A program made the position numbers and the translations under genes. DNA of 64,000 nucleotides from Labilibacter sediminis (GTDB lineage: Bacteria; Bacteroidota; Bacteroidia; Bacteroidales; Marinilabiliaceae). Location: contig NZ_VCHY01000010.1 of assembly GCF_005877885.1 (NCBI RefSeq), forward strand, positions 124,001-188,000, read 5' to 3'. A model generated the notes under the pieces. That model saw only the letters and a program-made list of their open reading frames with translations. It was not told the DNA's origin and made no database searches. Shown here piece after piece: positions 1 through 64,000 of the stretch (its first letter is position 1; each line of letters begins with the position of its first letter).

Positions 1-263
1 TTTGCTCCGGTAAATATCACTTCCCCATCATCAAATGGCATAATTGTAATGGGCAAATCCGGTGTTCCATCAACATTACTAATAATTGCTTCCTCATGGT
101 ATATAACTGATTTAATTTTTATTGTTGAACCCGAAACAGCATTATTAATAGCTTCCTCTAAAGTTTTATAGTCACCAGCTCCACTTTTATCAACTATAAT
201 ACTCTACGAATACAAAGGAAATAATACAAATAGGAATATTCCCATTGGCACTAACTGGTACAT
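1..263 (-). pseudogene. Beta-helix (PL6/DUF1565-like) secreted protein, 5' end, interrupted by an amber codon
   Basis: The gene reads leftward off the window edge. From the ATG at 263-261 the frame gives a 19-residue hydrophobic signal peptide (MYQLVPMGIFLFVLFPLYS), then TAG at 206-204, then an open frame to position 1 without another start. The mature part begins SIIVDKSGAGDYKTLEEAI and continues to VIFTGA, which is the first strand-turn of right-handed parallel beta-helix enzymes such as chondroitinase B/alginate lyase (PL6) and DUF1565 proteins. A single C-to-T change of CAG would create the stop, and Gln is a common residue at signal cleavage sites here. The neighbour at 1517-4024 starts in the same way. 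Either the gene is inactivated or the base is a sequencing error; only about 68 mature residues are visible, so the family is tentative. Confidence 0.7.
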
Positions 264-591
264 TTTAAAGGTCATATCTGTAATTTTTAGATGGAATTAT
301 TTTAAAGACGAACAGGAAGTAAAATAGGTACAATAAATTATATCTATAGAACCTTTCTATTCTTCTTCTATGAAGAATCTAAACTATACAATGATCCTTA
401 TGGTAACAGGACCAGATTTCACCTTTTTTTGAATCTATCGAACACCCACAACCCATAAAGCACTGATACTAAACACACAAAAACCTTTATGCTCATTTGT
501 GAATATCGTTCAAATCTTTGTGAAAACTGAACACAAAACACAATCTTATAAAAAGTAATTTAAATCATTATTAATTCTAAAATAAACAATT
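264..591. other. Intergenic region between divergent secreted-protein genes
   Basis: No coding potential was seen in these 328 bases. The region should carry the promoters of the leftward beta-helix gene and the rightward gene at 592. It contains the putative regulator site at 495-515, described separately, and a further TTTGTGAA at 517-524, exactly 21 bases after the first TTTGTGAA at 496-503. Confidence 0.6.
495..515 (+). promoter_or_regulatory. Putative HTCS operator, copy 1 (upstream of 592-1440)
   Basis: The 21-base site reads ATTTGTGAA-N5-TTCAAAT. The same 16 defined bases with the same 5-base spacer occur upstream of susC at 12689-12669 on the minus strand. The distance to the start codon is nearly the same too: 76 bases here and 77 at susC. 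A partial copy precedes the sulfatase operon. A second TTTGTGAA follows at 21-base spacing, as is typical for dimeric AraC-family sites. Binding by the adjacent hybrid regulator is inferred. Confidence 0.55.
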
Positions 592-1440
592 ATGAAAAGA
601 AAAATTACTTTATCAGTATTCATTTTAGTAACAGGATTTATCTATGCCCAAACAATGAGTGGTTATGTCTCCAATCCTTCATTCGAAGACAACCCAACTC
701 TAACCGACTGGGAATTGTCCCTTAGCAATGGGGCTGTAGCAACAGCTTCGATAGTTACTAATGCTGAAGACTCTAATGTGCCAGTTTCGAAGGGACAGGT
801 GGTAAAAGTTGTAATTTCCAATGCAGGATCAGGTAATCATACTGATGTAAAACTCATGAATACTACTTACGCCTTTACTGATTACTATAGTATTCCTGTT
901 GGAGATGTTGAAGTTAATCTGTCGTGGGATATAAAAGCAGCGGCAGCTGCAGAACATCAGATGAGAATTGTATATAATAAGAATGGAGGAGATATGGCAA
1001 ATAGTGCAAGTGTTAGTCAGAAAAAGGCAAGTGCCTCGACAGATTGGGAAAGCTTTGCTATTTCAAAAACCATTGATGCAGCTAATGTAGATGTCACTAA
1101 ATTGAGTTTTAGACTTGATATAGCTTTAGCCTATGCAACAGGTACTTTTTATATTGACAATATTACATCATCCGTTACCGATGCCGTGAATATTCCTACT
1201 ACAATAGATGATGTTGACATCTCAAACATAAAAATTTGGTCTGGTGCACAAGTGATAAAAGTGGAAAACATGGAGTCTGCTACTGGCAATATTTCTGTAT
1301 ATGATATATCAGGACGCGAAATCAAAAATCAATTATTAAATCAAGGAGAGAATACAATTGAGTTAGGATTAACTGGATTATTTATTGTTAAAACTTTGGT
1401 TAATGGCAAGGTACTTACAGGTAAAGTATTAGTGAAGTAA
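592..1440 (+). CDS. Secreted carbohydrate-binding-like protein with type IX secretion tail
   Basis: This 282-residue protein has a signal peptide (residues 1-19, ending IYA before Gln20). Residues about 24-195 form a beta-sandwich-like region that starts GYVSNPSFEDNP and ends GTFYIDNI, the hallmark arrangement of CBM4/9/galactose-binding-like domains that open with 'N-x-x-F-E' and close with 'YIDN'. After a short linker, residues about 210-282 look like a Por-type (type A) sorting domain: SVYDISGREIKNQ, then GLFIVKTLVNGKVL and a basic end. The protein is therefore expected to be exported by the type IX system and displayed or released to bind glycan. No catalytic motif was recognised. It shares the upstream site with susC, which ties it to the utilisation locus. 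The ligand is unknown. Confidence 0.7.
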   Translation: MKRKITLSVFILVTGFIYAQTMSGYVSNPSFEDNPTLTDWELSLSNGAVATASIVTNAEDSNVPVSKGQVVKVVISNAGSGNHTDVKLMNTTYAFTDYYSIPVGDVEVNLSWDIKAAAAAEHQMRIVYNKNGGDMANSASVSQKKASASTDWESFAISKTIDAANVDVTKLSFRLDIALAYATGTFYIDNITSSVTDAVNIPTTIDDVDISNIKIWSGAQVIKVENMESATGNISVYDISGREIKNQLLNQGENTIELGLTGLFIVKTLVNGKVLTGKVLVK

Positions 1441-1460
1441 TAAAAAATTTACAGCAACAA

Positions 1461-1494
1461 AAAAGCCGAATCATTTGAAATAGATTCGGCTTTT
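1461..1494. terminator. Bidirectional terminator
   Basis: Twelve-base perfect arms AAAAGCCGAATC (1461-1472) and GATTCGGCTTTT (1483-1494) with a 10-base loop. T runs follow on both strands, so it can end the rightward gene at 1440 and the leftward gene at 1517. Confidence 0.9.
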
Positions 1495-1516
1495 TTTTAT
1501 GTCATTTTACGTATGC

Positions 1517-4024
1517 TTATATTTTAATAAACCTCACCGGTAGTATTAAAGGATCCTCTAAAGCGATATAATATACTCCTGAAGGAAGGTGAGATATAAA
1601 TAATGATTCTACCGTATTTTCAAAGCTACTTTCTAATATTTTAACGCCATTACTATTGAATATACTGTAATTAGCTTGCATAGGAATATTGGTGATGGTT
1701 ACTTTATTTCTTGACACAGTTGGATATATTTTTAATAAATCACGCTTCTTTGGCTGATTAAAAATTCCAGTTCCGCTACCTACAGTAAACTCCCAAACAT
1801 CACCTTTAATGATTTCATCACTTGTTACTGCATCCATACGCCAGTAATAAACGTTATTATCATCCAAATCTTGAGGATAATAAGTTGAATACATTAAACT
1901 TCCTTTATATTCCTGAGAGGTTTGATCAGCACCTTCAACAAGGGATTTTGATTCTCCGAAATAAACATGAAACATAGTAGCTTGATATGCAGGTTTACAT
2001 GCCAACATAATTGTTGAGACTTCTGACTTGGATTTATCTGCCGGAATCGGATTTGTGCATTTCCTGCCTCTATGCCCTGGGATGATATAATTATTGGTAT
2101 TGTACTCTACTGCACCAATATCATAAGTTGTACCAGTATAATCATGACTAATAATAATATCGGTATTTATATCCTCACTCCCTGCATCTACTATAGGCAC
2201 CACGTCTTTGGGACGAAAATCTCGACCTTCTGCATCCATTAATAAATCTTCTACTTCTCCTCCTTCATAATAGCCATTCCAATTATGATCGCATAAAGGA
2301 GGCAAAGGGTATTCATCCGGTGTTTTGCCGCCACGATAACCAGATATCATACCAGCCAAATTATTTCTACAAATTGAATTATGATTTGCTCCATCAGGTT
2401 TAGGATTCATCATGACAATATCCACAACATCATTATTAAAAACAGTGTTGTTGGCTATGATGTGATAATCTCCTTTTACCATAAAACCCGTAGGGCAATT
2501 CCATACTACATTACCATACAGTCTTGTTTTTGTTTGCTTTTGCCAAGGCTCCCAATATCCAGATACTCCAGTATTGCCAACATCTAACGAGCCGTCTGTT
2601 CTAAAGCCAGACCTTTTATTATCATGAAACCAATTGTAACGAGTTACAGAGCCTACTGCAGGTGAAGTCATCAATTGAACAATAGCCCCATCATTCTGTA
2701 AGTGAGCAGTACTCCATGCTTCATTTCGTTCAATAATATTTGAAGGCCCTGGGGTAATTGTTTCTGAAGCACCACATACATAAATGGTGTTGTCTCTAAA
2801 AACATTATCATCTCCAATAAAATCAACTGAGCCACCTATATGGTATAAATTAGCACATGTAAAATCAATATGACGGAATAAATTATTCTCTATTAAATGA
2901 TTGTGACCGTGCATCACCAAGGCTTCTCCTTCGGTATATTCAAATATATTATTTCGGATAGTAATATGCTCCGACACATTTTTTCCGGTAAATAATGTTA
3001 CATCAATATTCTTTCCAAACTCACGAAGCATTCTTTTAGAGTGAGATGGATAGGTGAAGTGACAATTTTCCACTGTTAAATATTTGCAATCAACAGCTTG
3101 AATAGTGGTTCCCCAAAAATAGATATCCTTAAAAATAATATTAGTACAACTACTCATAGAAACTACGTACGACTGAACCTTACCTTCTATCTTTTTACCT
3201 TCAGGACTTTGACCATCTTTTGTATATAAAAAGAGCTCTCCATTATCTGTATCGTAAAACCACTCTCCCGGGTGATCAAGCATTTCTCGCTTTCCCTCTA
3301 AGTAATAATAGGCCAAATTTGGTTTTTGCCAGGTAACAAATTTATCACTGATACTTGAATCGTAATTAAAGGAGTTGCCTCCAATACTGTGCGCGGTTAT
3401 GGGTGCATAGGTTGTTTTGAAAGAACCTACATTAAGTATTGCAACAGCATCTGTTAAATCAAAATCAATACTACCGGCTAAATCCATGTCTCCATTATCA
3501 ATCATAGTTCCATTGGTACTACTTTCGCTTGAGGCTCCCCATGTACCGGGCTGGTCCCATATGGACAAAGGAGTGGGTATGGCTGATACAGGTTGTTCAT
3601 CCTCAATATAACCTTCTATGTTTGGCCATCGTGCAGCATTTAACATTTTACCATCCTCAAACAATTGCCATATGGCAAAACCGGGTGTTGTTTTGTAAAT
3701 GCTACCTTCATCCAATTGCCAACTTGATTCGACCTCTTGCGTACCTACAAAAATTACTTTATCGCCTGGGTAGGCCATGATCACAATTGGATTTTCTGAT
3801 TGAGCTTTTTTATTACTCAACTCAAAACTTTCATGATAACTTCCTTCCAAAAGATAAATCACACCAGCAGAAACCTTCTCCAGCGCCTTCTCTAATGTTT
3901 TTACAGGCAAACTTATGGTTCCTGGATTATTATCATCGCCTGTTGGGGAAACATATAATTCCTGACTTCTTAATTGCAGGCATACAAAAAACAGACATAA
4001 TGTTACAAAAAGATATATTTTCAT
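1517..4024 (-). CDS. Secreted right-handed parallel beta-helix protein with type IX tail
   Basis: The start at 4024 is preferred over an upstream in-frame ATG because it opens directly into a signal peptide (MKIYLFVTLCLFFVCLQLRSQ). The mature protein starts ELYVSPTGDDNNPGT, the DUF1565/beta-helix entry motif. About 550 residues follow with repeated short-strand turns rich in N-N-x-F/I, for example HLIENNLFRHIDF, NVFRDNTIYVCG, VTRYNWFHDN and HIIANNTVFNN. The helix closes with YDIGAVEY. A fibronectin-III-like stretch (about 665-750, ending in YYWRMDAV) and a type A sorting domain (about 755-835) follow. The length of 835 residues suits a large secreted lyase or hydrolase of the pectate-lyase superfamily. 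It is the only intact candidate for backbone cleavage in the locus, downstream of two sulfatases. Its exact family and substrate were not recognised. Confidence 0.75.
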   Translation of the reverse strand: MKIYLFVTLCLFFVCLQLRSQELYVSPTGDDNNPGTISLPVKTLEKALEKVSAGVIYLLEGSYHESFELSNKKAQSENPIVIMAYPGDKVIFVGTQEVESSWQLDEGSIYKTTPGFAIWQLFEDGKMLNAARWPNIEGYIEDEQPVSAIPTPLSIWDQPGTWGASSESSTNGTMIDNGDMDLAGSIDFDLTDAVAILNVGSFKTTYAPITAHSIGGNSFNYDSSISDKFVTWQKPNLAYYYLEGKREMLDHPGEWFYDTDNGELFLYTKDGQSPEGKKIEGKVQSYVVSMSSCTNIIFKDIYFWGTTIQAVDCKYLTVENCHFTYPSHSKRMLREFGKNIDVTLFTGKNVSEHITIRNNIFEYTEGEALVMHGHNHLIENNLFRHIDFTCANLYHIGGSVDFIGDDNVFRDNTIYVCGASETITPGPSNIIERNEAWSTAHLQNDGAIVQLMTSPAVGSVTRYNWFHDNKRSGFRTDGSLDVGNTGVSGYWEPWQKQTKTRLYGNVVWNCPTGFMVKGDYHIIANNTVFNNDVVDIVMMNPKPDGANHNSICRNNLAGMISGYRGGKTPDEYPLPPLCDHNWNGYYEGGEVEDLLMDAEGRDFRPKDVVPIVDAGSEDINTDIIISHDYTGTTYDIGAVEYNTNNYIIPGHRGRKCTNPIPADKSKSEVSTIMLACKPAYQATMFHVYFGESKSLVEGADQTSQEYKGSLMYSTYYPQDLDDNNVYYWRMDAVTSDEIIKGDVWEFTVGSGTGIFNQPKKRDLLKIYPTVSRNKVTITNIPMQANYSIFNSNGVKILESSFENTVESLFISHLPSGVYYIALEDPLILPVRFIKI

Positions 4025-4180
4025 GTTTAAATTTCTTTCATTTGACACGTGGAACTCACAAGAAATTTTAATCATTACCTGGTATGTAATTTTTAAGATT
4101 AAAATTTGCATGCTCGTTTCATCTTACCCTTTTTAAGTAAAAAAAAGGCCAAACCTTAATTGAGGGATGACCTATCTTTA

Positions 4181-5680
4181 TTATAATTTTATTGACCCCT
4201 TGGATTTTTGTTTACCAACTTCATCTTCTTTATTGGGATCTGGATAACCAGAACCTTTAAATACATCTAATGCCCAATCCTCATGCAACGCACTTAGCTG
4301 CTCAACAATATCAGGATATTTATCAGCATAGTTAAGTTCTTCCGGGTTTTCATCCTCCAGATTGGCCAAATAATATTCCGGCATATGAAATTCCTTTTCA
4401 GGATGTGTGGAGAATTTCCCTGTGGTATCATGGCCTTTATAAATCAGTTTCCAATGGCCTTTACGAACCGCCCACATGTGTTGCCACATAAAATGCAATA
4501 CTTCATGAGGGGATTCGGCATTATCTTTTATAATAGGCAGAATACTTTTACCATCTAACTTATTTTTAGGTTGAGGGATATCTAGTACTTCGCAGACCGT
4601 TGGAAGAAAATCCATATTTGTAATGATTTGATTACGCTCCTCTCCTTTAGGAAAATCCTTTGGATAGCTAATGATACATGGAACACGCAATCCTCCTTCG
4701 AAAAAACTACCTTTTGCTCCCCGCCATTTACCAGTATAGCCTCCGCCTCCATTTCCACCATAACTTTCATTCCAATTATAATAGTCCTCTGTAGAATGAC
4801 CATTGTCACTCATGTAAATAATGATGGTATTTTTAGCCAATCCTTCTTCTTTTAAATGACTCACAACCTGCCCTATACGATCATCAATGGTGGCAATCAT
4901 TGGTGCATATGAACTTCTTGGCCAGTTCAAATCTTTATAATTTTCAATAAATGCCGTATCTGGTTGTTCAGGATAGTGAGGTAAATTGAAAGCCATATAT
5001 AAAAAGAAGTTATCATGCTTATTCTGACGAATGAAGTTTTTTGCTTCCTCCACCTGCATATCTGGAAAATACTCGCCTTCTTCAAATATTTCTTCCCTAT
5101 TTCTGTATAAGTCATGAAACTGAGGTCGTTGCCAACCTGCATGTAAAAAACGGTGTGTATAATAATCAATAAAACCACCTCTAAAACCCCAAAAATAGTC
5201 AAAACCCTGATCTAAAGGAGTATGATCATCTGTTGCGCCAAGGTGCCATTTACCAATTAAGGCAGTTTTATATCCCTGCTCCTTAAGTACCTCTGCCATG
5301 GTTACCTCATCCAAACTCATATTGCGTCCGGCTTTATCCTTAGGTGTACACGAAGTCCATGAATTAACACCTCCCCTTTGAGGCGATCTACCTGTAAGAA
5401 GAGCGGCTCTTGATGGGCAACAAACCGTATGTGCATACGCCTGTGTAAATTTTATTCCCTCCTTGGCTAACTGATCTATGTTTGGCGTGGCAATATCTTT
5501 AACCCCATAACAGCCAGCATCTAAAGTTCCCTGATCATCTGCATATAAAATAACCACATTGGGATGTTTCAAATGGTTTCCTTGTTTGCTGTCAGAGCTA
5601 TGCTCTTTGGGCTTACATTGACAAAACATTGTCAACAAGGCCATAATCGCTATACTATAAATAAATCCTGAATTCTTCAT
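4181..5680 (-). CDS. Formylglycine-dependent sulfatase (S1 family)
   Basis: This 499-residue protein shows the S1 sulfatase signature: metal-binding D48-D49 in YADDQG, the formylglycine motif C87-C-P-S-R91 followed by AALLTG, then GKWHLG with Lys144 and His146, and a later MSDNGHS metal site. The maturing residue is a cysteine, so an anaerobic or aerobic formylglycine-generating enzyme encoded elsewhere is needed. The N-terminus (about 22 residues, hydrophobic, ending FCQCK) is a signal peptide, possibly a poor lipobox, so the enzyme acts in the periplasm or at the surface. Its ATG lies 1 base after the stop of the upstream sulfatase at 5682, which indicates translational coupling. It probably removes sulfate from the glycan imported by the neighbouring SusCD; subfamily and sulfate position cannot be told. 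Confidence 0.88.
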   Translation of the reverse strand: MKNSGFIYSIAIMALLTMFCQCKPKEHSSDSKQGNHLKHPNVVILYADDQGTLDAGCYGVKDIATPNIDQLAKEGIKFTQAYAHTVCCPSRAALLTGRSPQRGGVNSWTSCTPKDKAGRNMSLDEVTMAEVLKEQGYKTALIGKWHLGATDDHTPLDQGFDYFWGFRGGFIDYYTHRFLHAGWQRPQFHDLYRNREEIFEEGEYFPDMQVEEAKNFIRQNKHDNFFLYMAFNLPHYPEQPDTAFIENYKDLNWPRSSYAPMIATIDDRIGQVVSHLKEEGLAKNTIIIYMSDNGHSTEDYYNWNESYGGNGGGGYTGKWRGAKGSFFEGGLRVPCIISYPKDFPKGEERNQIITNMDFLPTVCEVLDIPQPKNKLDGKSILPIIKDNAESPHEVLHFMWQHMWAVRKGHWKLIYKGHDTTGKFSTHPEKEFHMPEYYLANLEDENPEELNYADKYPDIVEQLSALHEDWALDVFKGSGYPDPNKEDEVGKQKSKGSIKL

Positions 5681-5681
5681 A

Positions 5682-7151
5682 TTAGTCTCTTCTATTAGGC
5701 TTTAGCATATTTTTATCAGCATCTTTATTCAACTTTAACGGATCAATATCCCAGGCATTATCAGCACCTTTTTTATAAATTGGATTTTGATCCTTTTTAG
5801 GAATCTCAGCCAAAAACTTTTCAAAGTTATTCAATGCAGTTTTAACAGATTGCTGATTAGAATCAATCAAGTTACTTTCCTCTGTGGGATCATTAATTAT
5901 ATCATAAATAGCATAGATTTCAGCTGATGTATTCACAAACACCTTAAATCTGTCATTGCGTAATACCCTATCCCTAAAGTCAAAACAATTAACAACCCTT
6001 CCGTCAATAATTTTAGCAGGTCGTGAACCCAGAGCCTGAATATAACTTCTTGACGTTTTATCTTTTTTTCCGAGAATAACATCTACAAAAGAAACACCAT
6101 CTATGGTATAATCAGTTGGCATATTACCTGAAGCCAGATCTACAAAAGTTGGAAACAAGTCAGTAAAGTCAATAATCGCATCTGTTTTTACTCCGGAAGG
6201 AACTTTACCCGGGCAATTCACGATAAATGGTGCATTTATCCCATTTTCAGTCAAAAATGTTTTACCTCCTCGTACATTACGACCATTATATTTCCCTGTT
6301 ATAGAACCTGAAGTTCCGTTATCTGTAGTCCAAACTATGATGGTATTTTCTCGGAGTCCCAATTCATCAAGCGCTGATGTTAATTTTTCAAGAATATGGT
6401 CAGTATAACGGACCATTGCTTTATGCTTATCCATCTTGTCTGTTACTTCCGGCTCTAGTGGTGTACTAACCAAGGGTCCATGAGGAAGACACATCGCATA
6501 ATAGACCATAAATGGATTTTCCTTGTTTTTACCCATAAAATCAATGATAAAATCGGTAAATACATCTTCACCAAATTGATCTTTATAAGTTTTACTTCCT
6601 TCTTTTGTGTGAATATAAGGATTCCAATAACGCTCTGCACTGGCAGGTACTCCTTCTTCCCAACCGGTCCACATACAATATTCATCAAAACCTACATCGT
6701 TCATAACAGACGGCTCCAACCTAAAATCATTTATCTGCCACTTACCTGTAGCACAGGTTTTATAGCCTGCCGATTGTAGGATTTTTGCATAGGATGGGTT
6801 TAAATCCGGGTCAAAGCGAGCGCCATGGCCCCATCGGGGTACATCATAATGGTTAATCCATCCATTTCTCCATGGATATTGCCCGGTTAGTAATGCAACT
6901 CTACTTGGGGTGCATTGTGGCATAGAGTAAGCATTATTAAAAACCATTCCCTCTTCCCCGAGCTTATCTATTGTAGGTGTATGAATTTCTTCAGCTCCAT
7001 AGCCACTCACCCACTCTTTTCCCATATCATCCAGGAGTATAAAAAGAATATTAGGTTTTGAAATTACTTTTTCTTTTTTGTTTGATGAATTACAAGCTAC
7101 CATTGACATAAAAATCAATAGAGCAAGCAAAATAATACGCTGTTGTAACAT
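5682..7151 (-). CDS. Sulfatase lipoprotein (S1 family) with KWQ variant
   Basis: The 489-residue protein begins with a lipoprotein signal (lipobox MVAC, Cys20). It carries the metal site LLDDMG (D41-D42), the formylglycine motif C80-T-P-S-R84 followed by VALLTG, and a TTDNG metal site. In the usual GKWHLG position it reads GKWQIN, so the active-site His is Gln139; this is known in some S1 subfamilies and may mark a different substrate position from the sibling at 4181. It is the first gene of a sulfatase-sulfatase-beta-helix operon with its own promoter block about 100 bases upstream. Lipidation suggests anchoring at the periplasmic or outer face. The specific substrate is unknown. Confidence 0.86.
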   Translation of the reverse strand: MLQQRIILLALLIFMSMVACNSSNKKEKVISKPNILFILLDDMGKEWVSGYGAEEIHTPTIDKLGEEGMVFNNAYSMPQCTPSRVALLTGQYPWRNGWINHYDVPRWGHGARFDPDLNPSYAKILQSAGYKTCATGKWQINDFRLEPSVMNDVGFDEYCMWTGWEEGVPASAERYWNPYIHTKEGSKTYKDQFGEDVFTDFIIDFMGKNKENPFMVYYAMCLPHGPLVSTPLEPEVTDKMDKHKAMVRYTDHILEKLTSALDELGLRENTIIVWTTDNGTSGSITGKYNGRNVRGGKTFLTENGINAPFIVNCPGKVPSGVKTDAIIDFTDLFPTFVDLASGNMPTDYTIDGVSFVDVILGKKDKTSRSYIQALGSRPAKIIDGRVVNCFDFRDRVLRNDRFKVFVNTSAEIYAIYDIINDPTEESNLIDSNQQSVKTALNNFEKFLAEIPKKDQNPIYKKGADNAWDIDPLKLNKDADKNMLKPNRRD

Positions 7152-7240
7152 TTGCTAATAGTTAAATAATAAAATTAATGACACATAGTATAAAAGAGAA
7201 ATGAACTCTTTTTATAAAATTATTTATCCATGCAATTTAT

Positions 7241-7294
7241 GTGCAAGCCAAACATATTTCTTGCATGCATCTCACAAATATTAACACAAACTAT
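7241..7294 (-). promoter_or_regulatory. Sulfatase operon promoter and putative HTCS operator (copy 2)
   Basis: On the minus strand a -33 TTTG (7278-7275), an 18-base spacer and a -7 TATGTTTG (7256-7249) match the Bacteroidota promoter pattern TTTG-N18/21-TAnnTTTG. The block aligns without gaps to 12651-12704 upstream of susC and includes a 20-base identical core (7272-7291 with 12682-12701). That core contains two TTTGTG units 12 bases apart. The -33 element lies inside the shared motif, as expected for an activator site touching the polymerase. Confidence 0.6.
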
Positions 7295-7651
7295 TATCTC
7301 CTACCTTTTACTATTTCTAACAACTTTATTATTACAACGAGTATCTGATATAAATATCAAAAGTAAAACTTCAGTAATAGTACAATATCAATACAGTAAT
7401 GGTTATTATTAGGTGGGTAATTAAAAATTAAATTACACTCCCAATTTAATTATTAAAGAATTTGAGACTCTAAAATAGAGTTGCTCCAATTCTTATACAT
7501 GATAAATTCATAGGATTACTCTCTGGTAATTTGTCAAGTTTAGTCTTGAATGAAGAATATAAAAAAGATTGGAGAAACACTTAGTATTTTACTGTTAGCA
7601 CCCTCTGCGAATCAATATAAAATACTTTAATAAAACATTGCTTTAAAAAAA

Positions 7652-7679
7652 AGAATCCGACTTAAATGTCGGATTCTTA
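7652..7679 (-). terminator. Terminator after susD
   Basis: Arms AAGAATCCGAC and GTCGGATTCTT (11 perfect pairs) with a 6-base loop lie just downstream of susD, and a T run follows on the minus strand (the A run at 7645-7653). Confidence 0.85.
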
Positions 7680-7694
7680 AATCTTAATAACTTA

Positions 7695-9434
7695 TTACCA
7701 TGTTCCGTTTTGCTCAAGATTTGGATTCACATCCCTTTCGAACTGAGGAATTGGAAATAACCAATGCTTTCGTGCATCAAAGTTTTGTGCTCCAGTTGTT
7801 GATGTTGATGTTGGTAAACCATCTTCATTTCTTCCATCTACATAAAACTTAATTGGTTTGTCGGCACCTTTTGCAGCGGTGTTCTTCGAGTAGTCAACTT
7901 GTGCAGTAACTGCTTTTTCTAATTGCCCCAAACGTACATCATCAAAACGTGCTTGTCCTTCGTGGCACAATTCCCAACCTCTTTCTTTAATAATGATGTT
8001 TCGAACAGTTTCCTGATCAAGGCCAGAAGCCATATCCGCTGGTTGATTAGATGCCGGGTACGTCATCATATCAGATGCAGATCCTTTTCGGGCTCTTTCG
8101 CGAATTTTATTAACGGCCCAAACTACTGAATCGGGCTCAGTGCCTAATTCATTATGTGCTTCAGCCAGCATCAGTAATACATCAGCATAACGCAATACCG
8201 GGAAGTTTTGTACGTCAGCAAATTCATAGGTTTCTGTTTTACGATATTTGCGATAACAATACTCCTTTTTAAATGCCAGGTTTAATTTGTTCTGTTTCTT
8301 AGCATATTTAAATTTTCCGATGTTCCAGGAGTATCGGAAGTCAGATTCTTCTTCAACAAGTGGACCTTCGGCCGACCATGCTTTAATAAAAGAGTCAGAA
8401 AATTCAGGTGTTGCATTAATTCTTGCCTGACCGCGGTCTACTGCGTATTTATCAGCGTTTAAAGGACCTGCCCAGTAAGCTACATATCCACCTTCTTCCA
8501 ACTCTGGACCAAATTGTACTTCAAATAAAGATTCGTTATGGTTTTCTGTCATGAATATTTGAGAGTAGTCATCCAACAAATTGATGCCACCTCCACTTTC
8601 AGCAAGCTGAATCACTGCACCTGCGTACTGTGTGGCTTTCTGATAATTAACTGCTACATCTACCCAATCGTAGTTAGCATATTTATAATTTGACAATGCT
8701 GTAGAAGCGTACTTTTTAGTAGATGCAAGTGTGAGGTACACCTTACTTAATAAACCTAAAGCAGCGCCTTTGGTTGCACGACCGGATCCTGTTATCTCTA
8801 ATTTTGGCGTATTGGCCGAATTGGTTCTGTAGAATAAATTCTCTGCGGCATATTCCAAATCACCTATAATTTGATAATACACATCCTCTGTTGTATTACG
8901 GCCAACAAGTACATTATCCATATCAGTGGTTTCTTTTGCTAACACAGGTACACCACCGTATAGACGAACTAGGTTGAAATAATGAAGCGCTCTAAGAAAC
9001 TTAGCTTCAGCAATAATGCGTAACTGGTTTAGTTCATCAATTTGTTCTTTATCCATTTGACCAACACGATTAATCACAGTATTAGCTCTTTGAATACCAT
9101 CATATGAATTTTCCCATATCTCGGTAAAAACCTTATAATCTGTGGCTGCCAGGTAATGCGCAATACCTCCTTGCGTTAAATTACCAATGCGCGAAGAGGA
9201 TAAACTGGTACCTTGGTCGATGATGAGCATGTTAGCTGCATATAAACCCCAACCTTTGTTTGTTCCAATGGCATCGTAAACGCCTATAAGTGCAATATCC
9301 GCTTCTTCTTTATTGTTAAAAAAGTTATCTGGTGAAATAAAGCTTTGTGGATGCTCTTCCAGAAAATCGTTGCAGGATGATAATAAAACACCTGCCAACA
9401 ATATAGATAATATATATTTAAATTTTGTTTTCAT
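7695..9434 (-). CDS. susD: SusD/RagB-family glycan-binding outer-membrane lipoprotein
   Basis: The start at 9434 places a lipoprotein signal peptide at the N-terminus (lipobox LLSSC, Cys21); an upstream in-frame start would overlap the susC stop. The 579-residue protein has the SusD hallmarks: CNDFLEEHPQSFISPDNFF at the mature N-terminus, tetratricopeptide-like helices (AEAKFLRALHYFNLVRLYGGVPV), RYADVLLMLAEAHNELG, and the C-terminal KHWLFPIPQFERDVNPNLEQNGTW. It sits on the cell surface as the lid of the SusC channel and selects glycan. It follows susC by 19 bases and is in the same transcript. Sequence alone does not give the glycan type. Confidence 0.95.
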   Translation of the reverse strand: MKTKFKYILSILLAGVLLSSCNDFLEEHPQSFISPDNFFNNKEEADIALIGVYDAIGTNKGWGLYAANMLIIDQGTSLSSSRIGNLTQGGIAHYLAATDYKVFTEIWENSYDGIQRANTVINRVGQMDKEQIDELNQLRIIAEAKFLRALHYFNLVRLYGGVPVLAKETTDMDNVLVGRNTTEDVYYQIIGDLEYAAENLFYRTNSANTPKLEITGSGRATKGAALGLLSKVYLTLASTKKYASTALSNYKYANYDWVDVAVNYQKATQYAGAVIQLAESGGGINLLDDYSQIFMTENHNESLFEVQFGPELEEGGYVAYWAGPLNADKYAVDRGQARINATPEFSDSFIKAWSAEGPLVEEESDFRYSWNIGKFKYAKKQNKLNLAFKKEYCYRKYRKTETYEFADVQNFPVLRYADVLLMLAEAHNELGTEPDSVVWAVNKIRERARKGSASDMMTYPASNQPADMASGLDQETVRNIIIKERGWELCHEGQARFDDVRLGQLEKAVTAQVDYSKNTAAKGADKPIKFYVDGRNEDGLPTSTSTTGAQNFDARKHWLFPIPQFERDVNPNLEQNGTW

Positions 9435-9453
9435 AATACTTAAATTCAGGAAA

Positions 9454-12400
9454 TTATAATTTAACATTCACACCTAAAGTAATTGTTCTGGCCCTTGGAT
9501 AAGCTCCATAATCAATACCTGGCGCTAAGCCGTTTGTTCCAATTGACATATCAACTTCCGGGTCATAACCGGAATAGTTCGTCCACGTATATAGGTTTTC
9601 ACCCCTGGCAAATACTCTTACACTACGCAAGCCTATACGTTCAGTCAAACTGGAATTAAGATCATAACCTATGGTTACTGTTTTTAGACGCAGATAAGAA
9701 CCGTCTTCAATAAATTCATCAACAAAGTATCTGTTGTACGTGCCATAACCAGGTTTATTACTATCCGTGTTAGCCGGAATGACTAATGTTTCTTCTCCTG
9801 TTTCCTCATTCACATGGATAATATCCTCAGGAACCCAAGCATCTAATACAGATGTAAAGCGGTTCAGACTGGTGTTTGTCATATCTGTTAAATCCCATTT
9901 ATTGGCATTGAATATATCGCCACCATAACTCCAGGATAAAAATACATCAAGAGAAAAGTTTTTGTATTTAAAGTTATTTACGAATCCTCCAAAGTGAATT
10001 GGCTCAGCCTTACCAATAATCTTACGATCATTTTCTAAATCTACCTTACCGTCAGGGATTGGGTTACCGTTTTCGTCAAATGCACCTGCAATATCCTTGA
10101 TTCTCCAATCCCCTATGCCATGTCCCAGATCATTTGGCAATGCATCTAGTTCTTCCTGTGTTTTGTATATGCCATCGGTTTCAAAACCCCACCAAATACC
10201 AATAGGTTGACCAACAATCACACGTGCTTTACCATCAATTTGATTGTTACCAGATGCTACAGGAAAGTACGTTTGATCAACTCCTAAGGCGGTTACTTTG
10301 TTTCTGTTAAACGTAATATTGAAGTTAGAGGTCCATGTGAAATTATTGGTTTTAATATTCGTAGAAGATAAACTAAATTCCCAACCTCTATTTTCCATGC
10401 TCCCAATATTCTTAAGATAATTCTTGTATCCTGAAGTGCTTGGAACAGGAACCGACAATAACATATCGCTTGTTTTCTTGATATAATAGTCGGTTGTTAA
10501 GGCTATCCTGTTTTGTAAGAATCCTAATTCTAATCCGAAATCTTGCGATGTAGTTGTTTCCCACTTCAAGTCAGGATTACCAACCGTACCATTTGATAAA
10601 CCAGCAAGTGTGGTTCCATTTATCGGGTAATTGGCAATATCCATACGTGCAAATGAGATGTAGTTAGGGATATTTTGGTTACCCGTTTCACCGTAACTGG
10701 CACGTAGTTTAAAGTTAGAAACAACATTGGTCAGAGGTTCAAAGAATTTTTCCTGAGAAACACGCCACGCGGCTGATGCAGATGGGAAATATCCCCATTT
10801 ATTCTGAGGAAATCGCGATGATCCATCGGCACGGAAAGAGGCTGTTACAAGGTATCGCTCATCAAAATTATATTGAATTCTGCCGAAAAAAGATGCCAAC
10901 TGATTTTCCTCACTGGCTGATGATGGTATTTGTGGATCCGTTCCAACACCGATATTACCAGTTCCTAAGGTCGAGTAAGCAAAGTCCTGGTTTTGGGTTT
11001 CAAACCGCCCCAAGAAAGTTTTTTCAGCCGTAGCACCTCCCATTAAGGCTATTTTGTGTTGATCAATTTTGGTGTTATAATTAACAAAGTTCTCAAAGGC
11101 AAAACTTCTTCTTTGATTATGCCCAACGATTGATAAGCCACCAACATTTCTCCCACGTCCCGATTCTTTTGGATAGAACTTCTCATATTTAACTGCATTG
11201 TAATTGGTTCCTAAGCGCGAAGTGAAAAGAAGGTTTTTACGAATTTTGTACTTAAATTCCGCTTTACCTAAAATACGAGTAGTGTTATTCAGATTAGTTA
11301 CATTGTCGGCAAAGTTAGCAGGATTGTCTAACTGATTAAGGTTACCCACATCATCGGCCAACGATTCTGCGTCATAATCAATGTCACGAGTTGGTGGTGA
11401 ACGTAGTATCTGGCGGATTAATCCGGCATTTTTAGGCGTTGAATTACCACCCGTAGCAACACCATTATTAATAGTATGTCCAACCGACAGCTTAAAATTA
11501 ACACTAGCCTTGGCGTTCAATTTCTGATTTAAGTTAACATCAGAGGTGTATCTTTCAAAAGTACTCTTCTGACTTACAACTCCATCGTGACGAAAGTAAC
11601 CAGCGGACACCATATAGGTAGTTTCATCGGATCCACCACTAATACTAATGTTGTAGTTTTGGATACGTCCAAGGTCAAACATTTCTTTTTGCCAATCGGT
11701 ATTGGTCGAATCACGATACGATCGCCAATCGGCATAAATACCATCGCTAGTTCTACCGTACATAAACTGAGCATACTCCTGACTATTTAATACATCAAGT
11801 GATTTGGTTACTTGCTGTACACCATGGCTGGCATCAATATTAACTACCGCTTTCCCTTTTTTTCCTGTTTTTGTGGTAATCATCACAACACCGTTGGCAC
11901 CACGAGAACCATAGATTGCTGTTGCCGAAGCATCCTTTAAAATCTCAATAGATTCAATGTTGTTGGGGTTGATATTATTAATTGGTGATTCAGATGGTCC
12001 TGAAATGCCATCGTCGATACCTAACGATTGTACTTCTACAGGAATACCATCAATCACATATAGTGGTTGACTATTGGCATTTAATGATGAAGCGCCACGA
12101 ATCTGGAAGTTCAATCCACCACCCGGTGAACCTTCTGCTGAAGTAACTTGTACTCCTGCAATTCTACCTTGCAAACCTTCTGTAATGTTGGTGTTAGTAG
12201 TTTGCTTCATCATGTTTTCTGATATTGAAGCCACTGCACCAGTTAAATCACTCTTTTTAGTATAACCATAACCAACAGCGATAACCTCATCAAGTGTTTC
12301 CATATTAGGGGTTAAAGAAACATCAATCTTTCTGTGACCTGCCAATACTATTTTCTGATCTTCAAAACCAATAAAAGAGAATACAAGTGTTGCCCCATTT

Positions 12401-12591
12401 GGAGCTGTTATATTATAAGCTCCGTTCATATCAGTAATGGTACCGGTTGTGGTACCTTCAATATAAACATTTACACCAGGCAATAATTCTCCTGTAGAAG
12501 CCTCTGTCACAATTCCTGTTATAGGAATATCCTGCGCCCAAATGCTTATTGCACTTACAATAAGAACAAATAATAAAATAGTTTTTTTCAT
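9454..12591 (-). CDS. susC: SusC/RagA-family TonB-linked outer-membrane receptor
   Basis: The protein has 1045 residues, the normal length for SusC. It has a signal peptide (about 1-19, ending IWAQ), a carboxypeptidase-regulatory-like domain (about 23-98, PITGIVTEASTGELLPGVNVYIEGT), a TonB-box region near DEVIAVGYG, a plug domain (GRIAGVQV...QIRGASSLNANSQPLYVIDGIPVE, later TKTGKKGKAVVNID) and a 22-strand barrel ending ARTITLGVNVKL. It imports oligosaccharides across the outer membrane with energy from TonB. It is the first gene of the susCD pair and lies directly downstream of the hybrid regulator gene. Confidence 0.96.
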   Translation of the reverse strand: MKKTILLFVLIVSAISIWAQDIPITGIVTEASTGELLPGVNVYIEGTTTGTITDMNGAYNITAPNGATLVFSFIGFEDQKIVLAGHRKIDVSLTPNMETLDEVIAVGYGYTKKSDLTGAVASISENMMKQTTNTNITEGLQGRIAGVQVTSAEGSPGGGLNFQIRGASSLNANSQPLYVIDGIPVEVQSLGIDDGISGPSESPINNINPNNIESIEILKDASATAIYGSRGANGVVMITTKTGKKGKAVVNIDASHGVQQVTKSLDVLNSQEYAQFMYGRTSDGIYADWRSYRDSTNTDWQKEMFDLGRIQNYNISISGGSDETTYMVSAGYFRHDGVVSQKSTFERYTSDVNLNQKLNAKASVNFKLSVGHTINNGVATGGNSTPKNAGLIRQILRSPPTRDIDYDAESLADDVGNLNQLDNPANFADNVTNLNNTTRILGKAEFKYKIRKNLLFTSRLGTNYNAVKYEKFYPKESGRGRNVGGLSIVGHNQRRSFAFENFVNYNTKIDQHKIALMGGATAEKTFLGRFETQNQDFAYSTLGTGNIGVGTDPQIPSSASEENQLASFFGRIQYNFDERYLVTASFRADGSSRFPQNKWGYFPSASAAWRVSQEKFFEPLTNVVSNFKLRASYGETGNQNIPNYISFARMDIANYPINGTTLAGLSNGTVGNPDLKWETTTSQDFGLELGFLQNRIALTTDYYIKKTSDMLLSVPVPSTSGYKNYLKNIGSMENRGWEFSLSSTNIKTNNFTWTSNFNITFNRNKVTALGVDQTYFPVASGNNQIDGKARVIVGQPIGIWWGFETDGIYKTQEELDALPNDLGHGIGDWRIKDIAGAFDENGNPIPDGKVDLENDRKIIGKAEPIHFGGFVNNFKYKNFSLDVFLSWSYGGDIFNANKWDLTDMTNTSLNRFTSVLDAWVPEDIIHVNEETGEETLVIPANTDSNKPGYGTYNRYFVDEFIEDGSYLRLKTVTIGYDLNSSLTERIGLRSVRVFARGENLYTWTNYSGYDPEVDMSIGTNGLAPGIDYGAYPRARTITLGVNVKL

Positions 12592-13176
12592 GATAATTAT
12601 AGTTTGAATTTTTACTCTATCCCTTCGATAGATTTACAATTGCAAATTACACTCAAGCCAGTAACATAATTTGAATGAATTTCACAAATATTAACACAAA
12701 CCATATCGCACCACTACACCTATCTTAAAAAAGCCAAAGCCCAATTAGAACGCGGAGTTTAACAAAATGACAAAATATTTGAAGCTTTTTATAAATGTAA
12801 GATTTGTTCATGAAATTATACAATTTGTACAATTATGAATTCAAGAAAAATACAAATCGTGTTAAAATGGACAAGTACAAGGCACCAACTTAATCACTAA
12901 AAATAAAATTTGAATCACAAGAGCAAGCAGGTAGTACATATCAATAGTCATTTATCTAATCAGGACTGTGGCATACTGCTTATTCGCTATCGCCATTCGT
13001 TTTATGCAATTATCACGAACCAAAATATGAATACTCATTCTCATTCAACCACATTTACGTAATTCCTAAAAGAACTAATTTTCAATAACACTATACAAAG
13101 CATAAGTCTTTTAGGCAACAACATAACCAATTAAGATTATACTGTTTAGTTTATTGGTATAAATATGTGTGTCTAC
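12592..13176. other. Intergenic region between the HTCS gene and susC
   Basis: These 585 bases hold the susC control block at 12651-12704. The remaining sequence shows no convincing gene, RNA or terminator. Confidence 0.6.
12651..12704 (-). promoter_or_regulatory. susC promoter region and putative HTCS operator (copy 3)
   Basis: The block is a gapless match to the sulfatase operon block at 7241-7294. Its core on the minus strand (12689-12669) reads ATTTGTGAA-N5-TTCAAAT, identical at all defined bases to 495-515. A poor -7 element (TATGTTAC, 12668-12661) lies 16 bases after the TTTG, so this promoter probably depends on an activator. Confidence 0.6.
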
Positions 13177-16100
13177 TTAGGCATTATAATCTTTTGAAAA
13201 CTCTTTTGGTGATTTGCCAAATTTCTTTTTAAACGAACGGGTAAAATATGAGTGGTTGGAGAATCCTGTTTTATAAATAATTTCTGTAATATTGTATTCC
13301 CCTTCACTTAAAAGAACTGCAGCCCTTCTTAATCTATAATCTCTTATAAACTCATTTGCTGGTATTCCAACTAATGATTTTAATTTACGATAAAGCTGCA
13401 TTCTACTAAGCGATAACGCAGACTCCAATTCTCCAACCCCAAATTCAGTATTGGTTAAATTATCATCAATAACCTTCTCTATATTTTGTAAAAAGGTCAT
13501 TTCTCCTGAACTATAAGTTTGATTTTTCTTTTCTGGCAAAAGATTACTTTCTTTTTGATACTTCTCTCTAAGAGTTTGTCGTAAATTCAATAATTGCTCC
13601 ATACGAGCAGCTAAATGCTCAAGTTTAAATGGCTTCGGAATAAATGAATCTGCTCCTTTTTTAATGCCTTCTATCCTATTTTCGATGGCTCCCTTAGCCG
13701 TCAACAAAATGATTGGAATATGGCTTGTTAGATTGTTAGTTTTCAACTCATTTGTCAGCTCAATACCATCCTTTTCCGGCATCATTACATCGGATATAAT
13801 TAATTCAGGTATTTTTTCAATGGCCAGCTCACAGCCTTGCTTACCATTGTTTGCCAATAGTATTTCAAAATACTTTTCAAATGCTTGTTTTAGAAATTCG
13901 CATATCTCCTTGTTATCTTCTACAATTAATAAGAGTGGACGTTTATTTGAAGAATATTCCGTAAAGAAACGTGGTAATTCTATTTTACTGGAGCCAATTT
14001 TAAAACCTGAGTCCCCTTTCGTAAAATCAATCTTCTTATTTTCAACTCCTTCATGTGCTAACTCCTTTTCTTCTTTAACATCTATCGGTAATTGAATTAT
14101 AAAATTACTTCCCACTTCAGGAGTACTCTGTACAATTAGGTTTCCTTTTTGAATTTCAACAAAAGTTTTAACCATTGACAAACCTATACCCGTACCATTC
14201 TGCAAATTATCATGAGAAGAGGAAACCTGGTAAAAACGTTTAAATATATTTGATATCTGATCTTCAGGTATACCTTTACCCGTATCTTTTATTGATATGG
14301 AAACATAAGCATCCATAACATTTTCAACAATACTAACACTTCGTAGTTTCTTAACATGATCCATATATCCTTTACTAATACGAACGGTTATAGTATCTCC
14401 TTGTGAAGTGTTTTTTAATGCATTAGAAATCAGATTATATATGATTTTCTCCATCTTATCTTTATCCATTTCTACCGGTACATATCGGTAATCCGATTCA
14501 AAGATGAGTTTGATACTTTGTTGATTTGCAGCCTCTACAAACGAATGCATCATTTCTTTTACAAAACCAACAACATCTGATTTCACGGGTAAATAACTTA
14601 AATGACCGGATTCAACCTTTCTGAATTCCATCAATTGATTCACCAACCTTAACATCCGGTTACTATTACTTTGAATTACTTTTAAATTATCAATTACATT
14701 CCTATCTAACTTGTAATTATTTAATAAGTTTTCAAGTGGTGCCAATATTAAAGTTAAAGGAGTTCGAAACTCATGCGAAATATTAGTAAAAAAACTCAAT
14801 TTCATATTGTTAAGATCCTTTATTTTTTGTTTTTCGATCTGTTCTATTTTAAGATCATTTGTAAGTTTTTGTCTGAATATTATTATCCTTCTAAATAAAA
14901 TGAAAACTACAAAAATTAACAATATATATATCGCAAAAGCTATTGAAGAAAGATAAAATGGAGGTAGGACTTCAATATTTACTTTAGCAATATTTTTACT
15001 CCATAAACCATCAGGATTCAATGCTTTAACTTCAAAAATATAATCACCATATCTTAAATTAGAAAAGCTTATGGTATTTTCTCCTTTATCTGTAAACCTC
15101 CATTCCTCATCTAATCCAATCATTTTATACTTAAACCTATTAAAGTTAGGGTTAGCAAAGGATGTAGATAAAAATTCAAAATGAAAACTTCTCTCAGAAG
15201 GCAATAATTTTATCGTTTGATCTGTATTATATATCGGTTCACTTAATACAATCCTATCGTTATATATTCTGTTTGGCAATATTTTTTTACCTTGAATATA
15301 CAGTTGAGTTATTAAAGTCTTATGTGCTGTAGTATCAACCTTTATACTTAACGGATTAAACTTTGTAATGCCGTATATCCCCCCAAAAAAAAGGTTTCCT
15401 GATTTACCTTTATAGTAAGCATTCTTCCTGAAATTTCCTTTCTGAACCCCATCCGATTCATTAAAATTTCTAACCTTCAAGGTATTTTCATCTATTTTAG
15501 ATAAACCAAGGTCACTACTTACCCAAACACCTCCTTTATCATCTGAAAGAATACCATATATTGAATTATCAGACAAACCATTGGATTCATTTACATGAAT
15601 AAAACTTGTGTCACTCTCACTTAATACATCTTCCAATATATTTATACCACCTCCAAATGTACCAACCCATAGTTTACCCATATTATCCTCTTCAATGGCA
15701 AAAACCCGGTTGCTAGTTAATGAATTTTTATGATGAGGATTATTCCTAAAATAAGAAAAGCTTTGTGGTTCTCCTTTCTTATCAATGATTATTCGTACCA
15801 ATCCCTGATCTCTTGTCCCAACCCATAAAACTCCTTTACTACCTTTGTATATAGCTGAAATATTATTTGAATTTAATCCATTCTTTGAAAACAAATCTTT
15901 TTTGTATCTATGAAAAATTGGATTTGTTATCTGATTTAATTCCACTTTCATATGGGTTAAACCTTCTCCACTAAATGATCCTATCCAATATTCATTATCA
16001 GAAACCTGTCTGACCTCTGATGCATTATTGAGGGGATATTCGATATTATCTTGAATAAATGAATCAAACGTATAAATACTTGGCTCCTCACCAATTCTAA

Positions 16101-17472
16101 TCTTATCAAATTCAGATTTGGTTAATAACAACATCCCATGGTGTGATGTCCCCATCCATATATTACCCCCAATATCTTGACTAATTGAATACACCTGAAC
16201 TTTAGAAAGAAATGGAATATGTTTTTTTAAATGTAAAACTTTAATATCCTCATCTGAATGATTGATTACATCCACACCATTTCCATATGTAGCTACCCAA
16301 ATATTTTTATCAGAATCTTCAAAAACCGTATTGACCTGATTATGAGACAAACTATTTTCTTCTTTCGGAATATGATAGAAATGTTTAAATTCTTTTTGAC
16401 GCAAATAAAATTTTGAAATTCCACCTCTTGCACAACCTAACCACAATACATTACTTCGATCTTTAAATATTGAATTGATTTGGTTACTTGAAATAGAAAA
16501 TGAATTTAATGCCGAATGTTTATATTGATTTATTACGCCATTTGTAAGTTTTATTAATCCATCGTTTCTTGTTCCAACCCACAAGGTTGAATCATTCTCA
16601 ATATATATAGACCTTAATAATATTTCCTCCTTAGAATCATTGGATAATAATATCTGATCGCAAACCTTATTGTTTAATTTGTATAATCCACTCCTCTTCA
16701 AAACATACACAAACCCCTCCGGATCAACCTGAACATCGAGAGTATACCCCTCTAAAATATTTTTATATAAATCCTCTGCACCCTCCAAATGATCAAATGC
16801 AAAAGAATCATCATTTTTAATAATTTTTTTAAAGGAATCATTATTTAGCCTAATTAAACCGTTACCAGTTCCCATCCAAAGATTTGAATCATTATCGAAA
16901 CATAATTGAGTAATATTTTCATTCGACAACCCCTTATATTTACTAATGCTTGGATTTTTATTAAAAATTCTTTTTAGCAAAAATTGGTCATTCTCACGTA
17001 CAAAAACATAAAGCCCTTTTTTTGAACCCACCCAAAAAGTATTCTTTGGTCCTTCGATAACACTGTTTACTTGATTCCCTTTTTTAAAATTTGAAGGTGT
17101 ATAAAAGGATAGTGCATATGGATCAAATATTGAAAGTCCCTCAGATGTACAAGCCCATATATAACCGCCTGAATCATTATATAAGTTAATTATACCATTA
17201 GAGACTAAAGAGGTTGAATCTCCTGACTTATGATTAAACGACTCAAAATTATATCCATCATGCCTGTACAGCCCATTTGGGGTACCTACCCAAATAAAAC
17301 CAAAGTTATCCTGAATAATTTTTGAAACAGAATTCTGCTTTAAACCATCTTCCTGGTCTAAATTTATAAACCTGGTTGAAACAGGGAGTTGACTATTAAG
17401 GACTGTATTTGATACAATAAGACATAAGAATACAATTAAACTTATTCCTTTTATACCTTTTCTTGTTAACAT
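13177..17472 (-). CDS. Hybrid two-component system regulator (HTCS)
   Basis: The start at 17472 is chosen because it opens into a signal/anchor helix (MLTRKGIKGISLIVFLCLIVSN); a longer frame starts at 17568. The 1431-residue protein contains about 14 periplasmic propeller repeats (residues about 40-760, repeating IWVGT-x-GL), a Y_Y_Y domain (about 775-828), a transmembrane helix (about 837-862), a histidine kinase with His900 in SHEFRTP, an ATPase domain (about 1025-1130), a receiver with Asp1228 in SDVMMPEKDG, and a C-terminal AraC-type helix-turn-helix (about 1340-1431). Such proteins bind an oligosaccharide in the periplasm and activate the neighbouring susCD locus. It lies immediately upstream of susC on the same strand and is the natural controller of the shared promoter blocks. 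Confidence 0.95.
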   Translation of the reverse strand: MLTRKGIKGISLIVFLCLIVSNTVLNSQLPVSTRFINLDQEDGLKQNSVSKIIQDNFGFIWVGTPNGLYRHDGYNFESFNHKSGDSTSLVSNGIINLYNDSGGYIWACTSEGLSIFDPYALSFYTPSNFKKGNQVNSVIEGPKNTFWVGSKKGLYVFVRENDQFLLKRIFNKNPSISKYKGLSNENITQLCFDNDSNLWMGTGNGLIRLNNDSFKKIIKNDDSFAFDHLEGAEDLYKNILEGYTLDVQVDPEGFVYVLKRSGLYKLNNKVCDQILLSNDSKEEILLRSIYIENDSTLWVGTRNDGLIKLTNGVINQYKHSALNSFSISSNQINSIFKDRSNVLWLGCARGGISKFYLRQKEFKHFYHIPKEENSLSHNQVNTVFEDSDKNIWVATYGNGVDVINHSDEDIKVLHLKKHIPFLSKVQVYSISQDIGGNIWMGTSHHGMLLLTKSEFDKIRIGEEPSIYTFDSFIQDNIEYPLNNASEVRQVSDNEYWIGSFSGEGLTHMKVELNQITNPIFHRYKKDLFSKNGLNSNNISAIYKGSKGVLWVGTRDQGLVRIIIDKKGEPQSFSYFRNNPHHKNSLTSNRVFAIEEDNMGKLWVGTFGGGINILEDVLSESDTSFIHVNESNGLSDNSIYGILSDDKGGVWVSSDLGLSKIDENTLKVRNFNESDGVQKGNFRKNAYYKGKSGNLFFGGIYGITKFNPLSIKVDTTAHKTLITQLYIQGKKILPNRIYNDRIVLSEPIYNTDQTIKLLPSERSFHFEFLSTSFANPNFNRFKYKMIGLDEEWRFTDKGENTISFSNLRYGDYIFEVKALNPDGLWSKNIAKVNIEVLPPFYLSSIAFAIYILLIFVVFILFRRIIIFRQKLTNDLKIEQIEKQKIKDLNNMKLSFFTNISHEFRTPLTLILAPLENLLNNYKLDRNVIDNLKVIQSNSNRMLRLVNQLMEFRKVESGHLSYLPVKSDVVGFVKEMMHSFVEAANQQSIKLIFESDYRYVPVEMDKDKMEKIIYNLISNALKNTSQGDTITVRISKGYMDHVKKLRSVSIVENVMDAYVSISIKDTGKGIPEDQISNIFKRFYQVSSSHDNLQNGTGIGLSMVKTFVEIQKGNLIVQSTPEVGSNFIIQLPIDVKEEKELAHEGVENKKIDFTKGDSGFKIGSSKIELPRFFTEYSSNKRPLLLIVEDNKEICEFLKQAFEKYFEILLANNGKQGCELAIEKIPELIISDVMMPEKDGIELTNELKTNNLTSHIPIILLTAKGAIENRIEGIKKGADSFIPKPFKLEHLAARMEQLLNLRQTLREKYQKESNLLPEKKNQTYSSGEMTFLQNIEKVIDDNLTNTEFGVGELESALSLSRMQLYRKLKSLVGIPANEFIRDYRLRRAAVLLSEGEYNITEIIYKTGFSNHSYFTRSFKKKFGKSPKEFSKDYNA

Positions 17473-17682
17473 GATTAATTTCAATTTCTTATATGTGTGT
17501 TTAAAATATGCTGAAAAAAGTAAGGTAAAGATATACACATTATATATATGGCACTGCACTAGCAACAAATAATTTGAAAGTATCCATTTAGCTTTAACAG
17601 TTAACCTCTATAATGTACTGTTAGATTAGCAATTAAATAGCTTATTTCTAAAAAACAGTTATACAATTAAAAAAGTGCTAAT

Positions 17683-17702
17683 TCTAGAAAGTCTTTTCTA
17701 GA
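17683..17702. promoter_or_regulatory. Inverted repeat in the HTCS upstream region
   Basis: Perfect 8-base arms TCTAGAAA (17683-17690) and TTTCTAGA (17695-17702) are separated by 4 bases, between two copies of TAGCTTTAACAGTT. The layout suggests an operator controlling HTCS expression; no binding protein is implied by the sequence. Confidence 0.35.
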
Positions 17703-17860
17703 AAAAAATACCAAGAATAGCTTTAACAGTTGCACAAAAAAATAAGCATATATAACAAACTTATCGACACTAAAACTGAAAAAAGAATGTATCCCCCAAG
17801 ATTAACCTCACGATCAAATCATTGATAGTAGCCTTGGTTTAAGTATAAAAAAATTACTTA

Positions 17861-17888
17861 GTTGATATATAACATGATATATATCAAC
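17861..17888. repeat. AT-rich perfect hairpin
   Basis: Arms GTTGATATAT (17861-17870) and ATATATCAAC (17879-17888) pair perfectly around an 8-base loop. There is no T run beside it, so it is more likely an operator or structural element than a terminator. Confidence 0.4.
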
Positions 17889-18093
17889 TCAACTACTATG
17901 GAATGGATTACGCAGGTTGCAAGATATCAGACTGAAGTCTGATGAAATTAATACTGTTGGAAGACTATGGCTTTCTTTTTACTTCGTAAAAATTCATCCG
18001 TCTTCTGAGACCAGTAAAAAAAAGTTTTTTTGTTCTCTGGAGTTTTTTTGTTCTCGATTTTGTCTCCTTTTTTTTGATTGTGGCAAAAATATT

Positions 18094-18126
18094 AAAGGCA
18101 CTCAAACCTACGTTTTGAGTGCCTTT
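18094..18126 (-). terminator. Terminator of the tRNA-Gly/tRNA-Leu transcript
   Basis: Arms AAAGGCACTCAAA and TTTGAGTGCCTTT (13 bases) lie 24 bases past the end of tRNA-Leu, with a T-rich stretch after the stem on the minus strand. Confidence 0.8.
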
Positions 18127-18149
18127 ATATAATTTTGATAATCTCTAAG

Positions 18150-18233
18150 TGCCCAGGAAAAGACTCGAACTTTCACGGAATTGCTTCCACAGGCCCCTCA
18201 AGCCTGCGTGTCTACCAATTTCACCACCTGGGC
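18150..18233 (-). tRNA. tRNA-Leu (GAG)
   Basis: The minus strand folds into an 84-base class II cloverleaf. The acceptor arms are GCCCAGG and CCTGGGC with discriminator A. The D arm contains AATTGGTAGAC. The anticodon loop TTGAGGG has anticodon GAG, a long variable arm follows, and the T loop contains GTTCGAGTC. The 3' CCA is not encoded (CTTAG follows). It is probably cotranscribed with the upstream tRNA-Gly. Confidence 0.95.
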
Positions 18234-18303
18234 ATAAAAAATAAAAACGAGATAACTCGTTACTAGTACATTATTACAAGATAGCATTTTATCTTTATAC
18301 CAG

Positions 18304-18376
<73 letters not shown>

Positions 18377-18387
18377 GATTGCGTTTG

Positions 18388-18395
18388 CAAAAATA
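18388..18395 (-). promoter_or_regulatory. -7 element of the tRNA promoter
   Basis: TATTTTTG on the minus strand matches TAnnTTTG and lies 11 bases before the 5' end of tRNA-Gly, a normal distance for a promoter that starts near the mature tRNA. No clear -33 TTTG was seen. Confidence 0.5.
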
Positions 18396-18668
18396 TAAAA
18401 ATTATCTTTCGAACCTCATGCTACGACTAAAAAAACACAAAAAAACAAAGGTTTATACTTAACTCATTTATTATCAAAATATCGTATTTTGCACTTGATA
18501 TTTTTCGGTACAAACACCCTTATTTCTTTTTTTATCTCATATAATATTTGATGTATAAACTATCAATATTTGAGAAATTATAACAATATTGCAAATCATT
18601 AACACATTATTAAAAACTATTTTTTGGTTTTTCCGTACACATAAACATCAAAATTCAAATCTATTAAC

Positions 18669-20126
18669 ATGGCAAATATATTGGGCTTTACATTGGGGAG
18701 TAAGTTTCCTAACACCGAAAAATATGAGAATGAGAACCAAAATCTTATCAATGATTTCAATAAATTTCATGCCCTTGAAAAATCAGATACTATAATTCGT
18801 TTTTTTGAATTAGATACTTTAATTCATTCAGGCGATTTTGAAAAGAAAGTTTTAAAACTTAAAAAGGAAACCTTTAAAGATACTGAAGCTTACCAAAAAT
18901 TCCGTAAGTACAAAGAATACAAACGCTCTGCAAATGTAAAGCGCTACAATAAGTTAATAAAGGAAAATAAGGCTGACGAAGAAGATACGTTAAAAGCAAC
19001 TAACGAAGTTCAAACATATTTGAAACTTAAAAAATATGTTGAATCAGAAGAATTTGCAACCATAAAAAAAGAATCTGATGCTAAAGAATTTAAAGGTTCG
19101 GATGCTTTTAAAAACTTTTCAGAATACAAAAAACTCAAACGCTCGTCAACCGTAAAGCGTTATAACAAATTAGCCTTAAAAAATAGGATAGCAGAAATAG
19201 AAGAGTTAAAAAACAGTACTGAGATCCAGACTCATAACGACCTTAAAAATTATATTGAATCGGATGAATACGCCACTATCAAAAAAGAAATGAGCGACAA
19301 ACATCGATTCAAAAAAACAAAAGAATATCAACTTCAGGAAGAGCATAAAGCGCTAAGCAAAACTGAAGATGTTATTTGGTTTTTAAAAACAAAAAACAAA
19401 AACTCATTTCACGAATTAGACAAATGGGATCTTACTTTTGAAGATGATTTTAATGGTACTAAGCTAGACGAAAGCAAATGGATAACCGGTTACTATTGGG
19501 GAAAGGCGCTTTTAAACGACACATATGTACAAGCCAACGAAAAACAATTCTTTAAAAAAGAGAATATAGAATTACGCGATGGCTGTGCCAGAATAATTTC
19601 CAGAAACGAACGATGCAAAGGTAAGGTTTGGAATCCTGAACTGGGTTTTGTTCCTCAAGATTTTGAATACACCTCCGGATTATTAAGCACTGGTCAAAGC
19701 TTTAGGCAGAAATTTGGAAGGTTTGAAGCCAAAATTAAGTTTAACCATACATATCCGGCCGCGCATACATTCTGGCTTTTAGCAGAGCAGATAGCACCAC
19801 AAATTAATATTTTAAAGACTCCGGAAAAAAGTAACAAGAAAATTGAAGTCGGACATTTTTGGGCCAACGACAAAGAGTTATTACAAAAAACACAAAACGT
19901 TAAAATACCTGGCTCTTCTGATCAATTCTATATTTACACTCTGGAATGGTCAAAGAATAAGCTGGAGTGGAAAATAAATGGTGTACCGGTATACACACAA
20001 ACAGAAAACGTTCCTCAGGAAGCAATGTATATCTCACTCAGCTCACATTTTACCAGTACGCCTTCATCTGAAAAATTACCTATTTCGATGGATGTAGATT
20101 GGGTAAGATGCTACCAGTTAAACTAA
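18669..20126 (+). CDS. Cytoplasmic repeat protein with a degenerate GH16-like domain
   Basis: This 485-residue protein has no signal peptide. Residues about 40-240 contain three diverged, highly charged helical repeats of roughly 70-80 residues. For example FKDTEAYQKFRKYKEYKR...VKRYNKL recurs as FKGSDAFKNFSEYKKLKR...VKRYNKL, and LKKYVESEEFATIKKE recurs as LKNYIESDEYATIKKE. Residues about 252-485 match the GH16/laminarinase jelly roll: LTFEDDFNGTKLDESKW, YTSGLLSTG, FGRFEAKIKF, TFWLL, YIYTLEWS, KLEWKINGVPVY, and MDVDWVRCYQ at the end. At the catalytic E-x-D-x-x-E site it has Q378-I-N380-I-L-K383, so all three acids are replaced. It is probably a non-catalytic glycan- or protein-binding protein acting inside the cell. 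Function unknown. Confidence 0.75.
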   Translation: MANILGFTLGSKFPNTEKYENENQNLINDFNKFHALEKSDTIIRFFELDTLIHSGDFEKKVLKLKKETFKDTEAYQKFRKYKEYKRSANVKRYNKLIKENKADEEDTLKATNEVQTYLKLKKYVESEEFATIKKESDAKEFKGSDAFKNFSEYKKLKRSSTVKRYNKLALKNRIAEIEELKNSTEIQTHNDLKNYIESDEYATIKKEMSDKHRFKKTKEYQLQEEHKALSKTEDVIWFLKTKNKNSFHELDKWDLTFEDDFNGTKLDESKWITGYYWGKALLNDTYVQANEKQFFKKENIELRDGCARIISRNERCKGKVWNPELGFVPQDFEYTSGLLSTGQSFRQKFGRFEAKIKFNHTYPAAHTFWLLAEQIAPQINILKTPEKSNKKIEVGHFWANDKELLQKTQNVKIPGSSDQFYIYTLEWSKNKLEWKINGVPVYTQTENVPQEAMYISLSSHFTSTPSSEKLPISMDVDWVRCYQLN

Positions 20127-20182
20127 CACTTTAAAATCCAATTAGCATTTAATCCAACGATTTAATGTCGATCATAACTTAA

Positions 20183-20222
20183 AAAAATGGCTGTTTCTAC
20201 TATTTAAGAAACAGCCATTTTT
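20183..20222. terminator. Bidirectional terminator
   Basis: Arms AAAAATGGCTGTTTCT (20183-20198) and AGAAACAGCCATTTTT (20207-20222) pair over 16 bases, with A and T runs on the two sides. They serve the convergent genes ending at 20126 and 20241. Confidence 0.9.
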
Positions 20223-20240
20223 TGTATAATTTCATGAAAC

Positions 20241-22466
20241 TTACATCACAGAATCAATACGTGATACATTGTATACCCCTTTTACATTCTTAATTTTCTT
20301 TATCAGTAAATTTAACATCTCCGTATCATTTACAAAAACAGTAACTGTACCTAAAAAACTTCCTTCATCAGAATCAATCGATATAGATCTCATTTTCATT
20401 TTAAGGTCTTTGGTAATTACCTGACTAATATTACTAACAATACCAATATCATCACTTCCTGTAACCTTAAGTGTAGCCTGAAAGCTTCCTGAAGCACCTG
20501 TTGTCCACTGTGCATTTACAATTCGGTAGCCAAATTTTGTCTTCATCTCGGGAGCATTCGGGCACTGCGCTCTATGAATTTTAATTCCTCCCGATACGGC
20601 AACAAATCCAAAAATTTCATCTCCAAAAATAGGATTACAACATTTGGCCAATGAATAATCCACGTTTTTCAGATTCCTGTCAATCATTAAAACGTCATCA
20701 TTTCCCAAATGCTCTTCTTCTACATTAGGCACAAAATTGGTAGCACTCTTATTTGAGGCAACCTCTGCTTTATCTTTTTCGCTCTCCTTCTTTTCCTGAT
20801 TTTGTATATACTCCTTAACACTGGAAATATCAATTTCTCCCGTAGCAATTTCTCTAAAGAAATCATTGATACTTTTCATTTTAAAGTGCTTAACCAACTG
20901 GTGTGTTAACTGATCGGTAAGCTCCAGCTTCCAGTTCTTTAAACGCCTTTCCAATGTTTCTCGTCCAAACTCCGACTCTTTATACTGTAAATCTTTAAGT
21001 GCCTGCTTAAGTTTAGACTTAGCACGTGAAGTAGCTACAACATTCAGCCATTCAGCCCTTGGCTCCTGGTTATTCGATGTGATGACCTCAATATGGTCAC
21101 CATTTTTCAATACCTGTTTAATGGATGCATGCTTTCCATTTACTTTTGCTCCAATACATCTCTTACCAACTCCCGAATGGATATCAAAGGCAAAATCTAA
21201 AATAGTAGCCCCTTTAGGCAGCCTTTTCAACTCCCCCTTTGGTGTAAACACAAAAACCTCTTCATCATACAGGTTTAGCTTAAAATCATCGATAAAGTCA
21301 ATGGCATTACGCTCCGGGTTTTCAAGTACTTCACGAATGTTTCCTAACCACTCGTCCATACCTTTTTCACCCTCTCCCCCCTTGTATTTCCAGTGAGCTG
21401 CTAAACCTTTTTCGGCCACCTCATTCATTCGATGCGTTCTAATTTGCACCTCTACCCATTTTTTTTCGGGGCCAAGCACCGTAGTATGTAAAGATTCATA
21501 CCCGTTTGATTTAGGAATAGATAACCAGTCTCTTAACCTCGAAGGGTTCGGCTGATACCTGTCGGTAACCATAGAATATACCTTCCAACAATCGGCTTTT
21601 TCATCTTTTTCCTTACTATCCAATATCACACGAATGGCAAACAGATCATATACCTTCTCAAAAGGTGTATTCTGTTTTTTCATTTTATTATGAATAGAGT
21701 GAATAGTCTTTGTGCGTCCTTTGATCGAAAATTTTAACCCTGCTACTTCCAGTTCCTTTTTAATCGGTGCAATAAAGTCCTTGATGTACTTATCACGCGC
21801 ACGCTTTGTTTCATTAAGCTTTTTAGCGATAAAACTATATACCTCACGATTGGTATACTTCATTACACCATCTTCCATTTCAGACTTAATGGCATAAAGG
21901 CCTAATCTATGCGCCATTGGTGCATATAAATATCCTACTTCAGCGGCAATTTTTTGTTGACTCTCCGGCTGATAAAGGTTTAAACTTCGCATGGTTTGTA
22001 AACGATCTGCCAAAATAATCAGGATTACCCTTACGTCCTCAGCAAAAGTCAACAATAGCTTACGAAAATTTTCTGTTTCTATGGATGTATCCTTGGTGTA
22101 TAACTCCTTAACTTTTAACAAACCACCCACGATGGCCTCTACACTCTCTCCAAATACTTCTGCAATTTCATGCTTTTCCACATCCTCATGTTGCACCACA
22201 TCATACAATAGCGCACAAATCACAGACGTACGTCCTAAACCAATTTCTGACGAAACTATATTTGCTACCTCAAGAGAATGAATAGCAGACAATTTACCCG
22301 AAGGCCTTCGAAACTCCTTCTTCCTGCTTAATGCCATTTCAATGGCCTGTCTCACTTCCTTTACATCATCATCGCTAAGAATATTTTTACAAGCCTTCAA
22401 CAGGCTTCGGTAATTTCGGGTTATTGCAAGTTTTTCTTCAGTACTAATATCTATTTGGTTCTCCAT
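20241..22466 (-). CDS. rel: RelA/SpoT-family (p)ppGpp synthetase with inactive hydrolase domain
   Basis: The 741-residue protein has the full long-RSH layout: HD domain (about 45-200), synthetase (about 235-350), TGS (about 400-460), helical/zinc-finger region and ACT (about 665-741). The synthetase looks intact: RTKTIHSIHNKM, YDLFAIRVI, IPKSNGYESLHTTV and VEVQIRT. The hydrolase is not. Where bifunctional enzymes have HDVVED, this has Y88-D-V-V-Q-H, and ADRLHN is ADRLQT. Metal-binding His, both downstream acids and the Asn are therefore changed, while His63 remains. The expected activity is GTP/GDP pyrophosphorylation without hydrolysis, so another hydrolase should exist elsewhere. It is transcribed alone. 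Confidence 0.9.
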   Translation of the reverse strand: MENQIDISTEEKLAITRNYRSLLKACKNILSDDDVKEVRQAIEMALSRKKEFRRPSGKLSAIHSLEVANIVSSEIGLGRTSVICALLYDVVQHEDVEKHEIAEVFGESVEAIVGGLLKVKELYTKDTSIETENFRKLLLTFAEDVRVILIILADRLQTMRSLNLYQPESQQKIAAEVGYLYAPMAHRLGLYAIKSEMEDGVMKYTNREVYSFIAKKLNETKRARDKYIKDFIAPIKKELEVAGLKFSIKGRTKTIHSIHNKMKKQNTPFEKVYDLFAIRVILDSKEKDEKADCWKVYSMVTDRYQPNPSRLRDWLSIPKSNGYESLHTTVLGPEKKWVEVQIRTHRMNEVAEKGLAAHWKYKGGEGEKGMDEWLGNIREVLENPERNAIDFIDDFKLNLYDEEVFVFTPKGELKRLPKGATILDFAFDIHSGVGKRCIGAKVNGKHASIKQVLKNGDHIEVITSNNQEPRAEWLNVVATSRAKSKLKQALKDLQYKESEFGRETLERRLKNWKLELTDQLTHQLVKHFKMKSINDFFREIATGEIDISSVKEYIQNQEKKESEKDKAEVASNKSATNFVPNVEEEHLGNDDVLMIDRNLKNVDYSLAKCCNPIFGDEIFGFVAVSGGIKIHRAQCPNAPEMKTKFGYRIVNAQWTTGASGSFQATLKVTGSDDIGIVSNISQVITKDLKMKMRSISIDSDEGSFLGTVTVFVNDTEMLNLLIKKIKNVKGVYNVSRIDSVM

Positions 22467-22683
22467 ATTTCAATTTCGTTCTTGCCAAAAACCTTTTGGT
22501 GTTTTGTGTGATTAATCTCCTTAAAAAATAAAGCGTCAGAACGCTTGTCCCCAAAATTAACCCACAAATGTATTTAAACAAAACATTCAGCCAAAACCTT
22601 TCGTTTAAAGTTGACTTTTTATGGCATTAATGGTATATTAAATGATATATAAAGCAGTATTAATTATTTAAAACTAAGGAGTT

Positions 22684-22971
22684 ATGAAAAATAGTGGTTT
22701 GTTTTTAGGTGGTTTATTGGCAGGGGCAATTATGGGAGCAGCAACTGCATTGTTATTTGCTCCTCAAAATGGTAGCGAAACACGTAAACAACTAAAAGAA
22801 AAGCTTAATGAGCTTGAAAAAGAAATGAATGCTACCAAAGAAAAAATGAAAGTAAAAGGTGGTGAACTAAAAGATGAGCTTAAGAAAAAAGTTCATATGA
22901 TTGAAGAAAAAATTGAAAAGCTTTTGGAAGAATATAAAAATACATTAGAACCAACCAGTAGTGCTAACTAA
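22684..22971 (+). CDS. YtxH domain-containing small protein
   Basis: This 95-residue protein starts MKNSGLFLGGLLAGAIMGAATALLFAPQNGSETRKQL, the YtxH pattern of a glycine/alanine-rich membrane helix followed by APxxGxxTR. A long charged coiled coil follows (about 38-88). A clear AAGGAG lies 3 bases before the ATG, which is unusual for this phylum. It is the first gene of a three-gene envelope cluster with a holin-like membrane protein and a small helical protein. Family members are linked to stress and envelope; the exact role is unknown. Confidence 0.75.
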   Translation: MKNSGLFLGGLLAGAIMGAATALLFAPQNGSETRKQLKEKLNELEKEMNATKEKMKVKGGELKDELKKKVHMIEEKIEKLLEEYKNTLEPTSSAN

Positions 22972-22997
22972 TGTTATTTTATATCACATTTTTTGCT

Positions 22998-23041
22998 GCC
23001 TGAATCAAATTTCTTATTTTCAAAAGAAATTAGTTTCAGGC
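22998..23041 (+). terminator. Probable terminator or attenuator after the YtxH gene
   Basis: An 18-base stem with two mismatches (GCCTGAATCAAATTTCTT against AAGAAATTAGTTTCAGGC) is followed by CTTTTATT. It may partly separate the YtxH gene from the next two genes. Confidence 0.55.
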
Positions 23042-23100
23042 CTTTTATTAATTCCTGAGCTTTTAAATTTTAGTTGTATTCAAGTTAATACCTTAACTCT

Positions 23101-23478
23101 ATGACAGATAAAAACGAAAGCATATCCGAAGAGTTTACTTCTGTAAAAAAAGAGGTTGAATCGTATATTCAAAATAAAATTGACCTTACCAAATTGCACC
23201 TGGCAGAAGACTTAAGTCGCTTTGTGAGTGGCTTTGCCGTTAAAATAGTTTTGTTCTATATTGGTTTCTTTGTACTTATGTTTGTATCAATAGCAGGGGC
23301 TTTTGCAATTGGTTCCTATACGGATAGTAACGAGCTTGGTTTTGTAATTGTTGCCGGTGTTTATTTTCTATTGGGACTTATATCCTTAATGCTCAGAAGA
23401 AGTATGATACAAAAACCTATTATCAAAGCATTTATCCACTTATTTTTTCCAAACTACAGCCATTATGACAAAAAATAG
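23101..23478 (+). CDS. Phage-holin-family (Holin_X/YqjE-like) membrane protein
   Basis: The 125-residue protein has an amphipathic N-terminus (VKKEVESYIQNKIDLTKLHLAEDLSRF) and two membrane helices (about 45-72 and 80-100) with a short loop, then a basic tail. This is the Holin_X/DUF1469 layout, which despite the name is a chromosomal envelope family. Its last 14 bases overlap the next gene, so the two are translationally coupled. It is grouped with YtxH, an arrangement like the YqjC-D-E group of other bacteria. The molecular function is not established. Confidence 0.7.
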   Translation: MTDKNESISEEFTSVKKEVESYIQNKIDLTKLHLAEDLSRFVSGFAVKIVLFYIGFFVLMFVSIAGAFAIGSYTDSNELGFVIVAGVYFLLGLISLMLRRSMIQKPIIKAFIHLFFPNYSHYDKK

Positions 23479-23758
23479 ATATTCTCATATAAAATCATTT
23501 GAAGACTTTAAAAAGGAGAAAATGAGGCTTTATTATGAAGTTCAGCTTTCTGAAAAAAAGTTAGAAATTAAAAGGTTAGAGCTTAAAGAGTATATTAATC
23601 CTATTCGTTTATTTGCTTCAATATTTCAGGAATTGGCTAAGCCCATGTTTGAGTTTGTACAATCAATGATCTCAAAATTTTTTAGCAAAAAAAAGGATGA
23701 GGCAAATCCCGGGCAAAATAAAACCCCTGAAAAACCATCTGAAGAATGCGATGATTAA
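23465..23758 (+). CDS. Small helical envelope-cluster protein
   Basis: This 97-residue hypothetical protein begins inside the 3' end of the holin-like gene. It has a charged amphipathic region (about 10-55: FEDFKKEKMRLYYEVQLSEKKLEIKRLELKE, broken by a Pro) and a moderately hydrophobic helix (about 55-75), with a polar tail. No catalytic motif was found. Position and overlap suggest it works with the YtxH and holin-like proteins, perhaps as an associated peripheral component. No family was recognised. Confidence 0.6.
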   Translation: MTKNRYSHIKSFEDFKKEKMRLYYEVQLSEKKLEIKRLELKEYINPIRLFASIFQELAKPMFEFVQSMISKFFSKKKDEANPGQNKTPEKPSEECDD

Positions 23759-23787
23759 GCAGGGGCTTGCTTTTTAATATTTTATAA

Positions 23788-24921
23788 TTAAGGATAGAAA
23801 ACAAAATCGCGAGGCATCTCTCCTACCACAATATATTCATCGTCCTTATTTAATCCGTACCTGTCAAAAATATAAACCTTATCGTTGGCAGAACCACCAT
23901 CTATATCTAAAGCACAATAGTATTCTCCTGTTTTAGGATTAATTTTAATGGCATCAAAAACAATATCAGTATAATCCCCTTCAAAAAACTTCTCATCAGT
24001 TGACGGTAACTCACTTGCACCAATACTCATTTGATAAGTGCCATTATTTATATAAAATATATAAACCCCGCTCGATGAGCGTGCTAAACAGTTTCTTCCA
24101 TTTCCAATATAACCATCTTCAACTTCTTTACCATCAAACGGAAAAACAGTTACAGCATGAGATCCATAGCTCACCTTAGCTAGTCCTGCATTAACAACCT
24201 TACCTGATTCGTTTTGTACCCCTTTACACAGCACCCAAATATCGTTATTTATATCGATCACCATCTCAACAGGAGTCTTTAATTTGCCTCCTATTAACTC
24301 ATCAACCTCTTGTTCCAGATACACTGTATCAGTTACAACTTGTTTTGTAATATCAATAACCATAATGGTCGAATCCTGATTATCCTGACTTCCGCTATTG
24401 GCCACATATACTTTTTTTCCCTGGGCATATAACATTCGAGTAGGATATTTTCCAACGTCAATGGTAGCAACACTTGAATGTGTTGTGGCATCTAATACAA
24501 TAACTTCACCTGAGTTCGCATCGGTTTCGGTTCCTTGTGAGGCATAAATAAATCGATCTGAAACAGCCGTAACATCAGTTAAGTTCGTGTAGCCAGCGAT
24601 AGAGCCTGTACTCTTAAAATCCTTTGGATCGATAACCTCTATAACCTGCTGTCCATTTGCTTCTGTTAATATATAACCGGTGTCCTTTCTCATGGAAAAG
24701 GCTATTAATTCATCTCCTAAAGAACTTCCGTTAACATCTTTATAAATATCTAAAGCCAAGGTATCTTTACCGTCGTTATAATAACAAACAGTACCACCCT
24801 GATTCATAATAAATACGCCTTTTAATGACTTATCGGTATCTAATCCTGAGTAATCTGAATTACACGAAGTAATAGATAATGCCACAATTAGAATAACCGC
24901 GATTTGGTATAATCCCTTCAT
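23788..24921 (-). CDS. BtuG-like beta-propeller surface lipoprotein (DUF5074/YncE-like)
   Basis: The 377-residue protein has a lipoprotein signal (lipobox SITSC, Cys20). The rest reads as a seven-bladed YncE-type propeller: GVFIMNQGGTVCYYNDG, VIDPKDFKSTGSIAGYTNLTDV, VIVLDATTHSSVATIDVGKYPTRMLYAQGKKVYVANSG and WVLCKG, ending DEYIVVGEMPRDFVFYP. Such DUF5074 lipoproteins include BtuG, which binds corrinoids at the cell surface and hands them to BtuB. It is transcribed divergently from the riboswitch-controlled receptor at 25426, with a second paralogue at 27411, so a role in cobalamin capture is inferred. A -7 element TATATTTG lies at 24958-24951. Confidence 0.68.
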   Translation of the reverse strand: MKGLYQIAVILIVALSITSCNSDYSGLDTDKSLKGVFIMNQGGTVCYYNDGKDTLALDIYKDVNGSSLGDELIAFSMRKDTGYILTEANGQQVIEVIDPKDFKSTGSIAGYTNLTDVTAVSDRFIYASQGTETDANSGEVIVLDATTHSSVATIDVGKYPTRMLYAQGKKVYVANSGSQDNQDSTIMVIDITKQVVTDTVYLEQEVDELIGGKLKTPVEMVIDINNDIWVLCKGVQNESGKVVNAGLAKVSYGSHAVTVFPFDGKEVEDGYIGNGRNCLARSSSGVYIFYINNGTYQMSIGASELPSTDEKFFEGDYTDIVFDAIKINPKTGEYYCALDIDGGSANDKVYIFDRYGLNKDDEYIVVGEMPRDFVFYP

Positions 24922-25126
24922 TTGATTAAAAATTTTCTAAAATTCAAATGCAAATATAAGATTTCGATCTATAATATATCATTATACATTCGTATTTAAT
25001 TTATAATATCGCAAATACCTCAAATCAATTGAAACAATTCTACTCTTTAATCATTCCATTATATATACTGAATCAAACTCCACAACAAAATCACAAAAAA
25101 AATGCATTGGATATTCTTTTTTTATA

Positions 25127-25134
25127 TATTTTTG
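25127..25134 (+). promoter_or_regulatory. Promoter of the riboswitch-btuB transcript (-7 element)
   Basis: TATTTTTG matches TAnnTTTG, with TTG 17 bases upstream at 25107-25109. It would start transcription near 25140, about 30 bases before the riboswitch core. Confidence 0.45.
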
Positions 25135-25169
25135 CATCTAATTTGGTTTTTATTGATAACACTATCAAT

Positions 25170-25376
25170 AAAATAAAAGGGAATCCGGTGCTTAGAGCAT
25201 ATCTAAAATTCCGGAGCTGTACCCGCAGCTGTAAGTTCTTTAATTGTTGCTGAACTACTATAGCCACTGTTCTTAAAATAATAGAATGGGAAGGCATCAG
25301 CAACAGGAACGAGCCAGAATACCTGCCAAAAATGTTTAACTAAAAGCTTCGGGAGCTAGGCTGTTAAAGGTATTCT
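25170..25376 (+). promoter_or_regulatory. Cobalamin riboswitch
   Basis: The conserved core is easy to read: GGGAATCCGGTG (25179-25190), CCGGAGCTGTACCCGCAGCTGT (25211-25232, containing the L5 CCCGC), GCCACTG (25263-25269), GGGAAGGC (25288-25295), and the B12 box GAGCCAGAATACCTGCC (25311-25327). Downstream, a hairpin with stem TTTAAC/GTTAAA (25335-25340 with 25363-25368) carries the loop TCGGG. Its CGGG (25350-25353) is complementary to L5 CCCG (25222-25225), the kissing loop of this riboswitch class. The following GGTATTCT (25369-25376) can pair with AGAATACC of the B12 box. It should repress the receptor gene at 25426 when cobalamin is plentiful. Confidence 0.92.
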
Positions 25377-25425
25377 ATACAGAGCATCTTTTCTCTTATC
25401 TCCCTGGTCATTATTAATATTAAAG

Positions 25426-27393
25426 ATGTTTAGAGTTTTTTTGCTGTTTTTTTTACTAGGATCGTTCAGCTTGCATGCTCATGCCCAAGGTATGATTTTG
25501 CTTAGTGACTCTTTACACTCCCATTTACTGGATACCATTGAAATTCAGGAAGTGGAAATCATATCACCAGTTTCTAAGAAATATCAGGTAGGCAGTAAAA
25601 CACAGTCCTTTACTACAATGCAAAAACAAAGTGTTGAACATGGTTCATTAACGGGATTGGTTTCCAGATACACACCTGTATATATAAAATCTGATGCCGG
25701 AGGATTAGCTACATTTCGTTTTAGAGGTACCTCTTCCAATCATACATCAGTAATGGTTGGAAGTTTGGATATAAACTCGTTAACATTAGGGAGTTCAAAC
25801 TCAAATAATATTCCGATCTACCTATTTGACAATGTTAACTTAATGTTCGGAAGTTCTTCTGCTTCAAATGGATCTGGATCAATAGGAGGAAGTGTGGGAT
25901 TAGATTTTCAAGAAACTTGGACGAATGGATTTAAAGGTGACATCCGCACTTCCGCTGGTTCTTTTGGTGAATATTCATTGGGAACTAAGCTTTTTGTCGG
26001 CAATGGCAAATTTGAATCCATAACTCGCATTTTGTACTATCAGAAAAAGAACGATTTTGAGTTTACCAATACTGCTGATTATGATCATGAAAAACAACAG
26101 TATAATAGAGATACTCAGCGTTTTTCTTCTATTGAAAACAAACACATCATGCAACAGTTTAATTATAAAATAGATGATAATAGAAAAGTAACATCTATGA
26201 TATGGTTAAGCAATAACAGGCACGAAGCCCAACCAAATATGGCCGAAAATAAAGACGAAAGTTTAATCTCCCGTCCAATTGAGGATCGTAACATAAGGAG
26301 TTGGATAAAATACAATCAAAATTTTAATGATTTTAAATTTTATGCAAGCACAGGATATGTAAAAGACAAAACAGTTGATCACTTGGACGAATCCCAATCT
26401 ATTGGTACACAACGAATCGTTTCAGATGTAGGTCTAATTCAAAATAAAAAACGTTTAAAGTATCAACTTGATTTAAAGTACAAGTACATTGTTCCTGAAG
26501 TATACGCTTACGATGATAATATAATTGAGCAACATTTAGATTTTCATGGAGCACTCTTTTATAATATCCTACCTAATTTAAGAGCTACACTTAATGTAAG
26601 ACAACAATATGTTACCAGATTTGATGCTCCTTTTACTCCGGCTGTTGGTTTTGATTTATATATGCTAAAGACAGATCATCATGTTGTTAGGTTAGTTGGT
26701 AATGCACAACGCTCTTATCGAATTCCAACCTTTAATGACAGATATTGGGGGCAGGAAGGATATAGCGGTAATAAAGATGTTTTACCTGAGGATGGCCTTA
26801 ATTTTGAAGGAGGAGCTAATTATACCTATGGCAAAGATGATTTACTCTTAAAGATTAACTCAACCTACTTTTATATGGATGTAGATAACTGGATTATGTG
26901 GATTCAAAGATCTGAAGGTTGGAGAGCTGAAAATGTACTAAGAGTAATTAGTCAGGGCCTCGAATTACATGCTAATCTATGTTTTAAGCTTGGGAAAGTA
27001 AAGGTAAACACTGGTTTAAACTATACTTACAACAGCGCCATTAGAAAAGAATCTTCAAATAGTACAGATAAAATTAACCGACAGTTAGAGTATGCCCCTA
27101 AAAATATGGGTAATGCTTTTGCTTCTGTTAAGTATAACAACTATAGCTTAAACATCGACGGTTCATATACCGGAATAAGATATTATAACCAAACGGATGA
27201 CTATCTGGATGATTATACACTCGTAAATCTTTCTGCATATAAAAAAGTTGATCTCAAAACAGACAACCTGCAGATTGGCTTTCAAATAGATAATCTGTTT
27301 AACACTGAATACCAAAACCAATACAGGTACGCCATGCCTGAAAGAAGCTTTAGAATATCAGTTAAGTACAATTTAATAAACAATAAATCATAA
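25426..27393 (+). CDS. btuB: TonB-dependent cobalamin receptor (BtuB-like)
   Basis: The 655-residue outer-membrane receptor has a signal peptide (about 1-20, ending AHAQ), a TonB-box-like segment (DTIEIQEVEII, about 36-46), a plug (VSRYTPVYIKSDAGGLATFRFRGTSSNHTSVMVGSLDIN...) and a barrel ending with the aromatic terminal strand SFRISVKYNLI. It lacks the N-terminal carboxypeptidase-like domain of SusC proteins and has the size of BtuB. The cobalamin riboswitch in its leader and the adjacent BtuG-like propeller fix the substrate as cobalamin or another corrinoid with good certainty. Confidence 0.88.
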   Translation: MFRVFLLFFLLGSFSLHAHAQGMILLSDSLHSHLLDTIEIQEVEIISPVSKKYQVGSKTQSFTTMQKQSVEHGSLTGLVSRYTPVYIKSDAGGLATFRFRGTSSNHTSVMVGSLDINSLTLGSSNSNNIPIYLFDNVNLMFGSSSASNGSGSIGGSVGLDFQETWTNGFKGDIRTSAGSFGEYSLGTKLFVGNGKFESITRILYYQKKNDFEFTNTADYDHEKQQYNRDTQRFSSIENKHIMQQFNYKIDDNRKVTSMIWLSNNRHEAQPNMAENKDESLISRPIEDRNIRSWIKYNQNFNDFKFYASTGYVKDKTVDHLDESQSIGTQRIVSDVGLIQNKKRLKYQLDLKYKYIVPEVYAYDDNIIEQHLDFHGALFYNILPNLRATLNVRQQYVTRFDAPFTPAVGFDLYMLKTDHHVVRLVGNAQRSYRIPTFNDRYWGQEGYSGNKDVLPEDGLNFEGGANYTYGKDDLLLKINSTYFYMDVDNWIMWIQRSEGWRAENVLRVISQGLELHANLCFKLGKVKVNTGLNYTYNSAIRKESSNSTDKINRQLEYAPKNMGNAFASVKYNNYSLNIDGSYTGIRYYNQTDDYLDDYTLVNLSAYKKVDLKTDNLQIGFQIDNLFNTEYQNQYRYAMPERSFRISVKYNLINNKS

Positions 27394-27410
27394 ATATAAA
27401 ATCATTTAAA

Positions 27411-28514
27411 ATGAAAAAATTATTATTACTCCTTATCACTGCTCCATTTTTATTTTCTTCTTGTGAAAATGATGATGCTGCTCCTAAAATTACAATTGAA
27501 AAAGTTGTTGAAGTAGCAGATGCATATTTAGTAAATTACGGAAGCTACTCAAGTACAGAAGGTTCCATCTCTGCCTTTGATATTGACGGTTCTAAAATTT
27601 ATAACAGTGTATACCAATTATCCAACGAAGTACCTATGAGCGGAAAACCTCAGTATGCTTATGATTATAAAGGAAAAACATACTTTATGGGTAACGCAAA
27701 GGATGAAATTTTCTATACTGACAGCGATACTTTAAGACAAACAGAAAATGGAGTATCTGCTGATATTATTAAACCTCGCTTTTGTATTGGACATGGAGAT
27801 TACCTATATATATCATGCTATGGTGGAGATGTATGGGATGACAGCAGTCTTGGTTATATTGCCAAATTCAATACAGTAACAAAAACTGTTGAAGCTAAAA
27901 TAGATATGCCTGGAGGGCCTGAAGGACTAGAAATTGTAAATGATAAATTATACTGTGCTCTTAATTACAGCAAAAAAATTGCAGTAATGGATTTAGCTTC
28001 CAATGCAATCACATACATCGAAACTCCTGCTGTTAGTTCGTATTTCTTAAAAGATGACAGCAATAATCTATATGTTTCTCTTGTAAGTACCTACAGTGAT
28101 TTTAGTACTGAAACAGGTTTAGGTTACATCAATACTAATACGGACGAATTAAGCAGTATTTATAAACTAGGTAATGTGAGCACAAACTACTGCTCTATCA
28201 TGTCATTTAATTCTGATAAAAGTAAAATATTTGTATCTGCATCTAGCTGGGTACAAAAAGAGGATGATTCATGGGTACAAAAAGGAGGTGTTTTTGAATT
28301 TAACACCGACACAAAAACCTTTGAATCTGAAGCATTTATTAGCTCAATTGACGGGTTAAATGGAGTTTCTGTTAATCCTTCTACTGATGATATATATATA
28401 CTTATTTCTGAAAGCACCACTTCTACCGGACTTTTACAAGTATATAGCGAAGATGGAACACTTAGTAATTCATACGAAACAGGCATATCTCCATATTGGA
28501 TTTTGTATAGATAA
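27411..28514 (+). CDS. btuG: BtuG-like cobalamin-binding beta-propeller lipoprotein
   Basis: It starts 17 bases after the receptor stop, in the same riboswitch-controlled transcript. The 367-residue protein has a lipoprotein signal (lipobox FSSC, Cys18) followed by propeller blades of the DUF5074 type, such as YIAKFNTVTKTVEAKIDMPGGPEGLEIVNDKLYCALNYSKKIAVMDLASNAIT and LTGLLQVYSEDG-like strands, ending SPYWILYR. In Bacteroides BtuG, a surface lipoprotein of this fold, captures B12 tightly and forms a lid on BtuB. The paired order BtuB-BtuG supports the same function here. Confidence 0.78.
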   Translation: MKKLLLLLITAPFLFSSCENDDAAPKITIEKVVEVADAYLVNYGSYSSTEGSISAFDIDGSKIYNSVYQLSNEVPMSGKPQYAYDYKGKTYFMGNAKDEIFYTDSDTLRQTENGVSADIIKPRFCIGHGDYLYISCYGGDVWDDSSLGYIAKFNTVTKTVEAKIDMPGGPEGLEIVNDKLYCALNYSKKIAVMDLASNAITYIETPAVSSYFLKDDSNNLYVSLVSTYSDFSTETGLGYINTNTDELSSIYKLGNVSTNYCSIMSFNSDKSKIFVSASSWVQKEDDSWVQKGGVFEFNTDTKTFESEAFISSIDGLNGVSVNPSTDDIYILISESTTSTGLLQVYSEDGTLSNSYETGISPYWILYR

Positions 28515-28537
28515 ATTATTTGCCACTATATAACTTT

Positions 28538-28575
28538 AAAAGCATGTTTTTTCTCTTTTGATAAAACATGCTTTT
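28538..28575 (+). terminator. Terminator after the btuB-btuG transcript
   Basis: Perfect 13-base arms AAAAGCATGTTTT and AAAACATGCTTTT surround a 12-base loop and end in a T run. Confidence 0.88.
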
Positions 28576-28579
28576 TTAA

Positions 28580-30682
<2,103 letters not shown>

Positions 30683-30687
30683 TTTCT

Positions 30688-31233
30688 GTGAACTACTTGA
30701 ATAATATTAGAGTTAAAATAAGCGCTTATTTATTGAATCAAAGGCTAAAAAAAAATAAGCGCAATCCTATTATATGTAATTTAAAACAAGCCAAAACAGT
30801 TGGCATACTATTTAATTCTGTTTTAAAAGAAGATATTAAAACGGTAAAACAATTAGAAGCCGATTTAAAAGAACAAAACACTAAAGTAGAGATACTAGGT
30901 TTTGCAAACATAAAAAGAAACGGTGAAACATTAATTGGTGATAACCAACATCATTACATTTATAAAAATGATTTTAACTGGATTTACAAACCTAAAAATC
31001 CTGAATTGCAATCGTTTTTAACTAAAAAATACGACATTCTGATTAACTTATATCAGGATGATATATTTGCCGTAGAATCAATGGTTAAAACATCCGACGC
31101 CACTTTTAAAGTAGGGTGTGCACACCTACACCCCAGCTGGCACGATTTAATGATAGATGTGGGATCTAAAAAAGGTGATTCAAACTATTTAAGCGAACAG
31201 ATAAATCATTACCTAAGCATGATAAATAGTTAA
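30688..31233 (+). CDS. DUF6913-family conserved protein
   Basis: This 181-residue protein starts with GTG 5 bases after ligA and is probably coupled to it. It is cytoplasmic, basic at the N-terminus, and has an alternating sheet-helix pattern (KTVGILFNSVLKEDIKTVKQLEADLKEQNTKVEILGFAN, then KYDILINLYQDD and FKVGCAHLHPSWHDLMIDVG). This matches the Bacteroidota family annotated as DUF6913. The role is unknown; a link to DNA repair is suggested only by position. Confidence 0.7.
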   Translation: MNYLNNIRVKISAYLLNQRLKKNKRNPIICNLKQAKTVGILFNSVLKEDIKTVKQLEADLKEQNTKVEILGFANIKRNGETLIGDNQHHYIYKNDFNWIYKPKNPELQSFLTKKYDILINLYQDDIFAVESMVKTSDATFKVGCAHLHPSWHDLMIDVGSKKGDSNYLSEQINHYLSMINS

Positions 31234-31309
31234 TTGGCATAGAAATTGATCTCATTCTATCGCTTCTTAAAATGAAATTATAATAATATCTAACCAAAAT
31301 AATTAAGCA

Positions 31310-31897
31310 ATGAACGTTAAATTACTTTCTTCACTACTTACAATTGCCCTTATTTTTTCAGCTTGTTCTACACGTAAAATAGAAAGGGTATCTCCTGACG
31401 AAACAATTGACCTTAGCGGCAGATGGAACGATGCCGACTCTAAAATGGTAGCTGAAGCCATGGTTGACCAAGTACTTTCCGGAGCATGGATTGATAATTA
31501 CATGAGAGAAAACGATGGCAAAAAACCGGTAGTGATTGTTGGTTTGGTATACAATAAATCACACGAACACATTAACGCCGGAACATTTATTAAAGATGTT
31601 GAGCGTGCATTTATAAATAGCGGAAGAGTTCGATTGGTTCAGGCTTCTGAAAAAAGAGAAGAGCTTAGAAGAGAACGTGCTGCACAGCAAGAATTTGCAT
31701 CAAACGAAACTGCAAAAAAATGGGGCAAAGAATTAGGTGCCGACTTTATGCTTAATGGAGATATCAACTCTATTGTTGATACCTACAAAAAAGAACGCGT
31801 AAATTACTATCAAACAAATCTGGAACTTTCGAACCTGGAGACCAATGAAATAGTTTGGATAGGCGACAAAAAAATTAAGAAGTATATTAACAAGTAA
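31310..31897 (+). CDS. lpoB: LpoB-like penicillin-binding-protein activator lipoprotein
   Basis: The 195-residue lipoprotein (lipobox FSAC, Cys19) contains the LpoB/YcfM-type domain: TIDLSGRWNDADSKMVAEAMVDQVLSG, KPVVIVGLVYNKSHEHIN, FIKDVERAFINSGRVRLV, GADFMLNGDINSIVD, and ETNEIVWIGDKKIKKY at the C-terminus. LpoB activates class A penicillin-binding proteins from the outer membrane. In this phylum the family often sits next to the COG3014-type lipoprotein found here at 32040. The homology is clear; the PBP partner is inferred. Confidence 0.82.
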   Translation: MNVKLLSSLLTIALIFSACSTRKIERVSPDETIDLSGRWNDADSKMVAEAMVDQVLSGAWIDNYMRENDGKKPVVIVGLVYNKSHEHINAGTFIKDVERAFINSGRVRLVQASEKREELRRERAAQQEFASNETAKKWGKELGADFMLNGDINSIVDTYKKERVNYYQTNLELSNLETNEIVWIGDKKIKKYINK

Positions 31898-31914
31898 ATA
31901 TTTACCATACCAGT

Positions 31915-31948
31915 ACTATACACATATCATTGACTTTATGTGTATAGT
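31915..31948 (+). terminator. Terminator or operator hairpin after lpoB
   Basis: Perfect 12-base arms ACTATACACATA and TATGTGTATAGT with a 10-base loop are followed by ATTATTTT. The stem is AT-rich but long, so a terminator is likely. Confidence 0.6.
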
Positions 31949-32039
31949 ATTATTTTGTCTGTATAAAGACAGAAAGCATCTTCTATTTACTATCTTTTAA
32001 TATTTCTTCCTATTTATCTTCAGCGCATAATCAAACACT

Positions 32040-33446
32040 ATGTTATTTAATTCCAATAAATTAATACAACTTGTTCTAATTGCCTTTATAAGCATGTTGC
32101 TATATGGTTGCGCAACTTATTACCAAAAAAACCTTGCGTTGCAATCCCATATTACCTCAGGTAATTTTTCAAGTGCAGATAAACTTTTGGATAAGGATAA
32201 AAAAGGAGAAGAAGGTATTAACAGGGTACTTTTTTATATGAATAAAGGATTGGTAAAGTTTATGATGGGAGAACATGAACTCAGCAATTCCTATTTTAAT
32301 AAAGCGGATTTATATAATGAAGACTATAGGAAAAGCATGGGAAGCGAAGCGCTGGCTTTAATATCAAATCCCATGGTAAAACCATACAAACCCGAAGACT
32401 TTGAAGCCGTATTGGTTCATTACTACAAATCTCTTAACTATTTATTTTTAAACAAATACGAAGAGGCTCTAGTAGAGTGTAGAAGAATAAACATTCAACT
32501 ACAGATGCTCAACGATAAATACAAAAAGAGTCAAAACAAATATGCCAATGATGCTTTTGCTCACAACCTTATGGGTATGATTTATGACGCATCCGGAGAT
32601 AGAAACAACGCTTTTATTGCCTATAGAAATGCTTATGAGGCCTACGAAAATGATTACAAAACACTATTTGGTCTGGACTCTCCCGAACAACTAAAAAAAG
32701 ATTTATTAAGAACTGCATATCAAACAGGTTTTATGGATGACTATGATTTTTATAGTCGAAAATTTAACCTGAAATATGAACCCGGCCATGAAAATAACGG
32801 AACATTGGTTTTTTTATGGATGAATGGTTTTGGTCCTGTAAAAGCTGAGTGGAGTATTAATTTTACCAACACAGGGTATAATGATGGCTGGGTTACTTTT
32901 GCCAATGAAGAGCATGGATTTAGCTTCCCCATATACATTGGCAACAAAAAAAGAGACGAGCAGAACGCCTTTAAAAACCTTTCGTTTTTAAGAGTTGCTT
33001 TTCCAAAATACGTTGAACGCAAACCTGCTTATAAAGGAGCCTCTCTTTATGTTAACGGATCAAATTATCCTCTTGAACTTTCTGAAAATATAAACGCCAT
33101 TGCATTTCAATCGCTGGAAGATAGAATGGCCAGAGAATTAGCTTATGGCATTGCTCGTTTAGCCACAAAAAAAGCTCTGGAAGAACTTGCCAATAACAAA
33201 GACCAAAACTTAGGTACAGTTGTGAGTATTATTAATGCCATTACCGAAAAAGCAGACACACGCAACTGGCAATCGCTTCCCTATGCAATACATTACGCCA
33301 GAATACCTTTGCCAGAAGGCAATCATGAGGTATCCTTACAGTTAAACAATGTAAAGGGCACCCAGCAAAAGTTTTCTTTTGATATCAAGAAAAACAAAAC
33401 GACTTTTTTCTCATATCATCAGCTCGAAAGTTCGCACGTACAATAA
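32040..33446 (+). CDS. COG3014-family lipoprotein with TPR-like repeats
   Basis: The 468-residue protein has a lipoprotein signal (lipobox LYGC, Cys24). Helical repeats then resemble tetratricopeptides: INRVLFYMNKGLVKFMMGEHELSNSYFNKAD, YYKSLNYLFLNKYEEALVECRRIN, and AFAHNLMGMIYDASGDRNNAFIAYRNAYEAYENDY. The second half is beta-rich, ending in a carboxyl segment on which SLQLNNVKGTQQKFSFDI sits. It matches COG3014, usually next to LpoB-like lipoproteins, which supports a role in cell-envelope assembly. Function is otherwise unproven. Confidence 0.72.
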   Translation: MLFNSNKLIQLVLIAFISMLLYGCATYYQKNLALQSHITSGNFSSADKLLDKDKKGEEGINRVLFYMNKGLVKFMMGEHELSNSYFNKADLYNEDYRKSMGSEALALISNPMVKPYKPEDFEAVLVHYYKSLNYLFLNKYEEALVECRRINIQLQMLNDKYKKSQNKYANDAFAHNLMGMIYDASGDRNNAFIAYRNAYEAYENDYKTLFGLDSPEQLKKDLLRTAYQTGFMDDYDFYSRKFNLKYEPGHENNGTLVFLWMNGFGPVKAEWSINFTNTGYNDGWVTFANEEHGFSFPIYIGNKKRDEQNAFKNLSFLRVAFPKYVERKPAYKGASLYVNGSNYPLELSENINAIAFQSLEDRMARELAYGIARLATKKALEELANNKDQNLGTVVSIINAITEKADTRNWQSLPYAIHYARIPLPEGNHEVSLQLNNVKGTQQKFSFDIKKNKTTFFSYHQLESSHVQ

Positions 33447-33660
33447 TTACTTTCAAACAACTTTTATCACCTTTTCTATCAAACATCAAAGAATTTCGAA
33501 CATTCAGAAAATAAATTTGGAATGATTTGGTTGAAAATTGTATTTTGACTTTTTCATTATAAAAACCTCCTTTTTAGCTTGTTTTTTCATAAATCAACAG
33601 ATTTATGAGATTAAATAAAGAGGATTACGATGCAATTATTTAATTAAGTTCCTATAACCC

Positions 33661-36369
33661 GTGAATTTAAAAAGTACACGTTACAACCAATACCTTAAAC
33701 ACTGGAAAAGTCAGTTTAGTATTTATGCAGAACTAATGACTTCCAACCTGATGTTGCTTACAAATCTGGAAGCGGACCACCTAACTCCAATCGCCTATAG
33801 CGACCCATCAGAAAGTAACACTTTCACAAAACAGCTTAATCCATATAGCATTACCCAAAGTACTATTAATAAACTTACCAACATACTTGTACCTAATCTT
33901 CAAACAGATGTAAAGTGGAAAAATTCATTGGAATATATGGCTGACTTTAAATGCTTTTATGCACTTATTGTTTCCAATGCCGATGGAACAGCCTTTGGTG
34001 CTCTTTGTATGTATTCAAGAGAGGTTAGTTTTTTTGATGAAGAAAAAATTAATCATCTGGGAAAAATTAAAAACTTAATTGAAGATGACTTAAAAAACAT
34101 AAGCAAATCAGATATAATACCCAGCATACCCAGAGACACTCTCTTATCCGATGATGAGAAATTCAAACACTTTTTCCACTTCTCCCCCATTGGTATTTTT
34201 TATTTTGATACAAATCTGATCATTACAGATTTAAACAATAAATTTTGTGAAATAATTAAATCACCAAGAGAAATATTACTGGGATTAGATATTAATCTGA
34301 TCAAGGATAGAAGAGTGATTCCACCCTTGAAAAGTGCACTTTCCGGAGTTGAAGATGAGTACCAGGGTGAATACATCACATCAACCAGCAAAACCAACAC
34401 ACAAATACTGCTTAAGACTTCACCCATATACGATAGTAACAATAATATAACAGGTGGTATTGGAGTTGTACAGGATATATCGAAAAATATACATACAGAA
34501 AATGCACTTAAAACAAGTGAACTTAAGTATCGCGATCTGGTAGAAAAAATTAATGATGTTATTTTTTCCATAGACAAAGAAGGCATTTGTACCTATACCA
34601 GTCCGGTAATTAAGTTATTAATAGGGTACACTCCTGAAGAAATTATTGGTTATCACTTTATGAATTTTATTCATGACCAGCATAAAATTACGTTTCACGA
34701 TGCTCTAATTAAAGTATCACAAGGTAGTACAGTAATTTCTGAAGTAAAATTAAAAAATAAAGAAGGCTCTTACCATTGGATACGAAATTCGATGCGACCA
34801 GTTTACAATGAGGAAGGAAACTTTACCGGCATACACGGTATAGCACAGGATATTGAAGAAACCAGGCTGGCAGAAATCTCTCTTAAGGAAAGTGAAGAAC
34901 AATTCAGAATGGTAGCTACCCATATCTCAGACCTTATATATGAATGGGATCCCTTAACAGATCAATTAAAGTGGTATGGCCCCCCTAAGGTACTTTCTTC
35001 TCAATTGGAAAACATAAATAAACTATCTGATTTAAAAAAGATTATCACCAGTAGCAATCATGATAAAATAGATGATCTATGGAACAAAGCGGTTCAAGAT
35101 AAAAAAGCCTGGAAATCAGAATTCGTATTGAGAACAGGATCTATAGAACCAATCTACATTTTAGGTAGCGGACTGATGTTAAGTAAAAATGATATTGCAT
35201 TTAAAGGTTTTGGTACTTTAACAAACATAACAGAACAAAAGAAACTCATTAAAAACCTAAAGGATTCAAATGAGCAATTGGCCGAAAACATCACTAAAAC
35301 AAATGGTTTATTAACCGTTATTCCGGATATGATGTTTGTATTTAATAGCGAAGGCCATATCACTGACTTTAGCTGTAATCAGGAAGACCAGTTATATGCC
35401 AGTAAAGATGAGTTCTTAAATAAGAATATAATCAACGTACTCCCTTCCGAAATTGCTATTCTGACACAAAATAAAATCAAAACGGTTTTAGAAAATAAGA
35501 AAACAGACACCTATAAATACCAATTGGAAATTAACGGTAAACCAGAGACCTTTGAATCGCGCATGGTGTATTTGAATAAAAACCACGCCCTGGCCATTGT
35601 ACGAAATATCACCACTCAGGAGATAGCCAAAATGGAACTGATTGCTGCCAAAGAAAAAGCAGAAGAAAGCGACCGGTTAAAGTCGTCGTTTTTAGCTAAC
35701 ATGTCGCATGAAATCAGAACACCCATGAATGGGATTATAGGATTTTCAGAGCTTTTAAGTGCAAAAACACTAAACCCTGAAGAAAGAGAGTATTACACTT
35801 CGGTTATCATTAAAAGCGGACACCAACTTCTGGAAATTATTAATGATGTACTAGAGATTTCAAAAATAGAAACAGGACAAATTAAGGTCAATAAATCGCT
35901 TGTTAATATTAATGAACTGCTACAATTGTTACTTTCTTTTTTTAGCAATAAAGCAATTGAAAAAAACACTAACATTAAAATTAGTACCCCGTTAAACAAT
36001 GATGATGCTACCATTTATTCCGATGCCAGCAAACTAAAACAGATTTTAAATAATTTAATTAGTAATGCTATAAAATTTACATCTAATGGAAAGATAAATG
36101 TGGGTTATGAAATAAACAATGACAAGTTTATTGTATTTTTTATTGAGGACAATGGAATTGGAATAGCAACAAATGAACAATTAAAAATTTTTGAACGCTT
36201 TACTCAGGCCAATCCTCAAATAGCCAGAAAACATGGGGGTACGGGACTTGGGTTATCCATATCACAAAGTTTAACGGAGTTACTGGGCGGAAAAATATGG
36301 GTTGATTCGGAGCTTGGCAAAGGAGCTAAATTCTCTTTTTCTATTCCCTACCAAACATCTCCTGAATAA
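33661..36369 (+). CDS. Cytoplasmic multi-PAS sensor histidine kinase
   Basis: The 902-residue protein begins with GTG and has no signal peptide or transmembrane helix. A GAF-like domain (about 1-145: YALIVSNADGTAFGALCMY) is followed by about four PAS domains (about 168-280, 285-405, 412-525 and 545-650). After these come HisKA with His683 in ANMSHEIRTPMNGIIGFSELL, and a HATPase with N box NNLISNAIKFTSNG and G boxes DNGIGIA and HGGTGLGLSI. It has no receiver domain, so it needs a separate response regulator; the single-receiver protein at 52564 is one possibility. A -7-like TAAATTTG lies at 33512-33519. The signal sensed is unknown. Confidence 0.88.
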   Translation: MNLKSTRYNQYLKHWKSQFSIYAELMTSNLMLLTNLEADHLTPIAYSDPSESNTFTKQLNPYSITQSTINKLTNILVPNLQTDVKWKNSLEYMADFKCFYALIVSNADGTAFGALCMYSREVSFFDEEKINHLGKIKNLIEDDLKNISKSDIIPSIPRDTLLSDDEKFKHFFHFSPIGIFYFDTNLIITDLNNKFCEIIKSPREILLGLDINLIKDRRVIPPLKSALSGVEDEYQGEYITSTSKTNTQILLKTSPIYDSNNNITGGIGVVQDISKNIHTENALKTSELKYRDLVEKINDVIFSIDKEGICTYTSPVIKLLIGYTPEEIIGYHFMNFIHDQHKITFHDALIKVSQGSTVISEVKLKNKEGSYHWIRNSMRPVYNEEGNFTGIHGIAQDIEETRLAEISLKESEEQFRMVATHISDLIYEWDPLTDQLKWYGPPKVLSSQLENINKLSDLKKIITSSNHDKIDDLWNKAVQDKKAWKSEFVLRTGSIEPIYILGSGLMLSKNDIAFKGFGTLTNITEQKKLIKNLKDSNEQLAENITKTNGLLTVIPDMMFVFNSEGHITDFSCNQEDQLYASKDEFLNKNIINVLPSEIAILTQNKIKTVLENKKTDTYKYQLEINGKPETFESRMVYLNKNHALAIVRNITTQEIAKMELIAAKEKAEESDRLKSSFLANMSHEIRTPMNGIIGFSELLSAKTLNPEEREYYTSVIIKSGHQLLEIINDVLEISKIETGQIKVNKSLVNINELLQLLLSFFSNKAIEKNTNIKISTPLNNDDATIYSDASKLKQILNNLISNAIKFTSNGKINVGYEINNDKFIVFFIEDNGIGIATNEQLKIFERFTQANPQIARKHGGTGLGLSISQSLTELLGGKIWVDSELGKGAKFSFSIPYQTSPE

Positions 36370-36372
36370 CCA

Positions 36373-36981
36373 TTATTGCGTTTTAATATATTCGCACTTT
36401 GCTGATTCTACTTTCGACAAACGATTAACCACTTTGTCTACTTCTGACTGCCGTAAACTGAATTCGATATAACATGACAGATCAAACTGCTGAGTTGTTA
36501 AAGCCAACCCTTCTTCTTTAACAATTTTCATTACATGGTTCATAGCCAAATAATCAAATTTTACTCCGTAAAAATCATTTACCGTTTTTTCAACTATGGT
36601 AGCATTAGCAATCGCATCTATAGTTGCTTCTTTATACGCATGTATTAAACCAGGTACACCTAATTTAGTACCCCCAAAATACCTTACAACCACCACCAAT
36701 ATATTTGTTAGCTCATGTGATTTTAGCTGGCCAAGAATAGGTTTTCCTGCAGTTCCCGACGGCTCTCCATCATCGTTGGCCCGATAACGTAAACCATCTG
36801 TACCTAATTGCCATGCAAAGCAATGGTGTCGAGCATCATAATACTCATCTCTTAATGCTTTAACATACTCCTTTATCTCTTCTTCGGAATACACGGGATA
36901 AGCATAAGCAATAAACTTACTTCCTTTTTCCTTATATATGCCTTCTGATGCTTTGGTTATAGTTTTGTAGTTATCAACCAT
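36373..36981 (-). CDS. YigZ/IMPACT-family protein
   Basis: The start at 36981 (MVDNYKTITKASEGIYKEKGSKFIAYAYPV) is the normal family N-terminus; an ATG 11 codons upstream is less likely. The 202-residue protein has the UPF0029/IMPACT core HHCFAWQLGTDGLRYRANDDGEPSGTAGKPILGQL and VVVRYFGGTKLGVPGLIHAYKEA, plus the C-terminal DUF1949-like half. Family members are cytoplasmic; eukaryotic IMPACT affects translation control, the bacterial role is unclear. It converges on the histidine kinase with a 3-base gap. Confidence 0.88.
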   Translation of the reverse strand: MVDNYKTITKASEGIYKEKGSKFIAYAYPVYSEEEIKEYVKALRDEYYDARHHCFAWQLGTDGLRYRANDDGEPSGTAGKPILGQLKSHELTNILVVVVRYFGGTKLGVPGLIHAYKEATIDAIANATIVEKTVNDFYGVKFDYLAMNHVMKIVKEEGLALTTQQFDLSCYIEFSLRQSEVDKVVNRLSKVESAKCEYIKTQ

Positions 36982-37046
36982 CAGCTTAATACGCTTAAAA
37001 TATGAAGTTGACAAATGTATAAAAAGTTTGTTGGTTTAAACGAAAA

Positions 37047-37071
37047 CAGGATGCCAAAAACTGACACCCTG
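37047..37071 (-). terminator. Probable terminator after the NigD-like gene
   Basis: On the minus strand CAGGGTG (37071-37065) pairs with CATCCTG (37053-37047), one G-T pair included, and is followed by TTTT. Confidence 0.5.
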
Positions 37072-37098
37072 CTATACTTTTTCAAATAAACAAAAACC

Positions 37099-37797
37099 TT
37101 AATTACCAACCGTTGGCGAATATATTATACGATAAATATCTTCACTTGACGTATCCTTATTGATGACTAAATCAAATTCTATATCTTCTCTTTCATAACC
37201 TTCTAAATGTAGCAATGCCATTAAATTAAAACTTTGTAATCTTGAACCAATTTCTGAAGTGACATCATCCTCATTATTGTAACTTCTCAGCTCTAACTCA
37301 ATCACCTCACCAACTGTTTGGTTTTCTTCATTATAGCATAAAGAAAACACATTATCTGTTTCTGACAGATAATACTTAATATCCATATTAAGGTAATCTC
37401 CAGTCACAAGAAGGTAACTTAGAGCCACTTGTCCAGTACCCAGAGTATCCCTACTTTCCTCATTTACTACTTGAATATCTGATCTATCAACAGGCAGTAT
37501 ATCCCCGGTGAGTTCCACTAAAAAATCATACCCCGCCATTTCAGATCCTTCACTCACAACATAGTAAGCAAAATAAACTCTATCCCCACTTTTTAAACCT
37601 TCTTCTGTATCTTCAAAATTCTCAATCTTAAGCGTTATATCATCATCAGTTACTACATAATGCCCACCATATAAGTTATCGTAAAAACCCCATGATCCAT
37701 ACTGAGGTCGATAATCATCATCATTTTTAATACAACTACCCAATGCCACCAATAAAAGGATGGCAGCTACAATGTTTTTTAATTTTAATAAACTCAT
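37099..37797 (-). CDS. NigD-like lipoprotein
   Basis: The 232-residue lipoprotein (lipobox LGSC, Cys22) reads CIKNDDDYRPQYGSWGFYDNLYGGHYVVTDDDITLKIEN and then GLKSGDRVYFAYYVVSE. This matches the NigD-like family, with an OB-like N-terminal and a beta-sandwich C-terminal domain. NigD proteins are outer-membrane or periplasmic proteins known from Bacteroidota and often encoded as single genes; their role is not settled. It is divergent from the aminotransferase at 37982. Confidence 0.65.
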   Translation of the reverse strand: MSLLKLKNIVAAILLLVALGSCIKNDDDYRPQYGSWGFYDNLYGGHYVVTDDDITLKIENFEDTEEGLKSGDRVYFAYYVVSEGSEMAGYDFLVELTGDILPVDRSDIQVVNEESRDTLGTGQVALSYLLVTGDYLNMDIKYYLSETDNVFSLCYNEENQTVGEVIELELRSYNNEDDVTSEIGSRLQSFNLMALLHLEGYEREDIEFDLVINKDTSSEDIYRIIYSPTVGN

Positions 37798-37981
37798 TTT
37801 CCTAATGCTTAAATATTTAATTTATACTTTTATTTTATAACATTACCCATTCATAATGCATAATGAAATCAATTATCTTACATTTAGATTTGATTTTTCT
37901 TACATGGTTGCGTCAGAAATCCAAAAATATATTAAAAGTGAATAATCAATACTATTCTTAATAAATAAAGTAAACTATTAT

Positions 37982-38815
37982 ATGAATTATTTAGGGAACT
38001 ATTTTATACAAAATGGAGAAGTTCAATTACTTAACACCTACAATTCAAATGAAGATGATAACAAACATGACGTATACGAGGTTATCAGGGTAGAAGATGG
38101 CATACCTCTTTTTATACACGACCATTTAAATAGGTTAAAACGAAGCTTTATCAAATTGAACTATAACTACGATCTATCTAATAATAAAATTATACAATCT
38201 ATTCAACAACTCATACATATTGACCATATTATAAATGATAATATTAAAATATCATGCAATATAATTGACGATAATGATAGCAGTTCATATTTTATTTTCA
38301 GAATCCCTTCTTATTATCCGTCTGATAAGTTATATGAACACGGAGTAAAGACCATCACCTTAGATGCAGAAAGGCCTAATCCTAATATTAAAATAGCGAA
38401 TACAAAAGTACGCATCACAGCCAACCAAAAAATTGCAAATCAACATGTTTTTGAAGCATTACTGATTAACCATAATGGCTATATTACAGAAGGTAGCAGA
38501 ACTAATTTATTCTTTATCAAAGGTGATACCATTTACACAGCACCTTCTGACCTGGTTCTTGAAGGTATTATAAGATCAAAAGTTATGGAGATCATTGAAG
38601 AAAATAATTACTCATTAAAAACAGAATGCATACATACCTCTTCAATCGATCAACTTGACGCAGCATTTATCACAGGTACCTCCTCACGTATTTTACCCAT
38701 TCAACAAATCGAGAATAAAATACTGAATACCAATCATCAAATCATTAAAGATTTAACCTCATTACTACAGCAAAAAATTAATAATTATAAAACAAAAAAT
38801 GCCGGAACACATTAA
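37982..38815 (+). CDS. Class IV aminotransferase (branched-chain/aminodeoxychorismate lyase-like)
   Basis: The 277-residue PLP protein follows the fold-type IV pattern: VYEVIRVEDGIPLFIHDHLNRLKRS at the N-terminus, a Lys in the NPNIKIANTKVRITANQKIA segment, GYITEGSRTNLFFIKGDTIYT with the conserved Glu, LVLEGIIRSKVMEI, and DAAFITGTSSRILPIQQI. The family covers branched-chain aminotransferase, D-amino-acid aminotransferase and aminodeoxychorismate lyase (PabC). Length and motifs do not settle which one. Its stop codon lies inside a terminator hairpin. Confidence 0.78.
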   Translation: MNYLGNYFIQNGEVQLLNTYNSNEDDNKHDVYEVIRVEDGIPLFIHDHLNRLKRSFIKLNYNYDLSNNKIIQSIQQLIHIDHIINDNIKISCNIIDDNDSSSYFIFRIPSYYPSDKLYEHGVKTITLDAERPNPNIKIANTKVRITANQKIANQHVFEALLINHNGYITEGSRTNLFFIKGDTIYTAPSDLVLEGIIRSKVMEIIEENNYSLKTECIHTSSIDQLDAAFITGTSSRILPIQQIENKILNTNHQIIKDLTSLLQQKINNYKTKNAGTH

Positions 38816-38829
38816 TTGCTCCGGCATTT
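38797..38829 (+). terminator. Terminator overlapping the aminotransferase stop codon
   Basis: Arms AAATGCCGGA (38797-38806) and TCCGGCATTT (38820-38829) flank the TAA at 38813-38815, followed by ATATTTT. Confidence 0.75.
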
Positions 38830-38849
38830 ATATTTTATGATAACTATCT

Positions 38850-41300
<2,451 letters not shown>

Positions 41301-41385
41301 AAAATATTATAATGGTTATGTTATTTATTCATTCGTATTTAGAATAGCTCCAACTATTAACAGCTTAATGTATTAACAGTTCAAA

Positions 41386-43124
41386 TTATTCCACATCCAA
41401 ATCAAATTTATTTGTCAGTTTTAATAAGATCGGATTTTTTTCGGCCATTAACTTGGCTTTTTCTGCCGCTGTAAAGGCCTTTTTTGTATGCTGTTCATTG
41501 TGAACAATTTCTGTTTCAAGATTTAACTTCGCATTTTTAAGCTGACTTCTTAAATGTGCAAATATTCTTGTTTTCTCGGCAACTAATTCATTGTCCTGAG
41601 TTTTATTTTTCAGGCTAACATGCAGAATATATCCATCTTTTAAAACAGGCAAATGATTATTTAAAATACTGGCCAAACGTGAATTATTAGTCCCCACTTG
41701 ACGAGCATATGCCACCCATGCTTCTTTTACTTCATCTGCTGTAACCGGATTATTCCAATTTAAATCAACATATGGTAACTCTTCCTTAACTTGAACTGCT
41801 TTATCTTCTTCGGACTCTTTACCCTTGATTAAGGGCTTATCACTTTGCAGCGCGGCCTTTAATGATATTGTTTTAAGCGGACTCTTTGCAACTCCTCCTG
41901 ATATATTATTTTTTGCAACGGGTTTAGCAGGCTTGTTATTGCCTACTGGCTGAGCACCGACAGTATTTGCTTTTGGCTTACTGGATACGGAACCGTTTTT
42001 TTGCTTAGCCTTTTTTGCTACTTTTTTCTTTGTTCGTCTAAAACGCGAGCTACTTTTAGCAAGGCAAACTCTACATGCAACCTTTTGTTTTTAGCTACTC
42101 GATATTGTAAATCGCAATTATTGGTGATATCCAAGGCATCAATTAAAAAGTCGACTGAACTTTTTTGAGCCTGCACTCCGTACTTTTCTTTTACTTTAGT
42201 TCCTACATCCATCAATTGAATGGTTGCAGCATCCTTACATACCAGAATATCTCTTAAATGAGAACTTAATCCGGAAATAAAATGATGTGCATCAAATCCT
42301 CTTTTTAATATCTCATCAAAAATCAGCAAAGTTTGGGTAGTATCTTCGGCTAAAAATGCATCCACCAATCTGAAATAAAAATCGTAATCTAATACATTTA
42401 AATTATCAATGACTTGCTGGTAAGATATGCTTTTACCTGAGAAAGCAACAATCTGATCAAAAATGGATAAAGCATCACGCATAGCACCATCTGCTTTTTG
42501 CGCAATAACAGTTAGCCCTTCTTCTTCTACCTGTACTCCTTCGCTATTGGCCACATACTGCATATGATTTACAGAATCTTCAATTGTAATCCTGTTAAAA
42601 TCATAAATTTGACAACGCGACAATATAGTTGGTAGTATTTTATGCTTTTCGGTAGTTGCAAGTATAAAAATAGCGTGCTTTGGTGGTTCTTCCAGTGTTT
42701 TCAGAAAAGCATTAAAAGCCGCTTGCGACAACATGTGAACCTCATCAATAATATATACACTATAGCTACCTATTTGAGGAGGAACACGCACTTTATCTAT
42801 TAAACTACGAATATCTTCAACTGAGTTATTTGAAGCACCATCCAGCTCATGAATATTATAGGATCTGCTTTCATTAAACGACATACACGATTCGCATTCG
42901 TTACAGGCTTCAAATTCAGCAGTTATATTTGAACAGTTTATTGTTTTCGCAAAAATTCGAGCACAAGTTGTTTTTCCCACTCCACGTGGTCCACAAAAGA
43001 GGTAGGCGTGCGCTAACTGGCTACCCTTAATAGCATTTTTTAATGTTGTGGTGATATTTTGTTGCCCTACTACAGACACAAACGTTGACGGGCGATACTT
43101 ACGTGCTGATACAATATAATCCAT
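41386..43124 (-). CDS. dnaX: DNA polymerase III tau/gamma subunit, read through a -1 frameshift
   Basis: The first frame (43124-42018) codes a 368-residue ATPase: MDYIVSARKYRPSTFVSVVGQQ, Walker A GPRGVGKTT, a four-Cys zinc site CSNITAEFEACNECESC, DEVHML, SRC finger and clamp-loader domain III. It ends QRKK and TAG. The codons read AGA AAA AAG TAG, so a slippery A AAA AAG precedes the stop directly. After slipping -1 the next codon is GTA at 42021, and that frame stays open with no stop to 41386. It adds 211 residues: a Lys/Pro/Ala-rich linker and a tau-type C-terminal domain (AWVAYARQVGTNNSRLASILNNHLPVLKDGYILHVSL). Gamma would have 368 residues and tau 579, normal for the phylum. The start at 43124 is chosen over one 8 codons upstream. 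Confidence 0.9.
42021..42027 (-). other. Slippery heptamer A AAA AAG of dnaX
   Basis: The minus-strand heptamer fits X-XXY-YYZ in the dnaX frame and is identical to the E. coli dnaX slip site. The zero-frame stop TAG comes immediately after. A small ACGG-TT-CCGT hairpin lies about 24 bases downstream. Six consecutive A residues also permit transcriptional slippage. Confidence 0.72.
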
Positions 43125-43350
43125 GTATATATTTTTTGCTGATGGCAAATATAAAGTTTTAAAATGGGCGATGCAATGTTAAAATAAGCAGTTGGCTTTT
43201 AGTTTTTAGTTATGAGTGATTAGTACAGGAAATTACCTTACATATCACATGAATATGGGTTTGTTACTGATCTTCCTCCATAAGCCTAAAGGAACTTATT
43301 TACATTAAATTTAGCCTAAGACTAAACATTAGGCTTTCTGCTTTTGACTC

Positions 43351-45723
43351 TTAACTCTTATTAAACCTGAGGTTATGACTCTCATCCCAATCGATAAATC
43401 CTGAGACGTTGGTTTCGCTCTCGGATAAACTAAAGCCTTTAAGTTTTGATGTCTTCCCTCTAAACACAAGTGATTCCATATGAGTATGGGTCAGTTTCTT
43501 TTTTAGAAATTCGAATGGTATAATTACTCTACATCCGTTTTTATAGTTGGAACACCCCCATGCTGTTTTTCCTTCTAAAATAAAACCTGAATTACACTTA
43601 GGGCATTTCAGTTCTTTTTTCGCCTCCTCTTCCAATCGTAACTGATAATTATCGTCAAAAGTAACATTGCCATTTACCTTATTACTTTCTACTGTAAACC
43701 CTTTTATTAACGATGTTTTTCCTTTTTTAATCAGACTTTCTATTTGCTTTTCCGACAACTTCTTACCTAAAAACTCAAAGGGTATTAAAGTTTTACACCC
43801 TGTTGAATATGCAGAACATCCCCAGGCAGATTTCCCTTTGAGCATGGTTCCATTTTTACATCGCGGGCAACTTAACTGCTCGTCTGACTTTGGCTTAGCC
43901 TTGCTTTTAGGCTTTGGTTTTACACCTTCTTTATCATCTTCTTCAATAATAATTCTTCCTTTGGAATAATCATTCTTCACCTGAAACACAATATCTGAAA
44001 CCATCTGCTTAAGTTCTGCCATAAAATCACTGGCTTGATATTCGCCTGTTTCAATCTGACGAAGTTTCTGTTCCCAAAGACCAGTTAGTTCCGCCGATTT
44101 TAATAAATCATTGGAAATAAACTCCATAAGCTTTACCCCCATGGATGTTGGCAATACATTTTTGCGGACTTTATATATGTATTTACGCTTAAAAAGCGTT
44201 TCAATAATATTTGCGCGTGTTGATGGCCGGCCAATGCCATTCTCTTTCATCAACTCCCGAAGTTCTTCATCATCCACCTGTTTTCCTGCAGTTTCCATAG
44301 CACGAAGTAAGGTAGCCTCAGTATAGTATTTAGGTGGCTGTGTCTCCTTTTCCTGAAAATCAGGTTCATGCGGCCCACTTTCTCCCTTTTCAAATTCAGG
44401 TAAAATTTTGTCCTCACTATCTCTTTTACCGGCAACTGATTTATAAACCACCCGCCAATTTTCCTTTAACACCTGTTTACCGGAAGTTTTAAACTTTACA
44501 CCTTCCACCTCGCCTAAGATGGTTGTTGTTGACACTTCACAATCAGGATAAAAGTTGGCAATAAATCTTCGTGTAACTGTGTCGTAAATAATCTTTTCGT
44601 CACGCGATAAACTCTCGGGAGCACTTATTCCTGTAGGAATAATCGCATGGTGATCAGTTACCTTTTTATCATCAAAAACTTTCTTTGACTTACGTATTTT
44701 AGCTCCCAATAAGGGTTCTATTAAGGGCTGATATTGTTTTAACCCTTTTAAAATACCTTCTATTTTAGGATAGATATCATTACTTAAATAGGTGGTATCT
44801 ACACGAGGATAAGTGGTTAATTTTTTCTCATACAATGACTGTATTCCCTTAAGGGTTTCATCGGCTGATAAGCCAAACTTTTTATTACATTCTACCTGTA
44901 ACGATGTTAAATCATACAATCGCGGAGGTGCTTCCTTACCTGGTTTTCTATTAAAATCAGTCACCGTAAAAGGCTTATCTTTTACTTTTTCCAAAGCAGA
45001 ACTTCCATCCTCTTTACTCGAGAATTTACCCTGGGTAGAGTTAAATGTAACACCTTTATAAACTGTTTTAAGTTCCCAATATGGTTGCGGAACAAAATTT
45101 TCTATTTCAAGATATCGGCTTACAATAAGGGCCAGTGTAGGAGTTTGCACTCTGCCAATAGATAATACGGTGCCCGGCTGACTATATTTTATGGTATATA
45201 ATCGCGTGGCATTTATACCTAATAACCAATCACCAATAGCCCTGGAACTTCCTGCAGCATATAAAGGGTTAAACTTATCATTATCATATAGTTTTTCAAA
45301 TCCTTCACGAATGGCTTCTTCTGTTAACGATGATATCCACAATCGTTTAATATGCACCTTGCAACCTGCCTTTTGTAGTACCCATCGTTGTATAACCTCT
45401 CCCTCCTGACCGGCATCACCACAGTTTATCACTTCAGTGGCTGCCTGTACCAATTTCTGAATAACACCAAACTGTTTTTCAACTCCTTTATTCTGAATTA
45501 ATTTAATACCAAAATTAGACGGAATAACGGGTAAAGTGCCTAAGTTCCACCGTTTCCATTCGGCCAAATAATCGTGAGGTTCTTTGAGTGTACACAAATG
45601 ACCGAAGGTCCAGGTAACCTGATAGTTATTACCTTCGTAATATCCATCTTTTCTACTTGTTGCACCTACAACTTTGGCTATTTCACCAGCGACACTGGGT
45701 TTCTCTGCAATACAAACACGCAT
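43351..45723 (-). CDS. topB: DNA topoisomerase III (type IA)
   Basis: The 790-residue enzyme begins with the TOPRIM domain (MRVCIAEKPSVAGEIAKVVGA; DAGQEGE) and continues with the type IA core. The catalytic Tyr305 is in KLTTYPRVDTTYL, and later motifs include SIGRVQTPTLALIV and ENGIGRPSTRANIIETL. The C-terminal part carries two related cysteine-bearing modules, CPRCKNGTMLKGKSAWGCS...GCKTLIPFEFLGKKL and CPKCNSGFILEGKTAWGCS...GCRVIIPFEFLKKKL, each followed by a GKTS-K-KGF motif. It relaxes and decatenates DNA. Topoisomerases of this kind occur on chromosomes and on mobile elements, but nothing mobile is visible nearby. Confidence 0.95.
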   Translation of the reverse strand: MRVCIAEKPSVAGEIAKVVGATSRKDGYYEGNNYQVTWTFGHLCTLKEPHDYLAEWKRWNLGTLPVIPSNFGIKLIQNKGVEKQFGVIQKLVQAATEVINCGDAGQEGEVIQRWVLQKAGCKVHIKRLWISSLTEEAIREGFEKLYDNDKFNPLYAAGSSRAIGDWLLGINATRLYTIKYSQPGTVLSIGRVQTPTLALIVSRYLEIENFVPQPYWELKTVYKGVTFNSTQGKFSSKEDGSSALEKVKDKPFTVTDFNRKPGKEAPPRLYDLTSLQVECNKKFGLSADETLKGIQSLYEKKLTTYPRVDTTYLSNDIYPKIEGILKGLKQYQPLIEPLLGAKIRKSKKVFDDKKVTDHHAIIPTGISAPESLSRDEKIIYDTVTRRFIANFYPDCEVSTTTILGEVEGVKFKTSGKQVLKENWRVVYKSVAGKRDSEDKILPEFEKGESGPHEPDFQEKETQPPKYYTEATLLRAMETAGKQVDDEELRELMKENGIGRPSTRANIIETLFKRKYIYKVRKNVLPTSMGVKLMEFISNDLLKSAELTGLWEQKLRQIETGEYQASDFMAELKQMVSDIVFQVKNDYSKGRIIIEEDDKEGVKPKPKSKAKPKSDEQLSCPRCKNGTMLKGKSAWGCSAYSTGCKTLIPFEFLGKKLSEKQIESLIKKGKTSLIKGFTVESNKVNGNVTFDDNYQLRLEEEAKKELKCPKCNSGFILEGKTAWGCSNYKNGCRVIIPFEFLKKKLTHTHMESLVFRGKTSKLKGFSLSESETNVSGFIDWDESHNLRFNKS

Positions 45724-46282
45724 TTTTTACAACTAATTTCTGTGGAAGCACGAAGATAATATTTCTGATGGGAATATGGAAGAAGGAGCTTTTACGATGT
45801 GATGATTAAAAAAACAGAGGTGTTCCGAAAACCCAAAATACACCGATTTTTAATGGTAGCATGAACTATTTTAATGATTGTATTTTCTCTTTCAAAAACC
45901 TATGAATTATAAAGGTCTTTGAAAAAAGAAAATTATACTGGTGACACAATTTATTGAACAGAGGCGCAGATCCTTCACCTGAGATTATACAAGACCCCAA
46001 AACAACTATTGACACTGCAAAAAACCTTCTATTTTGGAAAAAAACAACGCTCCATCCTACCCTATCAATCCCTCAACTCATAAAACCATCGCTCAATAAC
46101 TCAAAACCGTTACTCAGAAACAAAAAAGTGCCACCCTGTCATACATAAATGAGCTTTATTAAATAACAACCCAATAAACCTTAATTATTTCTTCTCCTCC
46201 TCTTTTCTTAACTTAAGTCAATGATTTTAGTGCCGGCACCACCTTAACTTTGCTTATACCATAAAACCAAAACGATAAAACG
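45724..46282. other. Intergenic region upstream of topB
   Basis: No supported gene was found in 559 bases. A short open frame at 45954-46148 has no ribosome-binding context or family match. A -7 element TAACTTTG at 46245-46252, 30 bases before the start at 46283, is the only clear signal. Confidence 0.5.
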
Positions 46283-47257
46283 ATGAAAACAGCAATTTGC
46301 ACACAATACGGAGGACCGGAAATGCTTCAAATAATCAATCAGAAAAAACCCGTTCCTCAAAAAAATGAAGTTCTGATAAAAATTATTGCATCAAGTGTTA
46401 CCACAGCAGATACAATGATGCGTAAGGGAACTCCAAAATTTGCACGATTATTCCTTGGATTTCGTAAACCCAAAGCAGCTGCAATGGGAACAGGTTTCTC
46501 TGGTATTATTGAATCCATAGGCAGCGAAGTAAAATCGTTTAATATTAACGATAAAGTTTTTGGGGAAACAGGATTAAGCTTTGGCGCCAATTCTGAATAC
46601 ATTTCCATCCCGGAAAATGGTTTGTTAATAAAAAAACCGACTGGCATAAGCTTTGAAGAGGCTGCACCTCTTTGCGACGGCGCCGTAACATCCATGAATT
46701 TTCTTTCTCAATTAATCAATATAAAACCCGGTCAGCACATACTTATTAACGGTGCCTCGGGTAGCCTGGGAACAGCAGCTATTCAAATCGCAAAACATTT
46801 TAACGCCACTGTAACAGCCGTATGCAGCTCTGTTAATACTGAATTGGTAAAGTCTTTGGGAGCCGATTTTACCATTGATTACAAAAAACATGATTTTACG
46901 ACCAATAAAAACAAATACGATGTTATTTATGATACCATTGGAAAAAGTTCGTATTGCGAATGCAAATCGGCTTTGAAAAAAAGAGGAGTTTACCTCTCTC
47001 CTGTTTTAAGCCTTAAATTGTTGTTACAAATTTTGATTCCTTCAAAATTCTCCTCTAAAAAAGCTAAATTTTCAGCCACTGGAATGCTCCCGGTCAAAGA
47101 ACAAAAACCGATGCTTCAAAATATCCTTCATCTCATGCAAAAAGAAAAATTAGCCACAATAATTGACAGAACTTATGCACTGGAAAACATTAAACAAGCC
47201 CACCAATATGTAGATACCGGCAGAAAAAAAGGAAATGTTGTGATTGTGAATGATTGA
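46283..47257 (+). CDS. Zinc-independent medium-chain dehydrogenase/quinone oxidoreductase
   Basis: The 324-residue protein shows the MDR fold: a GroES-like N-terminus (MKTAICTQYGGPEMLQIINQKKPVPQKNEVLIKIIASSVTTADTMMRKG), GTGFSGIIESIG, VFGETGLSFGANSEYI, and the nucleotide-binding motif GASGSLGTAAIQIAKHF. It ends ENIKQAHQYVDTGRKKGNVVIVN. It lacks the catalytic and structural zinc cysteines, which places it with NADPH:quinone reductase-like enzymes. The substrate is unknown. It faces a convergent Crp/Fnr regulator gene. Confidence 0.85.
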   Translation: MKTAICTQYGGPEMLQIINQKKPVPQKNEVLIKIIASSVTTADTMMRKGTPKFARLFLGFRKPKAAAMGTGFSGIIESIGSEVKSFNINDKVFGETGLSFGANSEYISIPENGLLIKKPTGISFEEAAPLCDGAVTSMNFLSQLINIKPGQHILINGASGSLGTAAIQIAKHFNATVTAVCSSVNTELVKSLGADFTIDYKKHDFTTNKNKYDVIYDTIGKSSYCECKSALKKRGVYLSPVLSLKLLLQILIPSKFSSKKAKFSATGMLPVKEQKPMLQNILHLMQKEKLATIIDRTYALENIKQAHQYVDTGRKKGNVVIVND

Positions 47258-47377
47258 TTGTACTTATTGATTACATACAACAAGCTGTTTAATATTTAAT
47301 TTTAAAAGTAGAATATTAATTATCCCTATTAACTGATTACTGCTCATTGTTAACTGATCACTGGTCACTGAGGCCTG

Positions 47378-47962
47378 TTAATTAATGATGTTTTTACTAA
47401 ATATTCTTTTCCGAATTCGGCTTAAAGACTCAGCTGTAATACCTAAATAACTTGCAATTTGATGTTGAGGAATACGATTGAGTAAATCCGGTCGTGTTTC
47501 CATCAAATTCAGGTAACGTTGTTCCGGAGTTGAAGTCATAAAAGTGGCAAAATCATCCTGAGTTTTACCAGTAAGCTTTTCCACTTCTTTTCTGATAATG
47601 GATTCCAGCTTTGGTATTCTTCTGCACATCTCTGCCTCCAAGGCTTCATTTCCAACTGTTAATACACAATCCGAAGCACAAACTAAGAAATGTTTAGATG
47701 GTTTATCCTGGGTAAAACTGGTAAATGCATTTACCGCCTGCCCCTCAGTATAAAAAGCAGTTGTCTTTTCATCACCATCAACCATATAATATTCTCGCAC
47801 AATACCTTTCAAAACAGAATAACACTCTTTTGAAACCTGTCCTTCTCGCAACAGTACACTTCCTTTTTTAAAGGATTTAACATTGGCATTTTCAACAATT
47901 AAATCAATATCCTCCGGTGTTAGCATAGGATAATTTAAAAGCATTTTTCTGAGTTCATCCAT
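47378..47962 (-). CDS. Crp/Fnr-family transcriptional regulator
   Basis: The 194-residue protein has a cyclic-nucleotide-binding-like beta-barrel (about 15-115: VKSFKKGSVLLREGQVSKECYSVLKGIVREYYMVDGDE) and a C-terminal helix-turn-helix (about 160-194: RIPQHQIASYLGITAESLSRIRKRIFSK). There is no N-terminal Fe-S cysteine cluster, so it is not an oxygen sensor of the FNR type. In this phylum such short regulators commonly control a nearby oxidoreductase, here possibly the one at 46283. The ligand is unknown. Confidence 0.85.
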   Translation of the reverse strand: MDELRKMLLNYPMLTPEDIDLIVENANVKSFKKGSVLLREGQVSKECYSVLKGIVREYYMVDGDEKTTAFYTEGQAVNAFTSFTQDKPSKHFLVCASDCVLTVGNEALEAEMCRRIPKLESIIRKEVEKLTGKTQDDFATFMTSTPEQRYLNLMETRPDLLNRIPQHQIASYLGITAESLSRIRKRIFSKNIIN

Positions 47963-48148
47963 AATGGCACCTTTAATTTGTTCACTTATTTAAATCAAAC
48001 ACCCTAAACAAATGATTGTTTTCAAGTAATAAACTGAATTCAACACAAAACTTTAATCTACCTTGTTATAAAAGTAACTAACAAAAATCATATATCACTG
48101 TTATTAATTAAAGCATGTTTATTTTTAAATTGCAAAAAAATAGATGAT

Positions 48149-49453
48149 ATGACACAAGAACATACAACAGCACAGGAACTAATAGATTTTATATACGATA
48201 GCCCGTCACCATACCATGTGGTTTCAAATATTAAAAAAGAACTGATTAACCATAATTTCGAAGAACTTCACCTTACAGAAACATGGAAGTTAGAAAAAGG
48301 CAAGAAATATTTTACGACCAAAAATGATTCAGCCATTTTTGCGTTCTCCTTAGGAACAAAGAATTTGCCCGACAGCGGTATAAAAATGATTTGCGCACAT
48401 AGCGATTCGCCTGGCTTTAAAGTTAAACCACAGCCGGAAATAGTGGTTGAAAATAAATTGTTAAAACTCAACACCGAAGTCTATGGCGGTCCAATTTTAA
48501 TGACCTGGATGGACAGACCCCTTTCGCTGGCTGGTCGGGTAAGTTTAAAAAGCAAAAATACGCTATTCCCTGAATCTGCTTTTGTACATTTTAAAGAACC
48601 GTTGCTAATTATTCCTAATTTAGCTATTCACCTAAACAGAGAAGTTAATAAAGGCATTGCCCTAAACAGACAAAAAGATATGCTCCCGTTAATGGGTATG
48701 GTTAATGAAACCTTTGAAAAAGACAACTACCTTATAGGTCTTTTGGCAAAAGAATTAAAGGTTGATACCGAAGATATTGTCGATTTTGACCTTACACTGT
48801 ACGAACATGAAAAAGGTTGTATCATGGGCGTAAATAAAGATATGATCAGCTCTCCTAAGCTTGATGATCTGGCGATGGCTCATGGAGGATTAAAAGCCCT
48901 TTTAAATTCTGACAATCCGGATACCACACAAATGCTTTGTATTTTTGATAATGAAGAAGTAGGAAGTCAAACCAAGCAGGGTGCCGGATCTCCAGTGCTC
49001 AATAATATTTTGCAACGCATTAATTTCGCCTTAAACTATAGTCAGGATGATTTTTATAAAACACTTTATAATTCATTTATGATTTCGGCAGATATGGCGC
49101 ACTCCATCCACCCTAACCTGATTGAAAAACACGATCCTGTGCTACACCCCGTAATGAATGGTGGTCCGGTTATAAAAATACATGCCAACCAAAAATACAC
49201 TACCGATGGAGATTCAGGAACTGTTTTTGAAACCATTTGCCAAAAAGCAGGTGTACCTTACCAAAAGTTTGTAAACCGCTCAGACATGGAAGGAGGTTCA
49301 ACACTTGGGAATGTATCAACAGGTCAGCTTGACATCAGAACAGTGGATATAGGAAACCCAATGCTAGCCATGCATTCCATTCGCGAACTTGGCGGAGTTA
49401 AGGATCAAAGCTATGCCATCAAAGCCTTTACTACATATTATAATTTGAGATAG
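48149..49453 (+). CDS. M18-family aminopeptidase
   Basis: The 434-residue metallopeptidase has the M18 zinc ligands in order: ICAHSDSPGFKVKP (His84, Asp86), PKLDDLAMAHGG (Asp), CIFDNEEVGSQT (Glu-Glu) and a late VSTGQLDIRTVDIGNPMLAMHSIRE (His). A DMAHSIHPN segment is also typical. M18 enzymes are cytosolic dodecamers that remove N-terminal, often acidic, residues from peptides. The length is normal. It is probably a single-gene transcript. Confidence 0.93.
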   Translation: MTQEHTTAQELIDFIYDSPSPYHVVSNIKKELINHNFEELHLTETWKLEKGKKYFTTKNDSAIFAFSLGTKNLPDSGIKMICAHSDSPGFKVKPQPEIVVENKLLKLNTEVYGGPILMTWMDRPLSLAGRVSLKSKNTLFPESAFVHFKEPLLIIPNLAIHLNREVNKGIALNRQKDMLPLMGMVNETFEKDNYLIGLLAKELKVDTEDIVDFDLTLYEHEKGCIMGVNKDMISSPKLDDLAMAHGGLKALLNSDNPDTTQMLCIFDNEEVGSQTKQGAGSPVLNNILQRINFALNYSQDDFYKTLYNSFMISADMAHSIHPNLIEKHDPVLHPVMNGGPVIKIHANQKYTTDGDSGTVFETICQKAGVPYQKFVNRSDMEGGSTLGNVSTGQLDIRTVDIGNPMLAMHSIRELGGVKDQSYAIKAFTTYYNLR

Positions 49454-49472
49454 TATTCTTAGTTACTGGCTG

Positions 49473-49600
49473 TTGGTTATTAGTTGTTTGTAACAATATT
49501 CTTGATTAGCATACTTGCCTCCATATAGAAATACTGCTTTATTAAAAAAAACTTTTAATCACTGATGAATGCTCACTAAAAACTAACAACTAATAACCAA
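49473..49600. repeat. 16-base inverted repeat flanking a convergent gene junction
   Basis: TTGGTTATTAGTTGTT (49473-49488) and its exact complement (49585-49600) lie 96 bases apart. The right arm includes the final codons and TAG stop of the gene ending at 49590. Similar TTAGTTA-rich tracts occur near 43200 and 54307-54350. Confidence 0.5.
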
Positions 49601-52337
49601 TAACCTTATTAACAATTAAATCATTCTCAATGGCTTTTTTCTTTTCCCAATACTCGGGCAATGAACGATAAATAGCTGATTGAATGTTGGTTCTTACATC
49701 ATCTTTAATCAGCTTTTTATTGTATTGATTTGGATGTATCCTGTTAGATAAAAATATGTAGATCAGATCATATTCTGGATCTACCCAAACCAAAGTACCG
49801 GTAAACCCAGAATGACCGTAAGACGAAGGTGATGCCTCCCTGCTACAAGGTCCTGAAACTTCCGGATCCAAGACCGGTTTATCAAACCCCAGCCCTCTTC
49901 TGTTACCTTCTTTAGTTACTGAAGTAAAAAGTTTTAATGTGGTTGAATCAATAAAACGTTCACCTCCATAGCTTCCGTAATTGTTATACATTTGCAAGAT
50001 TTTAGCCAGATCCCCGGCGCTGGAAAATACACCGGCATGTCCACCAACACCACCTAACATAGCAGCACCCGGATCGTGCACATATCCATGCACCAGCTCC
50101 TTGCGCCAGGCCTTATCATTCTCGGTAGGCACAATTTCTTTCTTACTATATGCTGACAATGGTAAATAAAGGGTTCTATGGGCACCTAAAGGTTTGTAAA
50201 AAGTGTTCTCTACAAAATCATTTAATGGTATTTTATATTGATCTTCAACCATATCCTTAATAAAGTAGTATCCCAAATCGCTATACCTATAATCCGGATT
50301 CTCCACAACCTTAGATGTATCAATAACCATCTTAATAGAATCTATATACTCATGATTCATATACCATTTACCGCTAACCTGAACATTAAACTCATCAGAT
50401 TTACTATGCCTAAACACATCCGACCGGTATCGAACTGTTTTATTCATATATAAATGATTATCCAGCTTAATGGAATACTTACTGCCTGAAAATCTCCTGC
50501 TGTAAATATCTCCTTTAAGTTTGTCCTGATCTATGGTACGCGTATAAAAAGGAATCCAGGCTTCCAGTCCGGCCTGATGAACCAAAATATCTTTCATCTG
50601 CAAACCCGATTTATTGCTTCCTTTTAGTCTGGGTAATAAGTGTGCCAAAGAATCAGTAAGGTTTATTTTACCTTCATCGTACATTTTCATTACCGAGGCT
50701 ACCGACGATACAATTTTTGTTACCGAAGCAATATCATACATGTCAGTTTGGGTAACGTGCCTTCTTTTTTGATAGGTATGATAACCAAAGGCCTTATTAT
50801 AGATAACATCTCCACCCTTAGCTACCAATACCTGGCAGCCAGGAGTTGCACGTTCCCTAATAGCTTTATAAACTATTTGATCAATTAAAGCCAAAGTATC
50901 CTGCATGGCCTTTTCCTGGATCTGAACATAGCCCAACCTTGATTTCTCAGTAAAATAACCTGTTCCAAAAGAAAACTTACCATTAATATTTTTAGCTAAA
51001 ACACCATTCGCTCCAACTCCTCCAAACACCATCTGGGCCGATACATTCTGCGCAATATCCGAAGTAGAATATGCGAGCAAGACCGCTTTAAACGGATGCC
51101 CCGAAGGCAAATGCGCCAGACGGTTACCTGAACCAAAGTGAACCACTATTAAATCAGCAGACGCCGACACCTGATGTAAAAAAGAATATATCGACTTGTT
51201 TTTATCTTTATCATACCAATCGCCATTAACCCCAACAATAATAGTGTTATATGCCTGTGTTTCTTTTTTTAATTTTAATAGCTGATTAGGATCCGGTACA
51301 TCTTCAATATTAAAATGATCGACATGCATATATCTGGATAAAGTAGATTGAAATTCTGATTGCTTTTTAACACCAATATGAATGGAAGCTACTTTTCGAT
51401 TCTGTAAGCCGGAAAGTGGAATAATCTGCCTGTTCTCCATTAACACCATTCCTTTCCGATACAATTCCTTAACCAAAGTATTCACCTCCTCTTCAATTGA
51501 ATGATAGGAACTCACCTTTGGCTTACATCCTTTTAGCTTCCCGATTAGAATGCTGTTTTTACAACTTTTTTCAAGTATTTGAGGTGACAATAAACCCGAA
51601 CTAAAAACACGCTTAAGTTGCTGAAAATCGTCCTTTACTTGCTCACTATAAATTAAACCACCTAATTGCAATATTGATTCTAAAGAAGGCGACTCATACT
51701 CTTTAAACATATCCTGCAACTCTTTCCACCTTAATGTTGACAGATATTCCACATCATGAGATAAACTACGCTTTGCATAACCTGCCAAAACATTATCCGG
51801 AATGGTATATATATTGGCCATAAAACACGCATCTTCCTTTTTACATTGCTTGTAAGGCAGTATAATTCGCCCGTATGGTTCTAAAAAAAAGTCTGCCGGC
51901 CTCAAATCCTTATCCTGATACATCAGTGCATAAGGTGATCGCATTTTATAATAAAACCCGTCTCCCTTCTTTCGTAACAATATATTTTCAAATTGGTCAT
52001 TAAGCGTTCCATTATTTCCTCGCAATAAAGCAGAGCGAATCAGTTGATCTGAAATTAAGGGGTCATTACTCACAGCAAACTCAAAAATACTGTCAATATT
52101 AACCAACATTGGCCTTTCGTTTATCAAAGACCGGTTTGCACCTATTTCTTTAAAGATTTCCTGATAATCTTTGTTTAATTTTGAGCCCGGAACAAGAATC
52201 GAGAATATTTTCTGATCCAAACTCAAACTATTGTAGACTGAATCAATTTTGTGTTGATTTACCGGATACGTTTTGCTTGCATGCAACCCATTTAACAAAC
52301 CAAATACCAGAAAAAATGTATATATATATTTAATCAC
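49590..52337 (-). CDS. Secreted fusion: decayed GH3-like region plus serine beta-lactamase-like domain
   Basis: The 915-residue protein has a signal peptide (about 1-20). Residues about 25-275 sit where GH3 N-acetylglucosaminidases of this phylum carry their barrel, but the region is short and no KH-F/T-P-G-H-G signature or clear nucleophile motif was found. Residues about 285-465 match the GH3 C-terminal domain (EEVNTLVKELYRKGMVLMEN...IPL). Residues about 480-910 form a class C beta-lactamase/esterase-type domain with the S-x-x-K motif ASVTKIVSS (Ser538), YSDLGYYF, and GGHAGVFSSAGDLAKIL. Intact homologues join muramyl-sugar cleavage with a serine hydrolase; here only the latter looks active. 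It probably acts in the periplasm. Confidence 0.75.
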   Translation of the reverse strand: MIKYIYTFFLVFGLLNGLHASKTYPVNQHKIDSVYNSLSLDQKIFSILVPGSKLNKDYQEIFKEIGANRSLINERPMLVNIDSIFEFAVSNDPLISDQLIRSALLRGNNGTLNDQFENILLRKKGDGFYYKMRSPYALMYQDKDLRPADFFLEPYGRIILPYKQCKKEDACFMANIYTIPDNVLAGYAKRSLSHDVEYLSTLRWKELQDMFKEYESPSLESILQLGGLIYSEQVKDDFQQLKRVFSSGLLSPQILEKSCKNSILIGKLKGCKPKVSSYHSIEEEVNTLVKELYRKGMVLMENRQIIPLSGLQNRKVASIHIGVKKQSEFQSTLSRYMHVDHFNIEDVPDPNQLLKLKKETQAYNTIIVGVNGDWYDKDKNKSIYSFLHQVSASADLIVVHFGSGNRLAHLPSGHPFKAVLLAYSTSDIAQNVSAQMVFGGVGANGVLAKNINGKFSFGTGYFTEKSRLGYVQIQEKAMQDTLALIDQIVYKAIRERATPGCQVLVAKGGDVIYNKAFGYHTYQKRRHVTQTDMYDIASVTKIVSSVASVMKMYDEGKINLTDSLAHLLPRLKGSNKSGLQMKDILVHQAGLEAWIPFYTRTIDQDKLKGDIYSRRFSGSKYSIKLDNHLYMNKTVRYRSDVFRHSKSDEFNVQVSGKWYMNHEYIDSIKMVIDTSKVVENPDYRYSDLGYYFIKDMVEDQYKIPLNDFVENTFYKPLGAHRTLYLPLSAYSKKEIVPTENDKAWRKELVHGYVHDPGAAMLGGVGGHAGVFSSAGDLAKILQMYNNYGSYGGERFIDSTTLKLFTSVTKEGNRRGLGFDKPVLDPEVSGPCSREASPSSYGHSGFTGTLVWVDPEYDLIYIFLSNRIHPNQYNKKLIKDDVRTNIQSAIYRSLPEYWEKKKAIENDLIVNKVIGY

Positions 52338-52563
52338 TTTATTATCTTTTTAGTCTTTCTCTACGTTCCTTGCTGAGAATTCCAAAATTAAGGCTATTGT
52401 GACAATTTTACCCGATTTTTTACCATTCATTTTCATGCGATGAGGAAAAAAAACGCACATTCTCCACACTGTTATTTTTATAATTATTTTATTTGGTAAA
52501 TCGCCCAACAAACCTTATTTTAGAGGCAATTATACAATTCATCAGAACACTGACTTACACATT

Positions 52564-52965
52564 ATGAGTGAAAATATAAGTAGTTCTCTAAACCAAAATT
52601 GGGGAGACAAAGTAATACTTGTTGTAGAGGATGTTGATACCAACAAAATATTTTTTGACGCCGCTTTAAGAAAAACAAGTGCAAAAATTCTTTGGGCTAA
52701 AGACGGGAAAGAAGCTGTAGAGATGTACAAAGAAAACGATATCGACCTGGTATTGATGGATTTGCAACTACCAATCATGGATGGTTATACAGCTACTCGC
52801 GAAATTAAAAAGTATGATCCTAAAGTACCAATCATTGCACAAACAGCCCACGTAATGTCAGGAGAAAGAGAAAAGTGTTTAGAAGCTGGTTGCGATGATT
52901 ATTTAGCTAAGCCGATCAGACTGCAAATATTAATGGAAACACTCTCTAAATATTTAAATAAATAA
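52564..52965 (+). CDS. Single-domain response regulator (receiver only)
   Basis: This 133-residue protein is a stand-alone receiver: VILVVEDVDTNKIFF (acidic pair), phospho-acceptor Asp66 in LVLMDLQLPIMDGYTATREIK, a conserved Thr in IIAQTAHVMSG, and Lys in DDYLAKPIR. No output domain is present, so it acts by protein contact or as a phosphorelay intermediate, probably for a hybrid or orphan kinase elsewhere such as the one at 33661. Confidence 0.9.
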   Translation: MSENISSSLNQNWGDKVILVVEDVDTNKIFFDAALRKTSAKILWAKDGKEAVEMYKENDIDLVLMDLQLPIMDGYTATREIKKYDPKVPIIAQTAHVMSGEREKCLEAGCDDYLAKPIRLQILMETLSKYLNK

Positions 52966-52987
52966 ACTCATAAAATAAGATATTATT

Positions 52988-53012
52988 AAGGTCTCAATTT
53001 ACTTGAGGCCTT
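52988..53012 (+). terminator. Terminator after the receiver gene
   Basis: Arms AAGGTCTCAA and TTGAGGCCTT (one mismatch) with a 5-base loop are followed by seven T residues. Confidence 0.85.
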
Positions 53013-53046
53013 TTTTTATATCCTAACACCTAAGCTTATAAAGATA

Positions 53047-53078
53047 AAAAGCCACTCTGCGGGTGCAAAGTGGCTTTT
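53047..53078 (-). terminator. Terminator of the rpsF-rpsR-rplI operon
   Basis: Perfect arms AAAAGCCACT (53047-53056) and AGTGGCTTTT (53069-53078), 12-base loop, with T-rich sequence following on the minus strand. Confidence 0.85.
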
Positions 53079-53121
53079 CACTGTTTGTTTGAAAATGTAT
53101 CTCGTATAAATTTATACTTTG

Positions 53122-53568
53122 TTATTCAGCAACTACTTCAAAGTTAACTTCTACTTTAACTTCTCGGTGTAGTTTAACTGTTGCTACGTATTTACCAATC
53201 TCTTTCACTTGGTCTTCTTTAATAGAAACGTTTTTACGCTCAACAGTATAACCTGCTTTCTCAAGAGCTTCTGCAATCTGAATAGTATTTACAGAACCAA
53301 AGATTTTACCGGTTGTACTTGTTTTAGCTCCAATAGTTAATGAAAGACCTTCCATCTTTTGAGCTAATTCAAGCGCATCATTCTTAATTTTTTCCTCCTT
53401 ATGAGCTCTTTGACGTACATTTTCCTCATGCACTTTAATTGCAGAAGGAGTAGCCAAAATAGCAAGCCCTTGTGGAATCAAGTAGTTTCTACCGTATCCG
53501 GCCTTAACCTTTACAATGTCATTTTTATGACCAAGGTTAGCTACATCATCTTTTAATATTACTTCCAT
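53122..53568 (-). CDS. rplI: 50S ribosomal protein L9
   Basis: The 148-residue protein begins MEVILKDDVANLGHKNDIVKVKAGYGRNYLIPQGLA, the L9 N-terminal domain with its rRNA-binding motif. A long connecting helix and the C-terminal domain (GKIFGSVNTIQIAEAL) follow. An AGGAGG lies just before the ATG. It is the last gene of the S6-S18-L9 operon. Confidence 0.97.
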   Translation of the reverse strand: MEVILKDDVANLGHKNDIVKVKAGYGRNYLIPQGLAILATPSAIKVHEENVRQRAHKEEKIKNDALELAQKMEGLSLTIGAKTSTTGKIFGSVNTIQIAEALEKAGYTVERKNVSIKEDQVKEIGKYVATVKLHREVKVEVNFEVVAE

Positions 53569-53585
53569 TTTTTATCCTCCTGTTT

Positions 53586-53855
53586 TTATTTCATCAAATC
53601 AGTAACATAAGGCAACAACGCAAGGTGACGAGCCCTTTTAATAGCCGTTGCAACTTTTCTTTGATACTTTAATGAAGTACCTGTTAAACGACGAGGAAGA
53701 ATTTTTCCCTGCTCATTTAAAAACTTCTTAAGAAACTCAGGATCTTTGTAATCTACATACTTGATCTTGTTTTTCTTAAAGCGACAGTACTTTTTCTTCT
53801 TGATTTCAACTGACGGAGGAGTTAAATATCTGATTTCACTTTGATTTTGTGCCAT
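53586..53855 (-). CDS. rpsR: 30S ribosomal protein S18
   Basis: The 89-residue protein contains [62 protein letters not shown], the S18 core. The 3-base gap from rpsF and an AAGGAG upstream indicate a coupled operon. S18 dimerises with S6 on the small-subunit platform. Confidence 0.97.
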
Positions 53856-53858
53856 GGC

Positions 53859-54206
53859 TTATTTCTCCTTTTTTTCTTTGATTGTTTTTCTTCTTTTCTC
53901 ACTATAAGCTTCTGAGTGTTTATCCATTTTAAAAGTTAAAAAACGAATAACGCGCTCATCGCGACGAAAAGCAAGCTCAAGCTTGGCAATCGCATCTGGT
54001 TCAACTTTGAAATCAAATAAGTTGTAGAAACCTGTAGATTTCTTTTGGATAGGGTACGCAAGCTTACGTAATCCCCAATTTTCTTCGCTTACCATTTCGC
54101 CCCCGTTATCAGTGATAACAGCTCGAAATTTTTCAACCGCTTCCTTCATCTGAACATCAGACAAAACGGGAGTCAAAATGAAAACGGCTTCATAATGATT
54201 CAACAT
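53859..54206 (-). CDS. rpsF: 30S ribosomal protein S6
   Basis: The 115-residue protein begins [27 protein letters not shown] and shows [24 protein letters not shown] and [22 protein letters not shown], all typical of S6, with a lysine-rich tail. It is the first gene of the operon and is read from a promoter at 54240-54270. Confidence 0.97.
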
Positions 54207-54239
54207 AATTTTACTAAATTAAATTATTAAATTCGGGCG

Positions 54240-54270
54240 CAAAAATAGTGTTTTTATTGCTAACAACAAA
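54240..54270 (-). promoter_or_regulatory. rpsF operon promoter
   Basis: On the minus strand TTTG (54270-54267), a 19-base spacer and TATTTTTG (54247-54240) fit the Bacteroidota sigma consensus closely. Transcription would start about 25-30 bases before the rpsF ATG, so the leader is short. Confidence 0.7.
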
Positions 54271-54461
54271 ACTAATCTATTAGGAATTTTAAAGTATTCA
54301 AATAATGGCGATTGGTTGTTAGTTATTAGTTATTAGTCGTTAGCTAAATGCTCTTATCCAACAAAGATCTGCCTCTTACTATTAAAATCACCTAAACAAG
54401 CAAACTTAATTACCTACTTCATTAAACCAACAGCCAAATACTAACAACCAAGATCAAACAA

Positions 54462-55457
54462 CTAATCCACTTTATGATCTGAAAAGTACTTCATAAATTG
54501 CACTCGCTCAAACCTTTCTGCATTTTCATTTGGTTCATGATGTACACTTCCCCTGAACTCATCAATGCTCACATACTTTCTTTTGTTCATCCAATCCTTA
54601 ATCCCTTTCAGTACTTCAGCAATAGACTCTGCTCCATCTTTATATATTTTTGAAACCATCTGAACAGTTGTAGCTCCTGCCATAATCATTTTAATGGCTG
54701 TTTCTGCAGAGTGTACTCCTGTACTTGCAGAAAGATCAGTAGTAACTTTGCCCGACATGATGGAGATCCAGCGCAAAGTATTATAATAATCTAACTCAGA
54801 CGAATATGGCGAACCAGCCTTAACCTCATCAGTCATAATATCAAAATCGACATTATAAAAGCGGTTGAATAAAGTAATTGCATTTACGCCTGCTGTATCT
54901 AATTTTTTAATTACCGCTGCAAGATTCGATGAATACTGTGCAATCTTAATTGCTACAGGCACTTTAATGTGCGTCTTCACTTTTTCTATGATAGATAAAT
55001 ATAATTTCTCCTGCTCATCTGACTCCTGCTCAATATTGAATGGCAATTTAAAAACATTTAACTCAATGGCATCTACTCCTGCTCTTTCAAGCTGCTTAGC
55101 ATAAGAAATCCACTCACCTGAAGTAGCACAATTTAAACTTCCAATAATCGGAATATCAACCTCTTTCTTTACTTCCTCAATCAGAGTAGCCGTTTTTTTA
55201 AGCACATCATTTTTTATTTGATAGTCAAAATAATCAAGAAATTCCAGATTATTTTCATGCTCTCCCAGGCTATTTTTAAATGTTTGTTCGTGCTCCTTTA
55301 TTATTTCTTCTTCAAAAATTGATTTTAATACTACCGCTGCAGCACCGTTTTCTGCTAATTTCTTAATTCCTTCAACAGTTGATGTTAATCCGCAACTTCC
55401 TACAATAATGGGATTCTTTAGACGAAGTCCCATATATTTAGTTTCTAATATCTTCAT
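54462..55457 (-). CDS. Dihydroorotate dehydrogenase-like flavoprotein
   Basis: The start at 55457 (MKILETKYMGLRLKNPIIVGSCGLT) fits the family N-terminus better than one three codons upstream. The 331-residue TIM barrel has the FMN-site features VVLKSIFEEEI, GSLNCATSGEW, GVDAIELNVFKLPF, PVAIKIAQYSSN, VNAITLFNRFY, LSASTGVHSAETAIKMIMAGATTVQMVS. It differs from PyrD in lacking the usual catalytic NCSCPN-type segment, and it follows nfnA and nfnB on the same strand. It may be a dehydrogenase that takes electrons from or passes them to that complex; the substrate is open. Confidence 0.78.
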   Translation of the reverse strand: MKILETKYMGLRLKNPIIVGSCGLTSTVEGIKKLAENGAAAVVLKSIFEEEIIKEHEQTFKNSLGEHENNLEFLDYFDYQIKNDVLKKTATLIEEVKKEVDIPIIGSLNCATSGEWISYAKQLERAGVDAIELNVFKLPFNIEQESDEQEKLYLSIIEKVKTHIKVPVAIKIAQYSSNLAAVIKKLDTAGVNAITLFNRFYNVDFDIMTDEVKAGSPYSSELDYYNTLRWISIMSGKVTTDLSASTGVHSAETAIKMIMAGATTVQMVSKIYKDGAESIAEVLKGIKDWMNKRKYVSIDEFRGSVHHEPNENAERFERVQFMKYFSDHKVD

Positions 55458-55487
55458 ACAAATCAATTATAATTATTAAAGACAATT

Positions 55488-56963
55488 TTAATTTCCTTTT
55501 AAGTAAGCATCCATCGATTGGGCAGCTTTACGACCATCTCCCATGGCCAATATCACCGTCGCTCCCCCTCTTACAATATCACCTCCTGCAAACATTTCGG
55601 GCATTGACGACTGAAATGTATCCGCATCAACTTCAATGGTACCCCAAGATGAGGTTTTTAAATCAGGTAACGAATCCGGCACTATAGGATTTGGAGAAAC
55701 CCCTACACTTACAACAACCGTGTTAACTTCAATCAGCTCCTCCGATCCTTCAATTGGAATTGGCCTTCTTCTTCCACTTGCATCAGGCTCTCCCAACTCC
55801 ATCTTTTGAATCCTTACCTGATTCACTCTTCCTTTATCATCTGCCAAATATTCAACAGGATTTGACAAAGTCATAAATTCGATACCTTCTTCCTTTGCAT
55901 GCTCAATCTCCTCTATACGCGCCGGCATCTCGGCCATACTTCTGCGGTAAACAATCATTGCTCTTTCAGCACCTAAACGTTTAGCTGTTCTCACAGAGTC
56001 CATGGCTGTATTACCTCCTCCAATCACCATTACATTTTTACCACTAACTACAGGCGTATCGCTATCCTTATCGGCAGCATGCATTAAATTAATGCGCGTA
56101 AGGTATTCATTAGAACTTAAAATACCAATGTAGTTTTCGCCTGGAATATTCATAAAACGAGGCAATCCGGCTCCACTACCAGTAAAGAACGCCTGATAGC
56201 CTTCTTCCTTTAAATCTTCAACAGTAGCTGTTTTACCAACAATGAAGTTTGTTTCGAAATGAACACCCATCTTTATAAGACTATCGATCTCAATATCAAC
56301 CACACTATTGGGCAACCTAAATTCAGGAATACCATATTTTAATACACCTCCTATTTCGTGCAAGGCCTCAAACACGGTTACTTCATAACCTCTTTTAGCC
56401 ATTTCACCGGCAAAGGTTAAACCTGCAGGTCCTGAACCAATACATGCTATTTTAATACCGTTTGGCTCAGCTAATTCAGGAATAGAAACCTGGCCTGATG
56501 CTTGTTCATAATCAGCCGCAAATCTTTCGAGGTAACCTATGGCTACAGGTTCTTTCTTTAACTTCTGAGTATAAAAACACTTGGCTTCGCACTGCTTTTC
56601 CTGTGGACAAACTCTTCCACATACAGCAGGTAGTGTACTTGTATCTTTTAAAACCTTGGCTGCCTCATCAAATTTACCCTCCTCAATTCGCTTAATAAAC
56701 TTAGGAATATTGATTTCTACCGGACAGCCGGAAATACATGTTGGATTAACACAATCCAAACATCTGGCAGCTTCATTTTGCGCCTGCTCTTTATTTAAAC
56801 CACAATTCACCTCTACATACGACTTAATCCTTTCCTTAGGATCAATCTCGTTCATTTTTACCCGTGGAATTTGAGTGCGCTCTTTGTTTTTTATTTTTTT
56901 TCGTAAATCCTCACGCCATTGCTGACTGCGCTCAGATTTTAAGTAGTTATCTTTTTCTTCCAT
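55488..56963 (-). CDS. nfnB: NfnB/GltD-like NADPH-dependent flavoprotein oxidoreductase
   Basis: The start at 56963 (MEEKDNYLKSERSQQW) is preferred over an ATG 8 codons upstream. The 491-residue protein has an N-terminal double 4Fe-4S module (ARCLDCVNPTCISGCPVEINIP and AVCGRVCPQEKQCEAKCFY), an FAD site (CIGSGPAGLTFAGEMAKRGYEVTVFE), an NADP site (VIGGGNTAMDSVRTAKRLGAERAMIVYRRS) and the ending MFAGGDIVRGGATVILAMGDGRKAAQSM. This is the glutamate-synthase small-subunit fold, used in NfnAB for electron bifurcation. It lies 59 bases from nfnA in one operon, which favours NfnB over GltD. Confidence 0.85.
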   Translation of the reverse strand: MEEKDNYLKSERSQQWREDLRKKIKNKERTQIPRVKMNEIDPKERIKSYVEVNCGLNKEQAQNEAARCLDCVNPTCISGCPVEINIPKFIKRIEEGKFDEAAKVLKDTSTLPAVCGRVCPQEKQCEAKCFYTQKLKKEPVAIGYLERFAADYEQASGQVSIPELAEPNGIKIACIGSGPAGLTFAGEMAKRGYEVTVFEALHEIGGVLKYGIPEFRLPNSVVDIEIDSLIKMGVHFETNFIVGKTATVEDLKEEGYQAFFTGSGAGLPRFMNIPGENYIGILSSNEYLTRINLMHAADKDSDTPVVSGKNVMVIGGGNTAMDSVRTAKRLGAERAMIVYRRSMAEMPARIEEIEHAKEEGIEFMTLSNPVEYLADDKGRVNQVRIQKMELGEPDASGRRRPIPIEGSEELIEVNTVVVSVGVSPNPIVPDSLPDLKTSSWGTIEVDADTFQSSMPEMFAGGDIVRGGATVILAMGDGRKAAQSMDAYLKGN

Positions 56964-57022
56964 TTTTGGAATGTAATATTGCTTCAACTAATAATTAACA
57001 GATACTTAATAATTAAAATGTA

Positions 57023-57853
57023 CTAACATTCATGATCTTTCAGGTAAGACTCATCAGCTTCTTTTTCTATTTCCTTAAAGCCACTTAAACGAAGTAACAT
57101 TTCATCAAAATCAACCTGATGGGCATCAAATTCGGGACCATCAACACAAACAAATTTTGTTTTTCCGGCTACCGTAATCCTACATGCACCACACATACCT
57201 GTACCATCTACCATAATGGTATTTAAACTGGCTAAAGTTGGAATATTGTGTTTTTTAGTAACCATGGAGGCAAATTTCATCATCACGGCAGGGCCGATTA
57301 CCATAGCTTCACTTATATTTTCTTTAGCAATGGCCTCTTCCATCCCCTCTGTTATCAAACCTTTTTTTCCGTATGAACCATCATCTGTCATGATAATTAA
57401 TTCATCAGAGAAAGCCCTGATTTGATCTTCGAGAATAATCAAATCTTTAGATCTGGCGGCGATAACTGTTATTACCCTATTACCTGCATTTTTATATGCC
57501 TCTACAATTGGCAACAAAGGCGCAACTCCAACACCTCCACCACAAGCTAAAATGGTACCTTTATTCTCGATATGCGTTGCTTTCCCCAATGGTCCAACCA
57601 AATCGGTTATTGACTCTCCTACCTCAAGCGCAGCCAATTTTCGCGAAGACACTCCTACTTTTTGTACTACCAGGGTAATGGTCCCTTTTTCTCTATCTGC
57701 ACCTGCAATGGTTAAAGGAAAACGCTCTCCTTTTTCGCCAATTTTTACAATCACAAAGTGTCCCGCTCTCCTGGCCTTTGCTATTCGAGGAGCTTCAATA
57801 TCTAATTTGACAACATTTTCCGAAAAAAACGTTTTACCTACAATCTTATACAT
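57023..57853 (-). CDS. nfnA: NfnA-like FAD/NAD-binding reductase with 2Fe-2S site
   Basis: The 276-residue protein has the ferredoxin-reductase layout: an FAD domain (RAGHFVIVKIGEKGERFPLTIAGAD), an NAD domain (LACGGGVGVAPLLPIVEAYKNAG) and a C-terminal 2Fe-2S ligand set (VDGTGMCGACRITVAGKTKFVCVDGPEFDAHQVDF). With NfnB it would bifurcate electrons among NADH, ferredoxin and NADPH in anaerobic metabolism; sulfide dehydrogenase (SudAB) is a close relative. It is the first gene of the nfnA-nfnB-DHOD-like operon. Confidence 0.85.
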   Translation of the reverse strand: MYKIVGKTFFSENVVKLDIEAPRIAKARRAGHFVIVKIGEKGERFPLTIAGADREKGTITLVVQKVGVSSRKLAALEVGESITDLVGPLGKATHIENKGTILACGGGVGVAPLLPIVEAYKNAGNRVITVIAARSKDLIILEDQIRAFSDELIIMTDDGSYGKKGLITEGMEEAIAKENISEAMVIGPAVMMKFASMVTKKHNIPTLASLNTIMVDGTGMCGACRITVAGKTKFVCVDGPEFDAHQVDFDEMLLRLSGFKEIEKEADESYLKDHEC

Positions 57854-58374
57854 TGGATGAATTTCGTATTAATCTATCTATTTCCGTTTACAAAAAAAAT
57901 GTAATTAAGAATTACATATCACACATATTGCTTTCCATAAAATGGGTGTTTTTTTTTCGTTTCGGAAAAAACTTCCCAAAAATATGATAAAATTCAGAGT
58001 TTTAATAATCAAACTTCACTTTTACACTTCTTAAGCAAACTTTTTGCAAACAACACACGTAAACCTGCAAAATGCATTAGCTAATCTTAACACATTGAAA
58101 CTACTTTAAAACAAATCGTTTTACTCACTTGCTTCAACTCTCCGTAGCGATGCTATGTCTTGTTTCAGCAAGTGTTTGTTTTACCTGCCTACCGGACAGA
58201 CAGGTTGTATTTTCAATGTTCATAAAGAAAACCTAATGCATAATCCGGGTTAAAGCTAAGCACAATTATCTCTGTAAAAAATGACAAGTCATACAAAAAC
58301 CCGACCGTCTTTCTTTTCAAACCTATTTCCTGACTGTATTTATTTTTTATTTTTGCAACAAAATCCAAGTAGAC
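57854..58374. other. Intergenic region between the nfn operon and yciH
   Basis: The 521 bases hold promoters for two divergent transcripts and repeat copy 2. A -7 element TATTTTTG (58348-58355) lies 19 bases before the start at 58375. No gene was found. Confidence 0.55.
58060..58256. repeat. Long imperfect-hairpin intergenic repeat, copy 2
   Basis: This shares with 38850-39025 the ordered blocks GAAACTACT, CTTGYTTCAACTCTCC, GTAGCGATGCTATG (ATAGCGGTGCTATG in copy 1) and the right end CATAATCCGGGTTAAA. The left end AAACCTGCAAAATGCATTAG pairs with CTAATGCATAATCCGGGTT. An extra nested hairpin with ACCTGCCT and GACAGGT arms lies at 58183-58204 and is absent from copy 1. Confidence 0.72.
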
Positions 58375-58722
58375 ATGGCTAAAAAGAATAAAAAAAACAG
58401 AGACGGAATCGTATTTTCAACCAATAGTGACTTTGACTATCAGCATGATGATGAGCAGGCAGAAGAAACTTTGCCTCCGCAACAGCAAAACCTTAGAGTT
58501 ATGCTTGATAAGAAACAACGAAAAGGAAAGGCTGTAACTTTAGTAACAGGTTTTATTGGTGATGATGATGATTTAAAAGATTTAGGAAAAGAATTAAAAT
58601 CGAAATGTGGAGTTGGTGGAACAGTGAAGAATGGCGAAATTTTAATTCAGGGAGATTTCCGCGATAAAATTCTTGATTTACTGATCAAAGCCGGATACAA
58701 AGCAAAAAAGGCGGGAGGGTAA
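58375..58722 (+). CDS. yciH: SUI1/eIF1-family translation factor (YciH-like)
   Basis: The 115-residue protein has a basic N-terminal tail (about 1-50) and the SUI1 domain (about 50-112: [72 protein letters not shown]). YciH-type proteins bind the small ribosomal subunit and affect initiation fidelity. The length is normal. It is a single-gene transcript. Confidence 0.92.
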
Positions 58723-58788
58723 TAAATCTAAATTAGACCTGTCTTTTCAAATATCAAATTCAATTAAAACATACAGTGCATTAAAATC

Positions 58789-58801
58789 CCCTATTATAGG
58801 G
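58789..58801. promoter_or_regulatory. Palindrome CCCTATTATAGGG upstream of the His-rich gene
   Basis: The perfect 13-base palindrome centres 47 bases before the ATG at 58842. Its size and position fit an operator for a dimeric metal-responsive or other repressor. Confidence 0.4.
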
Positions 58802-58841
58802 ATATGATTTAAATTTTAAATCTACCATTTTTGCACTGTCT

Positions 58842-59198
58842 ATGATAAACAGGATTAATAAAATATTATCAGTTGGATTTTTAGCCTTGGTGCTATTTCT
58901 TAATGTTGGGTTAACTCTCACGCTTGGGAATGGTCTTCATGCGCACATCCTTGATAATAACCAATTATTGGTTCACTACCATCAGACCAATGGAGCAGAC
59001 CACACTCATAACAGTTCTGATTGTGGTTCTTCAAATTACATCTTTTCTTCCTCCTTTACATTTTTAAATAATACACAAAAATTTAGCATACAATCATCTT
59101 GTATGTTACTCCACAAGGAAGAAATTGTTTTTAATAACAACACCCACAAAAAGCAACACTTACACTCTTATCCTCACAGAGGACCTCCTGTAGTTTAA
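58842..59198 (+). CDS. Small secreted histidine-rich protein
   Basis: The 118-residue protein has a signal peptide or membrane helix (about 1-30). It contains about 11 histidines in clusters: LHAHIL (33, 35), VHYHQ (45, 47), DHTHN (54, 56), LLHK and a C-terminal THKKQHLHSYPHRGPP. Two cysteines (Cys61 and one near 87) could form a disulfide. It precedes a TonB-dependent receptor on the same strand, as small His-rich proteins often do next to metal uptake or resistance receptors. Metal binding in the periplasm is a reasonable inference; the metal and exact role are unknown. Confidence 0.65.
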   Translation: MINRINKILSVGFLALVLFLNVGLTLTLGNGLHAHILDNNQLLVHYHQTNGADHTHNSSDCGSSNYIFSSSFTFLNNTQKFSIQSSCMLLHKEEIVFNNNTHKKQHLHSYPHRGPPVV

Positions 59199-59224
59199 TT
59201 TATTTAGAAATACGTCCATATTAT

Positions 59225-59257
59225 ACATACAAAACAGTATTACAATGTTTTGTATGT
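59225..59257. terminator. Perfect hairpin between the His-rich gene and the receptor
   Basis: Arms ACATACAAAACA (59225-59236) and TGTTTTGTATGT (59246-59257) pair perfectly with a 9-base loop, 26 bases after the stop. No long T run follows, so it could also act as an operator or processing site. Confidence 0.45.
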
Positions 59258-59296
59258 ACAACTTAATGCTGAAATAAGTTTAAACACCTATATGCG

Positions 59297-59312
59297 CATT
59301 CTCCTGAGAATG
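59297..59312. promoter_or_regulatory. Short inverted repeat upstream of the TonB-dependent receptor
   Basis: CATTCTC-CT-GAGAATG, perfect arms, about 190 bases before the receptor start. It is a candidate operator; nothing identifies the protein that would bind it. Confidence 0.3.
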
Positions 59313-59504
59313 TCATTTTCACGGGTAAAATAACGCAAACAGCACCACAGCCCACAACTGACTGTAATTCAATATAAATTCATGACTAGAAGCAACTTAA
59401 ACTACACCAACTCAGGTACAGCCTTGCATTATTAATCAATAAAACTATTCTTGATCAATTAAACTAAACCGATCAAGCTTATTCGTAACACACATACATT
59501 AAAT

Positions 59505-61850
59505 ATGAATCACTTAAAGCAATTTCTAACATTAATCGCATTATTATTTTCCATCAATATTCTTGCAAACGATGGTGTACCACCTATACAAGGTGAAATT
59601 ACTACGAATGGAGAACCTCTTCCATTTGCAACTGTAGTCATTAAGTCAACCACCATAGGCTCTGCATCCGATGAAAACGGAGTCTTTACCCTTACAGATA
59701 TTCCTGAAGGAGAACACACTCTTGTTGTGCAGGCTATGGGACATAAATCCAAAGAGGTTGTTGTTAACCTGTCATACAAAAACCCACTAGACCTGAACAT
59801 CTCGCTTGAAGAAGATGTGCTAGGATTGGAGCAAGTGGTAGTAACTGCCGATAAACACCCTAAAAGAAGGATTGATGCTTCTATGGTTGTTAGCACCATG
59901 ACCCCTAAGGCTTTTAGCCAAACACAGTCTGTTACTTTAAGTGAAGGATTAAACTTTACTCCCGGATTAAGAACAGAGAACACATGCCAAAACTGTGGAG
60001 CTAACAGCGTTAGAATGAATGGCATGGATGGGTCATACTCCCAGGTATTAATCAATGGTCGTCAAATATTTTCAGGATTGGCCAGCGTTTATGGATTAGA
60101 AATCCTTCCTGCCAATATGATTGAACAAGTTGAAGTGGTTAAAGGAGGAGGTTCAGCACTGTATGGAAGTAACGCCATTGCCGGAACCATTAACCTTATC
60201 ACCAAAGAACCAACTACAAATACATTTGAAGCCGGGATTAATAATGGTATTATGGGTTTTGGCGAGAACAACACAGCCAACGATCTGAATTTAAACTTGC
60301 ACACCTCTATTGTTTCTGAAGACAAAAACTCAGGAATGAGCCTTTATGCCACTCACCGAAAAAGAGAAGGATATTTTGCCAATGAAGATGAATTTACAGA
60401 ATTAGCTCAATTAAAGAATGCAACTTTTGGAACAAGCATCTATCACAGAATAGGTTATAGAAATAAAATCACCTTTGACTACTTTCACATTGAAGAAGCA
60501 CGAAGAGGAGGCGATAATCTTGATACACCTGAACATGAAACATTAATTGCTGAATCTATCAGACACAAAATAAATACCGGAGCGATTAATTTTACACGTT
60601 TTGTAGGTGAAAACAATGGCGAGTTATCAGTATATGCATCTGCTCAACACGTAGACAGATGGACGTATTACGGTGCAGAAATGGATCCTGGTGGTTATGG
60701 TACTACCACTGACCTGGCTTATGCATATGGCGCTCAATACAAAGCCGACTATGGAAAATCAAATTTTATAGTAGGGCTTGAAAGCAATGGAAGTATTTTA
60801 AACGATAAAAAATCAGCTTATACCGATGACAATGGTAAAACGGTTGATGAACGATTAGTTTCTGACCAAACAAGCAATATTGTTGGTTTATTTGGCCAAT
60901 ACGAATATGCATTTCCAAAATTGACTATTTCAGCTGGGTTAAGAGGTGATTATTATGATATTCAAAACAAGGTTAACTCAAGCAATGACTTAAGTAACTT
61001 GGTTGTAAGTCCACGCTTAAACCTACTATACTCTCCAACAAACAATATCCGAATCAGAGGCAGCTACTCACAAGGCTATAAGGCTCCTCAAATCTTTGAT
61101 GAAGACTTGCACGTAGAAACTTCAGCTGCCAGACAGGTTTTCCACATCAATGGAGATAACTTAAAACAAGAAACCAGTCACAGTTTTATGGCTTCTTTTA
61201 ACTATCATACCGATCTAGGAAATGGTGAGTTTGAGTTTTTAATGGAAGGTTTTTATACTTATTTAGATAATCCTTTTATTCATGAGATAGAACAAGACAA
61301 GGACGACGAAACCATCTTTTATTACAAGAGAGTTAACTCCGAAGTATCTGGTATTGTACAAGGCATCAACTTTGAATTAAGATATGCCCCTTCTGTAAAA
61401 ATGAACTTTAACTCAGGTTTTACCACCCAAACAAGTTTATACGAAGAAGAGCAGGTGTATACCGATAATATTATTACGGATGAATTTTTAAGAACTCCAA
61501 ACAACTATGGATTCTTTACATTAAATTATTTGCCACTTAAAAACTTTACGTTGTCAACCAATGCGACTTATACCGGCAAGATGAAAATTGAGTACTATGG
61601 TAACACAATTGCTGATCCTGAAGCTGGAGAATTAAGAACCACTGAGCAGTTTTTTGACTTAGGAGCTAAAGCTGAGTATATTATTAAATCAAAAGGTTTT
61701 GACATCGGTTTATCATGTGGTGTTAAAAATATCTTTAACAGCTATCAGTCAGACTTTGATAATGGCATTGATCGTGATCCGGGTTACATATATGGTCCAC
61801 AAGCTCCAAGAACAATTTACTTCGGTATAAAAATAGGAAACCTATTATAA
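59505..61850 (+). CDS. TonB-dependent receptor (probable metal or metal-cofactor uptake)
   Basis: The 781-residue protein has a signal peptide (about 1-21), a carboxypeptidase-regulatory-like domain (about 27-102: QGEITTNGEPLPFATVVIKST), a TonB-box segment (GLEQVVVTAD) and a plug (about 125-235) with ENTC161QNC164GANSVRMNGMDGSYSQVLINGRQIFSGLASVYGLEILPANMIEQVEVVKGGGSALYGSNAIAGTINLITK. The barrel ends TIYFGIKIGNLL. The C-x-x-C in the plug is seen in a subgroup of Bacteroidota receptors. The His-rich protein just upstream suggests a metal, haem or chelate substrate. It is not SusC-like: it is shorter and has no SusD. Confidence 0.82.
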   Translation: MNHLKQFLTLIALLFSINILANDGVPPIQGEITTNGEPLPFATVVIKSTTIGSASDENGVFTLTDIPEGEHTLVVQAMGHKSKEVVVNLSYKNPLDLNISLEEDVLGLEQVVVTADKHPKRRIDASMVVSTMTPKAFSQTQSVTLSEGLNFTPGLRTENTCQNCGANSVRMNGMDGSYSQVLINGRQIFSGLASVYGLEILPANMIEQVEVVKGGGSALYGSNAIAGTINLITKEPTTNTFEAGINNGIMGFGENNTANDLNLNLHTSIVSEDKNSGMSLYATHRKREGYFANEDEFTELAQLKNATFGTSIYHRIGYRNKITFDYFHIEEARRGGDNLDTPEHETLIAESIRHKINTGAINFTRFVGENNGELSVYASAQHVDRWTYYGAEMDPGGYGTTTDLAYAYGAQYKADYGKSNFIVGLESNGSILNDKKSAYTDDNGKTVDERLVSDQTSNIVGLFGQYEYAFPKLTISAGLRGDYYDIQNKVNSSNDLSNLVVSPRLNLLYSPTNNIRIRGSYSQGYKAPQIFDEDLHVETSAARQVFHINGDNLKQETSHSFMASFNYHTDLGNGEFEFLMEGFYTYLDNPFIHEIEQDKDDETIFYYKRVNSEVSGIVQGINFELRYAPSVKMNFNSGFTTQTSLYEEEQVYTDNIITDEFLRTPNNYGFFTLNYLPLKNFTLSTNATYTGKMKIEYYGNTIADPEAGELRTTEQFFDLGAKAEYIIKSKGFDIGLSCGVKNIFNSYQSDFDNGIDRDPGYIYGPQAPRTIYFGIKIGNLL

Positions 61851-61880
61851 AGGATATTTTTTTATTAGTATTAGAATTAG

Positions 61881-61904
61881 AGCGGAGGATGGAGATTCTC
61901 CGCT
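61881..61904 (+). terminator. Terminator after the TonB-dependent receptor
   Basis: Arms AGCGGAG (61881-61887) and CTCCGCT (61898-61904) with a 10-base loop and a following T run. The T run also overlaps the end of the convergent kinase gene. Confidence 0.8.
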
Positions 61905-61907
61905 TTT

Positions 61908-63230
61908 TTATTTTTTAGAAAGTTGAGATACCACAGGTAACTTCACAAAAAATTCAGATCCAACACCAACCTCCGAAGTACACCATATCTCGCCCTGCAT
62001 TAAGTCGATTAACCCTTTACAAATCGAAAGTCCCAATCCTGCCCCGTTGGCAGGCATTATATTTGCATCGCTCTTAACCTGACTAAAACGTTCGAACAAA
62101 TTCCCTATCTCCTCCTTTGGAATGCCACAGCCTGTATCTTTAACTGAAAAAATAACATCATCTTTACTCCTGTTTGCCTTAATGGCAATGACACCTTTAC
62201 TCGTGAATTTTATGGCATTATAACCAAGATTAACAATAATCTGAAAAAGTAAATTTTCATCCACCTCTAATTGCGCCTTTTCTTCTTCGATATACTCAAC
62301 CCTTAACTCTGTTTCTGAATTCACACATAACGACTTTAGTGTTTCATAAACAAACTTAATTACCTCATTGGCACTAACTCTTGATATATAAACCTGTGCA
62401 CTTCCGGACTCAAGCTTAGACATGTTAATCACATTATTCAAAAGATTCATTAGTGTTCTTGAATTCTGATTAACGATTTTTAAATAACTATCTATTTCTT
62501 TACGTTCAAGCTGAGGGTCGGACATTAATTCAGTAAAACCAATTATGGCATTCATGGGCGTCCGTATCTCATGACTCATATTAGCCAAAATAGAAGATTT
62601 TGACTCTGCCGATTCAATTGCCTGATTTCTTTCTTTATACAGATATGTCCGAGCATAAATTAATAGCGGTATTTCAAATAAAAACAACAAAGAAACCAAA
62701 CTCAAAATATCCAAAGTTTTCTGATTATGAGACTGATAAACTTCAATAAAGTCAGGAAATAAATATTCTATCACAAACAGTCCAATTGTATTTATCACCA
62801 GAATGGTCAGCATAATATTAAACTCTCTACCCATAGAAATAAATACCAGCATGGTAACATACCCAAGAATTATAAGAATACTTGGCCCTGAACTTCCTTC
62901 GGTATATACCCACAAAAAGCTTGTTGAAACTAAGGTCAATAACAAAAATAAGTACCTTAACAGTTTTAGGTTTATTAAATAATTACCCGCTAAATAAATA
63001 GTTACCAATACAATACCTATAACATAATTGAAGTATAGTACTTCCTTAGCCATTTGTAGTGCATGACAAACTATTATTGAGATAAAAACCAACCAAAATA
63101 CAGCCATTACTGTATACATAAATACCAAATCAGGTAAAGCTCTGTTACTCTTCTTTCTTAAAAAGACGAATCTTTGAGCATAAAACCTAAAATCTTTTAC
63201 TCCTCCTTGCTTATTAACTATCCCTGTCAT
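61908..63230 (-). CDS. Membrane sensor histidine kinase without receiver
   Basis: The 440-residue protein has about six transmembrane helices (about 35-200), short loops and then a kinase core. His220 is in ANMSHEIRTPMNAIIGFTELM, the N box is NLGYNAIKFTSKG, the G1 box is VKDTGCGIP, and the G2 box is GAGLGLSICKGLIDLMQG. It senses an unknown signal through its membrane domain. No partner regulator is adjacent. Close similarity of the kinase core to the one at 33661 is evident by eye. Confidence 0.88.
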   Translation of the reverse strand: MTGIVNKQGGVKDFRFYAQRFVFLRKKSNRALPDLVFMYTVMAVFWLVFISIIVCHALQMAKEVLYFNYVIGIVLVTIYLAGNYLINLKLLRYLFLLLTLVSTSFLWVYTEGSSGPSILIILGYVTMLVFISMGREFNIMLTILVINTIGLFVIEYLFPDFIEVYQSHNQKTLDILSLVSLLFLFEIPLLIYARTYLYKERNQAIESAESKSSILANMSHEIRTPMNAIIGFTELMSDPQLERKEIDSYLKIVNQNSRTLMNLLNNVINMSKLESGSAQVYISRVSANEVIKFVYETLKSLCVNSETELRVEYIEEEKAQLEVDENLLFQIIVNLGYNAIKFTSKGVIAIKANRSKDDVIFSVKDTGCGIPKEEIGNLFERFSQVKSDANIMPANGAGLGLSICKGLIDLMQGEIWCTSEVGVGSEFFVKLPVVSQLSKK

Positions 63231-63405
63231 CCCCTAATCAATTTCATCTCTTAATACGATATAGACTAAATATGGTTTTGATTTTAACACTCTTTACCTT
63301 AACACAACCTTAATATTCATGACCAAACTTCAACATTATGGCACATTACTCGTCAACTCCATTTGGTAACTGCAGTAGTGCAACAGCAGCAAATCACACA
63401 AAAAA

Positions 63406-63430
63406 AGACCTGATAAAAAATACCAGGTCT
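63406..63430 (-). terminator. Terminator of the phnA-like gene
   Basis: Arms AGACCTG (63406-63412) and CAGGTCT (63424-63430), 11-base A/T loop, followed by six T residues on the minus strand. Confidence 0.8.
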
Positions 63431-63451
63431 CATTTATACTAAAGCTTACTT

Positions 63452-64000
63452 TTAATTTGTTTTCTTTACGTATTGCGTTAAAAGAACAACTTGCTGACCG
63501 TTTACACGACCTTCAATTTGTTCGGGATTATCGTGAACAAGACCAATACCACGAACCGCAGTTCCTCTTTTAGCCGTAAAGCCGCCTCCTTTTACATTTA
63601 AATCTTTTATTAAGACAACTGTATCACCTGCTTGCAATACCACACCATTACTATCCAGGTGCTTAACCACATCATCATCATCCTCTCCATCTCCTGCAGC
63701 TTTAGCCCAATCCAAAACTTCCTCTTCAAGATATAACATATCCAAAAGATCCTGAGGCCAACCTTCTTTTTTTAAACGATTTAACATGCGCCACGCCATC
63801 ACCTGAACAGCAGGAACCTGGCTCCACATACTATCGTTTAAGCAACGCCAGTGATTAACATCTACCTTACCAGGATCTTCTACTTGCTCTTTACATGTAG
63901 TGCAAATATAAATACTCTCATTAGCTCCATTAGCCGGAGATGAAGGTACTGCATATACCGACAGATCATCAGCAGATCCACACAATTCGCAAACCGAACC
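63452..64000 (-). CDS. phnA: PhnA-type zinc-ribbon protein (5' end beyond the window)
   Basis: The frame stays open to the window edge; the first visible residues GSVCELCGSADDL carry the first zinc-ribbon Cys pair, so the true start is outside. The second pair is in YICTTCKEQV. The C-terminal PhnA domain is clear: DSNGVVLQAGDTVVLIKDLNVKGGGFTAKRGTAVRGIGLVHDNPEQIEGRVNGQQVVLLTQYVKK. The family is widespread and not required for phosphonate breakdown despite the name. About 183 residues are visible. Confidence 0.88.
   Translation of the reverse strand, partial: GSVCELCGSADDLSVYAVPSSPANGANESIYICTTCKEQVEDPGKVDVNHWRCLNDSMWSQVPAVQVMAWRMLNRLKKEGWPQDLLDMLYLEEEVLDWAKAAGDGEDDDDVVKHLDSNGVVLQAGDTVVLIKDLNVKGGGFTAKRGTAVRGIGLVHDNPEQIEGRVNGQQVVLLTQYVKKTN

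Follow-up and report, generated by a model that had tools for sequence, protein, structure and literature searches.

A dnaX gene split at a slippery heptamer, with a stem-loop that covaries across the genus, probably makes tau by -1 ribosomal frameshifting in Labilibacter sediminis and its close relatives

Introduction

Tau ties the replication fork together, so that a bacterium whose tau depends on slipping gives slipping a direct role in replication. In the dnaX gene of E. coli the roles of the two frames are clear: tau is the zero-frame product and slipping yields gamma, and the slip-proneness of the site has been ascribed to a sole tRNA-Lys that pairs weakly with AAG (PMC5009743). Thermus dnaX carries an A9 run on which RNA polymerase slips (PMC1088944). 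A reversed two-ORF dnaX, in which the zero frame encodes just gamma, up to the shift site, and tau requires a -1 shift, forms a cluster of the 2013 GeneTack study (PMC3711429), and a review places the gamma stop of the reversed genes directly after the shift site (PMC5009743); the production of tau through recoding is thus already in print. Twelve of the 17 genes printed for the GeneTack cluster carry A7 to A10, and transcriptional slippage was suggested (PMC3711429). For one candidate, from Chlorobium phaeobacteroides, the review mentions potential E. coli-like stimulatory signals as unpublished (PMC5009743).

Here we describe a dnaX gene of the reversed kind in a 64,000-nucleotide stretch of the genome of Labilibacter sediminis (Marinilabiliaceae), the whole of which is called the window below, and compare its junction with those of its genus, its family and other Bacteroidota.

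Results

Two frames of the window encode one DnaX

The dnaX gene lies on the minus strand of the window and consists of the following elements:

42018..43124, minus strand: dnaX zero frame (gamma, 368 aa), matched by NCBIfam NF011531 and TIGR02397 and by Pfam DNA_pol3_gamma3
42021..42027, minus strand: slippery heptamer A AAA AAG (A6 G), from the sequence and the genus comparison
42018..42020, minus strand: zero-frame stop TAG abutting the heptamer; in the genus TAG in 6/9 genomes and TAA in 3/9
41386..42021, minus strand: dnaX -1 frame, a Lys-rich linker and the tau C-terminal domain (211 aa and TAA), from the open frame, selection and NF011531

An earlier sequence-only reading had described this gene as split, with a zero frame ending in AGA AAA AAG TAG, and both the coordinates and the model matches bear this out: the zero frame runs from ATG at 43124 to TAG at 42020-42018, and its last codons are CAA AGA AAA AAG TAG. 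The -1 frame is, as had been stated, free of stops from GTA at 42021 through the TAA that ends at 41386. A slip on the heptamer would give a product of 368+211 = 579 aa, and the sizes originally given for gamma (368 residues) and tau (579 residues) are both correct from the frames.

The gamma part (P0001) matches NF011531, the gamma/tau model, over positions 3-366 of 614 with 719 bits (cut-off 685, E 5.7e-216), and the tail (P0002) matches the same model over positions 409-613 of 614 with 76.5 bits (E 2e-21), a score below the whole-protein cut-off, as expected for a part. Since both frames match one model, they are two halves of a single DnaX. In Pfam the tail gave weak hits below the respective cut-offs (E 0.02 and 0.079), which were put down to chance.

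The split and both frames are conserved in the genus

All nine genomes of the window's genus, the window's own included, have dnaX split at the same site with the tail in the -1 frame. Aligning the junction in relatives had been proposed as a check, and the alignment shows A AAA AAG followed directly by TAG or TAA in 9/9 genomes. The codons CAA AGA AAA AAG are identical in eight of them, while the ninth (G001) reads GAA AAA AAG and so has A7.

Downstream of the junction the -1 frame holds no stop in any of these genomes, whereas the zero frame has 9-23 and the +1 frame 12-26. Over the last 130 tail codons pN/pS is 0.36 (36 genome pairs), and the differences at -1-frame codon positions 1, 2 and 3 are 0.35, 0.22 and 0.57; the zero frame of dnaX has a pN/pS of 0.08 in the genus. 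Both dnaX frames are under purifying selection. The closest of 80 named records to the window's dnaX is that of a Saccharicrinis MAG (L119), at 78% identity.

A 9-bp stem behind the heptamer covaries across the genus

RNAalifold, run on the nine genus sequences, found a 9-bp helix (stem 1) unprompted. The elements behind the junction are:

42002..42010, minus strand: stem 1, 5' arm, GGCTAAGCA, 10 nt past the heptamer, from RNAalifold and covariation
41948..41956, minus strand: stem 1, 3' arm, TGCTCAGCC; in the window 8/9 pairs form, with one internal A-C mismatch
41957..41990, minus strand: inner helix (41990-41987 with 41960-41957) and loop; in the window 3/4 pairs form
41926..41947, minus strand: possible second hairpin, AGTAGGC / GCCTGCT, adjoining stem 1 downstream

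In stem 1, 92.6% of the 81 cells are paired, and sliding the arms by 1-3 columns lowers this to 27-42%. Its 75/81 paired cells compare with 35.6 +/- 3.6 in 2000 synonymous-codon shuffles, the maximum of which was 49. Two-sided changes were seen in five of the nine pairs, in 11 cells (4.5 +/- 1.4 in shuffles, 0/500 as high), and the covariation of 0.438 likewise exceeded that of the shuffles (0.223 +/- 0.041, 0/500 as high). Two of the five covariation measures were not above the shuffles, which do not preserve the relatedness of the sequences: the number of pairs with two-sided changes (65/500) and that of further pair types (247/500).

Because stem 1 was picked for looking good, these per-helix probabilities are flattering, and a scan of the whole gene is the fairer control. 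Among the approximately 97,000 possible 9-bp helices with a span of at most 75 columns along the aligned dnaX of the genus, stem 1 ties for the most paired cells, two other helices also reaching 75. If only helices with 60 or more of the 81 cells paired are considered, its 11 two-sided changes are the highest number, followed by 7 in an unrelated helix. The 9-bp stem therefore covaries across the window's genus. The sequence-only reading had noted the absence of a strong downstream stem, which is not borne out by the comparison with relatives, though the mismatch weakens the window's copy. That copy folds modestly (z -1.63, 14/200 shuffles as low), and stem 1 of G001 forms only 6/9 pairs, a number equalled by 187/2000 synonymous shuffles.

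The neighbouring structures are less certain. The inner helix, a candidate, is conserved but shows no two-sided changes. The second hairpin is predicted in 9/9 genus genomes with sequences that differ between genomes, and its signal against synonymous shuffles is weak (mean z -0.72).

Measures of sequence constraint and folding energy were also taken. Synonymous codon differences are few in the first 20 tail columns, the stretch that holds stem 1: they number 63/412 there, against 81/289 in the next 20 and 5962/12004 in the whole zero frame. When the gene was scanned in 81 windows of 80 nt, the mean folding z was lowest just past the stop (-1.87 and -1.83). Downstream of the junction the mean folding z is -1.95 for the nine genus loci versus -0.09 for 24 of 25 others, a comparison in which G018, whose contig ends early, was left out and the genus run was entered as A6 throughout though that of G001 is A7. 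Tested against synonymous shuffles, the folding energy gives a weak signal, with z from -2.62 to +0.63 over 84 nt; over 120 nt the mean z is -1.18 in the genus and -0.52 in 50 A10 relatives, with +0.97 for G005 and -1.11 for another part of the tail. Searching with a covariance model of the stem region recovered 9/9 genus loci, as it must by construction, and 0/56 other family loci at E<0.05, the best of these having E=0.066.

The rest of the family carries an A10 run at the junction

A search of 71 family genomes at E<=1e-40 detected dnaX in 65, and the junction was read in all of these. Outside the genus the junction run is A10 in 54/56 loci, A11 in one and A9 meeting the contig end in one (G079); inside the genus it is A6 in 8/9 and A7 in G001. 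For G000, G005 and G007, in which the longest A-run lies downstream in the linker, the junction run was set by hand. In 53 of the 56 non-genus loci the zero frame terminates at the run or immediately after it, and in two (G017 and G077) the frame is continuous; G079 is outside both counts as its contig ends in the run. In a quick tree of 56 DnaX proteins, 28 of whose 53 inner branches are weak, the members of the window's genus form a single clade (SH-aLRT 99) nested within the A10 family.

In the family outside the genus, the A10 junction and the lack of hits to the stem model suggest transcriptional slippage, which these A10 relatives would then use. Since long A-runs at dnaX with slippage by the polymerase are in print, A10 transcriptional slippage is most likely the old state and the long run was most likely lost in the window's genus. 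On this comparison of genomes, the best reading is that -1 ribosomal frameshifting took over from transcriptional slippage in the window's clade.

Two irregular cases were noted among the A10 loci. In G020 (L019) A10 is followed by an in-frame TAA and then by a tail in the zero frame, possibly through an assembly error; the tail of its congener G035 is in -1, as usual. One genus contains both continuous (L020, L209) and split (L018, L211) dnaX genes, all with A10; where slipping is frequent, the tail may change frame readily.

Long A-runs are widespread at dnaX of Bacteroidota

A wider set of 135 dnaX loci across Bacteroidota (L003-L137) comprised 55 from the window's genome and its relatives and 80 named records. 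An A-run of at least 9 within codons 340-400 was present in 95/135, in split and continuous genes alike, which suggests that transcriptional slippage is widespread at dnaX in this phylum. A further 393 genomes of the order yielded a match in 375; 45 loci were read among the matches listed, 20 of them picked for a short frame, and all 21 complete split loci among those 45 have an A-run of at least 9. By open length, the tail of these 21 lies in the -1 frame in 14 and in the +1 frame in 6, one being ambiguous.

Outside the window's genus the complete split loci without an A-run of at least 9 are G037, L108 and L127. In L127 the zero frame stops at 365 aa, and no long A-run, +1 motif or adjoining long second frame was seen. 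Two candidates were rejected as split loci, L079 because it is cut by a contig end and L085 because it ends in adapter-like sequence.

Another family of the order has a +1 split at a 15-nt motif

Many split dnaX genes of the family of G037 have their tail in the +1 frame and lack a long A-run. In this family 55/59 genomes gave a match, and 30 loci (L285-L314) were read together with L057. An almost invariant 15-nt motif with sharp edges, AGGCAAYCRCRGGAG, is present in the zero frame of 27/27 split loci and 0/4 continuous ones in this set, and L108 is likewise split with AGGCAAYCRCRGGAG. The motif fills the smallest overlap of the zero and +1 frames: the +1 frame of L286 opens one base into it, and the zero-frame stop of L285 follows directly after it. 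When 30 genomes of the family were searched, AGGCAAYCRCRGGAG had one match in 17 and none in 13, and the match adjoins dnaX in 16 of the 17, that of G459 lying elsewhere. Four genomes with short dnaX frames of 371-420 aa (G463, G470, G473 and G477) gave no exact AGGCAAYCRCRGGAG match. AGG is the rarest arginine codon of these dnaX genes, making up 17/10,025 codons upstream of AGGCAAYCRCRGGAG. Judged from these sequences, AGGCAAYCRCRGGAG is likely a +1 frameshift site.

How tau is probably made in the window's genus

We consider it probable that tau is made in this genus by -1 ribosomal frameshifting at A AAA AAG, because A6 is a common run in the window's DNA and the stem could be used by the ribosome only. 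In the zero frame, translation would end directly past A AAA AAG with gamma, the AAA+ clamp-loader part, as its product. At the heptamer some ribosomes would move back by one base, a single tRNA-Lys(UUU) re-pairing from AAG to AAA, and would then read through the linker and the C-terminal domain to give tau. The stem-loop 10 nt downstream would hold the ribosome, and stem 1 would in this way raise the slip rate. The slip may also be tied to termination: stem 1 starts 7 nt past the stop codon, and this spacing fits a ribosome that slips while its P site holds AAG and its A site holds the stop.

The window's genome has four tRNA-Lys genes, all UUU, among 54 tRNA matches; no CUU tRNA-Lys was found among these 54, a set that may be incomplete, with 150/533 candidates scored in a draft genome. 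No Shine-Dalgarno-like element is conserved, by eye, in the 28 nt upstream of the heptamer in the nine sequences, which fits a phylum that seldom uses such elements (PMC8710568).

The sequence-only reading had allowed for either ribosomal or transcriptional slippage over A6. The commonness of A6 and the covarying stem favour the ribosomal half of that statement, and the evidence now leans clearly to it. In the transcriptional alternative, RNA polymerase would add one A on A6 and the altered mRNA would be read normally into tau, as has been proposed for dnaX genes with A10 and reported for Thermus. In its favour, the other family members have A10 at this position and G001 retains A7; slippage on shorter runs in some bacteria has been allowed for (PMC1088944). 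Yet the 64-kb window contains 132 A/T runs of exactly 6, two of 9 and none of 10, which makes A6 an ordinary run and an unlikely slip site for the polymerase. The genus run is shorter, and is interrupted by AGA in 8/9 genomes, yet A AAA AAG was kept. Split loci with a long A-run carry the tail in -1 or +1, whereas the genus has it only in -1 (9/9). By reasoning, moreover, a downstream RNA stem is useless to RNA polymerase, since it is still untranscribed while the polymerase is on the A-run. We regard the transcriptional alternative as unlikely for this genus.

A different doubt concerns the stem rather than the slip: the site could be functional while the stem serves another role, mRNA stability for example, or has arisen in part as a consequence of the linker being repetitive. 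The weakness of the energy-based controls speaks for this, but the stem sits right behind the slip site, its changes are compensatory, and among the 65 family loci the model matches only the genus without A10, so that we hold this to be quite improbable.

It is a little harder still to see gamma and a free tau tail as two separate proteins, the latter made through re-initiation past the stop. The tail does occupy a separate frame, in which a GTG at 41715 could start a product of 109 aa, but the -1 frame begins with GTA, which is no start codon, and the 109-aa reading would drop the linker. The model matched by gamma also covers linker and tail, and the continuous frames of G017 and G077 belong to the same family; we judge this reading very improbable. 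Finally, a sequencing error or a dying gene, for which one could cite the draft state of the window's assembly (372 contigs) and for which uninterrupted dnaX genes in relatives had been named as the sign, is hardly credible and already refuted for the genus, since the split is present in nine concurring genomes of different species, one of them in about four contigs, and both frames are under purifying selection.

Discussion

With -1 ribosomal frameshifting at the heptamer as the preferred reading, the slipping device of the window's genus would have supplanted an older A10 run on which RNA polymerase slipped. Genus and family thereby form a natural before-and-after pair of one gene, A10 without the stem versus A6 or A7 with it, which makes a change from polymerase to ribosome slipping testable with short reporters. 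A lineage that lost the A10 run has, it seems, acquired a different device for slipping, an argument for both DnaX forms being required. A broader proposal, to which we give even weight for and against, is that the order keeps the DnaX product pair and swaps the means: A10 transcriptional slippage would be the old one, -1 ribosomal frameshifting with a stem-loop that of the window's genus, and the +1 element AGGCAAYCRCRGGAG that of much of another family.

In a search of the literature on dnaX frameshifting that lay mostly within freely accessible journals, no covarying stimulatory stem for the reversed arrangement was found among the matches listed, nor was a nested change from A10 to A6 or A7 with a stem within one family; the titles and abstract starts of these matches name neither the window's lineage or family nor AGGCAAYCRCRGGAG.

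Compared with the reversed dnaX genes of GeneTack, the window's gene has the same gamma stop at the site and the same tau tail open in -1. It differs in having A6 and a covarying stem, where 12/17 of the printed genes have A7-A10. The run is A6 in the window and seven other genus genomes and reaches A7 in G001 only; as poly-A is not universal in the printed cluster, A6 alone does not exclude membership of the reversed dnaX group.

With the E. coli cassette the window shares A AAA AAG in the same phase, a downstream stem and tRNA-Lys UUU. The sequence-only reading had called the site E. coli-type, which is apt for the heptamer, the sole detected tRNA-Lys(UUU) and, contrary to that reading, the presence of a stem downstream, but the logic is reversed, as E. 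coli shifts for gamma, with about half of its ribosomes doing so, and the window's dnaX would shift for tau. E. coli also has a Shine-Dalgarno-like element (GGGAG in the control), while none is conserved in the window's genus, and the spacer between heptamer and stem is 5 nt in E. coli and 10 nt in the window.

Like the dnaX of Thermus thermophilus (A9), the window's gene would give two DnaX forms from one gene, although tau is the zero-frame product in Thermus and the window has no long A-run. A Thermus-type run of at least nine As is absent from the window's junction (A6) and present in the 56 non-genus family loci, so that it is the A10 relatives that resemble Thermus.
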